A stretch of 64,000 nucleotides of DNA. Origin: Desulfoferula mesophila (GTDB taxonomy: Bacteria; Desulfobacterota; Desulfarculia; Desulfarculales; Desulfarculaceae). The position numbers were made by a program, and so were the translations under genes. Shown here in pieces: positions 1 to 64,000 of this stretch. Below the pieces are notes generated by a model. That model was not told the origin of the DNA. It worked only from the letters and a program-made list of their open reading frames with translations, and did no database searches. The stretch covers positions 387,501-451,500 of the forward strand of contig NZ_AP028679.1 in the NCBI RefSeq assembly GCF_037076455.1. The letters are read 5' to 3'. Position 1 is the stretch's first letter. Each line of letters opens with the position of its first letter.

Positions 1-1
1 C

Positions 2-649
2 GAGGTGTTGCAGGACACGGTCCTGGATCTGATCGACATGGACAAGGTGCGCGCCGCCTCCGGCTCGGCCCTTACCCTGTCCCTGCACGCCCGCGAGCGT
101 TTCTTCAAGGAACTGGAGCGCTACAAGGACAAGATCGTGCTCCGGCCGGTGGAGATATCCAACTCACCGGAGGTCATCGCCCGCCTGGGGGTCTTGGCGG
201 TCAACACCGCCCTGGAGATCGACATCTATGGCCAGGTCAACTCCACCCACGTCATGGGCAGCCAGCTCATGAACGGCATCGGCGGCTCGGGCGACTTCGA
301 GCGCAACGGCTCCATCTCCTTCATGGTTACTCCCTCCATCGCCAAGGGCGGGGCCATCAGCTGCATCGTGCCCATGGTCAGCCACGTGGATCATTCCGAG
401 CACTCGGTGGGGGTCATCATCACCGAGCAGGGCCTGGTGGACACCCGCTCCCTGACCCCCCGCCAGGTGGCCGAGGCTCTCATCAACAAATGCGCCCATC
501 CCATATACCGCGACCAGCTCATGGACTACTATCAGCGGGCGGTGCGTGAGGTGGGCGGCCACGAGCCCCATCTGCTGGGCGAGGCCTTCAGCTTCCACCA
601 GCGCTTCATGCAGACCGGCGACATGCGCGTCGGAGGCGGCGGCGAATAG
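2..649 (+). CDS. Acetyl-CoA hydrolase/transferase family protein, C-terminal part (5' cut by window edge)
   Basis: The frame is open to the left edge, so the N-terminal half lies outside the window. About 215 residues are visible. They resemble the C-terminal domain of the acetyl-CoA hydrolase / CoA-transferase family: the glycine-rich NGIGGSGDF stretch, a later VGVIITEQGLVDTRSL segment and the AHPIYRDQL motif near the end. The family transfers CoA between acyl-CoA and a carboxylate (for example acetate or succinate), or hydrolyses acyl-CoA, in the cytoplasm; the exact substrate cannot be read here. The TAG stop shares one base with the GTG start of the next gene, so the two are probably co-transcribed. 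Confidence 0.85.
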   Translation, partial: EVLQDTVLDLIDMDKVRAASGSALTLSLHARERFFKELERYKDKIVLRPVEISNSPEVIARLGVLAVNTALEIDIYGQVNSTHVMGSQLMNGIGGSGDFERNGSISFMVTPSIAKGGAISCIVPMVSHVDHSEHSVGVIITEQGLVDTRSLTPRQVAEALINKCAHPIYRDQLMDYYQRAVREVGGHEPHLLGEAFSFHQRFMQTGDMRVGGGGE

Positions 650-1275
650 TGAGCCAAAGGCGCGTTGCCATCGCAGTGGACCGGCAGGTGAGCCTGGAAG
701 CCAGGCTGGACCTGCCGGCCCAGGCCGGGGGGGCGGCCCTGATCCTGCACCCCCACCCCCTGTTTGGCGGCTCCATGGACAACAACGTGGTCCAGGCCCT
801 GGCCGGGGCCTGCGCCGAGGCGGGCTGGGCCTCGCTTCGCATCAATTTCCGGGGGGTTGGCCGCAGCACCGGCCATCACGACCAGGGGCTGGGCGAGCAG
901 GACGACGTGCTCGCCGCCGCCGCCTGGCTGGCCGGGGAGGTTCCCGGCCCCCTGGTGCTCATGGGGTATTCCTTCGGCTCGTTGATGGGGGCCAAGGCGG
1001 CGGCGCGGGTTGCCGGGCTGGCCGGCGGCCTGTGGGTTTCCCCGCCCTACACCCTGGGCGATCTGCCCCCTTGGCCCGTGAACAGCGGCCCCTTGCTGGT
1101 CATCACCGGCGACAACGACGAGTATGGGAATCTGCCCCGCTTGCAGGCCTATATTCAGGCCATGGGTGCACTGGGGACCCTAAACCTGCATCAGGGCGGC
1201 GATCACTTCTGGTGGGAAGGCCTCAGTGCACTAAAACGGCAAGCCGTGGATTTTCTGGCCGCACTGAACGGTTAA
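649..1275 (+). CDS. Alpha/beta hydrolase (COG2945-like small serine hydrolase)
   Basis: This 208-residue protein has the alpha/beta-hydrolase layout. HPHPLFGG near residues 34-41 forms the oxyanion region. The nucleophile elbow GYSFGS carries Ser108, an acidic residue lies in GDNDEY (about Asp155-157), and His186 sits in GGDHFWW. There is no signal peptide or membrane segment, so it is cytosolic. The family includes dienelactone-hydrolase-like enzymes of unknown substrate. It starts at a GTG overlapping the upstream stop by one base, which suggests translational coupling to the CoA-transferase-like gene and a possible thioester or ester substrate (inference). Confidence 0.85.
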   Translation: MSQRRVAIAVDRQVSLEARLDLPAQAGGAALILHPHPLFGGSMDNNVVQALAGACAEAGWASLRINFRGVGRSTGHHDQGLGEQDDVLAAAAWLAGEVPGPLVLMGYSFGSLMGAKAAARVAGLAGGLWVSPPYTLGDLPPWPVNSGPLLVITGDNDEYGNLPRLQAYIQAMGALGTLNLHQGGDHFWWEGLSALKRQAVDFLAALNG

Positions 1276-1352
1276 ACGTGCCCGATCCCCGGCCGATCTT
1301 GGCCAATATTTAGTGGGGATCAAAAAAATATCCACAATATATAGTTTTATGC

Positions 1353-1380
1353 TTGACATGGTGTAAACCACCTTGTTAAT
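1353..1380 (+). promoter_or_regulatory. Candidate sigma-70 promoter upstream of an ORF-less transcript
   Basis: TTGACA at 1353-1358 is a perfect -35 hexamer. GTTAAT at 1375-1380 follows after a 16-base spacer. It lies in an AT-rich patch within GC-rich DNA, 78 bases after the hydrolase stop and about 300 bases before the kinase start, so it could drive the leader RNA described next. Confidence 0.5.
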
Positions 1381-1387
1381 TTGTTGT

Positions 1388-1570
1388 TAATACAGAATGC
1401 ACTATACCTCTTGATGATTGCCCTCTCTCCACCCCGTAGCCGTGCCGTAAGCCTTTCCGACAGGGTGCACTGGACGCATACAGGGTGGTCGTTCCCCCCA
1501 GGAAGGTCACTGATCTTCCCCCTCCCCGCTCAGGGCCGGCTTAAAACCCCGGCCCTGATCCTTTGCCGGC
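1388..1570 (+). ncRNA. Candidate structured RNA (stand-alone or leader), no ORF
   Basis: The 402-base gap 1276-1677 has no convincing ORF. Downstream of the promoter at 1353 it holds several potential helices: CCACCC at 1429-1434 can pair with GGGTGG near 1483-1488, GGAAGGT with ATCTTCC around 1502-1520, and a perfect 10-bp stem at 1531-1559. Promoter, hairpins and a terminator-like stem in series fit a small RNA of roughly 180 bases, or a leader of the histidine kinase gene. I do not recognise a known RNA family. Confidence 0.35.
1531..1570 (+). terminator. Perfect 10-bp hairpin, terminator-like
   Basis: TCAGGGCCGG at 1531-1540 and its exact reverse complement at 1550-1559 flank a 9-base loop. 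The downstream T content (TCCTTTGCC) is weak, so it is a terminator candidate or an RNA helix. Confidence 0.45.
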
Positions 1571-1677
1571 CTTGATAAGGGCGCTTTGGCCTCCTTTAGA
1601 TTGTCTTGCCCCGGCGGTGGGCATCTGCTAGAAAAAGAACATGTAGAAATTGAACATGCTTCTGTTCAGGATTTACC

Positions 1678-2817
1678 ATGGTTCGCACCCCGGCCGACGA
1701 CAACACCTGCAGAGCCGAGCTCCACGAGGCCGCCCAGGAGCTGGAAAAGTTCCGCCAGATCGTGGAAACCGCCGAGCTGGGCGTGGTCACCATCAATGAA
1801 AACCACGAGGTGGTGTACATGAACGCCGCGGCCGAGGCCATGTTCGGCTACGGCCGCCAGGAGATCATGGGGGGAGACCTCTCGCCCCTGATCCCCTCGG
1901 AACACCGGGAGCGCCACCGCAACTACGTGGAACGCTACGTGCGCACCCGCCGGGGCAAGCTCATCGGCCACACCGCGGAGCTGGAGGCCGAGCGCCGCGA
2001 CGGCTCGCGCTTTCCCATCCACATCAGCTTTTCCACCGCCGAGGTGGCCGGCGGGCTGCTCATGACCGCCATCCTGCGCGACCTGAGCAAGGAGGCCGGC
2101 CTGGAGCGGGAGGTGCGCCAGAGCCAGCGCCTGGCCATCCTGGGGGAGATGGTGGCCACGGTGAGCCACGAGATACGCTCTCCCCTGGCCCTCATCGGGG
2201 GCTTCGCCCGCCAGCTGGAGCGCGATCCCGACCTGGGCGAAAAGTCGCTCAACAAGCTGAACATCATCACCCACGAGGTGGAGCGGCTGGAGAAGATCCT
2301 AAACGAGCTGGGAGATTTTTCGCGCCCCCACAAATACAACTGGATGGAGACCGACGTCTCCCAGGTGGTGGAGCACGTGGCCGAGCTCATGGAGCCGGAG
2401 ATCAACCGGGCCGGGGCCCAGCTGGTGGTCAGCCGCAACGGGAGCCTGCCGCCGGTGATGGCCGACACCGACCGCCTGAGCCAGGTGCTCATAAACCTCA
2501 TCAACAACGCCCTGCAGGCCAGCGGCGAGCATCCCAAGGTGGAGGTGAGCGTGGAGCCCGAGTCCGAGGGGGTGCTCTTGGAGGTGCGCGACCAGGGTCC
2601 GGGCCTGAAGCCCGAGACGATCCGCGAGATCTTCACCCCCTTCTTCACCACCAAGGCGGGGGGCACCGGCCTGGGCCTGCCCGTGGCCCGGCGCATCGTG
2701 GAAGAGCACGGCGGCCGCATAGAGCTGGCCAACCGCGAAAGCGGCGGGGCCGTGGCCCGGGTGCGCCTGCCCACCGCCCCGGCGATCCAGCAAAAACTGC
2801 CCCTGGACGGCGTCTAG
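1678..2817 (+). CDS. PAS-domain sensor histidine kinase (soluble)
   Basis: This 379-residue two-component sensor kinase has a PAS domain at about residues 22-135 (ELGVVTINENHEVVYMNAAAE). A dimerisation/phosphoacceptor domain follows with SHEIRSPL, His164. The ATPase domain has N-box NNALQAS (about 276-282), DQGPGL (305-310), PFFTT (321-325) and GTGLGL (329-334). There is no membrane segment or signal peptide, so the sensed signal should be intracellular, or it may act as a NtrB-like kinase. No response regulator is adjacent. The TAG stop overlaps the stop of the convergent gene within the shared CTAG at 2814-2817. Confidence 0.92.
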   Translation: MVRTPADDNTCRAELHEAAQELEKFRQIVETAELGVVTINENHEVVYMNAAAEAMFGYGRQEIMGGDLSPLIPSEHRERHRNYVERYVRTRRGKLIGHTAELEAERRDGSRFPIHISFSTAEVAGGLLMTAILRDLSKEAGLEREVRQSQRLAILGEMVATVSHEIRSPLALIGGFARQLERDPDLGEKSLNKLNIITHEVERLEKILNELGDFSRPHKYNWMETDVSQVVEHVAELMEPEINRAGAQLVVSRNGSLPPVMADTDRLSQVLINLINNALQASGEHPKVEVSVEPESEGVLLEVRDQGPGLKPETIREIFTPFFTTKAGGTGLGLPVARRIVEEHGGRIELANRESGGAVARVRLPTAPAIQQKLPLDGV

Positions 2818-3566
2818 GCCGATATCTTCCCAGACCCCGCAGGCCAAGCCAGGCCCGCTGCGGGCAAATCCTCGAGCGGCGCTCGGGTGGGTCCCAGGAA
2901 CAAGAAGGCGTCGCGCGGGCCCAGGTGCTCGGCGCAAAAGCGGTTGGCCCGTGGGTCGCGGTGTTGCGGCGCGCGGCCGCGCCAGGGCGGGGCGGGGTAT
3001 ATCTCGTGGAACACCGTGCCCTCCAGGGAGCAGCGGTCGGCCCCGAACAGGCGGCCGCACACCCGGGGCCGCAAGGCCCTCAGGCGCTGGTCTCCCGCGC
3101 TCCAGTCGGGCCGGGGATAAAAACGCACCCAGGGCGAGTCCCACAACTTGGCCACCACCCTGGGGTTGGCGGTGCGCAAGGCCACGAAGAACCCCTCGTC
3201 CCCAAAGGCCTGGGCCGCCAGGCGCAGGCACAGCCCCATGGCCTGGGGCATCAGCCTGCCCCGCCCGGAGGCCGCCGGTTCGGCCAGACCCAGGATCAGG
3301 TGCAGCAGAGGCTCGCCGTCCACGTAGACCAGCTCGCTGATGAAATGCCCGGCCAGCTCCTTGCCGCGAAAGGCGCGCAGATAAATATCCGCCGCCAAAA
3401 AATGGGGCAGATAGTCGCGGTCATAGTCCGGGTGATCTATGAACACCCGGTGCAGCAGGTCCGTCAGCTCGGGCCTTAGCTCCTCGCGGTGCTCGGGGCC
3501 GAGGCCGAAGTTGACCTCCCAGGTGAAAGGCGCGAGGGACACAAAGGCGGGTGCGGGCCGGTTCAC
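2814..3566 (-). CDS. GNAT-like hypothetical protein
   Basis: The predicted protein has 250 residues. I chose the GTG start at 3566 because AAGGAG lies a few bases upstream of it. The frame stays open further 5' but without a better start. The central part (residues ~60-150) looks like a GNAT acyltransferase fold: a strand with GKELAGHFISEL, a glycine-rich SGRGRLMP turn and an RTANPRVVAKLW segment as in GNAT C-terminal helices. No signal peptide is seen. The family assignment is by eye only and the substrate is unknown. It is convergent with the histidine kinase gene. Confidence 0.6.
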   Translation of the reverse strand: MNRPAPAFVSLAPFTWEVNFGLGPEHREELRPELTDLLHRVFIDHPDYDRDYLPHFLAADIYLRAFRGKELAGHFISELVYVDGEPLLHLILGLAEPAASGRGRLMPQAMGLCLRLAAQAFGDEGFFVALRTANPRVVAKLWDSPWVRFYPRPDWSAGDQRLRALRPRVCGRLFGADRCSLEGTVFHEIYPAPPWRGRAPQHRDPRANRFCAEHLGPRDAFLFLGPTRAPLEDLPAAGLAWPAGSGKISA

Positions 3567-3630
3567 GGCGTTCTCCTTGGGGTTGTCCTTATTATGCTGG
3601 CATAAGCCCCAACCGCAGACAACACCCGCA

Positions 3631-3751
3631 CCGACACAGCCGGAAAACGCCGGGCGGCGTTGGCGGCATCGCTTGGGCCTCGGCGTATGCGCCAATACGC
3701 CTGCGGCCCGCGCTCGCCGCCGCCTTGCCCGGCCCTCCCCGGCTGTGCCGG
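3631..3751. repeat. Dispersed palindromic element R1, copy A
   Basis: This is about 121 bp between divergent genes. The ends are near-perfect inverted repeats (CCGACACAGCCGG at 3631-3643, CCGGCTGTGCCGG at 3739-3751). The centre is a hairpin: outer arms GGGCC/GGCCC and inner arms GGCGTAT/ATACGCC around a short loop, followed by CGCTCGCC and GCCTTGCC. Related copies occur at 16451, 16575, 36503, 40311, 45167 and 63181. Confidence 0.75.
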
Positions 3752-3832
3752 ATGGTTATGCCGAAAAGCGCCGGGCAGGGCGGGCGGCGCGGGCATTTCC
3801 CGGCCGGGCTTTATGTGCGCGGCGAGGCGCGT

Positions 3833-3838
3833 TATACT
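3833..3838 (+). promoter_or_regulatory. Possible -10 box for the def operon
   Basis: TATACT at 3833-3838 lies 34 bases before the def ATG. The corresponding -35 region (around 3810, TTTATG) is poor, so this is only a candidate. Apart from this site and repeat copy A, nothing else is seen in the 306-base gap 3567-3872. Confidence 0.35.
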
Positions 3839-3872
3839 TACCCGGTAATCAACCAACCGGACTTAGAGAACA

Positions 3873-4385
3873 ATGGCCGTATTGCCCATAAAGACGTTTC
3901 CCGATTCCGTTTTGAGCAAGACCTGCCGCCAAGTGCACGAGGTGGACGAAGACCTCAAGCAACTGGCCCAGGACATGCTCGATACCATGTACGCCGCCCC
4001 CGGAGTGGGCCTGGCCGCTCCCCAGGTGGGCCGCGACGAACGCCTGGTGGTCATCGACTGCTCGCCAAGAGACGGAGAGCCCCAACCCCTGGTGCTGTTC
4101 AATCCCCGCATCGTGGAGATGGACGGCGAGGTGGTGTTCGAGGAAGGCTGCCTGAGCGTGCCCGAGTTCACCTGCGACGTCACCCGGGCCGAGCGAGTGG
4201 TGGTCAAGGCCATGGACGCCGAGGGCCAGCCCATCACCATCGAGGGCGAGGGCCTGTTGGCCATCTGCCTGCAGCACGAGCTGGACCACCTGGAAGGCCG
4301 CTTGTTCCTGGATCGCATCAGCCCGCTCAAGCGCTCCCTGTACAAAAAGCGCCGCCTCAAACAGCTCAAGCGGGACGACGAGTGA
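3873..4385 (+). CDS. def: Peptide deformylase
   Basis: This 170-residue Fe/Zn metalloenzyme removes the formyl group from the initiator Met of nascent proteins. All three family motifs are present: GVGLAAPQ (residues 44-51), EGCLSVP with metal ligand Cys93, and QHELDHLEG with His135, catalytic Glu136 and His139. The length is typical. The stop overlaps the fmt start (GTGA at 4382-4385). The def-fmt pairing is widespread, because one enzyme adds and the other removes the formyl group. Confidence 0.98.
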   Translation: MAVLPIKTFPDSVLSKTCRQVHEVDEDLKQLAQDMLDTMYAAPGVGLAAPQVGRDERLVVIDCSPRDGEPQPLVLFNPRIVEMDGEVVFEEGCLSVPEFTCDVTRAERVVVKAMDAEGQPITIEGEGLLAICLQHELDHLEGRLFLDRISPLKRSLYKKRRLKQLKRDDE

Positions 4386-5323
4386 GCCGTTTGCGCCTGG
4401 CCTTTTGGGGCACCCCGGAGATAGCCTTGCCCTGCCTGAGGGCGGCGGCGGCCGAGCACCAGGTGGTGCTGTGCCTCACCCAACCGGACCGCCCGGCCGG
4501 GCGGGGGCGCAAGCTGAAGCGCCAGCCCGTGGCCGCCCTGGCCGACGAGCTGGGCATAGAAGTGGCCCAACCGGCCAAGGCCGACCAGGCCCTGGAGCGC
4601 CTGGCCGAGCTGGAGCCGCAGGCCCTGGTGGTGCTGGCCTATGGCCAGTTGCTCTCCCCGGCGGTTTTGGCCGCCGCTCCCCTGGGGGCGATCAACATCC
4701 ACTTCTCCCTGCTGCCCCAGCTGCGCGGGGCCGCGCCCATCAACTGGGCCATCCTGCGCGGCCATGAGCGCACCGGGGTTTCCAGCATGTTCATGGCCCA
4801 GGGCCTGGACACCGGCGACGTCATCTATCAAAAGGCCTGCCCCATCGGAGCCCAGGAGACGGCGGGCTCCCTGGCCCAGCGTTTGGCCGAGATGGGGGCC
4901 CAGGTGCTTTTGCCCACCCTGGAGGCCCTGGCCACCGGCCACGCCCCGCGCCAACCCCAGGACCAGGCGGCCGCCACCTGGGCGCCCATGCTCAGTAAAA
5001 GCGACGGCCTCATGGACTGGAGCCAAAGCGCGGCGGAGCTGGACCGCCGGGTGCGGGGCCTGGACCCCTGGCCCGGAGCCCACACCACCCTGGGCGGCAA
5101 CCCGCTCAAGTTATTCGCGCCCACCATGCTCCTGGACGACAACCAGGGCCAGGCGCCGGGCACCGTCTTGGCCGCGCCCCAGGCCCCGGAGATGCTGGCC
5201 GTGGCCTGCGGTCAGGGGGCCCTGGCCCTGGGCTCGGTGCAGGCGGCGGGCAAGCAGCGCATGGAAGCGGCCGCGTTTTTGCGCGGGGCGGGCGCGGCCC
5301 CCGGCGAGCGGCTGGGAGCATGA
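4382..5323 (+). CDS. fmt: Methionyl-tRNA formyltransferase
   Basis: This 313-residue enzyme formylates Met-tRNAfMet using 10-formyl-tetrahydrofolate. The GTG start at 4382 sits in the GTGA overlap with def; the frame is open upstream, but this start gives the normal length. It has the FWGTPEIALPCL N-terminus, the catalytic NIHFSLLPQLRGAAPI segment (Asn105, His107), Asp143 in GLDTGD, and a C-terminal tRNA-binding domain. It overlaps rsmB by four bases (ATGA), so def-fmt-rsmB form one translationally coupled operon. Confidence 0.97.
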   Translation: MSRLRLAFWGTPEIALPCLRAAAAEHQVVLCLTQPDRPAGRGRKLKRQPVAALADELGIEVAQPAKADQALERLAELEPQALVVLAYGQLLSPAVLAAAPLGAINIHFSLLPQLRGAAPINWAILRGHERTGVSSMFMAQGLDTGDVIYQKACPIGAQETAGSLAQRLAEMGAQVLLPTLEALATGHAPRQPQDQAAATWAPMLSKSDGLMDWSQSAAELDRRVRGLDPWPGAHTTLGGNPLKLFAPTMLLDDNQGQAPGTVLAAPQAPEMLAVACGQGALALGSVQAAGKQRMEAAAFLRGAGAAPGERLGA

Positions 5324-6651
5324 GCCGGGCCCGGCGCGACGCCTTTCGCGTGCTCCTGGAGCTGGAGGCCGGCACGGCGCTCTTGGAAAGCAGCCTGGCC
5401 CGCAACCTGGAAAAGGCCGCGCCCCGCGAGAGGGCCTTTGCCACCAGCCTGATCTTCATGGTGCTGCGCAACCGCCTCTTTCTGGACCACCTTCTGGCCC
5501 GCTTCCTGGACCGCCCGCCCGCCAAGCTGGACCCTCCGGTGCTGGCCGTGCTGCGTCTGGGCGCGGCCGAGGCGGCGCTGATGTCCACCCCGGCCCATGC
5601 CGTGGTCTCGGCGGCGGTGGAGCTGGCCAAGGCCACTCCGGCCCGGCGGGGGCAAAAGCTCGTCAACGCGGTGCTGCGCCGTCTGGTGGGGGGCTGGCCA
5701 GAGGTGCCCCTGCCCGGTCCCGAGGCCGCTCCCCTGGAGCGCCTGCCGCTCGTCTACTCCCACCCCGCCTGGCTGGTGGCCGAGCTCTTGGCCCAGCATT
5801 CGCCGGAGGTGGTCGAAGCGTGGCTCCAGGCCAACCAGGCCCAGCCGCCCCTGACCCTGCGCCTCAACCCGGCCCGGGCCACCCGCGAGGGCCTGGCCGC
5901 CGATCTGCGCCAGCACGCCGAGACGCTGGAGCCCCACCCCCTGGTCCCCGAGGGCCTTCTGCTGCGCGGGCTCAAGCTCCCGGCGGCTCAGCTGCCCGGC
6001 TTTGAAAGCGGCCTGTTTTCCATCCAGGACGCGGCGGCCCAGGCGGTGAGCCATCTGCTGGGCGTGGAACCGGGCATGGCCGTGGCCGACCTCTGCGCCG
6101 GGGCCGGGGGCAAAACCGGCCACTTGGCCGCCCTGCTGCGGGGGCAGGGACGGCTCTGGGCCGTGGACCCCAGCCCGGCCCGCGTCCGGGCCCTCCGGCA
6201 AAACCTGGGCCGGCTGGGGGTGCAGTGGGTGAGCGTTAAACAGGCCGACGCCCTGAGCCTCACCGGCCTGGACGGCGCTCTGGACCGGGTGCTGGTGGAC
6301 GCCCCCTGCTCGGGCCTGGGGGTGTGCGGCCGGCGGCCCGACGTGCGCTGGCGGCGCGTCCCGGAAGACCCGGCTCGCCTGGCCAAGCTGCAACTGGACC
6401 TGGCCGCCAAGGGGGCCGAGCTGCTGCGGCCCGGCGGGGCCCTGGTCTACGCCACCTGCACCTTTACCCGGGCCGAGAACCAGGAGGTGGTGGCCGGGCT
6501 GCTTGCCCGCTGCCCCGGCCTGCGGCTAGAATGGCCCCAGGGTTTGGCCACGGAGCTCAGGGCCTGCATCGGCCCGGACGGTTATTTCAGCACCATGCCC
6601 CAGCGGGACCAGGCCGACGCCTTTTTCGCGGCGAGGCTGGTGAAAGAGTAA
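5320..6651 (+). CDS. rsmB: 16S rRNA (cytosine-967-C5) methyltransferase
   Basis: The 443 residues comprise an N-terminal NusB-like RNA-binding domain (about 1-140, RRDAFRVLLELEAG at the start), then a Rossmann SAM-binding methyltransferase with LCAGAGGKTGHLA. The two cysteines of m5C methyltransferases are present: Cys330 in DAPCSGLG and Cys380 in ATCTFTRAEN. It methylates C967 of 16S rRNA during small-subunit assembly. It lies in the def-fmt operon, as in many bacteria. Confidence 0.96.
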   Translation: MSRARRDAFRVLLELEAGTALLESSLARNLEKAAPRERAFATSLIFMVLRNRLFLDHLLARFLDRPPAKLDPPVLAVLRLGAAEAALMSTPAHAVVSAAVELAKATPARRGQKLVNAVLRRLVGGWPEVPLPGPEAAPLERLPLVYSHPAWLVAELLAQHSPEVVEAWLQANQAQPPLTLRLNPARATREGLAADLRQHAETLEPHPLVPEGLLLRGLKLPAAQLPGFESGLFSIQDAAAQAVSHLLGVEPGMAVADLCAGAGGKTGHLAALLRGQGRLWAVDPSPARVRALRQNLGRLGVQWVSVKQADALSLTGLDGALDRVLVDAPCSGLGVCGRRPDVRWRRVPEDPARLAKLQLDLAAKGAELLRPGGALVYATCTFTRAENQEVVAGLLARCPGLRLEWPQGLATELRACIGPDGYFSTMPQRDQADAFFAARLVKE

Positions 6652-6695
6652 AACCGCGCGCTCCGGCGCGCCTAGCATAGCGGCTGGAGAAGCCC

Positions 6696-7361
6696 ATGAT
6701 CAAAATCGCACCCTCCATCCTATCCAGCGACTTCGCCCGCCTGGGCGACGAGGTGCGGGCCGTGGAGGCGGCCGGGGCCGACTGGATCCACGTGGACGTG
6801 ATGGACGGCCATTTCGTGCCCAACCTGACCATCGGCCCGCCGGTGGTCAAGGCGCTCCGGCCGGTGACCAAGCTGCCCCTGGACTGCCACCTGATGATCT
6901 CCAACCCCGACGACTTCCTGGAGAGCTTCGTGGCCGCCGGGGCCGACTGGATCAGCGTGCACCTGGAGGTCTGCCCCCACCTGCAGCGCACCCTTAGCCG
7001 CATCCGCGAGCTGGGGGCCAAGGCCGGGGTGGCCCTGAATCCCCACACCTCCCTGGACGGCCTGGAGTGGGTGCTGGGCGATCTGGACTACGTCCTGATG
7101 ATGAGCGTGAACCCCGGTTTTTCGGGCCAGGCCTTCATCCCGGCGGTGGTGGACAAGGTGGCCCGCTTCCGTGAGATGGCCGCCGGGGCGGGGAAAGACA
7201 TCCTCATCCAGGTGGACGGCGGCATCGACGCCGGCACCATCGGGCGCATGTACGCCGCCGGAGCCCGCTGCTTCGTGTCCGGCTCCTATCTGTTCGGCCA
7301 TGCCGGGGGCTACGCCGCCGGGGTGGACGAGCTCAGGGCCAAGGCCGAAGCGGACTCCTGA
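6696..7361 (+). CDS. rpe: Ribulose-phosphate 3-epimerase
   Basis: This 221-residue TIM-barrel enzyme interconverts ribulose 5-phosphate and xylulose 5-phosphate in the pentose phosphate pathway. It begins with IAPSILSSDFARLG and has the metal ligands His32 and Asp34 in HVDVMDGHFVPN, the LDCHLMI histidine, MSVNPGFSGQ and the QVDGGI aspartate. It starts 44 bases after rsmB with a weak AGAAG ribosome-binding site. The stop TGA shares its last base with the ATG of the next short frame. Confidence 0.97.
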   Translation: MIKIAPSILSSDFARLGDEVRAVEAAGADWIHVDVMDGHFVPNLTIGPPVVKALRPVTKLPLDCHLMISNPDDFLESFVAAGADWISVHLEVCPHLQRTLSRIRELGAKAGVALNPHTSLDGLEWVLGDLDYVLMMSVNPGFSGQAFIPAVVDKVARFREMAAGAGKDILIQVDGGIDAGTIGRMYAAGARCFVSGSYLFGHAGGYAAGVDELRAKAEADS

Positions 7362-7483
7362 TGACCACTCGGGGCCGCGCCCGGGACCTGGCCTGGTGCC
7401 TGGCCTGGGTGGGGCTCATCTTCCTGCTCATGTACTACGGCCGGGCCCTGTCCCCCTGGTTCAGCGGGGCGCAGGCCGCCTGA
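7361..7483 (+). CDS. Short membrane peptide, possibly the 5' part of a TGA-interrupted VanZ-like gene
   Basis: This 40-residue frame has one strong membrane segment (about residues 10-28, DLAWCLAWVGLIFLLMYYGR) and ends at TGA 7481-7483. It overlaps the rpe stop by one base. It is in the same frame as the VanZ-like gene that begins four bases later, and its hydrophobic segment resembles the first helix of VanZ-like proteins. It could be a true small protein, or the N-terminus of a gene broken by an in-frame TGA. Confidence 0.45.
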   Translation: MTTRGRARDLAWCLAWVGLIFLLMYYGRALSPWFSGAQAA

Positions 7484-7486
7484 ACC

Positions 7487-7903
7487 ATGCTGGGCCTGGC
7501 CCTGGCCGGGGCCGGGTTCGTGGTTTGGGTGGCCTGGCGCATCCGTCGCCTGCCGCCCGGCGGGCGGGCCGGGCGGGCCCTGGGCGCGCTGGGCTGCCTG
7601 GCGGGCCTGGGGCTGTTGGCCTGGTGGCAGCCGCTACTCATCGAGCGCACCCACCTGGTGCTCTACGGGGTGCTGGGGGTGCTGGCCTGGCGGGTGGCGG
7701 GGCATTGGAAGGGCGGGGCGGCCCGCCTGGTGTGGGCCGGGGCCTTTTGCGCCCTGGTGGGCCTGGCCGACGAGGTGGCCCAGTATTTCCATCCCCAACG
7801 CGTCTGCGACCTGCGCGACGTTATCACCAACGCCCTGAGCGCCTGGCTGGCCATCGCGGCGCTGGGCCTGTTGTGCCCGGCGGGCGGCCGGGAAAACACC
7901 TAG
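7487..7903 (+). CDS. VanZ-like membrane protein
   Basis: This 138-residue protein has about five hydrophobic segments. The VanZ signature is clear: RTHLVLYGVLGVL near residue 51, then DEVAQYFHPQRVCDLRDV and NALSAW towards the end. VanZ-family proteins are integral inner-membrane proteins; the founding member gives low-level teicoplanin resistance, but most are uncharacterised. No good ribosome-binding site precedes the ATG, and the reading frame continues upstream through a single TGA into the 40-residue frame, so the annotated start may not be the original one. Confidence 0.75.
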   Translation: MLGLALAGAGFVVWVAWRIRRLPPGGRAGRALGALGCLAGLGLLAWWQPLLIERTHLVLYGVLGVLAWRVAGHWKGGAARLVWAGAFCALVGLADEVAQYFHPQRVCDLRDVITNALSAWLAIAALGLLCPAGGRENT

Positions 7904-7939
7904 GGTTCGGGCCGCGCCATAGTCTTCGCAAAATGGGGA

Positions 7940-7977
7940 ATTGTTGGGTTTCGGGCTGCGCCCTCAACCCAACCTAC
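7940..7977 (-). repeat. Dispersed repeat R2 (GTAGGTTGGG / CCCAACAAT), copy 1
   Basis: Read on the minus strand, this is GTAGGTTGGGTTGAGG then a GC-rich loop and GAAACCCAACAAT. Near-identical copies are at 36550 and 40434. The arms AGGTTGGGTT and AACCCAAC can pair. Similar sequences are common intergenic repeats in many bacteria (recalled, not searched). Confidence 0.7.
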
Positions 7978-8044
7978 ACCATGCTGGAAATTGCCTTGTA
8001 ATAGCACGGGTGGGCGGGGGCGAAGCTAAATTCACGCGAGAAAA

Positions 8045-8070
8045 GGCCCGGCTGGTTCTCCAGCCGGGCC
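8045..8070. terminator. Bidirectional intrinsic terminator
   Basis: A perfect 11-bp stem (GGCCCGGCTGG, loop TTCT, CCAGCCGGGCC) has AAAA before it and TTGGCTTTTCGTTTT after it. It can end both the rightward rpe/VanZ operon and the leftward DUF1573 gene. Confidence 0.85.
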
Positions 8071-8102
8071 TTGGCTTTTCGTTTTCGCGGGGGACGCCGG
8101 GG

Positions 8103-9083
8103 CTACTTGATCCTGCCGGTCAGCTTGATCGTGAACGCCCTCTGATTCGTCTGGAGCAGCAGGTTCTCGTCAAAGGGGCCTTCCGGCAGGTTCTCCAGGA
8201 TGGGGGAGATGATCATCAAGAGCTCCTCGCCGGGCTTCTGCCAGATGCGCTCCACGATGAAGTGCTTCTTGTTGTAATCGATCAGGTCCATCTTGAGGTC
8301 GCCCACGCAGTCTTTCCTGACCAACACCGAACGCTGGGGAGGCTTGGGGTTGTTCTTGTCGATGGTGCCGAACATCACCTCGTGGGGGCGCACGGTGAAG
8401 GGGCCGCGCACGTTGGCCACCACCCAGACGCTGACCGGCGGCCCGCCGGGGGCCTTGAGGAACAGCGGCCCGGCGAACTCCATGGGCTCGGTGGCCGTGG
8501 AGGTCAGGTCCAACCTGTAGGTCTTGCCGTCCTTTTGGGGGCTTACCTTGGCGTCCAGGTAGTCGGACATGGGGTTCTCCAAGCCGGTGATCACCAGCTT
8601 GCCGCCCTTGGGATCGCTGAGCACCGCCTCGGCGGTGATGGGCGAGCCCAGGCAACCGTTGAGGGAGATGCGCCGCCCCTTGTCCACCTTGATGCGCCCC
8701 AGGGTCTCGCCGGTCATGATCAGGGTGATCACCGGGTTGGAGGGGTCGTTGGTGGTCACGGTGGCGGTCTTGCGGAAGGAGCCTCCGATGCCGCTGGTAT
8801 CCAGCAGCAGGGTCACCGTACCCTTCTTGCCCGGCTCGGTCACCTCGTCCCAGCGGCTGGCGGTGCAGCCGCAGGAGGGGCTAACCTTGTCGATGATCAG
8901 GTTCTGGCCGCCGGTGTTGGTGAAGTGAAACACGGCGGTAAGCTCCTTGCCCTCCACCACGTCCTTGAACACCACCTCCTTGCTGTCAAAGGCGATGGCA
9001 GGGCCCTTTACGGCCAGGGCCGGCGCGGCCATGAGGATGAGACCAAGGAGCAGACAAGTCGTCAGGATAAGGCGTCGGGTCAT
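8103..9083 (-). CDS. DUF1573-containing exported protein
   Basis: The protein has 326 residues. The ATG at 9083 has GGGGGA upstream and begins a clear signal peptide (RRLILTTCLLLGLILMAAPALA). The mature N-terminus carries the DUF1573 Ig-like motif HFTNTGGQNLIIDKVSPSCGCTA (about residues 52-74) followed by RKTATVTTNDPSNP. The remainder is a beta-rich extension of unknown function. DUF1573 proteins are secreted or periplasmic and poorly characterised. It is a single-gene transcription unit ending at the terminator at 8045. Confidence 0.88.
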   Translation of the reverse strand: MTRRLILTTCLLLGLILMAAPALAVKGPAIAFDSKEVVFKDVVEGKELTAVFHFTNTGGQNLIIDKVSPSCGCTASRWDEVTEPGKKGTVTLLLDTSGIGGSFRKTATVTTNDPSNPVITLIMTGETLGRIKVDKGRRISLNGCLGSPITAEAVLSDPKGGKLVITGLENPMSDYLDAKVSPQKDGKTYRLDLTSTATEPMEFAGPLFLKAPGGPPVSVWVVANVRGPFTVRPHEVMFGTIDKNNPKPPQRSVLVRKDCVGDLKMDLIDYNKKHFIVERIWQKPGEELLMIISPILENLPEGPFDENLLLQTNQRAFTIKLTGRIK

Positions 9084-9192
9084 GTCGTTCCCCCGAGAGT
9101 GGTGATCATCTGGGCGATCATGGTAACCTTCTGGCGAGAATAGCACAGCGGCCGGGGGGCGTCCACCCGAGTGCGCAAGAGGGGACGGCAGC

Positions 9193-9837
9193 ATGGCTCG
9201 CTCCAAACTGTACGACAAGCAAGAGTTCACCCGGTTGTATCTTTGGCGCCATCCCGAGGTGCTTGGCGGGACCGAGGGGATCGTGTATGGCCACACCGAC
9301 ACGGCCCTGAGCAGTGAGGGAGCCAAGCAGCTCGAGGGCATAGCCGCCTACATGTCGGACAAAAAGGTGAGCGCGATCTATGGCAGCGATTTGCAACGCT
9401 CCCACCTGGTGGCCCAGGCGGTGGGCGGGGGGCAGCAACCCAGCCGCGAGCCGATTGTCGACAAAGACCTGCGGGAGCTGTTCCTGGGCCAGTGGGAAGG
9501 CCTGAGCTACCAAACCCTGCGGGAGCAATACCCCGAGGAAATGAAGGCCCGTTGGGACGACTTGGCGGGCTACCGCGTGCCCGGCGGCGAGTCGCTGACC
9601 GACCTGGCCCGGCGCGTAGCCCCGGCCTTCGAGCGGATCATCGAAGGCAACCGGGGGGGCCGAGTTTGCGTGATCGGTCACGCCGGGGTCAACCGGGTGT
9701 TTTTGGCCGGGCTCTTGGGCATGCCCCTGGAGCGCATCTTCCGCCTGGACCAGGCCTACGCCTGCCTGAACCTCATCGACGTGTTCGACGACGGGGTGCC
9801 CCTGGTGCGCACCCTGAACCAAAAGATAATCAGCTAG
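9193..9837 (+). CDS. Histidine phosphatase (phosphoglycerate mutase-like) family protein
   Basis: This 214-residue protein has the catalytic LWRHPE motif with Arg19 and His20 (Pro-Glu replaces the usual Gly-Glu), then YGHTDTALSSEG. The conserved FLGQWEG acidic motif and the second histidine in VIGHAGVNR follow. The pattern is closest to CobC/GpmB-type broad phosphatases such as alpha-ribazole phosphatase. With no cobamide genes nearby, the substrate is open. A ribosome-binding site (AGAGGGGA) precedes the ATG. It is divergent from the DUF1573 gene. Confidence 0.9.
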   Translation: MARSKLYDKQEFTRLYLWRHPEVLGGTEGIVYGHTDTALSSEGAKQLEGIAAYMSDKKVSAIYGSDLQRSHLVAQAVGGGQQPSREPIVDKDLRELFLGQWEGLSYQTLREQYPEEMKARWDDLAGYRVPGGESLTDLARRVAPAFERIIEGNRGGRVCVIGHAGVNRVFLAGLLGMPLERIFRLDQAYACLNLIDVFDDGVPLVRTLNQKIIS

Positions 9838-9945
9838 AACTCCGCGCCAAAAACGCCGTCCCGGCCCCGCCCGCCCAGGGAGGAGCCGGGTCGTTTGGTT
9901 TGCCCGGCCGCGGGCCTGAGCCCTATGGTCTGGAAATCAGCGTGG

Positions 9946-10923
9946 TTACAGCAGATAGGCGGCGGCCAGGCGGGGGCTCTGGGCGATAACCTCCAGGCCG
10001 GGCCCTTGGTCCGCTTGCACCCTGACCGTCTGGCCCGGCTTGGCCTTGCCATAACCCGCCACCAGGGCGGCGGCCAGCTCCAGCTCCGGGCCCTGGGGGC
10101 CGAAGTACAGGCCCAGGGGGCCGGGCAGCCCTTGGGTGACCAGCCACTGGGCCTCGGGCGGGGCCAGCTTTTCCAGGATCTGGTTTTCCTTTTGGTTGCG
10201 CCCCACGATGAGCTTGGCCGTGGGGCCGAGCCGCAGGTGCCGCCCGTGCTTCAGCAACTCCACCTGGGCCAGGCCCGCCTGGGGCGAGTGAGAGAACAGG
10301 TCCTTGAGGCGGCGGCTGAAGCCGGGCTCGGTGAGCAGGCAGCCCCCGGCCGGGGCCGGGTAGTCGCTGATGCCCAGCTCGGCGGCCAGGGCCATCTGGG
10401 GCTTGCGGCTGCGCCCGCTCAGGCCCAGGAGCCGCTCGCGCTCCACCAGGCCCCTTTCCTCCACCGGGGTGACGGGCAAGGCCTGGGCCGACAGGGGCCG
10501 CAGGATGTGCTCGGCCATGCCCGAGAGCTTGGCCACCTGGGCCAGGGCCTGTTTGTTTTGGCTCATGGGCCGCTGGCCCAGCACCTCGCCGGAAAAGAGA
10601 AAGTCGAAACCCTGCTCGGCCATGAGGGCCCCGGCTCGGGCGAACATGAAGGCGTGGCAGTCGATGCAGGGGTTCATGTTGGAGCCGTAGCCGTGGGGCG
10701 GGTTTTTTACCAACTCCAGATGGGGTTCGCCCACGGCCGCCACCTGCAGGGGCACCCCGATGTGCTTCGCCGAGACGATGGCCCGCTCCGGGCTGAAAAA
10801 GGGGGTGGCAAAGGTGACCGCGGCCACCTGGACCCCGGCGCGCTCCAGCACCTTCACCGCCAACATGGAATCCAGGCCGCCGGAAAAGATGCCCAAGGCC
10901 TTAATCTGTTTGCCGTCGCTCAT
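9946..10923 (-). CDS. PP-loop tRNA thiouridylase-like protein
   Basis: The 325 residues include an N-terminal ATP-binding PP-loop (SGGLDS, residues 14-19) and a NPCIDCHAFMF motif with a Cys pair near residue 84, as in MnmA/ThiI-type ATP pyrophosphatases. Further on is PAPAGGCLLTEPGFSRRL with another Cys. The protein probably adenylates a tRNA base for sulfur transfer. It belongs to the shorter group often labelled tRNA 4-thiouridine synthase without a THUMP domain. Its start overlaps the end of the DUF434 gene (ATGA), so the two form an operon. Confidence 0.8.
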   Translation of the reverse strand: MSDGKQIKALGIFSGGLDSMLAVKVLERAGVQVAAVTFATPFFSPERAIVSAKHIGVPLQVAAVGEPHLELVKNPPHGYGSNMNPCIDCHAFMFARAGALMAEQGFDFLFSGEVLGQRPMSQNKQALAQVAKLSGMAEHILRPLSAQALPVTPVEERGLVERERLLGLSGRSRKPQMALAAELGISDYPAPAGGCLLTEPGFSRRLKDLFSHSPQAGLAQVELLKHGRHLRLGPTAKLIVGRNQKENQILEKLAPPEAQWLVTQGLPGPLGLYFGPQGPELELAAALVAGYGKAKPGQTVRVQADQGPGLEVIAQSPRLAAAYLL

Positions 10924-11591
10924 GAGTTCTCCAAGCTGATCATGGCCGGAACGGGCTCCATGGCCAGGATTATGGCCCCGCCCAGGTCCAGGGGACGGGC
11001 CGCCGCGTCGATGAGGGGGCCGTCCGCGCTGGCCACGATGCCGTCAAATACCGCCAAGTCTTTCTCCGGGTCGGCCACCGCGCGGGCCTCGCCCGCCAGC
11101 CCGGCCGAGGCCATGAGCTCCCGCAGCATCCCGGCGGTTTGGCCGCTAAAAGGCAGGGGCGCGTCCAGGAGGATCAGCGCCCGGGCCGCTTCCGCCCGGG
11201 CCAGGGTTTCCACCAGGAGCCGGGCCGCCGTTTCGCTGTGGGGGCCGGGGCCGTAGTGGCGGCCCTTTTGCCCGATGTCGCGCACCGTGCCGTCGTCGGC
11301 GGCCACCAACACCGCGCCCATCAGGGCGCTTTCCAGGATGATGATCACGTTGTGGCCGTCCACCCCCACCGCCTGGCCGCGCACGGCCGTGAGCGGCAGC
11401 AGGCGCTCCCGCCGGGCGCGGGCCCGCTCCGGGGCCACCACCGCCCGCCGGAGCACCTGGCGCGCCTCGGCGTCCAGGCCCCAGCGGTCGCCGGTGAGCT
11501 TGAGGCCCAGCTCCCGGGGATAGCCCCGCCCCAAGAGGTAGCGCAGGTCAACGGCCGCCTGGCCCAGGGCTTCTAGGTCGATCCCACCCAT
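10920..11591 (-). CDS. DUF434 domain-containing protein
   Basis: This 223-residue protein has the DUF434 pattern: DLRYLLGRGYPRELGLKLTGDRWGL, then an RRAVVAP segment. A second part begins with VDGHNVIIILESALMG and contains LILLDAPLPFSGQTAG, resembling a PIN/nuclease-like Rossmann domain. The function is unknown in the family. It is the first gene of a two-gene minus-strand operon with the PP-loop protein, which hints at a role in tRNA or RNA metabolism (inference from context). Confidence 0.8.
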   Translation of the reverse strand: MGGIDLEALGQAAVDLRYLLGRGYPRELGLKLTGDRWGLDAEARQVLRRAVVAPERARARRERLLPLTAVRGQAVGVDGHNVIIILESALMGAVLVAADDGTVRDIGQKGRHYGPGPHSETAARLLVETLARAEAARALILLDAPLPFSGQTAGMLRELMASAGLAGEARAVADPEKDLAVFDGIVASADGPLIDAAARPLDLGGAIILAMEPVPAMISLENS

Positions 11592-11733
11592 GCCTCATTT
11601 TTAGAGCAAAGCGGCGGGTTTCGCCAGGGGCGGTTGCGCGGCGACGAAGCAATCTCTGCCTGCGCAAGGCGCACACCCCATCCCACCTCCCCCGTCCGAG
11701 CGCAGCCTTGACCCTTCACCGATGGGCTCCAGC

Positions 11734-11855
11734 CAATAGCCGTCATTGCGAGAAGCGGCGGAGAAGAGGTTGCTATGGAAAGGGCGGCCCTCCCGCCGCG
11801 GCGCGGCAATCTTCCGTTTCCTTTGCCGGGATGCTCCTCGCGATGACGGCTATTG
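11734..11855. repeat. MITE-like inverted-repeat element (GTCATTGCGAG family), R4
   Basis: The 122 bp are bounded by 19-bp terminal inverted repeats with one mismatch (CAATAGCCGTCATTGCGAG at 11734-11752 and CTCGCGATGACGGCTATTG at 11837-11855). A related fragment (GACGAAGCAATCTC) lies at about 11643-11656. No transposase is present. Similar CATTGCGAG repeats are widespread in bacteria (recalled). Together with R3 at 11872 this accounts for much of the 339-base gap 11592-11930. Confidence 0.8.
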
Positions 11856-11871
11856 CCATATGCAAAAGAGA

Positions 11872-11898
11872 AGGGCGGGGATGAACCCCGCCCCTGCA
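11872..11898. repeat. Hairpin repeat R3 (GGGCGGGG / CCCCGCCC), copy 1
   Basis: GGGCGGGG, a five-base loop and CCCCGCCCCT form a perfect 8-bp stem. The same sequence with two changes occurs at 36599-36624. It lies just downstream of the minus-strand mgtC-like gene, so it could also work as its transcription end, although no T-run follows. Confidence 0.65.
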
Positions 11899-11930
11899 TC
11901 GACTCATCGATTGCGCCCTGCGCCGCCCGC

Positions 11931-12623
11931 CTAGGGCACCTCGGCCTGCTTCCAGGAGTAACAGGAAATACCCTCGATGCTGTCCATCTCCTGAAGCATC
12001 TTGCGCCAGCCCGCGCCCGAGCGGATGGACAGGGACATCTCCACCTCCTCGGTGTTGGCGGGCAGGCAGCGCTCCCGGCCCACGAAGAGGATGCGGGCGT
12101 GGTGCTGCTTGAGCAGGGCCCGCACCTGGTCCTCGGCCTCCGGGTCGCTCAGGTCCAGGCGCAGCATGACGTTCTGCTCCCTGGGCAGGTACCGGGCCAT
12201 GTCGCGGAAGAGCTTGAGCGCCACCAGGGTGACCACCGTGGCCGCCACGGCAGGCAGGTAGAGCCCGGCCCCCACGGCCAGGCCGATGCCGGTGCAGGCC
12301 CACATGGCCGCCCCGGTGGTGACCCCCCGGGAGCGCAGGCGGCCCTGGATGATGGCCCCGGCCCCCAAGAAGCCCATGCCCGCGATGGCGTAGGAGGGCA
12401 GGCGGCCGGGGTCCAGGCGCACCACGCTGGAGTCGGCGGTGGCCGCGAACATCTGGGTCAGGTACAGCGACAGGCTCATGAGCAGGGCCCCGCTCATGGC
12501 CACCAACAGGCAGGTGCGCAGGCCGGCGGCCCGGCCGTGGATCTCCCGATCCAGGCCGATGATCAGCCCCAGCCCGGCGGCCGCGAGGATGCGCCAGATC
12601 ATGGTCCACTCGTCAACCATCAT
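11931..12623 (-). CDS. MgtC/SapB family membrane protein
   Basis: This 230-residue protein has several N-terminal membrane helices and the MgtC signatures: LGLIIGLDREIHGRAAGLRTC (residues ~17-38), YAIAGMGFLGAGAII and GVTTGAAMWACTGIG. A C-terminal cytoplasmic ACT-like region of about 85 residues follows. MgtC-type proteins affect Mg2+ homeostasis and the F-type ATPase in pathogens; here the role is unknown. A strong AGGAGG ribosome-binding site lies before the ATG at 12623. It is the last gene of a minus-strand block starting at dnaJ. Confidence 0.9.
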   Translation of the reverse strand: MMVDEWTMIWRILAAAGLGLIIGLDREIHGRAAGLRTCLLVAMSGALLMSLSLYLTQMFAATADSSVVRLDPGRLPSYAIAGMGFLGAGAIIQGRLRSRGVTTGAAMWACTGIGLAVGAGLYLPAVAATVVTLVALKLFRDMARYLPREQNVMLRLDLSDPEAEDQVRALLKQHHARILFVGRERCLPANTEEVEMSLSIRSGAGWRKMLQEMDSIEGISCYSWKQAEVP

Positions 12624-12664
12624 GACCCATCCTCCTATGTGCGAAACGGTTGGGGCCTCCCCGG

Positions 12665-13228
12665 CTAGAACTTAACCTTGGGGGCCGTCTGGGCCTCCGG
12701 CGTGGCCGCGAAGCCCTGTTTGGGAGTATAACCCAGCAAGCGGGCCAAAATCAGGGTGGGGAAGCGGCGTATGGCCGTGTTGTAGGCCAGGATGGCCTGG
12801 TTGTAGCGGGTGCGGGCCACGGCGATGCGGTTCTCGGTGCCCTCCAACTGGTCCTGCAAGGCCCGGAAGTTCTGGTTGGCCTTGAGGTCCGGGTAGCGCT
12901 CCACCACCACCATCAAGCGGCCCAGGGCGCTGGTCAGCCCCTGGTTGGCGGCCATCTTGCCCTCCAGGGTGGGGGCGGCGGCCACCTGCTGGCGGGCTTT
13001 GGTCACCCCTTCCAGGGTCTCGCGTTCGTGGGAGGCATAGCCCTTGACCGTCTCCACCAGGTTGGGGATCAGATCCAGGCGGCGTTGCAGGGTCACTTCG
13101 ATGTTGCTCTTGGCCTGGTTCACCTGCTCGTCCAGATTGACCAGGCTGTTGTAGGGGCTGACCAACAGCAGGAACAACAGCAGGGCGACCACGCCGATGC
13201 CTATGGCCCATTTGGCTCCACGGCCCAT
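12665..13228 (-). CDS. lemA: LemA family protein
   Basis: This 187-residue protein has an N-terminal membrane anchor (about residues 7-25, WAIGIGVVALLLFLLLVS) followed by the LemA helical bundle: YNSLVNLDEQVNQAKSN, RRLDLIPNLVETVKGYA and YPDLKANQNF. LemA proteins have an external N-terminus and a cytoplasmic coiled domain of unknown function. They are often next to TPM-domain proteins, as here (one gene away). The ATG has an AAGGAGAG ribosome-binding site. Confidence 0.95.
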   Translation of the reverse strand: MGRGAKWAIGIGVVALLLFLLLVSPYNSLVNLDEQVNQAKSNIEVTLQRRLDLIPNLVETVKGYASHERETLEGVTKARQQVAAAPTLEGKMAANQGLTSALGRLMVVVERYPDLKANQNFRALQDQLEGTENRIAVARTRYNQAILAYNTAIRRFPTLILARLLGYTPKQGFAATPEAQTAPKVKF

Positions 13229-13263
13229 GACTCTCTCCTTGCGGCCCGGCGGCCGCTCAATAA

Positions 13264-13995
13264 CTAGACTTGCAGCTTATCCACTTGCTGGCTGATCAGG
13301 TCCAACTCGGCGATGCCTTCTTCCCACAGGGCCACCAGCTCCGGCGGGCTGGGCTTGAGGGCCCCGGCGCGCACCTGGCCCAGCTTTTGGAAGGCCTCCA
13401 CGTTGAGCCCGGCCTGGGCCAGCGCGGCCAGCACCTCGGACGGCTCGTCCGGGAAGCCCCCGCTGGTCAGCTCCAGATAGGCCTGGAAAAAGGCCACAAA
13501 AGCGGGCAGGGCCTCGCGGCTCAGCTCGGTCAGGGCCCGGGCGTCGCCCCCGCTGCCCAACAGCCGGGTGCGCAGGGCGGTCACCTTGCCCTTGAGCTCC
13601 CGCTCCAGTTGCAGGCGCAAGTGGGCGGGCTCCAGGGCCAGCGCGGCCAGGGGGTCCTCGCCGTGCAGGGTCTTGTGGTTGGCGGCCATGACCAGGAACT
13701 CGATGGGGAACACGTCGGTGCTGGCCGCCAGGTAGTCCGGGGTCATCACCAGGGGCGGAGCCACCCCGGCCGGGGCCCACTTGCCCGCAAAGGGCAGCAG
13801 GCGGCTGGTGGTGCGCCGGGCCCCCTCGCTCACCATGATGAGTAGGTTCATGTCCGAGCGGCCCTTGACGTAGCGCCCGGCCGCGGCCGAGCCGAAGAGC
13901 ACCACGGACACCAGATCGGTGCCCAGGGCGTGGGCCAGGTCTTCCAGCAGCTCGTCGAAGATGTCCTCGGGCCGCTGGGGCGGTTTTTTGGCCAT
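13264..13995 (-). CDS. Nucleotidyltransferase-domain protein
   Basis: The 243 residues include a minimal nucleotidyltransferase motif, LFGSAAAGRYVKGRSDMNLL (Gly35-Ser36, Asp48, Asn50). In classical enzymes the second acidic metal ligand follows as DxD; here SDMN keeps only one Asp, so catalytic competence is uncertain. The C-terminal half is helical, as in kanamycin-nucleotidyltransferase-like two-domain proteins. It lies between the TPM and LemA genes with a GGAGAG ribosome-binding site. Function unknown. Confidence 0.75.
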   Translation of the reverse strand: MAKKPPQRPEDIFDELLEDLAHALGTDLVSVVLFGSAAAGRYVKGRSDMNLLIMVSEGARRTTSRLLPFAGKWAPAGVAPPLVMTPDYLAASTDVFPIEFLVMAANHKTLHGEDPLAALALEPAHLRLQLERELKGKVTALRTRLLGSGGDARALTELSREALPAFVAFFQAYLELTSGGFPDEPSEVLAALAQAGLNVEAFQKLGQVRAGALKPSPPELVALWEEGIAELDLISQQVDKLQV

Positions 13996-14011
13996 TTGCT
14001 TAAACTCTCCT

Positions 14012-14830
14012 CTACCAGGAACCGGAGGCGCCGCCGCCCCCGCTCATGCCGCCGCCGAAGCCGCCGAAGCCCCCCCCGAAGCCGCCGAAGCCGCCGCCCC
14101 GGGAAAAGCCGCCGCCCATGTTGCCGCCCATCATGGAGCCCAACAGCAGGGCGGGCAGGACGCCGCCGCCCCCGCCCCGGCCCCCCCGGCCGCCGCGCTT
14201 GCCAAAGATGCGTAGCACCAGCCAGAAAACGATAAGCACCAAAAACAGGCCGCCCAGGCTGAAGCCCCGGGAGCCCTGGCGCAGCTTGACCTCGGGCACG
14301 CCGGTTAGCTTGACGCCCGAAGCCTGGGCGATGACCGAGGCCACCGCCACTTCGCCGGCCAGCAGGCCCTTGGCGAAGTCGCCCTTCTTGAAGTAGGGCA
14401 GCATGTATTGATCGCGCACCGCCCCGGAGGTGGCGTCGGTGAGCACCCCTTCCAGGCCGTAGCCCACCTCGATGCGCAGCTTGCGCTCGGTGGGGGCCAC
14501 CAGGATGAGCACGCCCTTGTCCTCGCCCTTTTTGCCGATGCCCCACTTCTCAAAAAGCTGCACCGCGGCCTGCTCGATGCTCTCGCCGTCCAGGGAGGGC
14601 AGCGTGGCCACCACCACCGCCGCGCCGGTCTTTTGCAACAGCTCGGTGGCTATGGCCTCCATGGCCTGCTTGGTCTGGGCGGGCAGCAGCTTGGCGTAGT
14701 CGCCCACCGCGCTGGGGGCTCCCCCCGGTCCGGTGGGCCGGGGATAGTCCAGAGCGGCCAGGGCCCCGGCGGCCAGCATGAACACCAGGGCCAGGGCGAT
14801 GGTCAGACAACACAGGCGGCGGACGATCAC
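14012..14830 (-). CDS. TPM domain (YgcG family) membrane protein
   Basis: The protein has 272 residues. The GTG start at 14830 overlaps the dnaJ-like stop (GTGA) and has AGGAGG upstream. Order: signal peptide (about 1-25), TPM domain (about 36-170, with [19 protein letters not shown] and [16 protein letters not shown]), a membrane helix near 192-210 ([15 protein letters not shown]), then a Gly-rich tail ending [11 protein letters not shown] proteins are extracytoplasmic and linked in other organisms to photosystem II repair or cell-envelope functions. It co-occurs with LemA. Confidence 0.9.
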
Positions 14831-15771
14831 AAGCCCTCCTCGGCTAGCTTCTCCAGCAGTTCCTTTTGCTCTTTGCTCAGGCGCTTGGGCACCTCGAGGG
14901 CCACCCGCACGAAAAGATCCCCCCGGCCCGAGCCCTTGAACTTGGGCAGGCCCTGGCCCTTGAGGCGCAGGCGGGCCCCCGGCTGGGTGCCCTTGGGCAG
15001 CTTGACCGTGAGGTTCTTGCCCTCGATGGTGGCCACCTCCACGCTGGTGCCCAGGGCGGCCTGGCTGAAGGGCACGGTGACCGTGGTCTCCAGGTCCGCG
15101 CCTTCGCGCTTGAACTGGGGGTGGTCCAGGACGTTGATCTTGATGAGCAGGTCGCCGGCGGGAGCGCCCATGGGGCTGGGCTCGCCCTTGCCGCCCAGGC
15201 GCAGTTTCTTGCCGCTCTCGATGCCCGGCGGCACCTTTACGGTGACCCGTTCGGTGCGCTGGCCCAGGCGGTAGGAGACCATCTTGTCCCCGCCGCTGAA
15301 CACCTCTTCCAGGGTCACCGGCAGCTCGTAGACCAGGTCCGCGCCCTTGGCCGGCGCTCCGCCCATGCCCCCGAAGGGTTGCTGGAATCCGCCGAAGCCC
15401 TGGTGGGGTCCGCCGGTGGTGTAGGTGCGGAAGCCGCCCCGGCCGCCGCCCCCGAAAAACTGGCTGAAGGCGTCGCCGCCCAGGCCCATGCCCCGGAGGA
15501 TGTCGTTGATGTCGCTGCCCTGGAAGATGTCTTCCTGGCTATAGCGCTGCTTGAAGCCGCTGGAGCCGTAGGTGTCGAATTCCTTCTTTTTCTTGGGGTC
15601 GCTCAGGACGGCGTAGGCCTCGTTGATTTCCTTGAACTTGTCCTCGGCCTCTTTGTCGCCCTTGTTGCGGTCCGGGTGATACTTGAGGGCCAGCTTGCGG
15701 TAGGCCTTCTTGATCTCCTCGGCCGAGGCGCTTTTGTCCACCCCCAGGACCTTGTAGTAATCTTTGGCCAT
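14827..15771 (-). CDS. DnaJ-class co-chaperone (CbpA-like, no zinc finger)
   Basis: The 314 residues include an N-terminal J domain (1-70) with HPDRN at about 32-36, a Gly/Phe-rich linker (about 90-140, [10 protein letters not shown]) and a C-terminal substrate-binding domain starting at [18 protein letters not shown]. The four CxxCxGxG repeats of type I DnaJ are missing, so it is a type II/CbpA-like DnaK partner. It is the first gene of the minus-strand block. The ribosome-binding site is weak. Confidence 0.93.
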
Positions 15772-16012
15772 TTATATCTTTATCGCTTCTCGCGGTTAAC
15801 GCCGCCCAGGGGCGGCGGAAGGTTTAGGCGATATTCTATCAGACGGGCCCCTTTTTGCGGTGGCCCGCTGGTTTTTAATATAGGTACCAGTGCTGGGGGT
15901 GTCAAGAAAGCCCAGGGCGATTGTTCCCTTTTGCCGAGCGCTTGCGGCTCGGCGGCCCGGCGGTCTTGGTGGGGGCGGGCCAGTGTGCTAGATTACTCTG
16001 CGGAGGATGCCC

Positions 16013-16450
16013 GTGGATCGCGTAAAGGTGGAATACGTCAACCTGCGCCAGGCCCGCGCCGGCTTGGAGCAGGCCGCCGCCCGGCTGGCTGAGCGCCACT
16101 TCTCCCAGGGCCGCAAGGTGTTGATCCTGGCGGCCGACCCGGCCCAGGCCGAGCTTTTGGACCGGGCCCTGTGGAGCTACGAGCAAAACTCCTTTTTGCC
16201 CCACGCCCGGGCCGGAGCCCCGGACCAGGCCCGGGAGCCCGTCCTCATCGCCACCGACCTGGCCAACCCCAACCAGGCCACGGTGCTCATCAGCGCCGCG
16301 CCCCTGGGGGAGATGCCCTGCGCCGATTTCAGCCATCTTATCCAGCTATTACCCCTGGAAGAAGGGGAGGGGTTGCAGGCCTGCCGCGCCTGCTACAAGG
16401 CTCTGAATCAGGCGGGGCAGGTGGAGCTTACCCACACCACCAGTATTTAG
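16013..16450 (+). CDS. holC: DNA polymerase III chi subunit-like protein
   Basis: This 145-residue protein resembles HolC: an N-terminal Rossmann-like half, then the chi signature LDRALWSYEQNSFLPH (about residues 55-70) and PVLIATDLANPNQATVLIS. Chi links the clamp loader to SSB. I start at GTG 16013, because GGAGG lies six bases upstream of it and would overlap an ATG at 16007. Unusually it is not beside pepA or valS. It is directly followed by repeat R1 copy B. Confidence 0.85.
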   Translation: MDRVKVEYVNLRQARAGLEQAAARLAERHFSQGRKVLILAADPAQAELLDRALWSYEQNSFLPHARAGAPDQAREPVLIATDLANPNQATVLISAAPLGEMPCADFSHLIQLLPLEEGEGLQACRACYKALNQAGQVELTHTTSI

Positions 16451-16574
16451 CCGGCTGCGCCAGGCGGCGCCAGGCTGTGTTGCGGGCGGCGCTCGCCTCC
16501 TCGGCGTATTGGCATATACGCCTGCGGGTCTCGCTGGCCCGACGCCTTGCCTGGCACCACCTGGCTGTGCCGGG
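16451..16574. repeat. Dispersed palindromic element R1, copy B
   Basis: This copy begins at the base after the holC stop codon. The left end is CCGGCTGCGCCAGGCGG and the right end CTGGCTGTGCCGGG. The central hairpin has inner arms GGCGTAT/ATACGCC, followed by TCTCGCTGG and CGCCTTGCCTGGC. It is the first of two tandem copies filling most of the 446-base gap 16451-16896. Confidence 0.75.
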
Positions 16575-16700
16575 ATACCGCTGCGCAAGCCCCCCGGGAG
16601 CTTCGTTATCGGCCGCGCTTAGGCCTCGCTGTGACTCTGCCACAACTCCGGCCTGCGCTTGCCGATTGCCTCGCTCGCAGGGCGCTGGCTTGCCGGGGTC
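16575..16700. repeat. Dispersed palindromic element R1, diverged tandem copy
   Basis: The layout matches the other copies: outer arms AGGCC (16621-16625) and GGCCT, inner CTGTG/CACA arms around a short loop, then CGCTTGCCGATTGCC and the right end CTGGCTTGCCGGGG (16685-16698). The sequence is more diverged than in the other copies, so the boundaries are approximate. Confidence 0.5.
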
Positions 16701-16802
16701 CGGCGCTATCCGTTGTGGTATTTGCTTGGTCCGGGCTGGGTGAAACGGCCGGTCCGAGAGGCCGCGCCCGGTGCCCGACTCGCGGCGGGAACAGATTTTC
16801 CC

Positions 16803-16831
16803 TTGCCGTGGGCCGCCTTGTCCGGTATATA
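16803..16831 (+). promoter_or_regulatory. Sigma-70-like promoter for the bS22 gene
   Basis: TTGCCG at 16803-16808, a 17-base spacer and TATATA at 16826-16831 place the start of transcription about 60 bases before the bS22 ATG. Confidence 0.6.
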
Positions 16832-16896
16832 TCTGACTCCGTAACGCCCGGCGGCATGGTTCGCCGGATGCCCTAGCACCCACAAAGGCAGATTTC

Positions 16897-16989
16897 ATGG
16901 GTTCTGTGATCAAAAAGCGGCGTAAGAAGATCCGCAAGCATAAGCATCGCAAGCTGCTCAAGTCCACGCGTCACCAGCGCCGCAAGTAG
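16897..16989 (+). CDS. Small ribosomal protein bS22 / AURKAIP1-COX24 domain protein
   Basis: This 30-residue, extremely basic peptide starts MGSVIKKRRKKIRKHKHRKL and ends RHQRRK. It matches the short bacterial AURKAIP1/COX24 domain family. Its mycobacterial member was found as ribosomal protein bS22, and the mitochondrial relative is mS38 (recalled knowledge). It has its own promoter at 16803 and an AAAGG ribosome-binding site. It most likely sits in the small-subunit decoding region. Confidence 0.9.
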   Translation: MGSVIKKRRKKIRKHKHRKLLKSTRHQRRK

Positions 16990-17002
16990 CTAGCTTGTCA
17001 TC

Positions 17003-17096
17003 GGGGCCGGTCCCTCCGGCCCCCGCGCGCCACCCGGCGTCCGCCACCGCCTCCACAGGGCGGGACAGGTTCGGGCACCGGGTGGTGGTGTTTTTT
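17003..17096 (+). terminator. Hairpin and T-run downstream of bS22
   Basis: A perfect stem GGGGCCGG/CCGGCCCC (17003-17023) lacks a T-run. About 50 bases later a weaker CACC/GGTG stem ends in six Ts (17091-17096). The second is the likelier termination point for the bS22 transcript. The rest of 17097-17266 shows nothing I can name. Confidence 0.5.
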
Positions 17097-17266
17097 CTCG
17101 CCGGGCCTCGGAGGGCTGTACTCCCCGCGCCCCGCGAGTCAAAACGGGGTTGTCCCCTGCGCCGATTCAGCCCCCGGCGGCGCAAGGCGCTGAGGAGCCA
17201 TCCTTCGTAGCCGAGCCAGGCGCTCGGCCCAACCGGCCGACGCAACCTTCTCGAGCACAAACAGGT

Positions 17267-17872
17267 CTAGAATTTGGCGAGGGCGGAGTACCTGGCCCGG
17301 AAAAGGTCCAGGTTTTCGAGAACCGTGTCCACGTATTGGCGGGTTTCGGGGATGTCGGGGATGCCTCCCGCCTCGGCCACCCTGCCCGGCCCGGCGTTGT
17401 AGGCGGCCAGGGCCAGGCGCAGGTCGCCCTGGTGGTTCCGGTATAGCTGGGCCAGATAGCCCGCTCCGGCGTCCAGGTTGGCCTGGGGGTCCATGGGGTG
17501 GGTCAGCTTGAGATGGCGGGCGGTGGTCGGGGTGATCTGCATGAGGCCCATGGCCCCGCGCGGGCTGCGGGCCTGGGGCAGGAAGCGGCTTTCGGTCTGG
17601 ATAACGGCCATGAGCAGGGCGGGCTCCAGGCCGTGCTTGCGCGCGGCCTCGCGGGCCAGAGGCCACACGGCGCGCTGGCGTTGGCGCAGGGGCAGCACCA
17701 GGGTTACCCTTTGGTTGGCCGCCGCCGCCGGATCGACCCCCTGCCAGGAGACGGAGCCCGACACCGTCACCCGGGGAGCGGGCTCTAAAAACATTATCCC
17801 GGCCAAACCGCTTATACCGGCCGCGATGGCCAGCAGGGTCAGGCGGGATGTATGGTGCTTCAGGGATGACAT
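17267..17872 (-). CDS. Lytic transglycosylase (SLT domain), membrane-anchored or secreted
   Basis: The protein has 201 residues. An N-terminal hydrophobic segment (about 10-28) acts as signal or anchor. The SLT domain is at about 75-190 with catalytic Glu94 in IQTESRF, then SPRGAMGLMQITP and LALAAYNAGPGRV. It cleaves the MurNAc-GlcNAc bond of peptidoglycan to 1,6-anhydro products in the periplasm. It is a single gene. Confidence 0.93.
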   Translation of the reverse strand: MSSLKHHTSRLTLLAIAAGISGLAGIMFLEPAPRVTVSGSVSWQGVDPAAAANQRVTLVLPLRQRQRAVWPLAREAARKHGLEPALLMAVIQTESRFLPQARSPRGAMGLMQITPTTARHLKLTHPMDPQANLDAGAGYLAQLYRNHQGDLRLALAAYNAGPGRVAEAGGIPDIPETRQYVDTVLENLDLFRARYSALAKF

Positions 17873-18076
17873 GGTCAGCCTTTATACTAAAAAATATGGT
17901 AAGCATGCTGGATTGTGTCAACGGGTATTTGTTCACCCAAAAGTTACAAGCTTGTATGGTTTGTGATCTCTAGTGGTTGTGCATGATAAAAATCGCCGGG
18001 AAGCGTGGCGGCCAGGCGCGAAGCATGGCCTTGGGGTAGGGAAATCGCATTACCGGCAAGCCGGGGAGCCCGAGGG

Positions 18077-18901
18077 ATGAGTTATCAAAAAGACGTGACC
18101 GGGGCGGCGGACTATCTGAAAAACGCCCTGCCCCGAGGCTTCAGGCCCCAGGTGGCCCTCACCCTGGGCACCGGCCTGAGCGGTCTGGGCCAGGCCATCG
18201 AGGAGGCCACCCGGGTGCCCTACGGGAGCATCCCCGGCTTTCCCGTCTCCACGGTGGACAGCCACGCCGGGGAGCTGGTGCTGGGGCGTTTGGCCGGCCG
18301 GCCGGTGGCCGCCCTGGCCGGGCGCTTCCACCTCTACGAAGGCTACAGCGCCCGGCGGCTCACTCTGCCCATTCGGGCCTTGGCCCTCTTGGGGGTGGAG
18401 GCCTTCCTGGTCACCTGCGCCGCCGGGGGGCTGGATTTGGCCATGGAATCGGGCCGGGTGATGCTCATTCGCGAACACATCAACCTTACCGGTGAAAACC
18501 CCCTGGTCGGACCCAACGTGGAGGCCTGGGGCGAGCGCTTCCCGGACATGAGCCAGGTCTACGACCCCCGGCTTTTGGAGCTGGCCCGGGCCGCGGCCCG
18601 CCAGGGGGGCGTCACCATGTACGAGGGGGTTTACGCGGGGCTAAAGGGGCCCAGCATGGAGACCCCGGCCGAGACCCGCATGCTGCGCATCCTGGGGGCC
18701 GACGCGGTGGGCATGTCCACCGTCTTGGAAGTCATCGCCGCCCGCCACATGGGCCTCAGGGTCCTGGGCCTGGCGGCCATCAGCAACGTCAACGATCCCG
18801 AGGAGATGCAGCCCGCCCCCCTGGAGCTGGTCATCGCCAACGCGGGCAAGGCCGGGGAGGACATGAGCCGGATCATCATGGGGGTGCTGGGGACAATGTA
18901 A
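18077..18901 (+). CDS. Purine-nucleoside phosphorylase (trimeric type)
   Basis: This 274-residue protein starts MSYQKDVTGAADYL at the ATG preceded by GGGGAGCC. Family features are LTLGTGLSGLG (phosphate loop), GRFHLYEGYSARRLTLPIR, AAGGLDLAMESGRVMLIREHINL, GPSMETPAETRML and GADAVGMSTVLEV. It splits purine nucleosides with phosphate into base and ribose 1-phosphate for salvage. It reads GMSTVLEV instead of the common GMSTVPEV and ISNVND near the base-binding Asn, so specificity may differ from textbook enzymes. Confidence 0.93.
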   Translation: MSYQKDVTGAADYLKNALPRGFRPQVALTLGTGLSGLGQAIEEATRVPYGSIPGFPVSTVDSHAGELVLGRLAGRPVAALAGRFHLYEGYSARRLTLPIRALALLGVEAFLVTCAAGGLDLAMESGRVMLIREHINLTGENPLVGPNVEAWGERFPDMSQVYDPRLLELARAAARQGGVTMYEGVYAGLKGPSMETPAETRMLRILGADAVGMSTVLEVIAARHMGLRVLGLAAISNVNDPEEMQPAPLELVIANAGKAGEDMSRIIMGVLGTM

Positions 18902-18918
18902 CCTGCCGCGCCGGGCTC

Positions 18919-19857
18919 CTAGCCCACCATCCAAACGGCCACGTCCTTGGCCTTGGACATGACCTTGTCGCTGACGTGGCCCAGGAAAAACGAGCGGCTC
19001 TCCCCCCGGCGGCCTAGGACCACGGTGCCGTAGTCGCCCTTTTTGACCTCGTCCAGGATGGCCCCGGGCACCGACAGGCCGCCCTCGATGGTCTTGGTCT
19101 CCACCTGGTCGGGGCTCAGGCCCGCCTGGTCCAGCACCTTGAGGGCCCGGGCGTAGAAGTCGTCCATGCACTGGGCGTCGGAGTGCATGATGTCCTCCTC
19201 TATGTCCTCGGCCAGCTCGGTCTCCACGAAATCCAGGGTGCAGTAGTTGCCCAGGGAGGCCCCCACGTGCAGGAGGGTTACCTTGCACTCGGGGTTTTCC
19301 CCCAGCATGAAGGCCAGGTGGTCCACCGCCTTGAGCGAGCCTTCGCTGCCGTCCACCGGACAGAGAACCTTGTGGCTGGTCACCTGGCCGCCCACCACCC
19401 ACAGGGGCAGGCGCTCGGCGTGCTGTACGATCTTGTTGGTCACGCTGCCCACGAACAGCTCCTGGGTCTTGGAGATGCCCCGGCGGCCCATAACCAGGGC
19501 GTCGTAGAGCCCCTGCTCGGCCTCGAAGAGGATGTCGCGGGCCGCGTCGCTGCTGCGGGGCAGGGGTTTTTTCTCCACCGCCTCTGGGTCCAGGCCGTGG
19601 CGCACCAGGCGCTCGGCGCACTTGTCCAGCACCTGGGCCGCCTGCTTGCGGTTGCGACTCTCCAGCTCGCGCAGGCGTTTGAAGGATTCGGGGTTGCGCT
19701 GGCCCTCCCGGCGCAGATAGGGCGGAATGGGGCTCATGATGAACAGCAAGGTGACCCTGAGGTCGCGGATCAAGGCGCCCTCCATCAGCCCCACGTAGTC
19801 AACCGCCTTGAGGGCCGCGGGAGATCCGTCCACCGCCACCAGGATTTTTTTCTCCAC
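18919..19857 (-). CDS. Tandem universal stress protein (two UspA domains)
   Basis: The protein has 312 residues. The start is GTG 19857 with AAGGAGGAGC just upstream. Two UspA domains are visible: residues ~1-150 (KKILVAVDGSPAALKAVDYV ... VMGRRG) and ~155-312 (HKVLCPVDGSEGSLKAVDHL ... VVLGRRGESRSFFLGHVSDK). Both contain a GRRG-type loop resembling the ATP-binding GxxG pattern. It is cytoplasmic and probably an ATP-binding stress protein. It is last in an operon with the coiled-coil and exported proteins upstream. Confidence 0.93.
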   Translation of the reverse strand: MEKKILVAVDGSPAALKAVDYVGLMEGALIRDLRVTLLFIMSPIPPYLRREGQRNPESFKRLRELESRNRKQAAQVLDKCAERLVRHGLDPEAVEKKPLPRSSDAARDILFEAEQGLYDALVMGRRGISKTQELFVGSVTNKIVQHAERLPLWVVGGQVTSHKVLCPVDGSEGSLKAVDHLAFMLGENPECKVTLLHVGASLGNYCTLDFVETELAEDIEEDIMHSDAQCMDDFYARALKVLDQAGLSPDQVETKTIEGGLSVPGAILDEVKKGDYGTVVLGRRGESRSFFLGHVSDKVMSKAKDVAVWMVG

Positions 19858-19874
19858 CTTGCTCCTCCTTATAG

Positions 19875-20111
19875 TTAGATGATGCCCAGCTTCATGGCCC
19901 CGATCTTGGCCCGCAGATGCTGCATCTGGGTGCCCAGCATCATCTTGCGTTGCTTGAGTTGGTGTATCTCGGCCGCCCGGCTGCCCTCTCCGGCGGCCTC
20001 GGCCGCCAAAAGCTCCTGCACCCGCGAGGCGCATTCGGCCTGTTCCCGTCTCAGGTCTTCGATTTCCTTTTCCAGTTGGGCGATCTCACGGTGCGGGTCG
20101 TTCGGGCTCAT
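19875..20111 (-). CDS. Small coiled-coil protein
   Basis: This 78-residue protein is almost entirely heptad-like helix (REIAQLEKEIEDLRREQAEC). It has no signal peptide and no recognised family. Its ATG overlaps the upstream gene's TGA (ATGA). It sits between an exported protein and the tandem Usp. Function unknown. Confidence 0.7.
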   Translation of the reverse strand: MSPNDPHREIAQLEKEIEDLRREQAECASRVQELLAAEAAGEGSRAAEIHQLKQRKMMLGTQMQHLRAKIGAMKLGII

Positions 20112-20710
20112 GGCTGCATTCCCCCGGCGGCCCCGGCCACGGCCGGGCAGGATGTGATGTCGTATGGTTCCAGCCCCCTCAGCTTGGCGTCCAGGCAGTC
20201 CAGCAAGGCCACCAGGTCGTAGGGGTTCTTGATCTCGTCCTTTTTCTGCTCGTACACCCGCTCGCGCCAGTCGTAGTCCAGGTAGATCAGGCCGGTAAGC
20301 CCCCGTCGCCACTCGAGGTCCAACTCCGGGCGCCGGGCGGCGGCCAACCGCTGGTAAGAGCGCTCCATGGCCTGGTACAAGGCCGCGCGGGCGGCGTCTA
20401 TCTTGGGCGCGTCCTCGGGGGAGGTCCGGGCCAAATCGCGGATGGCCCCTTCCACGCCCCCGAAAAAAGGTTCCAACTCCTGAGCATAGTAGTATAAACG
20501 AAGTTTCTGGAAGTAGGACAGCTCTTTGCCCTTGGCGATGAGTTCGTCGCGGCCCAGGCGGCCGGAACGCACCCCGGCGGTTATCTCCCGCTCTCCCTCC
20601 ACGGCGGGTGGAGCCTGGGAGGTCTCCTCTTCCTGGGCCCAGGCGGCGGGGGGCCCCAGGGACAGAAGGCCGGCCAGGAGCAAAGCTGGTAAGTATATGA
20701 GGCGGATCAT
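20108..20710 (-). CDS. Exported hypothetical protein
   Basis: This 200-residue protein has a clear signal peptide (IRLIYLPALLLAGLLSLGPPAAWAQ; cleavage near residue 25). The mature part is helical and charged (DELIAKGKELSYFQKLRLYYYAQELEP) with one late Cys pair (LDCLDAK ... ITSCPAV). I do not recognise a family. It is first gene of a three-gene minus-strand operon. Confidence 0.65.
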   Translation of the reverse strand: MIRLIYLPALLLAGLLSLGPPAAWAQEEETSQAPPAVEGEREITAGVRSGRLGRDELIAKGKELSYFQKLRLYYYAQELEPFFGGVEGAIRDLARTSPEDAPKIDAARAALYQAMERSYQRLAAARRPELDLEWRRGLTGLIYLDYDWRERVYEQKKDEIKNPYDLVALLDCLDAKLRGLEPYDITSCPAVAGAAGGMQP

Positions 20711-20831
20711 ACGTAAAATTCTAACCTCCGCGGCGGGCGGGCACCAAGCCTCTGCCCCGCAAGGTAAGGGTTTTTATAAAAAAAGATTTACAAAGCAGTC
20801 ACATTATAGCTACATTGCGGGGTGGGATTTG

Positions 20832-20860
20832 TTGTCAACCCCGGCTAAATGGGCTATAAG
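20832..20860 (+). promoter_or_regulatory. Sigma-70-like promoter of the acyl-CoA dehydrogenase gene
   Basis: TTGTCA (20832-20837), a 17-base spacer and TATAAG (20855-20860) lie 61 bases before the ATG. On the opposite strand the same site reads TTGACA, and a TATAAT lies at 20803-20808. The divergent operon may use this region too, though the spacing (24 bases) is not ideal. Confidence 0.65.
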
Positions 20861-20920
20861 GGAATGACTAAGGTTAGACCTTAGGCCTGAAGGGTGGAGG
20901 ACCCTTTACGGGGAGGGTGC

Positions 20921-22072
20921 ATGCTTTTTCTGACTCCTGAACAACATGACATACACCAGCGGATCAAGGCCCTGGTGCGCGAAAAAATCGCTCCCCTCGC
21001 GCGCCACATCGAGGCCACGCCCGAGTTTTCTCAGGAAGCCTATGAAGCCCTGGCCGGCGAAAAGCTCTTTTGCCTTTCCATGCCCAAGGAATACGGCGGC
21101 ATGGAAGGCGATGCCACCAGCCTGGCCCTGATGGTGGAGACCATCGCCACCGCCAGCCCCAGCGCGGCGTTGATGGTTTTCGTCACCAACGCGGTGGTGC
21201 GCACCATCGCCATCACCGGCACCCGCGAGCAGAAAAAGCGCCTGTTCGGCGAGCTCAAGACCGGCGACCAGCCCATGGGCTTTTGCCTCACCGAGCCGGA
21301 CTACGGCTCGGACGCGGCGGGCCTGCAGACCAAGGCCGAGCCCACCGAGGGCGGCTACCTGCTCTCAGGCAGCAAGGTCTACATCACCATCGGCCCCCAC
21401 GGCCGCTATTACCTGGTGTTCGCCCGCACCGGGCCGGGGCCCAAGGCGGCGGGCATCAGCGCCTTTTTGCTGGACCGCCACGCCGAGGGGGTGGTCTTCA
21501 CGCCGCCGGAGAAGAAGATGGGCCTGCACGGCTCCATCACCAGCCAGATGTTCTTGGACAACGCCTTCGTGCCCGAGAACATGCGCCTGTGGCCCGAGGG
21601 GGAGGGTTGGCGGGTATTGGCCGACGTGTCCAACCCCATGCGGGTGTGGGGCGCGGCCTCCTTGGCCCTGGGCACCGCCCAGGGGGTGCTCAACGACTGC
21701 CTGGAGCACGCCACCAAACATCGCCTGTTCTCCGAACAGGCCGTCGCTTTCGTTTTGGCCGACATGGAGATGAACATCGAGGCCTGCCGCAGCTTGAATT
21801 ACCGCGTCTGCCGCCTGGTGGAGGATCACCGCTCCAGCGCCCGCCAGGTGGAATCCATGGTCTCCATGGCCAAATGCTATGCCGCCGACACGGCCATGAA
21901 GGTGGCCGATCTGGCCTCCAACGTCTTGGGCAACGAGATGGCGCGGGCCGACAACGCCTCGGCCCAGCTTTTCCGCGTGGCCAAGGGCATCCAGATTTTC
22001 GACGGCAGCAACCAGATCCAACGCCTGATCGTGGCCCGCAATCTGGCCGCCAAGGGCAGGGAGCTAGTTTAG
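20921..22072 (+). CDS. Acyl-CoA dehydrogenase with Asp at the catalytic-base position
   Basis: This 383-residue FAD enzyme oxidises an acyl-CoA to an enoyl-CoA and passes electrons to ETF. The ATG at 20921 has GGGGAGG upstream. Family signatures: FCLTEPDYGSDAA, GSKVYITIG, KMGLHGSITSQMFLDN. At the C-terminus, where short-chain acyl-CoA dehydrogenases have YEGT with the catalytic Glu, this protein has IFDGSNQIQ with Asp361. Alicyclic acyl-CoA dehydrogenases of benzoate degraders are known to deviate in their catalytic acids, so an unusual substrate is possible. It lies upstream of the glutaryl-CoA genes, same strand. Confidence 0.92.
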   Translation: MLFLTPEQHDIHQRIKALVREKIAPLARHIEATPEFSQEAYEALAGEKLFCLSMPKEYGGMEGDATSLALMVETIATASPSAALMVFVTNAVVRTIAITGTREQKKRLFGELKTGDQPMGFCLTEPDYGSDAAGLQTKAEPTEGGYLLSGSKVYITIGPHGRYYLVFARTGPGPKAAGISAFLLDRHAEGVVFTPPEKKMGLHGSITSQMFLDNAFVPENMRLWPEGEGWRVLADVSNPMRVWGAASLALGTAQGVLNDCLEHATKHRLFSEQAVAFVLADMEMNIEACRSLNYRVCRLVEDHRSSARQVESMVSMAKCYAADTAMKVADLASNVLGNEMARADNASAQLFRVAKGIQIFDGSNQIQRLIVARNLAAKGRELV

Positions 22073-22162
22073 GACGCCCGGTGAACCGGGACAAACGCAT
22101 ACCAGGCCCAAACCGAGGGGACCGTGGGACGGCCCCTACTATTTGAGGGAGGATTAAGACAA

Positions 22163-23338
22163 ATGGATTTCAAGCTGAGCGAAGAGCTGACCATGTTGCG
22201 CGACATGGTGGCCGATTTTGGCAAGGAGCAAATCGCCCCCTATGCCGACGAATGGGACGAAAAGCACTACTTCCCCTATGAGGAAGTGGTCAAGCCCATG
22301 GCCGAGTTGGGCCTGTTCGGCACGGTGATTCCCGAAGAATACGGCGGCAACGAGATGGGCTGGCTGGCGGCCATGATCATCACCGAGGAGATCGCCCGCG
22401 CCAGTAGCAGCCTCAGGGTGCAGATCAACATGAACACCCTGGGCTGCGCCTTCACCATCTACCGCTACGGCACCGAAGAGGCCAAGAAGAAGTACATAGA
22501 AAAGCTGGTCACCGCCGAGTACATGGGCGGCTTCGGCATCACCGAGCCCAACGCCGGCTCCGACGTCATGTCCATGAAGTCCACCGCCGAGGACAAGGGC
22601 GACCACTGGGTGCTCAACGGCTCCAAGACCTGGATCTCCAACGCCTCCACCGCCCACTGCGTGATCTACTACGCCTACGCCACCGTGGAGGACAAGAAGA
22701 AGCTGTGCGCCTTCGTGGTTGAGCTGCGCAACGCCGACGGCACCCAGGCCGAGGGCGTGAGCGTGACCGACCTGGACAAGATGGGCAGCCGCTCCAGCCC
22801 CACCGGCGAGATCTACCTGGACAACGTGAAGGTGCCCAAGGAGAACCTGTTGGGCAAGGTGGGCGACGGCGCCAAGATCGTCTTCGGCTCTCTGAACCAG
22901 ACCCGCCTTTCGGCCGCGGCCGGCGGCGTGGGCCTGGCCCAGGCCTGCCTGGACGAGTCCATCAAGTACGCCAACGAGCGCGAGCAGTTCGGCAAGCCCA
23001 TCGCCGCGCAGCAGATGATCCAAGACCAGATCGCCCAGATGGCCATCGAGATCGAGGCCGCCCGCCTTCTGGTCTACAAGGCCGCCGTGCAAAAGGACGA
23101 CGGCATGCTGGGCAACACCCTGGAAGTGGCCATGGCCAAGTACAAGGCCGGCGAGACGGCCAACATGTGCGCGGGCTACGCCATGCGTATCCTGGGCGCC
23201 TACGGCTACAGCACCGAATACCCGGTGGCCCGCTTCTATCGCGACGCGCCCACCTACTTCATGGTCGAGGGCAGCGCCAACATCTGCAAGTTCATCACCG
23301 CTCTGGACGCCCTGGGTATCAGGAAGGCCAATCGCTAG
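22163..23338 (+). CDS. Glutaryl-CoA dehydrogenase, probably the non-decarboxylating type
   Basis: This 391-residue acyl-CoA dehydrogenase follows a GAGGGAGGA ribosome-binding site. Motifs: GGFGITEPNAGSDVMSMKS, NGSKTWISNAS, DKMGSRSSPTGEIYLDNV, GAYGYSTEYPVARFYRDA and the catalytic YFMVEGSANICK with Glu369. The residue before that Glu is Val. As I recall, decarboxylating glutaryl-CoA dehydrogenases have Tyr there, and the non-decarboxylating Desulfococcus enzyme has Val. The next gene encodes the glutaconyl-CoA decarboxylase carboxyltransferase, which fits an enzyme that releases glutaconyl-CoA. Confidence 0.85.
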   Translation: MDFKLSEELTMLRDMVADFGKEQIAPYADEWDEKHYFPYEEVVKPMAELGLFGTVIPEEYGGNEMGWLAAMIITEEIARASSSLRVQINMNTLGCAFTIYRYGTEEAKKKYIEKLVTAEYMGGFGITEPNAGSDVMSMKSTAEDKGDHWVLNGSKTWISNASTAHCVIYYAYATVEDKKKLCAFVVELRNADGTQAEGVSVTDLDKMGSRSSPTGEIYLDNVKVPKENLLGKVGDGAKIVFGSLNQTRLSAAAGGVGLAQACLDESIKYANEREQFGKPIAAQQMIQDQIAQMAIEIEAARLLVYKAAVQKDDGMLGNTLEVAMAKYKAGETANMCAGYAMRILGAYGYSTEYPVARFYRDAPTYFMVEGSANICKFITALDALGIRKANR

Positions 23339-23368
23339 AATCAGCGCCAACAGTTAGGAGCCAAGAAC

Positions 23369-25108
23369 ATGCATCCGTATTTCAAGAACATGCCCACCTT
23401 CGGCAAGGCCTTGAGCGACAAGAAAAAGGCCAAGGCCGAGGACAACAAGCAGTCCATCCTGGAGGTGGAAGCCAAGATCGCCGAGGAGATCGAGCGGGTG
23501 AAAAACGCCGGTCTGCCCGCCGAGAAGATCCACTCCCGCGGCCAGCTCACCATTTGGGACCGCATCGAGAAGCTGGTGGACCCCGGAACCTTTAGGCCCC
23601 TGCACATTCTCTACAACCCCAAGAACAACGAGGAAGGCACCACCGGCGTGGTGGATGGCCTGGCCAAGATCGAGGGCAAGTGGTGCGTGCTGGCCGGTTT
23701 TGACAACAAGGTCATGGCCGGCGCCTGGATCGCGGGCCAAGCCGAGAATCAGCTCCGGATCACCGACCTGGCCAAGCGCCTGCACATTCCCCTGGTGTGG
23801 CTGGTCAACTGCTCGGGCGTCAAGCTCACCGAGCAGGAAGAGGTCTACGCCGACCGCCGGGGCAACGGCACCACCTTTTTCCGCCACGCCGAGCTGGAGA
23901 CCAAGGGCATTCCCATCCTGGCCGGCATCTGGGGCACCAACCCCGCCGGCGGCGGCTACCAGGGCATCAGCCCCACCTACCTCATCGCCCACAAGGACTG
24001 CAACATCGCGGTGGGCGGCGGCGGCATCGTGGGCGGCATGAGCCCCAAGGGCGGCTTCGACGTGGAAGGGGCCGAGCAGCTCATCGAGGCCACCCGCCAC
24101 TTCAAGGAGGTTCCCCCGGGCTCGGTGGGCATCCACTACGACAAGACCGGCTTCTTCAAAGAGGTGCACGACACCGAGGAAGGCGTGCTGAATTCCATCC
24201 GCCGTCACATGACCCAGATGCCCGCCTACGACCTGGACTTCTTCCGGGTGGACGAGCCCAAGGAGCCCCTGTTCCCGGCGGACGACCTGTACTACCTGGT
24301 CAACTTCAACCAGAAGATGTCCTACGACTTTGACCAGTGCCTGGCCCGCCTGGTGGACGGCTCCGAGCACATGGAGTTCAAGCCCGGTTACGGCCCCGAG
24401 ATCTACACCGGCCTGGTGAAGATGTCCGGCCTGGTGATGGGCGTCATCGGCAACCGCCAGGGCTTCCTGCCTCCGGGCTACCCCGAGTACGCGAACGGCG
24501 AGTACATGGGCATCGGCGGCAAGCTCTACCGCCAGGGTCTGATCAAGATGAACGAGTTCGTGACCCTCTGCGGCCGCGACCGGGTGCCGATCATCTGGTT
24601 CCAGGACACCAGCGGCATCGACGTGGGCGACATCGCCGAGCAGGCCGAGCTGTTGGGCCTGGGCCAGAGCCTCATCTACTCCATCGAGCAGACCGGCGTG
24701 CCCCAGATGATGGTGCTGCTCAGGAAGGGCACCGCCGCCGCCCACTACGTCATGGGCGGCCCCACGGCCAACAACCACAACGCCTTCACCCTGGGCACCG
24801 CCACCAGCGAGATCTACGTCATGCACGGCGAGACCGCCGCCGCCGCCTCCTTCTCCCGCCGTTTGGTAAAGGAGAAAGACGCGGGCCGCGACCTGCAGCC
24901 GGTCATCGACAAGATGAACGACCTGGCCCAGATGTACTACGACAAGTCCCGCCCCTGGTACTGCGCCTTCCGCGGCTTCGTGGACGAGGTGGTCAACTAC
25001 CCGGACCTCCGGAGCTACCTGACCGCCTTCGCCGAGGCGGCCTACCAGAACCCCACTTCCCTGTGCCCCCACCACCACATGATGCTCCCCAGGATCATCA
25101 AGGGCTGA
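23369..25108 (+). CDS. gcdA: Glutaconyl-CoA decarboxylase alpha subunit (carboxyltransferase)
   Basis: This 579-residue protein aligns closely by eye with Acidaminococcus GcdA: the N-terminal YFKNMP segment, RGQLTIWDRIEKLVDPGTFR, WCVLAGFDNKVMAGAW, WLVNCSGVKLTEQEEVY, WGTNPAGGGYQGISPTYLI, GGKLYRQGLIKMNEFVTLC and QDTSGIDVG. It transfers CO2 from glutaconyl-CoA to a biotin carrier, giving crotonyl-CoA; the membrane GcdB subunit then drives Na+ export. The biotin carrier, GcdB and GcdD are not in this window. It has an AGGAG ribosome-binding site and is directly downstream of the glutaryl-CoA dehydrogenase. Confidence 0.93.
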   Translation: MHPYFKNMPTFGKALSDKKKAKAEDNKQSILEVEAKIAEEIERVKNAGLPAEKIHSRGQLTIWDRIEKLVDPGTFRPLHILYNPKNNEEGTTGVVDGLAKIEGKWCVLAGFDNKVMAGAWIAGQAENQLRITDLAKRLHIPLVWLVNCSGVKLTEQEEVYADRRGNGTTFFRHAELETKGIPILAGIWGTNPAGGGYQGISPTYLIAHKDCNIAVGGGGIVGGMSPKGGFDVEGAEQLIEATRHFKEVPPGSVGIHYDKTGFFKEVHDTEEGVLNSIRRHMTQMPAYDLDFFRVDEPKEPLFPADDLYYLVNFNQKMSYDFDQCLARLVDGSEHMEFKPGYGPEIYTGLVKMSGLVMGVIGNRQGFLPPGYPEYANGEYMGIGGKLYRQGLIKMNEFVTLCGRDRVPIIWFQDTSGIDVGDIAEQAELLGLGQSLIYSIEQTGVPQMMVLLRKGTAAAHYVMGGPTANNHNAFTLGTATSEIYVMHGETAAAASFSRRLVKEKDAGRDLQPVIDKMNDLAQMYYDKSRPWYCAFRGFVDEVVNYPDLRSYLTAFAEAAYQNPTSLCPHHHMMLPRIIKG

Positions 25109-25129
25109 GGGCTTAAGAGATAAAGCAAT

Positions 25130-25169
25130 CCGAGGGAAACCCTTTCTTGCAAGAAAGGGTTTCCCTCGG
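25130..25169. repeat. Perfect 40-bp palindrome
   Basis: The left arm CCGAGGGAAACCCTTTCTTG (25130-25149) and its exact reverse complement (25150-25169) abut with no spacer. It lies 21 bases after the gcdA stop and just before a terminator, and could form a cruciform or an RNA hairpin. Confidence 0.9.
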
Positions 25170-25190
25170 GCTCCCTTCCCAAAGAATTCT

Positions 25191-25227
25191 CCGCCATATT
25201 GCTCGCGCAATATGGCGGTGTTTTTTT
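25191..25227 (+). terminator. Intrinsic terminator of the gcdA operon
   Basis: An 11-bp perfect stem (CCGCCATATTG / CAATATGGCGG) with a six-base loop is followed by TG and seven Ts. Confidence 0.92.
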
Positions 25228-25283
25228 GGCGTGGGCCGCGTGTTAGGCTGGGATAAGCCACCCCAAACCTGGAGGCGCGCCCC

Positions 25284-25469
25284 ATGAACGACGAGAACCC
25301 AAGGGAGGAAGTGGACGCCCTGTGCCCCGAGTGCGGCCGGGGGTTCAAGGCCTACGTGGACCGCATCCTGCCCGAGGAGCACGAGGGCCACGGCGGAGAG
25401 ACCCTGCAAGGCGTGGAGTGTCCCCACTGCGGTTGCCACGAGTGCAAGATCGACGACTCTGTGCGGTAA
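25284..25469 (+). CDS. Small zinc-ribbon-like protein
   Basis: This 61-residue acidic protein has CPECGRGF near the N-terminus and CPHCGCHECK near the C-terminus, the spacing of a treble-clef or zinc-ribbon. There is no signal peptide. It is preceded by GGAGG at about -10. The family is not recognised. It may act as an adaptor or nucleic-acid-binding protein. Confidence 0.7.
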   Translation: MNDENPREEVDALCPECGRGFKAYVDRILPEEHEGHGGETLQGVECPHCGCHECKIDDSVR

Positions 25470-25595
25470 AAAGGGGCGGTAGGAGCCAGGGCGATGCTGG
25501 AGAAAATTGCTTTGTAAATTTTGCATAATAGGTTAGGAAATTTTCAGCGCCTTGACACGACGCGCCTTTTGCAACCTCCAACCCGGAAGCACCCC

Positions 25596-25988
25596 ATGTC
25601 CATCGACGAACTCAAGAAGAAGACCGGCCAGACCGCCAAGCTGTATTTCGAGGGCTATCAGGACGACCGCCCCTACGACCTCTGGCGCAGCTTCGACAAG
25701 GACCTGGCCCTGGACCTGAGCCTGTTCATCACCGGGCAGATGTACGCCCGGGAAAAGCTGCCCCACCCCACCCGCCAGCTGGTGGCCGTGGCCACCCTCA
25801 CCGCCCTGGAGCGCACCGAGGAGCTCAAGCTGCACATCTGGGCCGCCTTGAACGTGGGCTGCGACCCCCACGACGTGGCCGAGACCATCTTCCAGGTGGC
25901 CATCTACGCGGGCATGCCCGTGGTCAACCAGGGGCTCAAGGTGCTCAAAGAGGTGCTCGAAGAGCGGGGGCAGTGGCCCCTGGACTGA
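25596..25988 (+). CDS. Carboxymuconolactone decarboxylase family protein
   Basis: This 130-residue all-helical protein has KLPHPTRQLVAVATLTAL followed by ELKLHIWAALNVGCDPHDVAETIFQVAIYAGMPVVNQGL, the pattern of the gamma-carboxymuconolactone decarboxylase family. The CxxC plus His redox centre of AhpD-type members is absent, so a peroxidase role is unlikely. The substrate is unknown. The ATG at 25596 was preferred over in-frame upstream codons because it gives the usual family length. Confidence 0.85.
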   Translation: MSIDELKKKTGQTAKLYFEGYQDDRPYDLWRSFDKDLALDLSLFITGQMYAREKLPHPTRQLVAVATLTALERTEELKLHIWAALNVGCDPHDVAETIFQVAIYAGMPVVNQGLKVLKEVLEERGQWPLD

Positions 25989-26108
25989 GCCCCGGCTCGC
26001 CGAACCAGACCCTTGCGCGGCGGGGGGCTCCCGGGGGGCCCCCTTGCCTGTCCGCGCGCCAAGCCTCAGACTTAAGGCATAGCCCACCAACTTACTAGGA
26101 GGCTTGGC

Positions 26109-26687
26109 ATGAAAAAACTACTTATCCTCGCGCTGTGTGTTGCGCTGGTGGCCGCCCTGGGCGCCGTGGCTTGGGCCGAGTCGAATGACTCCGCCCAGCA
26201 GCGACAGCCTCAGACCTACTATGGTCCGGGACAAGGCTACGGTTACGGCTACGGCATGGGGCCGGGCATGATGGGCCCCGGTTATGGCCGGGGCGGCATG
26301 ATGGGGCCGGGCTATGGTTACGGCATGGGGCCGGGCATGATGGGACCGGGCTACGGCTACGGCATGCGCGGCCAGGGCGGCTACGGCCCAGGGCCGGGCA
26401 ATCCCGCCTGGCAGTCCATGTCTTCCCAGGATCGCCAGGCCTGGCAGGAGATGGTGCAGCAGCAACGGCAAAAGACCCTGCCCCTGCGCCAGGAATACGT
26501 GGCCAAGCAGATGGAGCTGGAAACCCTGTGGGCCCAGCCCAACCCGGATCAGAAGCGGGTGCGCGAGCTGTCCAAGGAGCTCAGCGAGATCCAGGGCAAG
26601 CTGACCCAGGAGCACAACGAGTTCCTGATGCAGTGCCGCCAGAAGTTCGGCGACAAGGGATGGGCCTGCCCCGGCGGCGGTTATTAG
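26109..26687 (+). CDS. Secreted Gly/Tyr/Met-rich protein with Spy/ZraP-like C-terminus
   Basis: The 192 residues include a signal peptide (KKLLILALCVALVAALGAVAWA), then a low-complexity region (about 40-95) with near-identical MGPGMMGPGYG and GYGYGM repeats. A helical C-terminal part follows (SQDRQAWQEMVQQQRQK ... VRELSKELSEIQGKL), like periplasmic Spy/CpxP/ZraP metal-stress chaperones. Met- and Gly-rich repeats suggest metal (Cu or Zn) contact, by inference. The repeats are visible as DNA tandem repeats at 26230-26370. It has a strong AGGAGG ribosome-binding site. Confidence 0.75.
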   Translation: MKKLLILALCVALVAALGAVAWAESNDSAQQRQPQTYYGPGQGYGYGYGMGPGMMGPGYGRGGMMGPGYGYGMGPGMMGPGYGYGMRGQGGYGPGPGNPAWQSMSSQDRQAWQEMVQQQRQKTLPLRQEYVAKQMELETLWAQPNPDQKRVRELSKELSEIQGKLTQEHNEFLMQCRQKFGDKGWACPGGGY

Positions 26688-26861
26688 CCCGCATATTTCA
26701 TGAAGGCCGCGCGTCTGGCTGTGCCAGGCCGGGATACAATCCGTGCCTTGATAATGCGGGCACTTTTTTCAAAACAGCCCCACGAATAGAGGCTCGTTAT
26801 TTAACGCCACCCAGCCCTCATGAGATATGCGGGCTAGCTCTCTCGGCCGGCCTATAAAAAA

Positions 26862-26890
26862 ACTCCCCGCCCGGAGGCCGGGCGGGGAGT
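26862..26890 (-). terminator. Intrinsic terminator of the tol-pal operon
   Basis: A perfect 13-bp stem (ACTCCCCGCCCGG / CCGGGCGGGGAGT) is followed on the minus strand by seven Ts (26856-26862). Confidence 0.9.
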
Positions 26891-26914
26891 CGAGACAACG
26901 GAAGGCTGCGGGTA

Positions 26915-27769
26915 CTAGAGCTTCTTGAGTATCTTTTGGGCCAGATCGGCTTGAGACGTCTTGGGGTAGTCCTTGACCAACTTGCTCAAGACGATCTTGG
27001 CGGTGCGCTTGTCCCCCAGGGCCCGGAAGGAGAGCCCCTGCTTGAGCAGGGCGGCGGGCACCTTGGAGCTCTTGGGGTAGTGCTTGATCATCTGGTTGTA
27101 GGCCAGGATCGCCTCTTCGTACTTTTTCTCCGCATAGAAGCACTCGCCGATCCAATACTGGGCGTTGTCGGCCAGCGAGCTCTTGGGGTACTTCTTGATG
27201 TACTCGGCAAAGCGGTCCCGGGCCGGGCCGTAGGACTTTTGTTTGTACAGCCGGATGCCCAGGTCGTAGATGTCCTGAGGCTTGGGCGCGGCCGGCGGCT
27301 GCTCGGCGGGCTTGGCGGCCGGGGCCTTGGCCGCGGGGGCGGCGGCTTTAGCGGCGGCGCCGTCGGCCGACAACCCCAGATAGGCCTCCAGGCGCGCCAG
27401 GCGCTTATCGGTCGCGGCCTGGGACTTGGCCACGCTCTGCTTGGCCTCCTGGGCCTCCTGGCTGCTGCGCTGATTGATGGCCTGGCCCAGCGAGTGCTCG
27501 CTTTCTTCCACCCGGCCCGACAGGCGCATCAGGTCCTGGCGCAGGGCGGCCACCTCGGCCGTAAGCTCGGCCTGGGGCTGGCGGCCTTGGGAGACCTGTT
27601 TCTCCAGGACACTGGCTTTTTCTTCCAACTGGGTAATCTGGCGTTGCTGGCGGGTCACTTGCGATTGCAGGGCCGCGAACTGATCCGGCTCCACCGTGGC
27701 GCAGCCCGCGCCCACGGCGGCAATCATCAACAACACGAGCATGAAGGGGGCCAGCGCTTTTGCCTTCAT
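26915..27769 (-). CDS. cpoB: Tol-Pal system protein CpoB/YbgF
   Basis: The protein has 284 residues. The N-terminus is a lipoprotein-type signal (AVGAGC, Cys23), unlike the free periplasmic E. coli protein. A trimerising coiled coil (about 35-100) comes next, then an Ala/Pro linker and a C-terminal TPR domain (about 165-284: YDLGIRLYKQKSYGPARDRF and AQYWIGECFYAEKKYEEAI). CpoB couples outer-membrane constriction to peptidoglycan synthesis at division. It is last gene of the tol-pal operon. Confidence 0.93.
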   Translation of the reverse strand: MKAKALAPFMLVLLMIAAVGAGCATVEPDQFAALQSQVTRQQRQITQLEEKASVLEKQVSQGRQPQAELTAEVAALRQDLMRLSGRVEESEHSLGQAINQRSSQEAQEAKQSVAKSQAATDKRLARLEAYLGLSADGAAAKAAAPAAKAPAAKPAEQPPAAPKPQDIYDLGIRLYKQKSYGPARDRFAEYIKKYPKSSLADNAQYWIGECFYAEKKYEEAILAYNQMIKHYPKSSKVPAALLKQGLSFRALGDKRTAKIVLSKLVKDYPKTSQADLAQKILKKL

Positions 27770-27814
27770 TTATTCCTCCCAGACAGCGGTTCGCCCGCCC
27801 GGACAGCTAGTCCT

Positions 27815-28372
27815 TTACTTTATGACAAAATGGACCCGGCGGTTGGCCGCGTAGGCCTCCTCGGTTTGGCCCATCATCAGGGGCCGCTCCTCGCCGTAGC
27901 TCACGGTTTCCATCCGACTGGGGCTGATGCCCATGGCCACCATGTAGGCCTCCACCGCCTTGGCCCGCTTCTCGCCCAGGGCCATGTTGTAGGCGTTGGA
28001 GCCTCGGTCGTCGCAGTTGCCCTCGATGATCACCTGGATCGAGGGATGCTGCTGCATGTAGGCCGCCTTCTCGTTGAGGATCTGCTTGGCCTCGGCGCTC
28101 AGGTCGTAGCGGTCGTAGTTGAAGTGCACGTCGGTGTTGACGAACACCTCCTTCATCTTGGCCTCGGACCCCCGGGCCTGTTCTTCCTTGAGCTGGGCCT
28201 CCTTGAGGCGCTGTTCGCGCAGGCGGCGTTCGCGCTCCGCCTCCAATCGGGCCTTCTCCTGCTCGGTCATGGTGGAGTCGGGGCCGGGCACCGTGTCCTT
28301 GCCGCAGCCCAGGGGCGCCGCCAAACCGGCCAAAAGTACCGCCAAAGCCAGCCAAACCACGTATTTTTTCAC
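27815..28372 (-). CDS. pal: Peptidoglycan-associated lipoprotein Pal
   Basis: The protein has 185 residues. The GTG start at 28372 has GGGAGG upstream. The lipobox is APLGC (Cys23). After a charged helical linker, the OmpA-like domain has VHFNYDRYDLS and the peptidoglycan-binding IEGNCDDRGSNAYNMALGEKRA. It links the outer membrane to the cell wall and interacts with TolB. The order tolQRAB-pal-cpoB is conserved in proteobacteria. Confidence 0.96.
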   Translation of the reverse strand: MKKYVVWLALAVLLAGLAAPLGCGKDTVPGPDSTMTEQEKARLEAERERRLREQRLKEAQLKEEQARGSEAKMKEVFVNTDVHFNYDRYDLSAEAKQILNEKAAYMQQHPSIQVIIEGNCDDRGSNAYNMALGEKRAKAVEAYMVAMGISPSRMETVSYGEERPLMMGQTEEAYAANRRVHFVIK

Positions 28373-28403
28373 GTCAAGCCTCCCGCAAAAAGGGTTGTAT
28401 GTC

Positions 28404-29708
28404 TCATTTAACCATGATTCCACGGGGAGACCAAGCGGGGTCGGTCTGTTCTCCAGGCAAATTGGTGAGCCGGGTTATGTATTCTCCCCCCGCGGTCATC
28501 AAATAGATCTGATAGCGTCCGGTCCGGCGGCTGGCGTAGGCGATGAGCCGCCCGTCCGGGGAAAAGGTGGGGTCTTCGCCACCGCCCAGACCGGAGGTGA
28601 GGATCTTGTTTTCGCTGCCGTCGGGCCGGATGGTGGCCACCTGGAAGTCGCCGTTGTTCTGGGCCTGGTAGGCGATGCGGTCCCCCCGGGGGCTCCAGCA
28701 GGGCGCGGCGCAGTACTTCTGGCCGAAGGTGATGCGCCGGTTGGTGCCGGTGTCCAGATCCAACACGTAGATCTGGGGGTTGCCTCCCCGGTCGCTGACG
28801 TAGGCCATGCGCCGTCCGTCGGGGCTGAAGGAGGGGGCCACCTCTATGCCCCAGCCGTCGGTGAGCCGCTTGAGCACCTTGCCGGCCACGTCCACCAGGA
28901 AGATGTTGTTCTGGCCGGTGTAGGACAGGGCCGCGGCCAGCTGCCCCTGGTGCTTGGGCCTGAAGTCGGGGGTCAGGTTCACCCCCGGCTTGTTGATGAT
29001 GACCTTGCCGGTGCCGCCGGACAGGGCGTGCACCAGGATGGCCGGGCGGCGCTTGATGTAGGAGCTGTAGGCCACCAGCGAGCCGTCCGGGCTCCAGGCG
29101 GGATACAGGCTGATGTCGCCCTTTTGGCTCAGGTTGCGCACCCCGGAGCCGTCGAAGCGCATCAGGTAGATCTCCTTGATCCGCTCCCTGGCCCCCACGA
29201 AGGCGATCATGGTGGAATAGATGGAGCGCTCGCCGGTGAGCGCCTTGATCACCTCGTCGCAGAAACGGGCCAGCATGGCCCCCAGGTCCGAGGTGCGCCC
29301 GTCGTAGCGCCGGCCCACCAGGAGCTTGCCCTCGGTGATGTCAAAAAACCTCAGCTCCAGGGTCAGCACGCCGTTTTCCAGCTTGTAGCCGCCGGTGGTG
29401 AGCAGCTCGGCCCCGATGCGCGACCAGCGGCGGTAGTCCACCTTTTCCAGGCCCGGCGCCCCCAAGAAGCTCTTGGGGTCCATGAAGTCGAACAGGCCGG
29501 TGTAGCTCAGGTAGCGTTCTAGCATCCGGGTGCCCTCGGCGCCGACGGGGTCGGTGCCCCCGCCGGGCAGGGGCTGGAAAGGCGCCAGGGCCAGGGGCAG
29601 CTTTTTGCTGAAGGGCTGGGTGATGTCGATGTACACCCGGGCGCCGGCCGGCAGGGCCATCCCCAGGATTATAAGGCTCAAGGTAAGGGCGGCGAGTAGT
29701 CGGCGCAT
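28404..29708 (-). CDS. tolB: Tol-Pal periplasmic protein TolB
   Basis: The 434 residues comprise a signal peptide (RRLLAALTLSLIILGMALPAGA), an N-terminal alpha/beta domain (about 25-165) and a six-bladed beta-propeller with repeated WD40-like motifs (YPAWSPDGSLVAYSS, APSFSPDGRRMAYVSDRGG, APCWSPRGDRIAYQA, DPTFSPDGRLIAYAS, DPAWSPRG). It acts in the periplasm between TolA and Pal. It starts 18 bases after tolA. Confidence 0.97.
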   Translation of the reverse strand: MRRLLAALTLSLIILGMALPAGARVYIDITQPFSKKLPLALAPFQPLPGGGTDPVGAEGTRMLERYLSYTGLFDFMDPKSFLGAPGLEKVDYRRWSRIGAELLTTGGYKLENGVLTLELRFFDITEGKLLVGRRYDGRTSDLGAMLARFCDEVIKALTGERSIYSTMIAFVGARERIKEIYLMRFDGSGVRNLSQKGDISLYPAWSPDGSLVAYSSYIKRRPAILVHALSGGTGKVIINKPGVNLTPDFRPKHQGQLAAALSYTGQNNIFLVDVAGKVLKRLTDGWGIEVAPSFSPDGRRMAYVSDRGGNPQIYVLDLDTGTNRRITFGQKYCAAPCWSPRGDRIAYQAQNNGDFQVATIRPDGSENKILTSGLGGGEDPTFSPDGRLIAYASRRTGRYQIYLMTAGGEYITRLTNLPGEQTDPAWSPRGIMVK

Positions 29709-29725
29709 TATTTCTCCGCTGAATT

Positions 29726-30586
29726 TTAGCCGTTAAGGTCCTCGGGCCGGAAGCGCAGCCCTATTTCGTGTTCGCGTCCCCTGACCACGCTGGGCAGGGG
29801 GGGGAAGGGGGCGGCCTTTTCCACCGCGCGCAGGGCGCTGGCGTCCAGGCGGCTGTTGCCCGAGCTCTTTTCCAGCCACACCTTGGCCAGGGCGCCGTCG
29901 CGCCGGATGCGGGCCACCACCACCGCCTCCAAATGGGCGGCGCTTTTGACCAGGGCCTCGGGCAGCACCCACTGGCGGCGCACCCGCTCCCATATCTCGG
30001 TGTAATACACCTGGAAGCGCAGGCTGCTGGTGTCGGCCGAGGCGTTGCCGGCGGCAAAGGCCCCGGAGGCGGCCTGGCGGGTGGCCACCTTGCTCTCCAG
30101 ACGGCTCAGGGCGCTGGTCAGCTTCTGCTCGTCCCGGCGCTCGGCGGCCACCTCTTTTTCCATCTTCTTCAGGCGGCTGGCCAACAGCCTGTCGGGGTCG
30201 GGCTGCTTGGCCGCCGGCTTGGGCTTGATACGCTTGGGGCTGTCCTTCTTTAGCGCCACCGCCTCCTTCTGAGGCTCCGGCTTGGCCTTCACCGGCGGGG
30301 CCGGCTTGGCCGGGACCGGCTTGGGAGGCGCGGGCTTGGGAGCCGGCTTGGGCGCGGCCTTGGGCGCGGGCGGCGCCGGGGCCGGGGCCGGGCGGGCCAA
30401 AACCGCCGGGCTCACCAGGGCCACGTTGTAGACCGGGGCGAAGGACTTGGGACGGCTTACATGCCAGCCGGGCCAGAAGGCCAGCACCAAGATGAGCAGC
30501 AGATGCAGGCCCAGGCTGACCCCGATGGCCCAGGCCACCTGTTCGTCGTCCCAAAAGTTGAAGCGTTTCAGGGTCGCGGAGTTCAA
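29726..30586 (-). CDS. tolA: TolA/TonB-like energy transducer of the Tol system
   Basis: The protein has 286 residues. The TTG start at 30586 overlaps the tolR stop (TTGA). One N-terminal membrane helix (about 18-40) is followed by a Pro/Ala/Lys-rich periplasm-spanning stretch (about 62-125), a helical segment and a TonB-type C-terminal domain (about 195-286: WERVRRQWVLPEAL, VVARIRRDGALAKVWLEKSSG). Its position between tolR and tolB identifies it as TolA. Confidence 0.9.
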   Translation of the reverse strand: MNSATLKRFNFWDDEQVAWAIGVSLGLHLLLILVLAFWPGWHVSRPKSFAPVYNVALVSPAVLARPAPAPAPPAPKAAPKPAPKPAPPKPVPAKPAPPVKAKPEPQKEAVALKKDSPKRIKPKPAAKQPDPDRLLASRLKKMEKEVAAERRDEQKLTSALSRLESKVATRQAASGAFAAGNASADTSSLRFQVYYTEIWERVRRQWVLPEALVKSAAHLEAVVVARIRRDGALAKVWLEKSSGNSRLDASALRAVEKAAPFPPLPSVVRGREHEIGLRFRPEDLNG

Positions 30587-31017
30587 GACTTTTTCTTCTT
30601 CTCCGGCGGGGGAACCCGCTGGGGTTCGGTAACCATGCCCAGGTTGTCCACCCCGGCCTTTTTGGCCTCGGCCAAGACCTGCACCACCACCCCGTAGGGC
30701 ACGTCCTTGTCGGCCTTGAGGTAGACCTTGGTGCCCGGTTTGCGCGCGGTGATGTTCTTGAGCTTCTCCGCCAGGTCGTCCAGGCCCACCTGGAACTCGT
30801 CCAGATACACCTCGCCCTTTTGGGTCACGGTGAGCACCAGCATCTCGTCGGTGGTCTTGAGGGCGGCGCTGTCGGTGGCCGGCAGTTTCACGTCCAGGCC
30901 CTGGACCATCATGGGGGCGGCCACCATGAAGATGATCAAAAGCACCAGGACCACGTCCACCAGGGGGACCACGTTGATCTCCCCCATGAAACGGCCCTTG
31001 TTGCCCACGCCGGCCAT
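30583..31017 (-). CDS. tolR: TolR/ExbD biopolymer transport protein
   Basis: The 144 residues include one membrane helix carrying the proton-channel Asp in VVPLVDVVLVLLIIFMVAAP (about residues 16-35). A periplasmic domain follows (VKLPATDSAALK ... VYLKADKDVPYGVV). With TolQ it forms the pmf-driven motor that energises TolA. It starts four bases after tolQ. Confidence 0.95.
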   Translation of the reverse strand: MAGVGNKGRFMGEINVVPLVDVVLVLLIIFMVAAPMMVQGLDVKLPATDSAALKTTDEMLVLTVTQKGEVYLDEFQVGLDDLAEKLKNITARKPGTKVYLKADKDVPYGVVVQVLAEAKKAGVDNLGMVTEPQRVPPPEKKKKS

Positions 31018-31021
31018 AGCT

Positions 31022-31825
31022 CTAATTCCCGCCGCCCTGCAACTCCGAGGGGCGCACGGCTTCCACCGCCGGCCCGTGGCGCTGCATGAGATCGCGCTCC
31101 ACCAGGTTCAAGAAGTCCTGGCTGAAGGAGTCCATCTCCGCTTCCAGCACCACCAGGCGCCGCCCGAAGTGGTTGTAGAACACCACCGCCGGGATGGCCG
31201 CGAACAGGCCGGTGGCCGTGGCCACCAGGGCCTCGGCGATGCCCGGAGCCACGGTGGCCAGGTTGGCCGCGCCGGTGGCCCCGATGCCCCGGAAGGCGTC
31301 CATGATGCCCCACACCGTGCCGAACAGGCCGATGAAAGGGGCGGTATTGGCGGTGGTGGCCAGGAAGGTCACGGCCTTGCCCAGGCGGGTGCTCTCCGCC
31401 GCCTGGGCCCGGTCCAGGGCCCGCTTGAGGTTGGGCATCACCCCCACGGGCAGGCCGGGCTCGCCCCGGCGCATACGCATCACCTTGGCCAACTCGCCGT
31501 AGGCCACCGCGAACAGGCCCGCCAGGGGGCTGGTGGTCAGGTGCTTGGTCTGGGCCTGGGCCGCCGAAAGGCTGCCCGCGTTCCAAAACAGGTTTTCGAA
31601 CTCGCGGTTTTGGCGCTTGGCTTCGCGCAACGAGCGGAGCTTGGAAAGGATGAGTCCCCAGCTAACCACCGAGAATGTGATTAGAATAAATAGAACGCCC
31701 TGCACCACCGGCCCGGCGGACCATACCATTTGCCATACGTCGGTGCCGGTATTGCCGCCCAGATCGGCGGCCAGAGCGGGGGTGGAAGCTAAGACGGCCA
31801 ACAATCCCAAGATATAGTAATGCAT
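31022..31825 (-). CDS. tolQ: TolQ/ExbB proton channel protein
   Basis: The 267 residues include an N-terminal extension (possible signal segment, residues 1-20) before three membrane helices. The MotA/TolQ/ExbB signature is present: TTANTAPFIGLFGTVWGIMDAF and GIAEALVATATGLFAAIPAVVFYNHF. It is first gene of tolQRAB-pal-cpoB. Confidence 0.95.
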   Translation of the reverse strand: MHYYILGLLAVLASTPALAADLGGNTGTDVWQMVWSAGPVVQGVLFILITFSVVSWGLILSKLRSLREAKRQNREFENLFWNAGSLSAAQAQTKHLTTSPLAGLFAVAYGELAKVMRMRRGEPGLPVGVMPNLKRALDRAQAAESTRLGKAVTFLATTANTAPFIGLFGTVWGIMDAFRGIGATGAANLATVAPGIAEALVATATGLFAAIPAVVFYNHFGRRLVVLEAEMDSFSQDFLNLVERDLMQRHGPAVEAVRPSELQGGGN

Positions 31826-31854
31826 TGATACACCTAGCCCATTATATTGCGGTT

Positions 31855-31883
31855 ATCTTAGCTTTGGCCACCTTTAAAGTCAA
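31855..31883 (-). promoter_or_regulatory. Sigma-70-like promoter of the tol-pal operon
   Basis: On the minus strand TTGACT (31878-31883), a 17-base spacer and TAAGAT (31855-31860) lie about 30 bases before the tolQ ATG. A second TATAAT lies at 31841-31846. Confidence 0.6.
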
Positions 31884-32009
31884 GGAAGGGTCTATTGCTT
31901 TTGCATGAACATTGGCCATGGGTCTCCCGAAAGGGTAAAGTTTAAATTAAGATATACATGCAAGGCAGTTAGCCTGCCATGCTCCCTCTTGAAGCTTGGG
32001 AGAAATATT

Positions 32010-32666
32010 TTGCCGCAACACCCAGCGCAAGGCCTGTTTTTGGATCTGGACGGCACCCTGGCCGACAGCATGCCGGTGATGACCGCGGCCACCGACCGCT
32101 TTCTCAAGGAGTTGGGCCTGGAGCGCATGGGCGGCGGCCACCACCGCTGGGCCGGGCGCACCCCCTTTGACATCATGGGCGCCCTCAAGGAGCACAACGG
32201 CCTGGACATCCCGGTTCAGGAGCTGGTGGAGCGCTACTACAAGCTGGTGGACGCGGCCTACACGGACCAGGCCACGGTGATGCCCGGCGGCCGCCGCCTG
32301 CTGGCCGCGGCCTCCCAACGGGGGGTGTTCACCGCGGTGGTCACCAGCACCCTGCGCTCGGTGGCCGAGGGCTTCTTGGCCCACCAGGGGCTCAGGGAAA
32401 TGGTGAACGCGGTGGTCACCGTGGAGGACATCCGCCGGGGCAAGCCCGACCCGGAGCCCTACCTGCTGGCGCTCAAAATCAGCGGCCTCAGGGCCGACCA
32501 GGCCCTGGCCGTGGAGGACGCGCCTATGGGAGCCAGGTCCGCCACCGGGGCCGGTCTGGCCACCTGGATCATGGCCCCCCGGGGAGCCCAGGATTTTCCC
32601 CGCATCGCCGGGGTCGCCGGTTTTATCAATCGGCTGGATCAATTAATCCCCTGCTTGCAAGGTTGA
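32010..32666 (+). CDS. HAD-superfamily phosphatase (phosphoglycolate-phosphatase-like)
   Basis: The predicted protein has 218 residues. I chose TTG 32010 because GGGAGA lies seven bases upstream; an in-frame ATG at 31905 would add 35 residues without homology-like features. Motif I FLDLDGTLADSMP, motif II VVTSTLRS, motif III/IV RRGKPDPEPYLLAL and VEDAPMGARSATGAGL are present. It is a Mg2+-dependent phosphatase/mutase of the Cof/Gph/PgmB type; the substrate is not determinable. Confidence 0.9.
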   Translation: MPQHPAQGLFLDLDGTLADSMPVMTAATDRFLKELGLERMGGGHHRWAGRTPFDIMGALKEHNGLDIPVQELVERYYKLVDAAYTDQATVMPGGRRLLAAASQRGVFTAVVTSTLRSVAEGFLAHQGLREMVNAVVTVEDIRRGKPDPEPYLLALKISGLRADQALAVEDAPMGARSATGAGLATWIMAPRGAQDFPRIAGVAGFINRLDQLIPCLQG

Positions 32667-32691
32667 CTTCCTTCGCGTCGTATCGTATCGT
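32663..32691 (+). promoter_or_regulatory. Sigma-70-like promoter of a candidate small RNA
   Basis: TTGACT at 32663-32668, a 17-base spacer and TATCGT at 32686-32691. It overlaps the HAD stop codon and lies just before a strongly structured, ORF-less segment. Confidence 0.6.
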
Positions 32692-32697
32692 GAAACG

Positions 32698-32880
32698 ACT
32701 CGGCGGCGACTGGGGCCCGCTTTACGGGGCCGCCCCGCCGCCGAGGCAATTACGGGGGCGTCAATCGGGGGGGCCCCCTCCGCGCCTGCCCCGTCGGGAA
32801 GGAGCCGCCATGGCCGCGGCCCGGTGGGGGGAAATGTCTGGACGGCGAAGGGCCTATATACCCTTCGCCGTCTTTTTTTA
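32698..32880 (+). ncRNA. Candidate stand-alone structured RNA, about 180 nt
   Basis: The segment has its own promoter and terminator and no plausible ORF. From its 5' end: hairpin 1 has a perfect outer stem CTCGGCGGCG/CGCCGCCGAG (from 32699) with an inner GGCCC/GGGCC helix. Hairpin 2 is nested (ACGGGG..CCCCGT, GCG..CGC, GGGGG..CCCCC). Then come GGGAAGGAG, a third GC-rich hairpin (CCGCC/GGTGG), and the terminator stem. I could not match it to 6S, SRP, RNase P or a riboswitch I know. Confidence 0.5.
32841..32879 (+). terminator. Strong intrinsic terminator
   Basis: A 12-bp perfect stem GACGGCGAAGGG/CCCTTCGCCGTC with an eight-base loop is followed by seven Ts, then ATTTTT. The T-run is on the plus strand, so it ends the candidate RNA and not the minus-strand mltD gene. 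Confidence 0.92.
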
Positions 32881-34020
32881 TTTTTCCGGGATGTTCAGGC
32901 GCTGGCCCGGCACGATGACGCAATCGCCTTCCAGATCGTTGGCATCCTTTATCTCGTTGAGACTCACCCCGTGGCGGCGGGCGATGGCGCCCAGGCTGTC
33001 GCCCCGGCGCACCACGTAGACCTCGTTTTGCGGCGAGGTCGCGGGCTGCATCTTTTGCAGGCGGGCGGCCAGGTCCTGGCCATGGCCCGGCGGCACCACG
33101 ACGGTCACCCGGCCCTTGGGCAGATAGCGGCGGCGCAGCTCGGGGTTTAGCTCACGCAACATGCGGTAGCTGGTACCCGCCGCCTGGGCCACCACGGTCA
33201 GATGCACGGGTTTCTTGAGGGTCAGGGTGACGCTTTGACCGGCCATGGGCTCCCAGCGGGCCTCGGGCGGCAGCACGTAGCCGTAGGACTGGGGATCGCT
33301 GATGACCAGCTTGGCGGCCAGGATGCGGTAGATGTAGCGCTGGGTCTCCCGGGGCAGGGACAGGTCGAAGTAGTCCTTGGTGGCCTGCTCTTTTATCTCG
33401 CGGGCCACCCGGTTCTCTCCGCAGTTGTAGGCAGCCATGGCCAGGGGCCACGAGTCGAACTCCTGGTGCAGGTCCGACAGATAGGACAAGGCCGCCTGGG
33501 TGGCCAGGGCCACGTTGCGCCGGTCGTCGTACCAGCGGTTGATGCGCAGTCCGTACTTGCGGCCGGTGGCGGCCATGAACTGCCAGGGCCCCACCGCGCC
33601 GGCGGGGGAGCGGATGTAGTGTATGAGGCTGCTCTCGGCCACGGCCAGGTACTTGATGTCCTGCGGCATGCCCTTGGCTTTCAGGCGGCCTTCGATATAG
33701 GGGAAATAGCGCCACGCCCTTTTCAGCCACATGATGACCTGGGCCGGGTCGTGCACCACGATTATCAGCTCCCGCTCCAGTTGTTCGGCCACCATCCGCC
33801 GCTCCAGGGGCACCCGGGTGCCGCAGAGGCTCAGCTCGGCGGGCAGGGTGGGAACAAAATAGGTCGGAGGCTGGTTGGGGGCCTTGGGGGCGGGGGCCTG
33901 GGCGGCGGCGGGCGCGGATGCGCCGGTGGTGGCGGGGGCGGACTCTTGCTCGGCCGCGTACGCCGCGCCCCAGGCGGCCGTCAGGGCCAACATGGCGATC
34001 AAACACAACAGACGCTTCAT
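32878..34020 (-). CDS. mltD: MltD-like lytic transglycosylase with LysM domain
   Basis: The 380 residues comprise a signal peptide (KRLLCLIAMLALTAAWGAAYA), an Ala/Pro-rich linker and an SLT domain (about 115-245) with catalytic Glu129 in LAVAESSL, SPAGAVGPWQFMAATGRKYGL and LAMAAYNCGENRV. A C-terminal LysM (about 335-378: YVVRRGDSLGAIARRHGVSLNEI) follows. It cleaves peptidoglycan in the periplasm; LysM binds glycan. It overlaps thiL (ATGA). Confidence 0.94.
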   Translation of the reverse strand: MKRLLCLIAMLALTAAWGAAYAAEQESAPATTGASAPAAAQAPAPKAPNQPPTYFVPTLPAELSLCGTRVPLERRMVAEQLERELIIVVHDPAQVIMWLKRAWRYFPYIEGRLKAKGMPQDIKYLAVAESSLIHYIRSPAGAVGPWQFMAATGRKYGLRINRWYDDRRNVALATQAALSYLSDLHQEFDSWPLAMAAYNCGENRVAREIKEQATKDYFDLSLPRETQRYIYRILAAKLVISDPQSYGYVLPPEARWEPMAGQSVTLTLKKPVHLTVVAQAAGTSYRMLRELNPELRRRYLPKGRVTVVVPPGHGQDLAARLQKMQPATSPQNEVYVVRRGDSLGAIARRHGVSLNEIKDANDLEGDCVIVPGQRLNIPEK

Positions 34021-35036
34021 GGCGCCGGCTCCTGAAAATGGTCAAAGCCCTTATAAGTGATGGGCTCCTCCTCTCCTTGTTTTATAAGCGTGACCCCCGG
34101 CCCCTGGGTCAGGCGGCCCACCTGGGTAACGGTCAGGCCTTCGGCGGCCTCGGCCACCACTTGGGCCAGCAGGGGCACCTCGCCGGGGTCGCAGGTGAAC
34201 AGCAGCTCGAAGTCTTCGCCGCCCCCCAGGGCCCAACCCAGGGCGTCGCCCCCCAGGGCCGGGGCCACGGCCAGGGCGGCCGGGCTTATGGGCACCGCCT
34301 CGGCCTCCACCGCCGCCCCCAGGCCCGAGGCCCGGGCCAGGCGGGGCAGGTCGGCGGCCAGGCCGTCGCTCAAATCCATCATGGCGTGCACCCGGCCCGA
34401 TTCGGCCAGGGCCCGCCCGGCCGCCACCCTGGGCGTCGGGCGGCAATGGGCGGCCACCGCCTCGGCGGCGGCCGCCTCGGCGGGGTCGCGGCCCGCCTGC
34501 AGCCAGGCCAGACCCGCCCCGCTGCCCCCCAGGAGCCCGGTGACGCACACCGCGTCGCCCAACCGGCCGCCGGAGCGCAGCACCGGGGCCAGGTTGCCCA
34601 TGGCCCCCAGCAGGCACAGGTTGATCACCACCTGGGGCGCCTTGACCGTGTCGCCCCCGGCCAGCTTGAGCCCGTGGGCCCGCCCCTGGGCCACCATGGA
34701 GCCCACCAGTTCGGAGACGAAAGCGGCCGTGGGGCGGGCCGGCATGCCCAGGGACAAAAAGCCGTAGGCCGGGCGCGCGCCCATGGCCGCCAGGTCCGAG
34801 AGGTTGGCGGCCATGGAGCGGTGCCCCACGTCGGCCGGGCTCATCAGCTCCAGATCGAAGTGGGAGCCCTGCACCAACAGGTCGGTGGTGACCACCAGGC
34901 CGGTCTGGTCGCCGCCCAAAACGGCGCAGTCGTCGCCGATGCCCACGGCCAGATCGCCCCCCGCCCCGCCGGCCAGGTAAGCCACCAGGCTGATGATCTG
35001 TTCTTCGCTCAGGTGGGCGGGGGCGTCGGGGGGCAT
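34017..35036 (-). CDS. thiL: Thiamine-monophosphate kinase
   Basis: This 339-residue PurM/ThiL-fold protein has GIGDDCAVL, TTDLLVQGSHFDL, HRSMAANLSDLAAMGARP, GGDTVKAP, MDLSDGLAADL and the C-terminal GGGEDFELLFT. It phosphorylates thiamine monophosphate to the diphosphate cofactor. It lies between ndk and mltD in a three-gene minus-strand operon with minimal spacing. Confidence 0.96.
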   Translation of the reverse strand: MPPDAPAHLSEEQIISLVAYLAGGAGGDLAVGIGDDCAVLGGDQTGLVVTTDLLVQGSHFDLELMSPADVGHRSMAANLSDLAAMGARPAYGFLSLGMPARPTAAFVSELVGSMVAQGRAHGLKLAGGDTVKAPQVVINLCLLGAMGNLAPVLRSGGRLGDAVCVTGLLGGSGAGLAWLQAGRDPAEAAAAEAVAAHCRPTPRVAAGRALAESGRVHAMMDLSDGLAADLPRLARASGLGAAVEAEAVPISPAALAVAPALGGDALGWALGGGEDFELLFTCDPGEVPLLAQVVAEAAEGLTVTQVGRLTQGPGVTLIKQGEEEPITYKGFDHFQEPAP

Positions 35037-35039
35037 GGG

Positions 35040-35504
35040 TTAGCCGCGCTCGTCGGAGGCGTAGAGGAAGTTGATCACCGGCTGCTCATAGCCGAACAAC
35101 TCTTCGTCCTTGAAGAAACGGGCCACCTCCGCCTTGGCGGTCTCCACCGAGTCGCTGGCGTGCACCAGGTTGGCCTGCATGCTCATGCCCAGATCGCCGC
35201 GAATGGTGCCCGGCGCGGCCTTGCGGGAGTTGGTGACCCCGCACAGGCTGCGGCACACCTCCACCGCCTCCAGGCCTTCCAGGCACAGGGCGATGACCGG
35301 GGTGCGGCTCATGAACTCGCAGATGGTGGGGAAAAAGGGCTTGTCGGCCAAATGGCTGTAGTGGGCCTTGAGCAGGGCCTCGTCCAGCTGGATCATCTTG
35401 ACGCCCGCGATCTTCAGGCCCTTGGCCTCGAAGCGAGACAGCACGGTGCCGGCCAGGCCGCGGGCCATGGCGTCGGGTTTGATGAGAATCAGGGTTCTTT
35501 CCAC
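35040..35504 (-). CDS. ndk: Nucleoside diphosphate kinase
   Basis: The protein has 154 residues. GTG 35504 is chosen because AAGGAAG is upstream and the protein then starts ERTLILIKPDAM as in the family; in-frame codons upstream would add non-homologous residues. The phosphoacceptor His is in NLVHASDS; RTPVIALCLEG and GTIRGDLG are also seen. It balances NTP pools. It is slightly longer than typical (about 140-150), with an insert-like CGVTNSRKAAPG. Confidence 0.96.
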   Translation of the reverse strand: MERTLILIKPDAMARGLAGTVLSRFEAKGLKIAGVKMIQLDEALLKAHYSHLADKPFFPTICEFMSRTPVIALCLEGLEAVEVCRSLCGVTNSRKAAPGTIRGDLGMSMQANLVHASDSVETAKAEVARFFKDEELFGYEQPVINFLYASDERG

Positions 35505-35689
35505 GATATTGCTTCCTTGGGAAAAATCGTTGCGCTTCATATGGACGTAGGGCCGGCGGCCCAGCGCCGCCTCCCTGTCCCCAATTTGTTCAGAGGCGGG
35601 GGGGCTTGTCAAGAGATGGCGCATTAAAGCCTTTAATCTGGAGCCCGGTCGGTTCAAAATAGCCTAGTTGATCCCGGCGAGGAGGCGAT

Positions 35690-36502
35690 ATGGGCATTGA
35701 GGCGCAACTGAAGGAGTTCAGCGATTTCAGCATAACCTACGGCCCCCTGGTCCTGAAGGACCTGGCGGTTCTACTGGTGGGCCTGGTGGCGGCCCGGCTG
35801 GCCTTCTGGCTGTGCAAGGCCCAGTTGCCCCGCCTGGGCATGACGCCGCGCTCCGCCACCATGGCGGGCGTGGTGGTGGCCGCGCTGCTGATCGCCGTGA
35901 CCCTCACTTATTGCCTGCGCCTGATGGGCCTGGACCCCCGCCTGGTGGTGCGGCTCATGTTGGCCGTGGTCATCACTTTGGTGGTGCTGGCCTTTTTGCT
36001 CAAGCCCCTGTTGCCCAACCTGCCCTTCAAGGAGGGCAATACCGTGCAGATAGAGGGGCTCTTTGGCAAGGTGGAGGCCACCAACCTGTTCCACACCCGC
36101 CTGAAGACCTTCAAGGGACGCACCGTGTTCATCCCCAACGCTAGGATATTGGGCGGCACGGTGGTCAACTTCCACTTCACCCCCAACCTCAGGGTGGACT
36201 TGGACGTGACCGTGAGCTACCAGGCCGACCTGGGCAAGGCCGAGGAGATCATGCTTCGGATCATGACCGAGCACGAGCACGTGCTGCCCAAGCCGCCGCC
36301 GCGCTTTTGGGTGCTCAGATTCGGCGACAGCGGGGTGGAGATCTCGGGCCGCTGCTGGGTGCCCAACGTCAAGGCCTTTCGCACCAAGGTGGAGTGCTAC
36401 AAGAGCATCAAGGCCGAGTTCGACCGGGCGGGCATCCCCTTTGGCCGGGCCCGGCGGGCGGTGCTGTTGCAGTCGGCCGAGGCGGACGATCCGCGGGTGT
36501 AG
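35690..36502 (+). CDS. MscS-like mechanosensitive channel
   Basis: The 270 residues include three N-terminal membrane helices (about 20-42, 56-80, 85-108), then the MscS beta domain: EGNTVQIEGLFGKVEATNLFHTRLKTFKGR, VFIPNARILGGTVVNF. An alpha/beta C-terminal domain with FWVLRFGDSGVEISGRCWV follows. It likely releases solutes on hypo-osmotic shock. It has a GAGGAGG ribosome-binding site and is followed directly by a deleted R1 element. Confidence 0.92.
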   Translation: MGIEAQLKEFSDFSITYGPLVLKDLAVLLVGLVAARLAFWLCKAQLPRLGMTPRSATMAGVVVAALLIAVTLTYCLRLMGLDPRLVVRLMLAVVITLVVLAFLLKPLLPNLPFKEGNTVQIEGLFGKVEATNLFHTRLKTFKGRTVFIPNARILGGTVVNFHFTPNLRVDLDVTVSYQADLGKAEEIMLRIMTEHEHVLPKPPPRFWVLRFGDSGVEISGRCWVPNVKAFRTKVECYKSIKAEFDRAGIPFGRARRAVLLQSAEADDPRV

Positions 36503-36533
36503 GCGGCTGCGCCAGGCTGTGCCTGGCTGTGCC
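36503..36533. repeat. R1 element, internally deleted copy
   Basis: Right after the MscS stop, a left end (GGCTGCGCCAGG) is joined almost directly to a right end (CCTGGCTGTGCC), with the central hairpin missing. Confidence 0.6.
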
Positions 36534-36549
36534 TCCTCCGAGTGATGGC

Positions 36550-36583
36550 GTAGGTTGGGTTGAGCGAAGCGAAGCCCAACAAT
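36550..36583 (+). repeat. Dispersed repeat R2, copy 2
   Basis: GTAGGTTGGGTTGAGCG then GAAGCCCAACAATT. It follows an R1 remnant by 16 bases, as copy 3 follows R1 copy C. Confidence 0.7.
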
Positions 36584-36598
36584 TCCCTTGAGCCAAAA

Positions 36599-36624
36599 GG
36601 GCGGGGATAAACCCCGCCCCTACA
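36599..36624. repeat. Hairpin repeat R3, copy 2
   Basis: GGGCGGGG, loop ATAAA, CCCCGCCC, then CTACA. It is nearly identical to 11872-11898. Confidence 0.65.
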
Positions 36625-36657
36625 CGGCTCGCCGAGTGGAGAAAGCCCGGCGGGTAG

Positions 36658-36702
36658 CCCAGACAGCTCTGCTGTCTGGGTTGCCGAGCCTTGCGAGGCA
36701 AC
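36658..36702. repeat. Two adjacent hairpins in a repeat mosaic
   Basis: CCCAGACAGC/GCTGTCTGGG is a perfect 10-bp stem with a three-base loop (36658-36680). GTTGCC/GGCAAC (36680-36702) follows immediately. No T-run is present. The rest of 36503-36778 holds no gene. Confidence 0.6.
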
Positions 36703-36778
36703 AAGAGGTGGAACTCGGCAGCAGGCATCGGCGAAATCGCCTCGTTGCCGCCATGCATCGCGGCTCATGGAAAAGGCC

Positions 36779-37591
36779 CTATGGCTTTTCGGTGGCCTGG
36801 GCCAGGGAAAGCAGCATTGCTCCGGTCAACTGCTCCCGGTTGGCCAACCCCAAAATCCTGCCTTGGCTGTCTTGCACCAACATGTCTTTCATGCGCAGTT
36901 CCAGCATGCTCCTGAGCGCCTGGGACTGGGTGGCCTGGGCGGGCAGGAACTGGGTGTGCAGGGAGGGGAGCAGGAACGGGGCGGTGCGGTCCCCCTGGTT
37001 CAGGCGGTTCATGAAAACCGCCCTGTTCTGGTTGTTCTTCAAATGTTCCAGCAGCACTTCGGGCCCCACATAGCCCAGGGGGCGGCCCTCCGGGGCCAGA
37101 AAGACCACGAAGGCCAACTCCCCCCACTGCTCCAGTTTGCGCAGGTAGTCGATCATTATCTCGGAATCAAAGGGGGAGTGGGTTTCCTCCCGGGGGTCGC
37201 GGTTCTCGTCAACGGCTCGCGGGGCCGGCATCTGGATGTTGAGCAAAAAGGGCAGGGAAGGGTCGGACTGTTCCAACTGCTCGAAGAGCCTTGACACGGA
37301 TGCCTTATCGATCTGGTTGGCCTTCTCCGTCTCCATCTTTTGGTCGGCCACCTTCTTTTCCATCGGCTGGGACGCCTCTTTTCGGAACTTGGCTTCCCAG
37401 CCGCCCGGGCCCTTGAGGTTTTCGATCTGGCCGGTGAACACCAAATAGAGCAGGACCGGCAGCAGGAATATGGCGATGATCACCGACTCCTGCTTCAGGC
37501 CCAACACGCTCCCGGCCAGCCAGGCCACCAGCAGGCCGGCCACCAAAAAGGCGAAGGCGGCGGCGAGCTGCTTACCGTCCCACTTTTTCAT
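36779..37591 (-). CDS. Membrane protein of unknown function
   Basis: The predicted protein has 270 residues. The ATG at 37591 has GGGAGGGGG upstream. Two membrane helices (about 8-30 and 36-55) are followed by a charged coiled segment (KFRKEASQPMEKKVADQKME) and a soluble C-terminal domain (about 120-270) with repeated LGLANREQL-like and LGYVGPEVLLEHL motifs, possibly a degenerate CBS-like pair. No confident family. Confidence 0.65.
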   Translation of the reverse strand: MKKWDGKQLAAAFAFLVAGLLVAWLAGSVLGLKQESVIIAIFLLPVLLYLVFTGQIENLKGPGGWEAKFRKEASQPMEKKVADQKMETEKANQIDKASVSRLFEQLEQSDPSLPFLLNIQMPAPRAVDENRDPREETHSPFDSEIMIDYLRKLEQWGELAFVVFLAPEGRPLGYVGPEVLLEHLKNNQNRAVFMNRLNQGDRTAPFLLPSLHTQFLPAQATQSQALRSMLELRMKDMLVQDSQGRILGLANREQLTGAMLLSLAQATEKP

Positions 37592-37682
37592 GTCCCCCTC
37601 CCGGATCGAATGGACAAACCTCCCTTTCATGATAAACCATGCCCGCTCCAGGCCCAACAGCGCAGATTTCGGGCACAAAAAA

Positions 37683-37707
37683 GACCCGGGGCGCGAAGCC
37701 CCGGGTC
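37683..37707 (-). terminator. Intrinsic terminator of the rhodanese operon
   Basis: A perfect 10-bp stem GACCCGGGGC/GCCCCGGGTC, followed on the minus strand by six Ts (37677-37682). Confidence 0.9.
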
Positions 37708-37740
37708 GGAGGACCGGCGGACCAACGGTCCCGTTGGGAG

Positions 37741-38250
37741 CTACTCGGAGGAGGCTACGGGGTAGTCCGACTCCATCCAGGCCTTGATGCCGCCGGGATA
37801 GCGGTAGACGTTCTTGTAGCCCAGCTTCTTGGCCCACATGGCGCCGTTGTGGCTGCGGGTGCACTTGGGGAAGCCGCAGTAGACCACGATGACCATGTCC
37901 TTGTTGTCGCCCAGCAGTTTCTTGTACTTGGCCTGGTCCTCGGGCTTCATCTCGGTCACATCGGGGATGGGGAAGAGGAACTGCACCGCGCCGGGGAGGT
38001 GGTTCTTCTTGTAGGAGGACTCAAAGGGCATGGTGTCCACGATGACCATGGGTTTTTTGGCGTCCACCCAGCCCTTGAGGGTCGCGGTGTCCACTACTTC
38101 ATAGTCGCCGCGCTTGACCTCTTCATAAAAGGTCACCACCAGCTTTTCCTTCTCCAACTCCTTGTCGCCGAACAGCCCGGCGTAGGCCAGGGAACCCAAA
38201 GCCAGCACGGCGGTAAGGGTCAGCACGGTAATCAGGGAAAATTTCTTCAC
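37741..38250 (-). CDS. Exported rhodanese-domain protein
   Basis: The protein has 169 residues. The GTG start at 38250 overlaps the upstream stop (GTGA). A signal peptide (KKFSLITVLTLTAVLALGSLAYA) precedes a rhodanese domain (about 50-165) with VIVDTMPFESSYKKNHLPGAVQ. The active-site loop is YCGFPKCTRS, containing two Cys. It is likely a periplasmic sulfurtransferase or thiol protein. It is paired with a MauE/DoxX-like membrane protein. Confidence 0.9.
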   Translation of the reverse strand: MKKFSLITVLTLTAVLALGSLAYAGLFGDKELEKEKLVVTFYEEVKRGDYEVVDTATLKGWVDAKKPMVIVDTMPFESSYKKNHLPGAVQFLFPIPDVTEMKPEDQAKYKKLLGDNKDMVIVVYCGFPKCTRSHNGAMWAKKLGYKNVYRYPGGIKAWMESDYPVASSE

Positions 38251-38756
38251 GTTCTCACCTCTCTAGAGTTTGCTTGGTAAGCGTAACGCCAGGCCACGGC
38301 CGCCCGGCTTCCCCGGCGCCGCCAGCGCCAGAGGTATAGATAGGCCGCCATGGCCAGCATAATCAGGTCTCGGTGAAGGGCCTGGCGCAGCGAGTCGTGC
38401 TCGGCCAGATCGCTGGAACTGAAACAACCGCAGTCGATGTCCAGGCCCTGCAAGGCTCCGAACCACAGCACCACCGCGAACATGACCAAGAGGGTCGCCA
38501 ACACGCTGAGGCTCCCCTTGATATCCAGGATGAGCCCCACCCCGGCCAGAACCTCCAGGGCGGGAAGGCCCAGGGCCGCCACGGGAACCAGGAACTCCGG
38601 GGCCATGCCATAGCGGTCGATGACCGAGGCGAAGGAGCCAGGGTCCATGAGCTTCACCGCTCCCGCATAGACGAATACCGCCCCCAGAGCCCAACGCGCC
38701 AAGCGGTAAAGCCAAGGGGATAGAAAAAGCTTTTGCGCGTACGCCATTAAAGGCAT
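38247..38756 (-). CDS. MauE/DoxX-like membrane protein
   Basis: The 169 residues include four predicted helices: ARWALGAVFVYAGAVKLMDP, FLVPVAALGLPALEVLAGVGLIL, LSVLATLLVMFAVVLWFGAL and a later LIMLAMAAYLYLW. LDIDCGCFSS after helix three is the MauE-type Cys motif. MauE-like proteins support disulfide or redox maturation of exported proteins, which suits the adjacent exported rhodanese. It has an AGGAG ribosome-binding site. Confidence 0.85.
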   Translation of the reverse strand: MPLMAYAQKLFLSPWLYRLARWALGAVFVYAGAVKLMDPGSFASVIDRYGMAPEFLVPVAALGLPALEVLAGVGLILDIKGSLSVLATLLVMFAVVLWFGALQGLDIDCGCFSSSDLAEHDSLRQALHRDLIMLAMAAYLYLWRWRRRGSRAAVAWRYAYQANSREVRT

Positions 38757-38909
38757 GCGGCGCTCCTGAAAGGTGTCCGGCCCTTTAAGAGTTTCACTGA
38801 AAGTAATGTAGGTTCGCGTAGTTGTAAAATAGGAAATATATATGGTGGATTTATATGGGTATAGGAGATGACGATATTACCCGGACTGGCTTAGTATTTA
38901 AGTAGAGGT

Positions 38910-38915
38910 TATAAT
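38910..38915 (+). promoter_or_regulatory. Candidate -10 box upstream of the KaiC-like/XRE/cupin gene
   Basis: TATAAT at 38910-38915 lies in an AT-rich 180-base stretch about 95 bases before the GTG start. No good -35 hexamer is at the right distance. The gap 38757-39007 otherwise shows no feature. Confidence 0.4.
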
Positions 38916-39007
38916 AAAGTCTGTAAAACCGAACCGGCACTTATAAGGGATTGGCCCTACAATGCTTTTTGCCGGTTAATTATTTTGGGGCCTGGTTGGG
39001 AGGAGTC

Positions 39008-40303
39008 GTGGCGACGCAAGCGCAGAGAGTGGCTTCGGGGGTCAGCCAGTTGGACAAGTTGTTGGGCGGACTGCACATCGGCGACAACGTGGTGTGGCAG
39101 GACGACGCGGGCTCCCTGGCCTGGGAGTTTTGCCACAACTTCATCCTGGCTTCCCAGGCTCAACAGCGCCCCATCATCTATGTGACCTTCGACCGTTCCC
39201 CCAAAAACCTTTTGGACAAGCTGGGGCCTCTGGCCAATTACCAGGGACTGACCATCCTGGACTGTTTCACCTGGGGCAAGGGTCAGGGCAGCGAGATCTT
39301 CCAGCGCTTTTACCAAGAGACCGAGCCGCCCTGCCGGGTGGAGCCCATGAACCGCCCCCAGGATCCGGAGGCGGTGGGCGAGGTCCTCTACGCCCTGCAC
39401 GGGGAGCTGACCGGCGACGTGCGCTTCGTCTTCGAGAGCCTCACCGGCATGAGCGAGCTGTGGGGCGGAGAGGAGGCCATCCTGCGCTTTTACGGCCACG
39501 CCTGCCCCCGGCTCTACGAGCTGCAGACCGTGGCCTATTGGATCATGGAAAAACAGGCCCACACCACCCGGCTCAAGGCCCAGATCGGCCAGATAGCCCA
39601 GGTGGTCATCGAACTGGCCATCAAACGGGGCACCACCAGCCTGACCATCCTCAAGGCCGAGAACCGCTCCCTGGAGAGCCAGCACCAGCCCCACAACTAC
39701 TGGGTGCGCGAGCACACCGTGGTTTTCGACCAGCAGCGCCGGGCCACCGGCCTGGTGGAGCTGGGCCTGCGCCTCAAGGAGCTGCGGGTCAAAAAGGGGC
39801 TGAGCCAGACGGAGTTGTCCCGCATGGTGGGGGTGACCCCTTCCACCATCAGCCAGGTGGAGAGCAACCACATCTATCCCTCCCTGCCCGCCCTGCTCAA
39901 GATGGCCGAGGTGCTGGGGGTGGAGGTGGCCTCCTTTTTCTCCGATACCGGCCAGTCCTCCCGGCGCTTGGTGTTTCCCGCCGAGGACGCCCAGGAAGTG
40001 CGCCTGGAAGACCTGTCCCCCGGGGTGGTGAGCGCCCAGTTGCTCACCCCCATGGACTTTGGCGGCAAGGCCGAGCCCTATCTCATCGAGGTGGCTCCGG
40101 GCGGCTCGCTGCCCTCGCATTGGTTCATGCACAAGGGCGAGGAGATGGGCTACGTGCTCAGCGGGCGCCTGCAGCTCAAGCTGCGCCAAAGCGTGCAAAA
40201 CCTCAAGGCGGGCGACGTGGTCTACCTCACCTCCGAGATGCCCACCCAATGGAGCAACCCCGGCCGGGGCCCGGCCCGTCTTTTGTGGCTCAAGATCAGC
40301 TAG
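39008..40303 (+). CDS. KaiC/RecA-like domain (no Walker A) - XRE helix-turn-helix - cupin fusion regulator
   Basis: The protein has 431 residues. The GTG start at 39008 has GGGAGGAG upstream. Residues ~8-245 follow the KaiC/RecA-like pattern (ASGVSQLDKLLGGLHIGDNVVW ... IIYVTFDRSPKNLLDKLGPL ... VRFVFESLTGMSELWG), but the P-loop position reads QDDAGSLAWE with no GKT/GKS. Residues ~252-310 are a XRE HTH (LKELRVKKGLSQTELSRMVG, STISQVESNHIYPSLPALLKMA). Residues ~350-431 are a cupin (HWFMHKGEEMGYVLSGRLQLK). It probably binds DNA and a small ligand. A divergent or autoregulated target could be the downstream GltB-like gene. Confidence 0.85.
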   Translation: MATQAQRVASGVSQLDKLLGGLHIGDNVVWQDDAGSLAWEFCHNFILASQAQQRPIIYVTFDRSPKNLLDKLGPLANYQGLTILDCFTWGKGQGSEIFQRFYQETEPPCRVEPMNRPQDPEAVGEVLYALHGELTGDVRFVFESLTGMSELWGGEEAILRFYGHACPRLYELQTVAYWIMEKQAHTTRLKAQIGQIAQVVIELAIKRGTTSLTILKAENRSLESQHQPHNYWVREHTVVFDQQRRATGLVELGLRLKELRVKKGLSQTELSRMVGVTPSTISQVESNHIYPSLPALLKMAEVLGVEVASFFSDTGQSSRRLVFPAEDAQEVRLEDLSPGVVSAQLLTPMDFGGKAEPYLIEVAPGGSLPSHWFMHKGEEMGYVLSGRLQLKLRQSVQNLKAGDVVYLTSEMPTQWSNPGRGPARLLWLKIS

Positions 40304-40310
40304 GTCTTTA

Positions 40311-40411
40311 GGCCCCTTCGCCAGGCGGTGCTCTCCTCCTCGGCGTATCGGCATATACGCCTGCGGGCCTCGCTGGTCCGACGCCTTGCTCACGAACCCC
40401 CGGCTGTGCCG
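40311..40411. repeat. Dispersed palindromic element R1, copy C
   Basis: It starts eight bases after the upstream stop: CCTTCGCCAGGCGG, then CTCCTCGGCGTAT, loop and ATACGCCTGCGGG, CGACGCCTTGC and the right end CCCCCGGCTGTGCCG. It is about 25 bases shorter than copies B and E between the left end and the hairpin. Confidence 0.75.
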
Positions 40412-40433
40412 CTGATGCCTATCCGGCGATAGC

Positions 40434-40471
40434 GTAGGTTGGGTAGAGGGCGCGGCCCGAAACCCAACAAT
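40434..40471 (+). repeat. Dispersed repeat R2, copy 3
   Basis: GTAGGTTGGGTAGAGGG then GAAACCCAACAAT, 22 bases after R1 copy C. In the 618-base gap 40304-40921, the stretch between this repeat and the promoter at 40820 is AT-rich with no ORF. Confidence 0.7.
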
Positions 40472-40819
40472 GCCTATCCATACCTACTCCTTATGGCGTC
40501 GCCAAGGGCGGCAATTGCCGCCCGGCACCCCTCCACGAGCACCCGCCATTTTAATTTGTTGTTAATCCGGTTGCCGAGGCTTCTGTTCTTATCACTAAAA
40601 AAACAAGCATAATTTAAATTAATTATAATTTTTTATAGCCTGCCGGGGTGCATGCCGCATCAACGAGATATTATTCCAGGTAATACTGCAATATTGCCGT
40701 AAAACGCCGGACAAGCCCTAGGTTTTTCGTTGAGCCCATCATGAGGCCCTATAATATAACATATTTATATAACACGTAAAAATACTAATAAACCCAGATA
40801 AAAGTCCCGGGGCGGGGGC

Positions 40820-40848
40820 TTGACAAAGGTATTGGTTTTGGCTGATAA
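40820..40848 (+). promoter_or_regulatory. Candidate promoter of the GltB-like gene
   Basis: TTGACA at 40820-40825 is a perfect -35 box. The -10 region, TGATAA/GATAAG at 40843-40849, is modest. It lies about 70 bases before the ATG. Confidence 0.5.
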
Positions 40849-40921
40849 GGCAATAGTTGCCTTTAAGTAAAACTAATATAAACGGCGGGCGTTGCCGCCG
40901 CGCCAGGATCGGGAGGATACC

Positions 40922-42541
40922 ATGAACCTGAACCGCCCCAATGCCAACGAGGCCCTGCAGACCAAGAACCGCTCGCGTAGCGTGGCCCCCCAGTCGGGCA
41001 TCTGTTCCCGCTGCGTGGACGGCTGCAAGGGAAACTGCGACATGTTCAACGCCACCTTCCGGGGCCGCGAGCTGCTCTACCCCGGCCCCTTCGGAGAAAT
41101 AACCGCCGGGGCGGACAAGGACTACCCGGTGGATTACAGCCACCTGAACATCATGGGCTACGCCCTGGGCGCGGGCGGCTGCGTGGCCGACCCGGACCAG
41201 GCCACCTTCCCGGCGGTGAACACCGAGACCAGCTTCGGCACCACCCACCCGGTGCAGCAGACCATGCCCATCTTCACCGGGGCCCTGGGCTCCACCGAGA
41301 TCGCCCGGGCCAACTGGGAGCACTTCGCGGTGGGCGCGGCCATCACCGGCATCAGCCTGGTGTGCGGTGAAAACGTCTGCGGCATCGACCCCGGCCTGGA
41401 GTTCGACAAGCACGGCAAGGTGGCCAAGGCCCCGGACATGGAGCGCCGGGTGGAGGCCTACCGCCGCTATCACCAGGGCTATGGCGACATCCTGGTGCAG
41501 ATGAACGTGGAGGACACCCGCCTGGGGGTGGCCGAATACGTCATCGACAAGCTGGGGGTGGAGACCATCGAGCTCAAGTGGGGCCAGGGGGCCAAGTGCA
41601 TCGGCGGCGAGATCAAGGTGCACTCCCTGGAGCGGGCCCGGGAGCTAAAAAAGCGCGGCTACATCGTCACCCCAGACCCGGACAGCAAGGCCGTCCAGGC
41701 CGCCTTCGCCGAAGGGGCCATCACCGAGTTCGAGCGCCACAGCCGCCTGGGCTTCGTGGACCAGGAGGGCTTCATGGCCGAGGTCGAGCGCCTGCGCTCC
41801 CTGGGGGCCAAGCGGGTGACGCTCAAGACCGGGGCCTATCCCATGCGCGAGCTGGCCATGGCCATCCGCTGGTCCTCCGAGGCGGGCATCGACCTGTTGA
41901 CCATAGACGGCGCGCCCGGCGGCACCGGCATGAGCCCCTGGCGCATGATGTGCGAGTGGGGCGTGCCCGCCCTTTATCTGCACAGCATGGCCCACGAGCT
42001 GTGCAGCCGCCTGGACGCCCGGGGCGGCTGGGTGCCGGACATCGCCTTTGCCGGTGGCTTCAGCGCCGAGGACCATATCTTCAAGGCCCTGGCCCTGGGC
42101 GCGCCTTACACCAAGGCCGTGTGCATGGGCCGCGCCCTGATGATCCCCGGCATGGTGGGCAAGAACATCGGTCGCTGGATGGCCGGCGAAGACGGCGGCC
42201 TGCCCAGCACGGTGAGCAAATACGGCGCCACCAAGGAAGAGATCTTCGTGTGCTACGAGGAGCTCAAGGAGCGCTTCGGCGAGGAGATGAACAACATCCC
42301 CCTGGGCGCGGTGGGCATCTACACCGCCTGCCAGAAGCTCCGGGTGGGCCTGCAGCAGCTCATGGCCGGTGCGCGCAAATGGCGGGTGGATCTGATCGAG
42401 CGCCGCGACCTGGCCGCCCTGAGCGACGAGGCGGCCCTGGTCACCGGCCTGGATCACATCATGGACGCCTACCGCGAGGAGGCTCTCGATATAATCGACT
42501 CCCTGCCTAACGGCCACCGCACGGTCAAGGCGGTCGGATAG
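40922..42541 (+). CDS. FMN-binding glutamate-synthase-like protein (stand-alone GltB central domain)
   Basis: The protein has 539 residues. The ATG has GGGAGG upstream. The N-terminus has a Cys cluster (Cys28, Cys31, Cys35, Cys39) suited to an Fe-S cluster. The rest is the FMN TIM barrel of glutamate synthase: ELKWGQGAKCIGGEIKV, LKTGAYPMRELAMAIRWSSEAGIDLLTIDGAPGGTGMSPW, AGGFSAEDHIFKALALGA and IYTACQKLRVGLQQLMAG. There is no glutaminase domain and no GltD neighbour. It may be an archaeal-type amino-transfer or redox enzyme of undefined reaction. Confidence 0.88.
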   Translation: MNLNRPNANEALQTKNRSRSVAPQSGICSRCVDGCKGNCDMFNATFRGRELLYPGPFGEITAGADKDYPVDYSHLNIMGYALGAGGCVADPDQATFPAVNTETSFGTTHPVQQTMPIFTGALGSTEIARANWEHFAVGAAITGISLVCGENVCGIDPGLEFDKHGKVAKAPDMERRVEAYRRYHQGYGDILVQMNVEDTRLGVAEYVIDKLGVETIELKWGQGAKCIGGEIKVHSLERARELKKRGYIVTPDPDSKAVQAAFAEGAITEFERHSRLGFVDQEGFMAEVERLRSLGAKRVTLKTGAYPMRELAMAIRWSSEAGIDLLTIDGAPGGTGMSPWRMMCEWGVPALYLHSMAHELCSRLDARGGWVPDIAFAGGFSAEDHIFKALALGAPYTKAVCMGRALMIPGMVGKNIGRWMAGEDGGLPSTVSKYGATKEEIFVCYEELKERFGEEMNNIPLGAVGIYTACQKLRVGLQQLMAGARKWRVDLIERRDLAALSDEAALVTGLDHIMDAYREEALDIIDSLPNGHRTVKAVG

Positions 42542-42555
42542 ATCAAGGCTTGCCG

Positions 42556-42592
42556 GGCCGGCCCCTCCCCGGAGGGGCCGGCCGCTATTTTT
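42556..42592 (+). terminator. Intrinsic terminator of the GltB-like gene
   Basis: A perfect 13-bp stem GGCCGGCCCCTCC/GGAGGGGCCGGCC with a two-base loop, then GCTATTTTT. Confidence 0.9.
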
Positions 42593-42685
42593 GCCTCCGA
42601 TACGGCGTCCCGCGCGCCTCCCTCCTAGAAAGCCCTTTACCAATGGCGGACTCTGCTCCACAATAGAGCCCAAAGGATGGAGATT

Positions 42686-43153
42686 ATGCGCCGCGTTATC
42701 TTGGCATGCCTGCTAGTGTTGTTCAGCGCCGCTTCCGCCGCGGCTTGGCCGCCCACCCTGGATGAGTTTCGCTCCCTGGCCGTGCAAGCGGCCCCGCCGG
42801 GCTGGAAGCTCAACGACTCGGCCAGCCTGCGTAGCGCCGGCTCCTGCGCTCCCCAGCTCATGGTCATTTTCAAGGACCAGGGCGCCTTTTTGGAATACCG
42901 CCTGGATCTGGACAACCCGGACGAAAACCTGGACCAGGGCGAGGGGCGCTCCACCACCCTGGACGGCAAGAAGGCCCTGTACATGCAGGCCGGCGACTGG
43001 CCGCGCTTCACCTACCTGACCGTGTTCCTCCCCGCCCAGGAAGCCAGCTTCACCATAGGGGTGAACCAGGACTACACCCTGGAAGAGATGTCCATCATCT
43101 ACTACGCCTATCCCCTTAACAAGCTGATCAACGAGCCGGTCAAGGCCGAATAA
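42686..43153 (+). CDS. Exported hypothetical protein
   Basis: The protein has about 155 residues. The ATG at 42686 is preferred (GGATGGAG upstream); an in-frame ATG at 42677 adds three residues. A signal peptide (RRVILACLLVLFSAASAAAWP) precedes a small periplasmic domain with one Cys (SAGSCAPQLMVIF) and a long beta-rich segment. No family recognised. It is a single gene with its own terminator. Confidence 0.7.
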   Translation: MRRVILACLLVLFSAASAAAWPPTLDEFRSLAVQAAPPGWKLNDSASLRSAGSCAPQLMVIFKDQGAFLEYRLDLDNPDENLDQGEGRSTTLDGKKALYMQAGDWPRFTYLTVFLPAQEASFTIGVNQDYTLEEMSIIYYAYPLNKLINEPVKAE

Positions 43154-43186
43154 AGGCCCCTTCCGGCCGGATCGGGGCTCCCGCGC

Positions 43187-43207
43187 GCGGCCAAAGGCCG
43201 CTTTTTT
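43187..43207 (+). terminator. Intrinsic terminator
   Basis: GCGGCC, loop AAA, GGCCGC, then six Ts, 33 bases after the preceding stop. Confidence 0.88.
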
Positions 43208-43271
43208 CTAGGGCTACGCCCCGGCCTGGCTTATAATCCAAAAAAATGTCACACCAGACCTGGAGGAAAAT

Positions 43272-43841
43272 ATGTTCCAGCGCAGCGCGGGCCTTTGTCT
43301 GGCCCTCGCCATGACAGCCTGCCTGCTGTTGTCGGTCGGGTGCGCCCCCCCGGTGGCGCCGCCGGCGTTGATGAAACAGGTGGACCAGAAGCTCACCCTG
43401 CCCCAGGTCCGCGACAATCCCAAGGAAAACATGGACAAGATGGTGCTGTGGGGCGGGCGCATCATCCGCACGGTAAACAAGAAAAAGGGCACCCTCATCG
43501 AGGTGCTGCAGCTGGCCCTGGATTCCCAGGACCGCCCCAAGACCGGCTATGAGTCCTCGGGCCGCTTCGTCGTGGCCATGCCCGGCTTCCTGGACCCGGA
43601 GATCTACCACAAGAACCGCGAGGTCACCGTGGTGGGCCAGGTGGTGGGGGTGGAGCTTTTGCCGGTGGGCGAGGTCAAATACAAGTACGTGCTGCTCAGG
43701 GGCAAGGAAGTCAAGCTGTGGCCCAAGCGGCCCGACGTGGTGCGGGTCTATCCCGCCGGCGGCTTTGCGGACCCCATGTGGGGCCCGGTGGGCATGGGCC
43801 CCAATCCTTATTGGTACTATGGTCCTTACAGCTGGTGGTAG
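43272..43841 (+). CDS. Slp-family outer-membrane lipoprotein
   Basis: The protein has 189 residues. The lipobox is LSVGC (Cys24) after a hydrophobic signal. The Slp pattern follows: KLTLPQVRDNPKENMDKMVLWGGRII, TLIEVLQLALDSQDRPK, GRFVVAMPGFLDPEIY, REVTVVGQVVGVE. An aromatic/Gly/Pro-rich tail ends YWYYGPYSWW. Slp lipoproteins are starvation- or acid-induced envelope proteins. It may be co-transcribed with the CVNH gene 50 bases downstream. Confidence 0.88.
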   Translation: MFQRSAGLCLALAMTACLLLSVGCAPPVAPPALMKQVDQKLTLPQVRDNPKENMDKMVLWGGRIIRTVNKKKGTLIEVLQLALDSQDRPKTGYESSGRFVVAMPGFLDPEIYHKNREVTVVGQVVGVELLPVGEVKYKYVLLRGKEVKLWPKRPDVVRVYPAGGFADPMWGPVGMGPNPYWYYGPYSWW

Positions 43842-43891
43842 CCGAGGGCCGCAACAAGGTGTTACCAGGTTCGCGGAGGAGGAATGAAAAC

Positions 43892-44545
43892 ATGAAACGC
43901 TTACTCTACGGAAAGGCCCTGTGGACCGGCCTAGCCGTTTTGCTGCTCGCGCTGTTCTTGGTTCCGGCCCCGGCCCCGGAGCCGGCCCAGGCCAAGGTGC
44001 TGCCGCCGGGCAGCTATCGCAATTCCTGCAAGGATTGCTACGTGGAAAACGGCTGGCTCTACTGCCGCTGCAAAAACAACCGCGACGGCCGCAACGACAC
44101 CCGCATTCACTACACCCGCTGCAACGGCGACATCGCCAACCAGGGCGGCTGGCTCACCTGCAACGGCGGCGGCGGGGGGCATAGCCTGCCCGGCGGCAGC
44201 TGGCGCAACTCCTGCCGGGACGCCCGGGTGCAGGGCAAGGAACTGCTGGCCGAATGCCGCGACGGCAGCGGGCGCTGGGTGCAGGCCTGGATACCGCTGA
44301 ACAAATGCTCCGGCAACCTGTCCAACCAGGACGGCCGCCTGGTCTGCGAGGGCCAGGGCCATCAGTGGCAGATGCCCGGCGGCTCCTGGCGCAACTCCTG
44401 CCGCCGGGCCCGCATCGAGGGCGACACCCTGTGGGCCGAGTGCCGGGCCAGCAACGGCGATTGGCGCGGCAGCCGGGTGAATCTGAGGAACTGCAACAAC
44501 CTGAACAACTGCAACGGCAAGCTGCGCTGCGGGTCCTGCCGCTAG
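43892..44545 (+). CDS. Secreted protein with three cyanovirin-N-homology (CVNH) repeats
   Basis: The 217 residues include a signal peptide (about 1-34), then three tandem repeats at about 40-90, 101-152 and 163-213. Each starts GGSWRNSCR-like (first repeat GSYRNSCKD) and contains AECR or YCRC, a polar loop, then N-x-C-x-GN and LVC/LTC/LRC. This is the CVNH pattern known from cyanobacterial and fungal mannose-binding lectins. It is Cys-rich, so probably disulfide-bonded in the periplasm or outside. The ribosome-binding site is GGAGGAGG. Confidence 0.82.
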   Translation: MKRLLYGKALWTGLAVLLLALFLVPAPAPEPAQAKVLPPGSYRNSCKDCYVENGWLYCRCKNNRDGRNDTRIHYTRCNGDIANQGGWLTCNGGGGGHSLPGGSWRNSCRDARVQGKELLAECRDGSGRWVQAWIPLNKCSGNLSNQDGRLVCEGQGHQWQMPGGSWRNSCRRARIEGDTLWAECRASNGDWRGSRVNLRNCNNLNNCNGKLRCGSCR

Positions 44546-44571
44546 GCCCCCGACAGCCCGAGGCAAAAACA

Positions 44572-44599
44572 AGCCCCCGCCCGATCTCGGGCGGGGGCT
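44572..44599. terminator. Bidirectional intrinsic terminator
   Basis: A perfect 13-bp stem AGCCCCCGCCCGA/TCGGGCGGGGGCT has AAAAA on the left and ATTTTT on the right, between convergent genes. Confidence 0.92.
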
Positions 44600-44621
44600 G
44601 AATTTTTGAGGGTCGCCCTGA

Positions 44622-45077
44622 CTAGTCTTCGGTCAGCACCTTGTCGTCGTATTCCACCTCCAGCCACAGCTTGTGCTTGGCCTCTTCCTGGGCCAAAGCC
44701 TCGAAGGTGCTTTTGAGCTCCGGAGTGTTACAGTTAGCGGCCAACCGGCTGTAGAGCATGAAGGACTTCTTCTCCCGCTGCATGGCCACGCTCAGGGCGT
44801 CGCCATAGGTCATGTCCGGGCTAACCGGGGCGGCCACCACGTAGTCGGCGATCTTCAGGTCGGTGACCTTCACCCCCTCCGGGGTCAGGGTCTTGCCTTG
44901 CTTCACGGCCATGAGCTTGTCCTTGTGCCCCAGCTCCTCGTCGGCGAAGTCCTCGAAGGCCTTTTTCATCCAGGGCTTGTCCATGCGCTGGGCCATCTGC
45001 AGATAAAAGGCGGTGGCCTCTTCCTCGCGGGCGATCGCGAAATCCAATACCTCGTCCACCGAGCTGAACTTGCTCAT
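44622..45077 (-). CDS. Ferritin-like (rubrerythrin-type) diiron protein
   Basis: This 151-residue four-helix protein has AIAREEEATAFYLQMAQRM, FADEELGHKDKL and later LSVAMQREKKSFMLYSRLA and ALAQEEAKHKLWLE. These supply the Glu and ExxH ligands of a diiron site. The C-terminal rubredoxin domain of rubrerythrin is absent. It likely helps with peroxide detoxification or iron storage in an anaerobe. Single gene. Confidence 0.88.
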   Translation of the reverse strand: MSKFSSVDEVLDFAIAREEEATAFYLQMAQRMDKPWMKKAFEDFADEELGHKDKLMAVKQGKTLTPEGVKVTDLKIADYVVAAPVSPDMTYGDALSVAMQREKKSFMLYSRLAANCNTPELKSTFEALAQEEAKHKLWLEVEYDDKVLTED

Positions 45078-45166
45078 TATTTTAGACTCCCATGGGTAGT
45101 TTTTTGCCTGCCGCCCCGCGGGGCTAAATTAGTCTAGCATAAAGGTGACTTTGGGCCAAAGAGTTG

Positions 45167-45295
45167 GGCCGCCGGCTTCGCCAGACCCCGCATGGCGGCG
45201 TCGTCGGCTGCGCGTCGGCCTCGCTGTAGGCTTGGCTACAGCCGCGGCCCCCGCTCGCCTGCCGCCTTGCCCCGCGGTGCCTGGCTGTGCCGGGC
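45167..45295. repeat. Dispersed palindromic element R1, copy D
   Basis: The left end is GCCGGCTTCGCCAG and the right end CCTGGCTGTGCCGGGC. The central hairpin has a different inner stem, GCTGTAG/CTACAGC, in place of GGCGTAT/ATACGCC, and keeps the flanking TC and GCGG. It is in the 317-base gap 45078-45394, which holds no other feature I can name. Confidence 0.75.
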
Positions 45296-45394
45296 TCGGC
45301 TTGTAAACGCACCATTACGACACCAATGCTTTTTAGCGGGATCGAATAAAGACAAAAGTCGTTCGCGGGCGCCCTGCATTAATGAATAGGTGGA

Positions 45395-46237
45395 CTAGTC
45401 CTTGCGGGCCAGCCGGCCCAGGCCCAGGGAAACCAGGTACACCGCCCCGGCCAACAGCACGATCACCGCCCCGGCGGGCAGGTCCGGGCCGTAGCTCAGG
45501 GCCAGGCCGCCCCAGGTGACCCCCAGGCAGACGAGGGCGGCCAGGGCCATGATGGGCCCCAGGCGGCGGAAGAAGTTGGCCGCCGTGGCCGCGGGCAGGG
45601 TCAACAGGGCGATCACCAAAATTATGCCCACCACCTGGGACAAGAGCACCACGGTGAGCGCCGTGAGCCCCAGCAGGAGCAGGTAGTAGAAATCGGCGGG
45701 CAGGCCCCGCAAACGGGCGAACTCCTGGTCGAAGCACACCGCCAAGAGCTGGCGGTACAAGAGCAGGGCCGCCCCCAGCACCACCGCGTCCAGCCCGGCC
45801 ATGAGCCACAGGTTTTCCGGGGTGACCATGAGGATGTTGCCGAACAGGTAGCTCATGAGCTGCACGTCGTAGCCGGGGGTCAGGGCGATGAACACCACTC
45901 CGGTGGCCATGCCCACCGCCCACACCGCGCCGATGATGGTGTCCTCGCGCTGGCGGGCGTGCAGGCTCACCAGGCCGATGATCCCGGCGGCGGCCAGGGC
46001 GGCGGCCACCGCGCCGTGCATCGGGTGCAGCCAGCTCCATCCGTGCGCCACCGCCAAATAGCGGGCCAGGCCCATGCCGCCCAAGACGCTGTGGGCGATG
46101 GCCCCGGCGATGTAGCTGATGCGCTTGACCACCACGTAGGCCCCCACCACCCCGCAGGCCAGGCTGGCCAGGGCCCCGGCCACCAGGGCCTGCTGCAAAA
46201 AGGCGTGGCCGGCCACGGCGCTCAGGAACTCATTCAT
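45395..46237 (-). CDS. znuB: Zinc/manganese ABC transporter permease
   Basis: This 280-residue, eight-helix or more ABC-3 family permease starts FLQQALVAGALASLACGVVGAYVVVKRISYIAGAIAHSVLGG. It also has REDTIIGAVWAVGMATG and SQVVGIILVIALLTLPAATA. It forms the membrane channel of a Zn/Mn importer. Its start overlaps znuC by eight bases. Confidence 0.92.
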   Translation of the reverse strand: MNEFLSAVAGHAFLQQALVAGALASLACGVVGAYVVVKRISYIAGAIAHSVLGGMGLARYLAVAHGWSWLHPMHGAVAAALAAAGIIGLVSLHARQREDTIIGAVWAVGMATGVVFIALTPGYDVQLMSYLFGNILMVTPENLWLMAGLDAVVLGAALLLYRQLLAVCFDQEFARLRGLPADFYYLLLLGLTALTVVLLSQVVGIILVIALLTLPAATAANFFRRLGPIMALAALVCLGVTWGGLALSYGPDLPAGAVIVLLAGAVYLVSLGLGRLARKD

Positions 46238-46979
46238 GAGCCCCCCCGTGCTCCAGGTCGTGGTCGTGGCGCACCAGGCGCACCGGCGCGCCGTAGAGCT
46301 CGCTGATGAGACTGCCGTTGATCACCTGGGTGGGATGGATGCTCAGGCTCTGGTTGATGCAGGCCACCCGGCTGACCGCCGGGGACACGAAACCCAAGTC
46401 GTGGGTGACCAGCACCACCGTCACCTGGGGTTGGAGCCCGGCCAGGATGTTCATCAGGTCCACCCCGCCCCGGGGGTCCACCGCGGCGGTGGGCTCGTCC
46501 AAGAGCAACAGCTCCGGCCCGGCCACCAGGGAGCGGGCGATGAGCACCCGTTGGCGCTGGCCCCCGGAGAGCCGCCCGAAGCTGCGTCCGGCCAAGTCGC
46601 CGGCCTCCAGCTTGTCCAGGGCGGCCAGGGCGGCGCGTTTCTGTCCCCGCCGCCACAAACCCAGGCCGGAGCCCGCGCCCATGAGGCCCATGAGCACCAC
46701 CTCCAGGGCCGACACCGGGAAGCCGGGGTCCACCGGGGCGTGCTGGGGCAGATAGCCGATGCGGGCCCGCGCCTTGACCGGGGGCAGGCCGAATACGCGC
46801 ACCGTGCCCTTTTGGGGGGCCACCAGCCCCAGCATCAGCTTGAGCAGGGTGGTCTTGCCGCCGCCGTTGGGGCCCACCAGGGCCAGGAACTCGCCCTGCT
46901 CGATGCTCAGGTCCACCCCGGCCAGCACCGGGCGGCCGTTGTAGGCGAAATCCACCCCTTTGATCTCGATAAGGGCCAA
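46230..46979 (-). CDS. znuC: Zinc/manganese ABC transporter ATP-binding protein
   Basis: The 249 residues include Walker A GPNGGGKTT, Q-loop LPQHAPVDPGFPVSALEVV, signature LSGGQRQRV, Walker B LLLLDEPTAAVD and the H-loop VTHD. The C-terminal tail RHDHDLEHGGAHE is His-rich, as in Zn-type members. It starts at TTG 46979 (AGGAAAGG upstream), 12 bases after the RHH regulator. No ZnuA solute-binding gene is in the window. Confidence 0.93.
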   Translation of the reverse strand: MALIEIKGVDFAYNGRPVLAGVDLSIEQGEFLALVGPNGGGKTTLLKLMLGLVAPQKGTVRVFGLPPVKARARIGYLPQHAPVDPGFPVSALEVVLMGLMGAGSGLGLWRRGQKRAALAALDKLEAGDLAGRSFGRLSGGQRQRVLIARSLVAGPELLLLDEPTAAVDPRGGVDLMNILAGLQPQVTVVLVTHDLGFVSPAVSRVACINQSLSIHPTQVINGSLISELYGAPVRLVRHDHDLEHGGAHE

Positions 46980-46991
46980 GGGCCGCCTTTC

Positions 46992-47273
46992 CTAGTGGTC
47001 CGCCGCTTCGCGGGTCCTGCCGGCGTCGCAAACCAGGTGGGGAGCGTCGCAGGTGGAGCAGCGCTCCACGTGGTGGTGCTGGGCGAATCCCGCCCAGTGC
47101 CGTTTCTGCTCCGGGGTGAGGATGCCCGTGCCCTGGCACAGGGGGCACACCCCGTCCAGGGCGGACAAGATGGCCGAGCGGATGAATTCCGAGCGGTTGT
47201 CGATGCCTTCCATGGCCGCCACCAGGGCGGGATCGGCCTTGAAGGTGATGACCTCGGGCTTGCCTTTTTTCAT
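46992..47273 (-). CDS. Ribbon-helix-helix regulator with Cys/His metal-binding tail
   Basis: The 93 residues begin with an N-terminal ribbon-helix-helix (about 5-40: EVITFKADPALVAAMEGIDNRSEFIRSAILSAL). The tail (43-93) has Cys43/Cys46, His66-68, Cys72/Cys75, His79 and Cys82, enough for one or two Zn sites. It is the first gene of a three-gene unit with znuC and znuB, so it is probably a metal-responsive repressor of the importer. An inverted repeat at 47302-47318 upstream is a likely operator. This is distinct from Zur (Fur-type). Confidence 0.75.
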   Translation of the reverse strand: MKKGKPEVITFKADPALVAAMEGIDNRSEFIRSAILSALDGVCPLCQGTGILTPEQKRHWAGFAQHHHVERCSTCDAPHLVCDAGRTREAADH

Positions 47274-47301
47274 ATGCGTCTCTTCGCTGCCGGGTTAACG
47301 C

Positions 47302-47318
47302 GTATTACCATATAATAC
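47302..47318 (-). promoter_or_regulatory. Inverted-repeat operator upstream of the RHH-znuCB operon
   Basis: GTATTA, five bases, TAATAC: a perfect 6-bp dyad 29-45 bases before the RHH start codon. On the coding strand it contains TATTAT, a possible -10, so binding would block transcription. Confidence 0.6.
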
Positions 47319-47351
47319 CGTGAAATCCCCGCTCTCGCGGGCATAAAAAAA

Positions 47352-47380
47352 CCCGGACGGCCCCTTGGGGGCTGTCCGGG
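47352..47380 (-). terminator. Intrinsic terminator
   Basis: Stem CCCGGAC plus GCCCC with GGGGC plus GTCCGGG, one internal mismatch, then seven Ts on the minus strand (47345-47351). It ends the small membrane protein gene. Confidence 0.88.
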
Positions 47381-47430
47381 CTCGGCAAGGGAGGAGAAGT
47401 CGGGAGAAAGGCGTGAATCGAGATCGCAGC

Positions 47431-47646
47431 TTAGGAGAGGGCCACCAAACCGGCCAGGCTTGCCAGGAGCAACAACGCCGTGCCGCGCAAGGTGATCTGC
47501 ACCAGGTGATCGTGGACTACCGGTCCGGGAAGCCCGGCCCGCACCCGCCGACGCAGGCGCCAACCGGCGAAAACGACCATGGACCAGATCCAGGTGGCTG
47601 TGGCTAGCAGCAGGAACATCACCAGGTTTTCGTCAATTTTGCCCAC
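47431..47646 (-). CDS. Small two-helix membrane protein
   Basis: This 71-residue protein starts at GTG 47646 with GGGAGA upstream. Helix 1 is about 9-28 (VMFLLLATATWIWSMVVFAG). A basic stretch RRRVRAG follows, and helix 2 is about 53-70 (LRGTALLLLASLAGLVAL). No family is recognised. Single gene with its own terminator. Confidence 0.6.
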   Translation of the reverse strand: MGKIDENLVMFLLLATATWIWSMVVFAGWRLRRRVRAGLPGPVVHDHLVQITLRGTALLLLASLAGLVALS

Positions 47647-47762
47647 GAGACATCTCCCTTGGCGTTGATCCGCCTTCGATGCTTTTAGGGATACCAAGGC
47701 AATGTGACGGCCAGGTAACAGGGGGATGAAGGCGGTGTGAAAGCGGGGGGAGCATTCAGCCG

Positions 47763-47790
47763 TTGACACCTTTATCGGTTCCGAGATAAG
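47763..47790 (+). promoter_or_regulatory. Promoter of the MarR gene
   Basis: TTGACA at 47763-47768 is a perfect -35 box. GATAAG at 47785-47790 follows after 16 bases. Transcription would start near 47797, which rules out a start codon at 47791 and supports GTG 47830. Confidence 0.6.
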
Positions 47791-47829
47791 TTGGCATACG
47801 AACTATCTTCCCGAGAGGCGCCGACCATC

Positions 47830-48237
47830 GTGACCCAAGAGTGCTACGTGTTTCTGTTGTCCAAGGCCTATCAAAAGGGGCACAGCCTGGTGCAGGCCCG
47901 GCTGAAGCCCTATGGCCTGACCAACCTGCAATACGTGATCTTGGAGATGCTCTGGGGCCGGCCGGGGGCCAGCGCCACCGAGCTGGGCAAGGAGCTGACC
48001 ATCGATAAGGCCACCCTTTCCGGGGCCTTGGAGCGCATGAACGAGGCCGGATGGCTGGAAAAGCGGCCCGACCCGGACGACGGGCGCATGCTGCGCCTGT
48101 TTTCTTCGGCCAAGGCCGACGAGCTGCGCCGGGAGCTCGTAGACCAGCGCCAGGCGGCCAACCAGGAGTTCCTGGCCGGCCTGAGCAGCGAGGAGCGCCT
48201 GCTTTTGGGCCGCCTGCTCAAGGACCTGGCCGCGTAA
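47830..48237 (+). CDS. MarR family transcriptional regulator
   Basis: This 135-residue winged-helix protein has YGLTNLQYVILEMLWGRPGASATELGKELTIDKATLSGALERMNEAGWLEKRPDPDDGRMLRLFSS, which is the MarR DNA-binding core with wing residues DPDDGR. The GTG start is chosen from promoter position. It lies about 90 bases upstream of the molybdopterin oxidoreductase, its probable target. The ligand is unknown. Confidence 0.93.
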   Translation: MTQECYVFLLSKAYQKGHSLVQARLKPYGLTNLQYVILEMLWGRPGASATELGKELTIDKATLSGALERMNEAGWLEKRPDPDDGRMLRLFSSAKADELRRELVDQRQAANQEFLAGLSSEERLLLGRLLKDLAA

Positions 48238-48326
48238 AAAGGGGATTATTTTTTTTGAGGATATAGTTCGTATTCAAACAAAACTTCGCAGGGCGGAGCG
48301 GGCCTGACCGCGACAAGGGGATGACC

Positions 48327-50567
48327 ATGGGTGCTTGGCAAAAGACCGGATGCGTGCTGTGCGCGCAGAACTGCGGCCTGGAGATGATGGTGGAGGACGG
48401 CCGGCTGACCAGGGTGCGGCCGGACAAGGACAACCCCCGCTCCAAGGGCTACGCCTGCCGCAAGGGGCTCAAGGTCATCTACCACCAATACCCCGCCGAC
48501 CGCCTCACCCAGCCGCTCAAACGAGTGGGGGATGAGTTCCAGCCTATTAGCTGGAAGCAGGCCCTGGCCGAGATCGCGGCACGGCTCAAGGAACTGGTGG
48601 GCCAACACGGTCCCCGCTGCCTGGCCTACATGGGTGGCGGGGCGCCCGGCGGCAGCTTCGAGGCCTCCTTTGGGGTGCGCCTGCTGCGAGCCCTGGGCTC
48701 GCACTACTATTACTCCTCGGCCGGTCAGGAATTCAGCGGGCACTGGTGGGTGCACGGGCGCCTCCTGGGCCGGCAGTATAACGTGACCAAGTCTGACGAG
48801 GAGCGTAGCGAGATGCTGCTGGCCTGGGGCTGGAACGGCATGATGAGCCACCAGATGCCCCGGGCCCGCGCGGTTCTCACCGAGATCGGCAAAGACTTCA
48901 ACCGCCTGTTGGTGGCCGTGGACCCCCGCAAGAGCGAGACGGCGGCCATCGCCGACATGCACCTGGCCCTCAGGCCGGGCAGCGACGCCCTGCTGCTCAA
49001 GGCCATGATCGCCCTGATGGTGCAAAACGGCTGGGAGGATGCCGACTACCTGGAGCGCCGGGTGGAGGGCTGGGAGCAGATCAAGCCCTGGTTCACGGGC
49101 TTCGACGCCCGAGCCGCCCTGGAGGTCTGCGGGGTGGACTACGGCCAGGTGGTGGAGCTGTGCCGCCTGCTGGGCTCCAAGGCCTGGAGCGTGCATCCGG
49201 ACCTGGGCCTGTACATGGGACGGCGCAGCACCCTGAACTCTTACCTGCTGATGCTGCTTTGCGCGGTGTGCGGGAGGCTGTGCCGCTCCGGGGGCAACCT
49301 GGTGCCCGGCATGATCATGCCCCTGGGCTATCACGCCGACGAGCGCGACCCCAAGGTGTGGCGCACCGTGGCCACCAACCTTCCCCCCGCCGCGGCCGGC
49401 TCCTTCCCTCCGGCGGCCATGCCCGAGGAGATCACCAGCGGCCATCCCGAGCGCCTGCGGGCGGTGCTGGTCAGCGCCTGCAACCCCCTGCGCTCCTACC
49501 CGGACACCGCCGCCTACGAGCGCGCCTTCGCCCAATTGGACCTGCTGGTGGTCAACGACATTGTCATGAGCGAGACGGCCCGCCTGGCCCACTACGTACT
49601 GCCCTGCCGCACCTTCTACGAGTCCTGGGACGGCACCTTTTTTGCCAACACCTACCCCGAGGTGTACTTCCAGATGCGGCGCCCCCTGGTGGAGCCCCCG
49701 GCCCAGTGCAAGGAGGCCTCGCAGATCTACCACCTGTTGGCCAAGGAATTGGGCCTGGTGCCCGAGGTTTCCCAGGAACTCAAGGAAGCGGCCCAGGGGA
49801 ACCGGCTGGCCTTTGGCATGCAGCTCATGCGCTGGGCCGCGGACAAGCCGGCGGCCAAGATGATGCTGCCCTTTGTGCTGGCCGAAACCCTGGGGCAAGA
49901 GTGGGACAGCGCGGCCCTGGCCGGGCTTTGGGGCATGCTTATGACCGCGCCCAAGGCCTTTGCGGCCAATGCGGCTCGGGCCGGTTTCGCGCCGGGTCCG
50001 GACCTGGGCGACCGGGTGTTTCAGGCAATCCTGGACAACCCCCAAGGCTTGTGGATCGGCCAGGCGGACCCGGCCGAGGCCTGGAGCGACGTGCGCACCG
50101 GCTCCGGCAAGCTGGAGGTGTACATCCCCGAGCTGGCCCAGGAAGCCGAGGCCCTGAATCCGGCGGACGAGGCCCGCGAACTACAGCCCGACCCCGCCTG
50201 GCCCCTGGTGCTCAACGCGGGGCGGCACATGGACTACAACGCCAACACCATGATGCGCAACCCGGCCTGGAACCAGGGCAAGCGGGCCTGCACCGTGGCC
50301 CTGAGCCCGGCCGACGCCGAGGCCCTGGGCCTTGTGGACGGCCAGACGGTGAGCGTGACCACCGCGGCGGGCACGGGGAGCGGCGAGCTGCAGGTGAGCG
50401 GCCAGGTGCGCCAGGGCATGGTGCTCATCCCCCACGGTTTCGGGCTCGTCTACGACGGCCAGGTCTACGGCCTCAACGTGAACCGCCTTACCTCGGCCGC
50501 GCACCGCGACTTCATCGGCACCCCGCTGCACCGCTACGTGCCCTGCCGGGTGGAGGCGGCCCAGTAA
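48327..50567 (+). CDS. Molybdopterin-dependent oxidoreductase
   Basis: The protein has 746 residues. The ATG at 48327 is six bases from AAGGGG; ATG 48321 is also in frame. The N-terminal [4Fe-4S] motif has Cys9, Cys12, Cys16 and Cys44. It is a DMSO-reductase-family Mo/W-bis-MGD enzyme (LLVAVDPRKSETAAIADMHLALRPGSDALL; C-terminal NAGRHMDYNANTMMRNP and LVDGQTVSVTTAAG). No Tat signal is present, so it is cytoplasmic. The segment before GHWWVHGRLLG has no obvious Sec or Cys Mo ligand. No electron-transfer subunit is adjacent. The substrate is unknown. Confidence 0.88.
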   Translation: MGAWQKTGCVLCAQNCGLEMMVEDGRLTRVRPDKDNPRSKGYACRKGLKVIYHQYPADRLTQPLKRVGDEFQPISWKQALAEIAARLKELVGQHGPRCLAYMGGGAPGGSFEASFGVRLLRALGSHYYYSSAGQEFSGHWWVHGRLLGRQYNVTKSDEERSEMLLAWGWNGMMSHQMPRARAVLTEIGKDFNRLLVAVDPRKSETAAIADMHLALRPGSDALLLKAMIALMVQNGWEDADYLERRVEGWEQIKPWFTGFDARAALEVCGVDYGQVVELCRLLGSKAWSVHPDLGLYMGRRSTLNSYLLMLLCAVCGRLCRSGGNLVPGMIMPLGYHADERDPKVWRTVATNLPPAAAGSFPPAAMPEEITSGHPERLRAVLVSACNPLRSYPDTAAYERAFAQLDLLVVNDIVMSETARLAHYVLPCRTFYESWDGTFFANTYPEVYFQMRRPLVEPPAQCKEASQIYHLLAKELGLVPEVSQELKEAAQGNRLAFGMQLMRWAADKPAAKMMLPFVLAETLGQEWDSAALAGLWGMLMTAPKAFAANAARAGFAPGPDLGDRVFQAILDNPQGLWIGQADPAEAWSDVRTGSGKLEVYIPELAQEAEALNPADEARELQPDPAWPLVLNAGRHMDYNANTMMRNPAWNQGKRACTVALSPADAEALGLVDGQTVSVTTAAGTGSGELQVSGQVRQGMVLIPHGFGLVYDGQVYGLNVNRLTSAAHRDFIGTPLHRYVPCRVEAAQ

Positions 50568-50586
50568 CAGACGCCCGACCCATGAA

Positions 50587-50619
50587 AACCGCCCCGCGGC
50601 CCAGGGCCGAGGGGCGGTT
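50587..50619 (-). terminator. Terminator of tex
   Basis: AACCGCCCC at 50587-50595 pairs with GGGGCGGTT at 50611-50619. On the minus strand four Ts (50585-50588) follow. It also lies after the plus-strand Mo-enzyme gene. Confidence 0.7.
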
Positions 50620-50643
50620 GCGATAGCTCGATCAGGGGGCGGG

Positions 50644-52956
50644 CTAGCTCTTGTTCAGCTTCTCGAAGGCCCGGCTGAAGGCGTTGTTAAAGGGCTTGGG
50701 GGGCTCCGGGCGTTGGCCTTGCGGCCGGCGGGGCGGCCGGGAGCCCTTGCCCTTGCTGCGGGGCCGCCCCTGGCCGTCTCCGCTCTCGCGGCCGGTCAGG
50801 TCGGCGAAGGGGTCGCTCTTCATGGACAGCGACACCCGGCCCCGGCCCAGGTCCAGACCGATCACCACCACCTCCACCGTCTGGTGTACCTTGACCTCTT
50901 GGCGCGGGTCGCGCACGAAGTGGTCGGCCAGCTGGCTGATGTGCACCAGGCCGTCGTTGTGCACCCCCACGTCCACGAAGGCCCCGAAGTTGGTCACGTT
51001 GGTCACCACCCCGGGCAGGCGCATGCCCACCTGCAGGTCCTCCAGGGTGTGCACCCCCTCGGCAAAGGAAAAGACCTCGAAGCTCTCGCGGGGGTCGCGC
51101 CCCGGCTTGGCCAGCTCGGCCAGGATGTCGTTGATGGTGGGCAGGCCCACCTCCTCGCTCACGTAGGCCTCGGGCTTGATGCCCGCGCGCAGGCTCTGGT
51201 CGCGGATCAGGTCTTCCAGGCGGCAGGCCAGGTCGTGGGCCATCTTCTCCACCAGGGGGTAGGACTCCGGATGCACCGCCGAGGCGTCCAGGGGGTTGAC
51301 CCCGCCCTGGATGCGCACGAAGCCGGCCGCCTGCTCAAAGGCCTTGGGCCCCAGGCGCGGTACCTTGAGCAGCTCGCCGCGCTCTTTGAAAGGCCCGTTG
51401 GTCTCGCGGTGGGCCACGATGTTCTGGGCCAGGGCGGGCCCCAGGCCCGAGACCGCGGCCAACAGCTGGGGGCTGGCGGTGTTCACCTCCACCCCCACCG
51501 AGTTCACGCAGCTCACCACCACGTCGTCCAGGCTGCGCGAAAGCTGGCCTTGATCGATGTCGTGCTGGTACTGGCCCACCCCGATGGACTTGGGGTCGAT
51601 CTTGACCAGCTCGGACAAGGGATCGATGAGCCGGCGGCCGATGGACACCGCCCCGCGCACGGTCAGGTCCAGGTCCGGGAACTCCTGGCGGGCCACCTCC
51701 GAGGCGGAGTACACGCTGGCCCCGGCCTCGCTGACCATCACCACGACGACGTCCTTTAGCTCCAGCGAGCGCACCAGCTCCTCGGTCTCGCGGCTGGCGG
51801 TGCCGTTGCCCACGGCCACGGCCTCGATCTGGTAGGTCTCCACCAGGTGGCGCAGAGTGGCGGCCGCCTCCTGGCGGGCCCCCGCGCCCATGATGTGGAT
51901 CACCCCGTGGTGCAACAGGTCGCCCTGGCGGTTGAGGCAGACCACCTTGCAGCCGGTGCGGAAGCCGGGGTCCAGGGCCAACACCCGCTTGGGGCCCAGG
52001 GGCGCGGCCATCAGCAGCTCGCGCAGGTTCTCGGCAAAGACCCTCACCGCCTCTTCCTCGGCCCGCTTGCGCAGGGCCAGGCGCAGCTCCACCTCCATGG
52101 CCGGGCCCAGCAGGCGCTTGTACCCGTCGTCCACGGCCAGGCCCACCTGCTCGCCGCAGGGGTCCTCGGCCTTGACGAACATGGGGCGCAGGATGGCCAG
52201 GGCCTGATCCGGGTCCGGGGCGGCCCGCATGATCAGGTGGCCCTCCTTGGCCCCCCGGCGGATGGCCAGGATGCGGTGCCCGGCGGCGCCCGCCGCCGGT
52301 TCGCTGGCCTCGAAATAGTCCTTGAACTTGGCCCCCGCCTCCTCCTGGCCGGTGATGACCTTGCTGGAGAGGATGGCCCGCTCCTGGTACAGGGCGCGCA
52401 TGGCGGCGCGGGCCTCGCCGTTTTCGTTGACGATCTCGGCGATGATGTCCCGCGCCCCGGCCAGGGCCTCCCCCACGCCCTCCACCCCCTTTTCGGGGTC
52501 CACGTAGCCCTGGGCCTCGGCCAAGGGATCGGCGCCCGGCTCCTGGGCCAGGATGAACAGCGCCAGGGGCTCCAGGCCCTTTTCCTTGGCCATCATGGCC
52601 TTGGTGCGCCGCTTGGGCCTGAAGGGCAGGTACACGTCCTCCAGCTGGGCCATGGTGGGCGCTTCGTTGACCTTGGTTGTGAGCTCCGGGGTCAGCAGGT
52701 TGCGCTCCCCCAGGGACTTGAGGATGGCCTCGCGGCGGGCGTCCAACTCCTTGAGCTGGGTCAGGCGGTCGCGGATGGCGATGACCGCCACCTCGTCCAG
52801 GGAGCCGGTGGCCTCCTTGCGGTAGCGGGCGATGAAGGGCACGGTGGACCCTTCCTCCAACAGGGCGGCGGTGGCGCGCACCTGGCCCAGGCCCAGCTTA
52901 AGCTCGTCGGCTATTTGCGACAGGTTCTTTTCGGCGGCAGGGGGATTTTCGCTCAA
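50644..52956 (-). CDS. tex: Tex-like S1 RNA-binding transcription accessory protein
   Basis: The protein has 770 residues from TTG 52956 (GAAGGT upstream), the usual Tex length. An alternative TTG at 53040 adds 28 residues. The N-terminal Tex helix-turn-helix part has EEGSTVPFIARYRKEATGSLDEV. A YqgF/RNase H-like domain follows (RVLALDPGFRTGCKVVCLN), then HhH motifs (VNTASPQLLAAVSGLGPALAQNIVAHRE) and a C-terminal S1 domain (GVVTNVTNFGAFVDVGVHNDGLVHISQLA). The tail is basic and Pro-rich. It modulates transcription or RNA turnover. Confidence 0.95.
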   Translation of the reverse strand: MSENPPAAEKNLSQIADELKLGLGQVRATAALLEEGSTVPFIARYRKEATGSLDEVAVIAIRDRLTQLKELDARREAILKSLGERNLLTPELTTKVNEAPTMAQLEDVYLPFRPKRRTKAMMAKEKGLEPLALFILAQEPGADPLAEAQGYVDPEKGVEGVGEALAGARDIIAEIVNENGEARAAMRALYQERAILSSKVITGQEEAGAKFKDYFEASEPAAGAAGHRILAIRRGAKEGHLIMRAAPDPDQALAILRPMFVKAEDPCGEQVGLAVDDGYKRLLGPAMEVELRLALRKRAEEEAVRVFAENLRELLMAAPLGPKRVLALDPGFRTGCKVVCLNRQGDLLHHGVIHIMGAGARQEAAATLRHLVETYQIEAVAVGNGTASRETEELVRSLELKDVVVVMVSEAGASVYSASEVARQEFPDLDLTVRGAVSIGRRLIDPLSELVKIDPKSIGVGQYQHDIDQGQLSRSLDDVVVSCVNSVGVEVNTASPQLLAAVSGLGPALAQNIVAHRETNGPFKERGELLKVPRLGPKAFEQAAGFVRIQGGVNPLDASAVHPESYPLVEKMAHDLACRLEDLIRDQSLRAGIKPEAYVSEEVGLPTINDILAELAKPGRDPRESFEVFSFAEGVHTLEDLQVGMRLPGVVTNVTNFGAFVDVGVHNDGLVHISQLADHFVRDPRQEVKVHQTVEVVVIGLDLGRGRVSLSMKSDPFADLTGRESGDGQGRPRSKGKGSRPPRRPQGQRPEPPKPFNNAFSRAFEKLNKS

Positions 52957-53074
52957 TGAAATATTACCTTCACTTTGGGAAACGGGGTTGGGGCCAGGGG
53001 ACGAGTCTGGATTAATAACCGCATAGCGCCCCGCTTGCAAGCCCTTTGCGGCCTCCGGCCGGTCTAAAAAGATC

Positions 53075-53098
53075 GCGGCCGCCCCGGGGGACGGCCGC
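53075..53098 (-). terminator. Terminator of the pst-phoU operon
   Basis: GCGGCCG/CGGCCGC stem (with extra G-C and G-U pairs inside), then GATCTTTTTA on the minus strand. Confidence 0.7.
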
Positions 53099-53122
53099 GC
53101 TTGGTTTGGCTGGGAAAGATTG

Positions 53123-53809
53123 TCAGGCCTGGCCCGCCGCGATGCCCTTCTTGCCGCCGTGGCGGATGATGCGGCCCTCCACCAGGTACACCACTTCCTC
53201 GGCCACGTTGGTGGCTTCGTCGCCGATGCGCTCCAAATGGCGGCTGGCCAGGACCAGCTCCACCCCCCGGCGGATGACCCGGCGTTCCTCGGTCATCCAG
53301 GCGATCATCTCCTCCAGGAAGGTGCGGCACAGGTGGTCCAGCTCGTCGTCGCGGGCCAACACCGCCTCGGCCTTGGCCACGTCCTCGGCCACGAAGGCGT
53401 CCAGGCAGGTCTTGGCCATCTCGCGGGCGATGTCGCCCATGGCCACCAGGGTGGCCGGGGTGTCGCTGGGGCTCATCTCGGCCAGGACGTCCACCCGCTG
53501 GGCCAGGTTCACGGCCTGGTCGCCCATGCGCTCCAGGAAGCTGGTTATCTTGATGACCGCCGAGAGGAAGCGCAGGTCCACGGCCACCGGCTGCTGGGTG
53601 GCCAACAGGCTGATGCAGCGTTCCTCGATCTCGTTTTGCATCAAATCGATGCGCCGGTCGCCTTGGATAACGGTCTGGGCCAGGGCCCGGTTGCGCTTGA
53701 CCAGAGCCTGGGTGGCGGTGTACACGGCTTCCTCGGCCCGGCCGGCCATTTTCAAAAGGTCTTCCTTGACCTCTTGCATGCGACGATGAAAATACGATAG
53801 CCCTTGCAT
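53123..53809 (-). CDS. phoU: Phosphate transport regulator PhoU
   Basis: This 228-residue protein has two three-helix bundles with the PhoU metal-binding acidic motifs: ALVKRNRALAQTVIQGDRRIDLMQNEIEERC and FLERMGDQAVNLAQRV, then the second repeat ERIGDEATNVAEEVVYLV. It links PstSCAB occupancy to PhoR signalling. It is last gene of the pst operon; phoR/phoB are not in the window. Confidence 0.95.
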   Translation of the reverse strand: MQGLSYFHRRMQEVKEDLLKMAGRAEEAVYTATQALVKRNRALAQTVIQGDRRIDLMQNEIEERCISLLATQQPVAVDLRFLSAVIKITSFLERMGDQAVNLAQRVDVLAEMSPSDTPATLVAMGDIAREMAKTCLDAFVAEDVAKAEAVLARDDELDHLCRTFLEEMIAWMTEERRVIRRGVELVLASRHLERIGDEATNVAEEVVYLVEGRIIRHGGKKGIAAGQA

Positions 53810-53833
53810 GAATTATTTCTCCACAGGAGCGGT

Positions 53834-54649
53834 CTAACCAAAGCGGCCGGTGATGTAGTGCTCGGTCTGTTCCTTCTGGGGCTTGGTGAAAATACCCTCG
53901 GTGGGGCCCATTTCCACCAAACGGCCCATGTAGAAAAAGGCTGTGTCGTCGCTGACCCGGGCTGCTTGCTGCATGTTGTGAGTAACGATTATAACAGTAT
54001 AGCTTTGCTTGAGTTCCTTGACCAACTCCTCTATGCGGCTGGTGGCGATGGGGTCCAGGGCGCTGGTGGGCTCGTCCATCAAAAGCACCTCGGGCGACAT
54101 GGCGATGGCCCGGGCGATGCACAGGCGCTGCTGCTGCCCGCCGGAGAGACCCAGGGCGCTCTGGTGCAGGATGTCCTTCACCTCGTCCCACAGGGCGGCG
54201 GACTTGAGCGATCGCTCCACGATCTGGTCCAGGTTCTTGGCTTCCTTCAGGCCGTGCAGGCGCGGCCCGTAGGCCACGTTGTTGTAGATGGTCTTGGGGA
54301 AGGGGTTGGGCTTTTGGAAGACCATGCCCACCCGGCGGCGCACGTCCACCGGGTCCACCTGGGGATCGTAGAGGTTGATGTCCTCGAACAAAAGCTCCCC
54401 CTCCACCTTGGTGCCGGGGATCAGCTCGTTCATGCGGTTGAGTAGGCGCAAGAAGGTGGACTTGCCGCAGCCCGAGGGGCCGATGAGGGCGGTCACCTGG
54501 TTGCGCTTGACGGTCATGTTGATGTCGGTCAAGGCCTGGAAATCACCGTAATAGAAGTTCAGACCCCTGACTTCGATGATGGGTCTTTCGGGAACGCCGG
54601 AAGGTTCCGTCGGCGCTTTCAGGTTTTGCGCGGCGCTGGTCTTTACCAT
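53834..54649 (-). CDS. pstB: Phosphate ABC transporter ATP-binding protein
   Basis: The 271 residues include Walker [34 protein letters not shown] (typical PstB Q-loop), signature LSGGQQQRL, Walker [13 protein letters not shown] and [12 protein letters not shown]. It drives high-affinity phosphate import. Its start overlaps the pstA end by seven bases. Confidence 0.97.
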
Positions 54650-55512
54650 TTTTTGGTCTTTCGCATGCGGGTGCGGATAATGATGGCCACCAGGGACAGG
54701 CCCAGCACCATGCTGATCAAAACCAGCACCGTGCCGTATTGCAGGGGCCGGGTCTGCTCTATGTGGGTCCCGGCCGTTGCCAACACGTAGATGTGATAGG
54801 GCAGGGCCATTACGGTGTCCAGGGGCGAACGGGGCAGGCCCACGGTGAAGAAGGTGGCCGCGGTGAACATGATGGGCGCGGTTTCCCCGGCCGCCCGGCC
54901 GATGCCCAGGATGGAGCCGGTGAGGATGCCGGGCAGGGCGGCGGGCAGCACCACCTTGCGGATGGTCTGCCAGCGGGTGGCCCCCAGGCCCAGGGAGGCC
55001 TCGCGGAAGGTGCTGGGCACCTGGCGAAGCGCCTCCTCGCTGGCCCCGATCACGGTGGGCAGGATCAACAGGCCCAGGGTGAGGGAACCGGCGGCGATGG
55101 AGATGCCCAGGTGGAAGTAGCCCACGAACAGGGCCAGGCCGAACAGGCCGAAGACCACGCTGGGAACCCCGGCCAGGTTTTGGATGCCCAGGCGCACGAT
55201 CCTCAGCGCCTTGCCGTCGGTGGCGTACTCGCTGAGATACACCGCCGCGGCCACCCCCAGGGGCAGGGCCACCAGGATGGCCCCCACCGTGAGGTAGAGG
55301 GTGCCCATGATGGCCGGGAAGATGCCGCCGGCGGTCATGGAGTCCTTGGGAGCCGCGGTAAGGAACTCCCAGCTGATGGCGCCGATGCCGTGGATGAACA
55401 CGTAGAGCAGGATGCCGCCCAGGGTCGCCAGCACCGTGAGCATGAGCAGGCGGAACAGGCCGAAGGCCAGGGTTTGGCTGAGGTGGCGCGAGGCCAGGGA
55501 GTGGCGGATCAT
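54643..55512 (-). CDS. pstA: Phosphate ABC transporter permease PstA
   Basis: This 289-residue protein has about six membrane helices. The EAA-type loop is [40 protein letters not shown], followed by [16 protein letters not shown]. The ATG at 55512 overlaps the pstC end (ATGA). It forms the membrane channel with PstC. Confidence 0.95.
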
Positions 55513-56477
55513 AAGGTGGCCGCTCCTCTCTGTTGGAAGCGGCGGCTGATGTAGGCGGCCACCAGGTTGAAGCCCAGGGTGAGCAAGAACAGCACGATGC
55601 CGATGGCGAACAGGGCGTGGTAGTGCTCGGAGCCGAAAGGCGTCTCGCCCATCTCGGCGGCGATGGTGGCGGGCAGGGGGCGCACCGAGTCGAAGATGCT
55701 GCCGGGGATCTGGGCGGCGCCGCCGGCCACCATCAACACCACCATGGTCTCGCCCATGGCCCGGCTCATGCCCAGGATGGTGCCGGTGCCGATGCCGGAC
55801 ATGGCTCCGGGCACCACCACCCTGGTCAGGGTTTCCAGGCGGGTGGCTCCCAGGGCCAGGGAGGCCTCCACCAGATCCTTGGGCACCGCGTGCAGGGCGT
55901 CCTCGGCGATGGAGGTGATGGTGGGGATGGCCATGATGGCCAGCATGATGGAGGCGTTGAGCACGTTGAGCCCGGTGGGGATGTCCCACCATTGCTGCAT
56001 CAGCGGGGCGATGACCACCATGCCCACGAAGCCCAGCACCACCGAAGGCAGGCTGGCCAGCAGCTCCACCGCCGGCTTGAGGATCTCCCTGGTGCGGTGG
56101 CCGGCCACCTCGCCCAGATACAGGGCCGCCCCCACGCCCAGGGGCACGGCGATGGCCGAGGAGATGACCGTTACCGCCACCGACCCGGCGATCAGGGGCA
56201 GGATGCCGAAGTCGGGCGGATCGTAGGTGGGGTACCAGAAGTCGCCGAAAAGGAAGTCCTTGACGCTGACCGTGGAGAAGAGGCCCAAGCCCTCTTTGAA
56301 CAAGAACAGGACGATCAGCCCCATGATAATGACCGAGAAGAAACCGGACGCCACGAACAGGCGCTTGATGCGCGCCTCTTGCACGGTGCTGGTCACCTTG
56401 CGTTTGGTCAATGGGGCGACGGCCACCGGCGGAGCGTTGTCTCCGGTGATGGCCTGGGCCTGGGGAACTTGCAACAT
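55509..56477 (-). CDS. pstC: Phosphate ABC transporter permease PstC
   Basis: The protein has 322 residues from ATG 56477 (AAGGA upstream); a GTG at 56501 is an alternative. It has six helices with [60 protein letters not shown] and [17 protein letters not shown]. It is preceded by a three-half-site Pho box. Confidence 0.95.
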
Positions 56478-56543
56478 CGCATTACATCCTTGGTGAAGCA
56501 CAATGACTTACGGCTAAATGTAATGCGCGGATATTTCCTTGGG

Positions 56544-56572
56544 GTGACTGGAATGTTACAGAGATGTGACAA
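56544..56572 (-). promoter_or_regulatory. Pho box upstream of pstC
   Basis: Three 7-base half-sites lie at an exact 11-base period (plus strand GTGACTG, GTTACAG, GTGACAA with 4-base spacers). On the coding strand these read TTGTCAC, CTGTAAC, CAGTCAC, close to the PhoB consensus CTGTCAT. The distance to the pstC ATG is about 67 bases. Confidence 0.75.
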
Positions 56573-56607
56573 AGAGGGGCCCGCGAGGGAAAATGACGGC
56601 CCAAAAA

Positions 56608-56639
56608 AGCGCCCCCGGCCCTCCGGGGCCGGGGGCGCT
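56608..56639 (-). terminator. Intrinsic terminator of porin 1
   Basis: A perfect 14-bp stem (AGCGCCCCCGGCCC / GGGCCGGGGGCGCT) then six Ts on the minus strand. Confidence 0.93.
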
Positions 56640-56650
56640 GGAGTGTTTGG

Positions 56651-57922
56651 CTAGAACTTGAAGATAGTATTGACGAAAATGGTCTGGGACTTGTTGGTCG
56701 CCCCGGGGATGTTGGCGTCGTCCGGCTCGGTGTTGTAATAGGTGACCTGCAGCTTGCCGTACTTCCACATCTGGTACTCGCCTTCCAGCTGCCAGCCCTT
56801 GCGGTTTACATAACCGGAGTCGCTGTCGGCGATGAAGCCCGGGGTGGCGTTGGCCTCCACGTCCTTGTACAGAACCAGGAACTTGAACTTGTCGTAGGTG
56901 ACAAAGCCGGCCACGCCATAGCCGCTGTCCTTGTCCTGGTAGGGGCCGGAGGAATCGGCGTTTTGCACGTACTGGCCCCACATGCCCACCGAACCCTTGG
57001 GCGAGAACTTGAAGGCGGCCTGGGCGAACACGTCCCACACCTGGTAATTGGTGGTGCGCGTCTCGCCGTTTTCCGTATAGGTGGGGGTGCCGTGCAGGTT
57101 GGGGGGCAAATCGCCCGGATCACCCAGGTTGCCCCAGGCGGTGTAGCCCGCCGTGCCCACCAATGAAAAGGCCCCCGCTCTGCCCTTGATGCCGGCCTGG
57201 GCGGCCGGAGCGTAATCGTTGCTGCTCCAATCGCCGGGCTGGTTCACGGTCATGAAGGACGCGTTGATAAAGGGCCGCCAGTCGCCGCCCTTGTTGAAGG
57301 TGTAGTTGATGAACGCGCCCTCGGGAACCACGTCGGAGTCCCAGATGACCTTGGTGGTGACAAAGGGCTGGGGCACCTTGCCGAAGCTGAAGGTGAACGC
57401 CTTGTCGGGAACCAGGGAGGGAGTCCACTTCACGTAGGCCTCATCGATGCCCCAAGTGGTGTATTCCCCGAAGTAATTGCCCATGGTCACGTTGGTGCTG
57501 GTCGGGTCGTCGTCGCTGCCCAAGGTCATGCGCATGCCCAGTTCCACGTCTTCGTTGATCTGGCTGCGCGCCCCGAAGCGCAGGCGCACCCGGAACCGGT
57601 CCTTGTCACTCTTGCTGGTGGGCACCCCGTCGAGGGTGGTTTCGTCATAGGTGGTGTGCTCGTAGCGGAAACGCACGTCGCCGAAAAAAGTGATGCGCTC
57701 GGCCCATGCGGGCAACTTGCTGGTGGCGGCGGCCTGGACCGCTTGTTGCTGCTGTTGCTGTTGTTGCCGGACCTGGCCCAACTCGGCCTTCATTTGGTTT
57801 AGGGTCTGCTCCATGGCCTTGATCTTGGCTTCCAGCTCCGCCTGGGTGGCGGCGAACGCCCCGGCCGAAGGCAGCATGGTGAGCCCCAAAACCAAGGCAA
57901 TGGTCATCAAAAGCCTTTTCAT
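56651..57922 (-). CDS. Outer-membrane porin, paralog 1
   Basis: The protein has 423 residues from ATG 57922; an in-frame GTG at 57931 has better ribosome-binding-site spacing. A signal peptide (KRLLMTIALVLGLTMLPSAGAFA) is followed by a trimerising coiled coil (ATQAELEAKIKAMEQTLNQM) and a Gln run. A beta-barrel with alternating aromatic strands follows and ends in Phe (TIFVNTIFKF). It is clearly homologous to the next porin. Its place inside the pst cluster suggests an anion or phosphate porin under Pho control. Confidence 0.85.
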   Translation of the reverse strand: MKRLLMTIALVLGLTMLPSAGAFAATQAELEAKIKAMEQTLNQMKAELGQVRQQQQQQQQAVQAAATSKLPAWAERITFFGDVRFRYEHTTYDETTLDGVPTSKSDKDRFRVRLRFGARSQINEDVELGMRMTLGSDDDPTSTNVTMGNYFGEYTTWGIDEAYVKWTPSLVPDKAFTFSFGKVPQPFVTTKVIWDSDVVPEGAFINYTFNKGGDWRPFINASFMTVNQPGDWSSNDYAPAAQAGIKGRAGAFSLVGTAGYTAWGNLGDPGDLPPNLHGTPTYTENGETRTTNYQVWDVFAQAAFKFSPKGSVGMWGQYVQNADSSGPYQDKDSGYGVAGFVTYDKFKFLVLYKDVEANATPGFIADSDSGYVNRKGWQLEGEYQMWKYGKLQVTYYNTEPDDANIPGATNKSQTIFVNTIFKF

Positions 57923-58015
57923 GCTTGCCACTGCTCCCTCCTCCCGCTTTTGCGTGCCATTTCCAGTATGAACAACGTGAAATCGAAGTGCTAGGTTGAA
58001 ATGTAACCGTACCGC

Positions 58016-58047
58016 CATCTAGTTGTGCCGATATTCACAACTAGATG
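58016..58047. promoter_or_regulatory. Perfect 12-bp inverted repeat upstream of porin 1
   Basis: CATCTAGTTGTG, eight bases, CACAACTAGATG, about 95 bases upstream of the porin start. It has no T-run on either side, so an operator or leader hairpin is more likely than a terminator. Apart from this and the terminator at 58145, the gap 57923-58226 holds nothing I recognise. Confidence 0.6.
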
Positions 58048-58144
58048 AGGCCATGATGCCAAAAGGGAGCGGGCGGCGTCAAGGTGCAAAAAACGTTATC
58101 AAATGACGGCGAGCTCGGGCCTGCGGGGGAGGGGGCAAAAAGAT

Positions 58145-58169
58145 GGCCTGGGGCGCGGGGCCCCAGGCC
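58145..58169 (-). terminator. Intrinsic terminator of porin 2
   Basis: A perfect 10-bp stem GGCCTGGGGC/GCCCCAGGCC then ATCTTTTT on the minus strand. Confidence 0.9.
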
Positions 58170-58226
58170 TGGGTCCGAAGAGGGATGCGGCAGGTTGGGT
58201 GGGCGCCGCGATCCCTGGGTGGGTGC

Positions 58227-59504
58227 TTAGAACTTGAAGATAAAGTCCGCGAAGAAGGTCTGGGACGGGTTGGTGGCCCCGGGGATGTTCTCCTCGACGG
58301 GCTCGGTGTCGTACCAGCTCAACTGCACCTTGCCGTACTTCCACATCTGGTAGCTGGCCGAGAGCACATAACCCTTGCGGTTGACGTAGCCGGAGTCGCT
58401 GTCGGCGATGAAGCCGGGGCTCGCGTTGGCTTCCACGTACTTGTACCAGGCGTTGAAGCCGAACTTGCAGTACTTGACGCCGGCGCCGGCGCCCCAACCG
58501 GTGTCCTGGTCCTGCCAGGGACCGTCAGCCGACTGGTTGACCAGGTAGTGGCCCCAAGCGAACACGGAACCCTGCTTGTTGAACTTGTAGTCGGCCTTGG
58601 CGTAGATGTCCCACACCGCGAAGTTGCTGATCCGGGTTTCGCCGTCGCCCTGGGTCCAGGTGGGGTTGCCGTTGGTGTCGGGGGGCACGTCGCCCGCGTC
58701 GCCCAGATTGCCCCAGGAGGTGTAGGCGGTCTCGGCCTTCAGACCGAAGGCGCCGACCTTACCCTTGATGCCGAGCTGGCCGGCCGGGGCGTATACGTTC
58801 TGGCCCCAGGTACCGGTCTGCTCCACGGTCATGTAGGAGCCCAACACGTAAGGCTGCCAGGAGCCGCCCTTGTTGAAGGTCCATTGGGCAAAGGCGCCCT
58901 CGGGCACCACGTCGCCGTCCCAGATGACCTTGGAGGTCATGAAGGGCTGGGGCACCTTGCCGAACTCGAACATGAAGGCCTTTTGGGGCACGAAACTCGG
59001 GGTCCACTTGACGTAAGCCTGGTCCAGGCCCCACTTGCTGTACTCGCCAAAGTAGTTGCCCATGGTCTGGTTGGTGCTGGTGGCGTCGGCGTCGGCGCCG
59101 GTCACCATGCGCATGCCCAGCTCAACGTCGTCGCTGATCTGGCTGCGCACGCCGAAGCGCAGGCGCACCCGGAAGCGATCCTTGCCGTCCTTGGATTTGC
59201 CGTTGAGGTTGCTGTAGCTGGTGGCCTCGTAACGGAAACGGGTGTCGCCGAAGAAGGTCATGCGCTCCACCCAACCGGGCAGCTTGCTGGTCGCGGCGAC
59301 TTCCACCGCCTTCTGCTGTTGAACCTGAGTAGTCTGAACTTGTTTGAGCTGGCTCTTCATTTCATTGAGAGTCTGCTCCATCATCTTGATCTTGGCCTCG
59401 AGCTCGGCCTGGGTGGCCGCGCTGGCCGGCGCCGCCGACCAAAGGCCGATGGCCATCGTAGCCGCCATAAACATGGCTCCGGCTACCTTGCCAACTCCTT
59501 TCAT
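58227..59504 (-). CDS. Outer-membrane porin, paralog 2
   Basis: This 425-residue protein begins at ATG 59504 with AAGGAGAGG upstream. The architecture is the same as paralog 1: signal peptide, ATQAELEAKIKMMEQTLNEM coiled coil, KLPGWVERMTFFGDTRFRYEA, DRFRVRLRFGVRSQISDDVELGMRM, GKVPQPFMTSKVIWDGDVVPEGAF, and terminal FFADFIFKF. The two porins share long stretches, which indicates a tandem duplication. It sits directly downstream of pstS. Confidence 0.87.
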   Translation of the reverse strand: MKGVGKVAGAMFMAATMAIGLWSAAPASAATQAELEAKIKMMEQTLNEMKSQLKQVQTTQVQQQKAVEVAATSKLPGWVERMTFFGDTRFRYEATSYSNLNGKSKDGKDRFRVRLRFGVRSQISDDVELGMRMVTGADADATSTNQTMGNYFGEYSKWGLDQAYVKWTPSFVPQKAFMFEFGKVPQPFMTSKVIWDGDVVPEGAFAQWTFNKGGSWQPYVLGSYMTVEQTGTWGQNVYAPAGQLGIKGKVGAFGLKAETAYTSWGNLGDAGDVPPDTNGNPTWTQGDGETRISNFAVWDIYAKADYKFNKQGSVFAWGHYLVNQSADGPWQDQDTGWGAGAGVKYCKFGFNAWYKYVEANASPGFIADSDSGYVNRKGYVLSASYQMWKYGKVQLSWYDTEPVEENIPGATNPSQTFFADFIFKF

Positions 59505-59578
59505 GTTCTAGCCTCTCCTTTCGGGTTGTTTAGCGTCGCCGGCGCCCCGTGGGGAGCACCGGCTGGGGGTTGGTGAAA

Positions 59579-59604
59579 CCCGCGGCCCGGCCAAGGGCCG
59601 CGGG
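59579..59604 (-). terminator. Terminator or attenuator after pstS
   Basis: A perfect 10-bp stem CCCGCGGCCC/GGGCCGCGGG is followed only by GTTTCACC on the minus strand. It may let part of transcription continue into the porin genes. Confidence 0.65.
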
Positions 59605-59623
59605 CTATTTCATGAAGGGATGC

Positions 59624-60457
59624 TTACTTGACGGCTACGAAGCCCTCTTCCACGGCGATCTTCTGACCCTCGGGGCTCATCACGAACTCGATGAACTTGG
59701 CCACTTGGCCCTTGGGCTTGCTCTGGGTGAACATGTACAGGCCGCGGGCGATGGGGTAGGTCTTGTCCATGGCGGTCTTGGCGCTGGCCTTGACGCCGTT
59801 GACGGTCAGGCCCTTGAGCTTGTCGTTGAGGTAGCCGATGCCCACGTAGCCGATGGCGTACTTGTTGCCGGCCACGGCCTGGGCCACGGCGCCGTTGCTG
59901 GCCTGCAGCTGCGCGTCGGGGCGCACGCGGGTCTTCTTGCCCAGCACGTGGTGGTTCCACACCTCGAAGGTGCCGCTGGAGCTGTCGCGGCTGATCACCA
60001 CGATGGTCTTGTCCTGGCCGCCGACGGCCTTCCAGTTCTTGACCTTGCCGGTGTAGATGTCCTTAAGCTGGGCGATGGTCAGGTTGGTAATCGGGTTGGA
60101 CGGGTTGACCACCGGCACGATGCAGTCCAGGGCCACGGTGAACTTCTGGGGGTTCTCGCCCTTTTCCTTGGCCAGCTTGATCTCTTTGGCCTTCATGTCG
60201 CGGCTGGCGTCGCCGATGTCGGCGGTGCCGTCGATCACGGACTTGATGCCGTCGCCGCTGCCGGTGCCGGCCACGCTGATGCGCACGCCGGGGTTCTTCT
60301 TCATGTAGACCTCGGCCGCCTTCTGGGCGATGGGCAGCACGGTGGTGGAGCCGGTAATGGTAATGGTGTCGTCGGCTTGCGCCGCGCTGGCGCCCATCAT
60401 CAGGGCCGCGCCCAGGGCCAGGCCCAGCAGGCCTTTGGCCAAGTTGCCTTTTTTCAT
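59624..60457 (-). CDS. pstS: Phosphate-binding periplasmic protein PstS
   Basis: The protein has 277 residues. The ATG at 60457 has AAGGAGG upstream. Signal peptide (GLLGLALGAALMMGASAAQA), then ITITGSTTVLPIAQKAAEVYMKKNPGV, GTGSGDGIKSVIDGTADIGDASRDMK and ISRDSSSGTFEVWNHHVL, the phosphate-binding residues of PstS-type proteins. It captures phosphate for PstCAB. It is controlled by the Pho box at 60540. Confidence 0.96.
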   Translation of the reverse strand: MKKGNLAKGLLGLALGAALMMGASAAQADDTITITGSTTVLPIAQKAAEVYMKKNPGVRISVAGTGSGDGIKSVIDGTADIGDASRDMKAKEIKLAKEKGENPQKFTVALDCIVPVVNPSNPITNLTIAQLKDIYTGKVKNWKAVGGQDKTIVVISRDSSSGTFEVWNHHVLGKKTRVRPDAQLQASNGAVAQAVAGNKYAIGYVGIGYLNDKLKGLTVNGVKASAKTAMDKTYPIARGLYMFTQSKPKGQVAKFIEFVMSPEGQKIAVEEGFVAVK

Positions 60458-60539
60458 GGCTTGTCTTTCCTCCTTGAGTACACGTGTATGCGGCCGTGCC
60501 TTGTGCACGGTGTTACGCTCTTTCCTTGGGCAGGATGTT

Positions 60540-60568
60540 ATTGACACCTTGTTACGCCTGGGTGACGC
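60540..60568 (-). promoter_or_regulatory. Pho box upstream of pstS
   Basis: Plus strand ATTGACA, CCTT, GTTACGC, CTGG, GTGACGC: three half-sites at an 11-base period. On the coding strand they read GCGTCAC, GCGTAAC, TGTCAAT. The box lies 83 bases before the ATG. Confidence 0.7.
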
Positions 60569-60704
60569 GCCGTAGACAATTAGCCGACATCACCGGCCGG
60601 GCCGGCGACCCCCGGGGGGGCGGAGGCTTTATTCCCGCCCCATTACCTGATAGGCTTCGCTCAAAAGGGCCGCCCCACCACCCATGGAAGGAGCCATAAG
60701 CCCC

Positions 60705-61895
60705 ATGCGCCTGATTCTTTTCGCCGGCAAGGGAGGCAGCGGCAAGACCTCCATGTCCGCCGCCACCGGCGCGCTCTGCGCCGAACAGGGGCTCAACACC
60801 CTGGTCATGTCCCTGGACCCGGCCCACAGCCTGTCCGACGCCTTCGACTTGAGCGGCAACCTGCTGGGGCTCAGCGGGGCCCCGGTCACGGTGGCCCCCC
60901 GCCTGGCCATCCAGGAAATCAACGTGAACCTGGCCATCCGGGAATACTGGGACCAGGTGCACTCCTACCTCTCGGCCCTGTTCAACAACGTGGGGCTCAA
61001 GGAGGTGGTGGCCGATGAAATAGCGGTGCTGCCGGGCATGGAGGAGATCAGCGCCCTGCTCTACATAAACCAGTACGTGCGCGAGAAGACCTACGACCTG
61101 CTGATCCTGGACTGCGCGCCCACGGCCGAGTCCATGCGCTTCGTCTCGGTGCCCTCGGCCCTGGAGTGGTACATGAAAAAGGTCTTCAAGCTGGAGCGCA
61201 CCGTGCTAAAGGTGGCCCGGCCCATCGCCGCCCGCCTGACCGACGTGCCCCTGCCCGGCGACGACTACTTCGCCAACCTGGAGAACCTGTTCGAGAAGCT
61301 CGAAGGGGTGGACCGCCTGCTCACCGACCACCAGAGCACCACGGTGCGCCTGATCTGCAACCCCGAGAAGATGGTGCTCAAGGAGTCGCAGCGGGCCTAC
61401 ACCTATTTCTCCCTCTACGGCCTGGCGGTGGAGGCGATCATCATGAACCGGGTGTGGCCCGCGGGCGAGGGCCTGGCCGGGCAGATGGCTGCCCTGCAAG
61501 AGCCCTATTTGGCCCAGGCGGCCGAGTTCTTCTCGCCCCTGCCCATCCTGCCGGTGGCCCACCAAAAGCGCGAGGTGCTGGGCCACGGACCGCTGCTGGA
61601 ACTGGGCCGGGGCCTGTACGAGGGCCGGGATCCGGCTTCGCACCTCTACGACCGCCAGCCGCTGAGCTTTGAAAAGGACGGGGAACGCCTCCAGGTGCGT
61701 CTGCACCTGCCCAACGTGGGCAAGGAGGAGGTGAAGCTGCACAAGGTGGGCGACGAACTGGTGGTGGAGGTGGGGGTTTTCCGCAAGCACCTGGCCCTGC
61801 CCCACAGCTTTGTTTTGGCCCGGCCGGTAAAAGCCGGCTTCATCGGCGACGATCTTTTGATAGACTTTAGTAGCCAAGCGGGAGAAGAGTCATGA
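60705..61895 (+). CDS. ArsA-family ATPase with C-terminal Hsp20-like domain
   Basis: The protein has 396 residues from ATG 60705 (AAGGAG upstream). Walker A GKGGSGKTS (9-17), switch DPAHSLSDAFDLSG, and DLLILDCAPTAESMRFVSVP. The C-terminal ~80 residues (KDGERLQVRLHLPNVGKEEVKLHKVGDELVVEVG) form an alpha-crystallin/Hsp20-like beta sandwich, as in ArsA_HSP20 proteins. There is a single ATPase half and no ArsB nearby. A GET3-like targeting or chaperone role is as likely as arsenite transport. Confidence 0.92.
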   Translation: MRLILFAGKGGSGKTSMSAATGALCAEQGLNTLVMSLDPAHSLSDAFDLSGNLLGLSGAPVTVAPRLAIQEINVNLAIREYWDQVHSYLSALFNNVGLKEVVADEIAVLPGMEEISALLYINQYVREKTYDLLILDCAPTAESMRFVSVPSALEWYMKKVFKLERTVLKVARPIAARLTDVPLPGDDYFANLENLFEKLEGVDRLLTDHQSTTVRLICNPEKMVLKESQRAYTYFSLYGLAVEAIIMNRVWPAGEGLAGQMAALQEPYLAQAAEFFSPLPILPVAHQKREVLGHGPLLELGRGLYEGRDPASHLYDRQPLSFEKDGERLQVRLHLPNVGKEEVKLHKVGDELVVEVGVFRKHLALPHSFVLARPVKAGFIGDDLLIDFSSQAGEES

Positions 61896-62134
61896 ACTCA
61901 GCGCAAGATCAAGGCAAGGAGCAGGCCCGGGCCCAGTGCGACTGCCCCCTGTGCGCCCTGGGCGACCTGGCCCGGCGTTGGCGCGAAAAGTCGCCGGCCC
62001 TGGGACACTTCCACCAGGCCCATCTCGAGGTCATGAAGGGCCTGCGCGCCCTCATGGACGAGTGCATCGACAAGATGGAAGAAAAGCCCGCGGCCGAGGG
62101 CGAGCCCCGGGTAACCAAGATAGAGGTGGAGTAG
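61892..62134 (+). CDS. Small hypothetical protein with CDCPLC motif
   Basis: This 80-residue protein has its ATG overlapping the ArsA stop (ATGA). It has QCDCPLCALGDLARRW near the N-terminus and a helical middle (FHQAHLEVMKGLRALMDECIDKM). No signal peptide. It is not recognised, but the tight coupling suggests a partner of the ATPase, perhaps metal-binding. Confidence 0.7.
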   Translation: MNSAQDQGKEQARAQCDCPLCALGDLARRWREKSPALGHFHQAHLEVMKGLRALMDECIDKMEEKPAAEGEPRVTKIEVE

Positions 62135-62143
62135 GCATACGCG

Positions 62144-63178
62144 GTGAACAACCCCGAAGAGCTGCACGGCCGCCTGGTGGACGGGGCGCCCAGCGAGGAA
62201 GACCAGTCCCTGGAGAGCCTTCGGCCCTCGTCGCTGGATGAGTACGTGGGCCAGGCCGAGGCCAAGGCCAACCTCAAGGTGTTCATCGCCGCCGCCCGCC
62301 AGCGGGGCGAGGCCCTGGACCACGTCTTGCTGCACGGCCACCCCGGCCTGGGCAAGACCACCCTGGCCCACATCCTGGCCTCCGAGATGGAGGTGGGCAT
62401 CACCGCCACCAGCGGCCCGGTTATGGAGCGGGCCGGGGACCTGGCGGCCATCCTGACCAACCTGGAAAGCCGCGACGTGTTGTTCGTGGACGAGATTCAC
62501 CGCCTCAACCACGTGGTGGAAGAGGTGCTCTACCCGGCCATGGAGGACTTTCACCTGGACCTGGTGATCGGCGCCGGCCCCAGCGCCCGCACCGTCAAGC
62601 TGGACCTGCCCCCCTTCACCTTGGTGGGGGCCACCACCCGGGTGGGCCTGCTCACCCCGCCCCTGCGCGACCGTTTCGGGGTGCAGCTTCGGGTGGACTT
62701 CTACAACCCGGAGGAGTTGGCGTCCATCGTCACCCGCTCGGCCCGCATCCTGGGCCTGAGCATGGACGCCCACGGCGCGGCCGAGATCGCCCGGCGCAGC
62801 CGCTCCACCCCCCGGGTGGCCAACCGGCTGCTCAAGCGGGTGCGCGATTTCGCCCAGGTGGAGGGCGGGGGCAAGGTGGACCGCGAGATGGCCGACTACG
62901 CCCTGGGCCGCCTGGGGGTGGACACCAGCGGCTTGGACCGCCTGGACCGCGAGCTGCTCGACACCATCGCCACCAAGTTCGACGGCGGGCCGGTGGGGCT
63001 GAACACCCTGGCCGCGGCGGTGGGCGAGGAGGCCCATACCATTGAAGAGGTCTACGAGCCTTACCTGATCCAGCAGGGCTACATCAAGCGCACCCCGGCC
63101 GGGCGCGTGGCGACCCCCAGAGCCTACGAGCACCTGGGGCTCAGGCCTAGCAACAGCGCCCAAAAAAGACTGTTCTAG
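62144..63178 (+). CDS. ruvB: Holliday junction branch-migration helicase RuvB
   Basis: The 344 residues include Walker [10 protein letters not shown] (65-73), Walker [10 protein letters not shown], sensor [18 protein letters not shown] and the C-terminal winged helix ([43 protein letters not shown]). It is a hexameric motor with RuvA and RuvC, which are not in the window. The GTG start is nine bases after the small gene. Confidence 0.98.
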
Positions 63179-63180
63179 GC

Positions 63181-63309
63181 GGGCCGGCTTCGCCAGGCGG
63201 CGGCATACTGCGTTACCGGCAACGCTCCAGCCTCGGCGTAGTGCCCAGCTACGCCTCCGGCTGTCGCTCGCCGGATGCCTTGTCTGCCGCCCCCTGGCTG
63301 TGCCGGGGC
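63181..63309. repeat. Dispersed palindromic element R1, copy E
   Basis: It begins two bases after the ruvB stop. The ends are GGGCCGGCTTCGCCAGGCGG and CCCCCTGGCTGTGCCGGGGC. The central hairpin has outer arms CAGCC/GGCTG and inner arms GGCGTAG/CTACGCC, then CGCTCGCCGGATGCCTTG. Confidence 0.8.
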
Positions 63310-63386
63310 TCGGGAGATATCCTTATCATTGACCGACCCAGGCGAGGCCCTGCCTACATGATGTTCACCCCGGCGGAAAAACCCGC

Positions 63387-64000
63387 ATGCTGACCAAGAC
63401 CTTCCTGCACATCCCCTCCGTGGGCCCCAAGCGCGAGCTGTCCCTGTGGCGGGCCGGACTGACCGATTGGCGCGACTTCCTGGAGCGCGGCGAATCCCTG
63501 GCCCCCCGCGCGGTGTACAACCTGGGCCGCCCGGTGATCGAGCGCAGCCTGGCCGCCCTGGAGCGCCCCGGCGGCCTGGCCGAGCTGGCCGAGGCCATCC
63601 CCCCGGCCGAGCACTGGCGCTTCTGGCCCAGCTATCATCGGGTGGCCTACCTGGACATCGAGACCGGCGGCGACCCCGAGGATTTCGGCGGCATAACCGT
63701 GGTGGGGGTCTACGACGGGGTGGAGGTAACCCAGTACGTGGCCGGGGTGAATCTGCACGAGGCGGCCCAGGCCCTGGCCGGCTACCAGGTGGTGGTGAGC
63801 TTCGCGGGCTCCAGCTTCGACGTGCCGGTGCTGAGAAGCGCGTTCGCCAACTTCATCGTGCCACCGGTGCACATCGACCTGCGCTGGGTGCTCAGGCGCC
63901 TGGGCTACAAGGGCGGGCTCAAGCGCATCGAAAAGCGCCTGGGCATCGGCCGCCCGGAGCAGGTGGGCGACATGAACGGCTACATGGCGGTGATGCTCTG
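63387..64000 (+). CDS. RNase H-like (YprB-type) domain protein, 3' cut by window edge
   Basis: About 204 residues are visible. After an N-terminal helical part (LHIPSVGPKRELSLWRAGLTDWRDFL) comes a DEDD-type exonuclease-like domain: YLDIETGGDPEDFGGITVVGVYDG with the DxE pair, VVVSFAGSSFDVPVL and HIDLRWVLRRLGYKGGLKRIEKRLGI. This matches the YprB ribonuclease-H-like family. No good ribosome-binding site; the start is tentative. Confidence 0.82.
   Translation, partial: MLTKTFLHIPSVGPKRELSLWRAGLTDWRDFLERGESLAPRAVYNLGRPVIERSLAALERPGGLAELAEAIPPAEHWRFWPSYHRVAYLDIETGGDPEDFGGITVVGVYDGVEVTQYVAGVNLHEAAQALAGYQVVVSFAGSSFDVPVLRSAFANFIVPPVHIDLRWVLRRLGYKGGLKRIEKRLGIGRPEQVGDMNGYMAVML

Follow-up and report, generated by a model that had tools for sequence, protein, structure and literature searches.

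A ribbon-helix-helix protein with a Cys/His tail as a candidate zinc-responsive repressor of znu genes in Desulfoferula mesophila and other bacteria

The window, which is the whole stretch of 64,000 nucleotides (64 kb) analysed from the Desulfoferula mesophila genome (4.48 Mb), carries on its minus strand a gene of 93 codons with an ATG start (46992–47273) for a NikR/CopG-like ribbon-helix-helix (RHH) protein with a Cys/His tail, recognized from its ORF, from family alignments and from Pfam, PDB and VIA-align matches. This gene, referred to here as the regulator, is the first of three on the same strand: after a gap of 12 bp it is followed by znuC (46230–46979, TTG start, Pfam ABC_tran), coding for the ATP-binding subunit of a metal ABC importer, and then, with an overlap of 8 bp, by the permease gene znuB (45395–46237, Pfam ABC-3, 1e-69). 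The best NCBIfam models for the two transport genes were AztA (zinc) and AztB, respectively, both below the cut-off, and znuB gave the one ABC-3 permease match of the entire genome. A Rho-independent terminator-like hairpin with a T7 tail (47349–47383, minus strand; −28.8 kcal/mol, z −3.9) stands between the operon and the upstream gene on the same strand; it was found by folding, while a consensus terminator scan of the window copy did not list it, a single A.C mismatch in its stem being the probable reason. Since such a strong hairpin lies just upstream, regulator-znuC-znuB is probably a transcription unit of its own. The genome codes for three Fur-family proteins, all located elsewhere. On the strand opposite the zinc operon, a gene for a MarR-family regulator (47791–48237) lies directly before a molybdopterin oxidoreductase-like gene (48321–50567).

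The RHH domain spans approximately residues 6–41 of the regulator and is followed by a tail containing C43xxC46, H59, H66H67H68, C72xxC75, H79, C82 and H93. The tail contains CPLCxGTG, H59 lies on a helix, and H67, C72xxC75 and C82 are on a hairpin. In an alignment of 37 diverse relatives, F11, K12, N26, S28, F30, I31, R32, C43, C46, H59, H67, C72 and C82 were invariant and C75 nearly so, with R27 listed within the conserved helix-2 stretch N26 (R27) S28. Seven potential ligands are therefore conserved (C43, C46, H59, H67, C72, C75 and C82), although C75 is replaced in the distant member L102 and C82 in the distant member L041, which was left out of the alignment. The combination of an RHH domain with a Cys/His tail, proposed in the initial annotation, was thus borne out by the ORF and the family alignments; the HHH run that it singled out is present in the window, whereas across the family only H67 is conserved, and H79 shows no family-wide conservation.

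Database comparisons placed the DNA-binding part of the protein near NikR and CopG. Pfam RHH_1 matched weakly in 27 of the 37 relatives (E up to 0.1) and the DnaJ-type CxxCxGxG in 33, also weakly; the tail bears a weak resemblance to the DnaJ CxxCxGxG and Anti-TRAP zinc knuckles. A PDB profile search returned two matches, CopG RHH (E 0.0063) and NikR (E 0.13), while a PDB search with the single protein returned none. NikR was also the sole VIA-align match (Z 2.3, residues 6–42, rmsd 1.8 over 37 residues, 32% identity). The AlphaFold model was modest (pLDDT 77.5, pTM 0.46) and predicted, with moderate confidence, helices at 15–20, 27–40 and 54–63 and strands at 67–71 and 78–82; the N-terminal RHH strand, formed upon dimerization only, does not appear in this single-chain model. 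Foldseek with the model gave no significant match, and neither Foldseek nor VIA-align found a solved fold resembling the tail. The two helices and the conserved N-cap motif of helix 2, together with the N-terminal beta strand expected in the dimer, are those of the RHH superfamily. The ACT-like nickel-binding domain of NikR, with its His/Cys ligands, is not recognizable: the protein ends about 50 residues beyond the RHH domain, and Pfam and NCBIfam scans detected no NikR C-terminal family; the Fur winged helix (PF01475) gave no match either, in agreement with the proposal that the regulator is unrelated to Zur/Fur. The parallel proposal for NikR holds for the sensor domain but not for the DNA-binding domain, since NikR was both a PDB profile match and the only VIA-align match.

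Each of the seven further genomes of the genus has a close ortholog of the regulator, as does most of the family. Beyond these the occurrence is patchy: the regulator profile detected the gene in 35 of 394 genomes in a sample of the phylum, three of them marginally, and in 13 of 292 genomes around a planctomycete. Among named MAGs it was present in Planctomycetes, Zixibacteria, Eisenbacteria, Spirochaetes, Glassbacteria and Hydrogenedentota, while the viral contigs searched yielded no relatives; many of the relatives come from MAGs, and their gene starts were assigned by rule. Linkage to metal transport, set beforehand along with dyad conservation as a test of the proposed function, was seen in about 50 of the 51 loci with enough flanking sequence, where znuA and/or znuCB lies directly beside the regulator in Desulfobacterota, Planctomycetes, Spirochaetes, Zixibacteria and others. 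In 49 of these loci the adjoining znuA, znuC or znuB match was strong; the ZnuA-like gene of L085 gave a weaker match, and the neighbour match in L041 was unclear. The commonest gene order is rhh-znuA-znuC-znuB, the genus of the window having rhh-znuC-znuB only. A role as an antitoxin was dismissed, given that znu is the constant neighbour and that no gene for a toxin partner turned up.

Upstream of the regulator, the sequence GTATTACCATATAATAC at 47302–47318 comprises two 7 bp boxes, GTATTAT (47318–47312) and GTAATAC (47308–47302) on the minus strand, placed 10 bp apart and centred 37 bp before the ATG; it was defined as an operator from its pattern in the genome and its conservation in orthologs. 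The GTATTA-N5-TAATAC dyad of the initial annotation is real, occurring at exactly two sites in the 4.48 Mb genome, the window operator and one before the only znuA, and is better read as two near-palindromic 7 bp boxes, GTAWTAC-N3-GTAWTAC, with a start-to-start distance of 10 bp. Such a symmetric arrangement of short boxes near the regulator's own promoter is characteristic of RHH operators. With the degenerate pattern, 47302–47318 was the sole 12/12 site in the 64 kb window, the runner-up reaching 10/12. A dyad scoring at least 11/12 was present in 44 of the 51 orthologous upstream regions, against a mean of 0.03 in dinucleotide shuffles, and an unprompted Gibbs search recovered GGTAWTACnnnGTAATAc (20.8 bits, as compared with 7.9–8.6 for shuffled sets). 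Two of the weak scores were accounted for: in L040 znuA comes first and is itself preceded by two dyads, and L099 has an 11/12 site approximately 510 bp upstream. A one-mismatch site at genome position 220948 (L109) adjoins no recognizable zinc-related gene and was treated as a chance match. Perfect sites in L161, L163, L164, L166, L167 and L151, and several in the AT-rich genome G448, seemed unrelated to zinc uptake; reversed-pattern controls indicated that some chance dyad matches are to be expected.

The position of the boxes relative to the promoter was determined in the orthologs. In 22 of 48 orthologous loci (0.7 expected) a −35 element, TTGAC, starts 9–12 nt ahead of the dyad, and, given this fixed distance, the boxes fill the spacer and the −10 region. 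In these orthologs the second box coincides with the −10 element (TAATAC/TAATAA), and the −35/−10 spacing around the boxes is normal (16–18 bp). An alignment read by eye placed the dyad of three loci of the genus (L019, L020 and L022) within a TTGNNG-N17-TATACT promoter. The initial placement of the dyad over the −10 therefore describes the orthologs; in the window copy, a sigma-70 promoter scan found no recognizable −35/−10.

The second site in the genome (C1:323872–323888, perfect) lies 111 kb from the window operator and precedes the only znuA. Hence the observation that no znuA accompanies the operon is true locally, while the genome does possess one, as a second target of the operator. 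This znuA codes for a protein with a His-rich loop and belongs to an apparent operon (L117:2687–5366) in which the next genes code for an ArsP_1 permease and a DUF1980 protein; both would share the dyad-dependent control of znuA. Since the genome has a single ABC-3 permease, ZnuA and ZnuCB are presumably partners, for which a common signal would be advantageous. A perfect site was likewise found before the unlinked znuA of each of the other seven genomes in the genus, directly in six and, in G007, by matching the upstream neighbour gene because the contig ends just past the site. The unlinked znuA of G151, from another family, also carries a perfect site, and so does each ZnuA gene, confirmed as such, of the spirochaetes G447 and G441, in which znuA is separate from rhh-znuCB. 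The operator is thus shared by all znu units in the genome of the window, in the genus and in these three further genomes, in line with the dyad conservation across phyla.

A zinc regulon is expected to include outer-membrane metal-uptake genes, as Zur regulons do. Perfect sites were present before a gene for a small His/Cys protein and a TonB receptor in G001, G006 and G010, before porin-like genes in G002 and G019, and before homologous outer-membrane-type genes in G421 and G338. In G002 the perfect dyad (L149:2984–3971) lies between the gene for a coiled-coil porin-like protein and a divergent gene for a DtxR/MntR-family regulator, which is possibly a link between two metal regulons.

To compare these frequencies with genomes lacking the regulator gene, we scored znuA upstream regions from the latter and found the dyad in 2 of 29, the others reaching at most 9/12. 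The difference (44 of 51 with the regulator gene versus 2 of 29 without it) gave a Fisher p of 1e-12, a value that overstates independence because the sequences are related, although the cases still span several phyla. Both exceptions, G015 and G069, have a 12/12 site before znuA. G015 is a sister genome from the same family in which the broad profile did not find the regulator gene, and an assembly gap or a loss are alike possible. In G069, which has no RHH gene, the 12/12 dyad GTATTATTCTTTAATAC (L173:2532–2548) lies between a Fur-family gene and znuA.

Linkage and dyad conservation support the view, already put forward in the initial annotation, that the protein is a metalloregulator of zinc uptake. 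Judging from the sequence data, it very likely represses high-affinity zinc uptake in a metal-dependent manner and regulates its own gene as well; the conserved ligands and the nature of the targets point to zinc as the co-repressor, and repression would take place when zinc is replete. In the proposed mechanism, two RHH dimers, a stoichiometry that we infer, would bind next to each other on the two GTAWTAC boxes, whose 10 bp spacing corresponds to one helical turn. Each near-palindromic box would be contacted by the paired beta strands (ITFK) of one dimer. As the boxes lie between −35 and −10 and overlap the −10, binding would block RNA polymerase. In a replete cell the Cys/His tail would bind Zn(II) via C43/C46/C72/C75, possibly with a second site at H59/H67/C82, and the bound metal would stabilize the DNA-binding state. 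Falling zinc would lead to loss of the metal and relief of repression, so that the unlinked znuA operon, with its genes for ZnuA, the ArsP-like permease and the DUF1980 protein, would be expressed together with znuCB and the regulator.

We weighed this proposal against three other explanations. The strongest of them, which we nevertheless regard as unlikely, is that the regulator represses znu through the dyad while the zinc of its tail is structural and merely keeps the RHH dimers positioned, the signal being another metal (Mn or Fe), cysteine redox state or an interaction with protein partners. The C43/C46/C72/C75 set does resemble structural zinc sites such as those of DnaJ (CxxCxGxG) and Anti-TRAP, but seven conserved ligands exceed what one structural site needs. 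Besides Zn, cluster A-I ABC importers are able to transport Mn or Fe, and clustered Cys sites can act as redox switches; against another metal signal, the targets are zinc-like, as judged from the His-rich loop of ZnuA, from AztA and AztB as nearest models, albeit below the cut-off, and from a ZIP gene beside divergent relatives.

It appears much less probable that the dyad is the site of a different regulator, such as Zur, NikR or a DtxR/MntR-type protein, with the RHH protein as an accessory or a passenger. The three Fur-family proteins of the genome and the G069 site beside a Fur-family gene would fit such a scheme, yet the dyad tracks the RHH gene in the comparison above, a Fur-like match (from a weak query) adjoined rhh-znu in only one of the tested loci, and a site in such an autoregulatory position is what one usually finds for local regulators. 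The NikR half-site of delta-proteobacteria, GTGTTAC, is close to GTAWTAC, but its copies are spaced by N13–N14 in these bacteria as compared with N3 here, and the Zur boxes reported for them, ATGCAACNNNGTTGCAT and TAAATCGTAATNATTACGATTTA, differ from the dyad (PMC545781). Slightly more improbable still is that the regulator activates or anti-represses znu. Sequence alone does not reveal the direction of control, and some RHH proteins do activate, as reported for H. pylori NikR at some promoters (PMC9860126); however, with the boxes located inside the −35/−10 spacer and over the −10, an RHH pair bound to them should block polymerase.

Repression by a zinc-loaded regulator resembles several known systems without coinciding with any of them. 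NikR, a nickel-responsive RHH repressor (PDB 1q5v and 2hza), shares the RHH DNA-binding domain, the control of a metal importer and a similar half-site, but it is linked to nickel genes rather than to zinc-type transport (znu), and the tail of the regulator is a short Cys/His knuckle without sequence match to the NikR C-terminal domain. Zur has the job proposed here, that is, repression of znuABC and of accessory zinc uptake (TonB receptor, porin) under replete conditions, and a similarly small and scattered regulon, but it has the Fur winged helix fold and a different box. Bacterial zinc uptake is generally regarded as being under Zur control, AdcR being the streptococcal exception. AdcR, a MarR-family protein of Streptococcus, also provides non-Fur control of a zinc ABC importer and is thus a precedent for Zur replacement, although its fold, lineage and operator are different. 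Adjacent dimers of Arc/MetJ/omega-type RHH repressors read tandem short boxes, as proposed here for the regulator, but these proteins lack a metal-binding tail and have other targets.

The best reading of these data is that the regulator replaces Zur. A comparative study of 2004 found the znuABC genes of the delta-proteobacteria G. metallireducens, Desulfuromonas and D. psychrophila without Zur or Zur boxes, and suggested either that they have no zinc-specific regulation or that another mechanism operates (PMC545781). The regulator family, with its defined operator and predicted regulon, is a candidate for the mechanism left open there. A search of the non-subscription literature found no RHH or CopG regulator of zinc uptake, and a search for the operator box returned unrelated text only. 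RHH metalloregulators are already known, and as far as we found, a member with this tail controlling znu is undescribed. We consider it probable that the protein is the founding member of a metal-sensor family, in which RHH repressors equipped with a zinc-sensing Cys/His domain of their own replace Zur in lineages of several phyla. If so, a second, different metal-sensing domain would have become attached to the RHH fold, giving a zinc-sensing branch of RHH metalloregulators beside NikR, and the divergent relatives of the planctomycete group (up to four per genome, next to ABC and ZIP transporters) would suggest that further sensors of this kind exist.

Several variants of the regulator were observed among its relatives. 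In a PVC-group MAG (L041:2060–2680) it is fused in frame to a small His/Cys-rich membrane-type protein, and a 10/12 dyad lies upstream of the fusion gene; the small His/Cys protein under the perfect dyad before the TonB receptor in G001, G006 and G010 resembles this fusion partner. Members of a divergent planctomycete-group subfamily (L219–L225) combine the RHH domain with CPxCxGxG and an extra CxxC, and in L224 and L225 the gene immediately precedes one for a ZIP-type transporter (Pfam Zip 1.7e-28 for L224). Four paralogs are present in the planctomycete-group genome G577 (L218, L226, L227 and L228), three of which adjoin znuB/znuC-like or other ABC importer genes, while one is near a weak TonB-receptor match.
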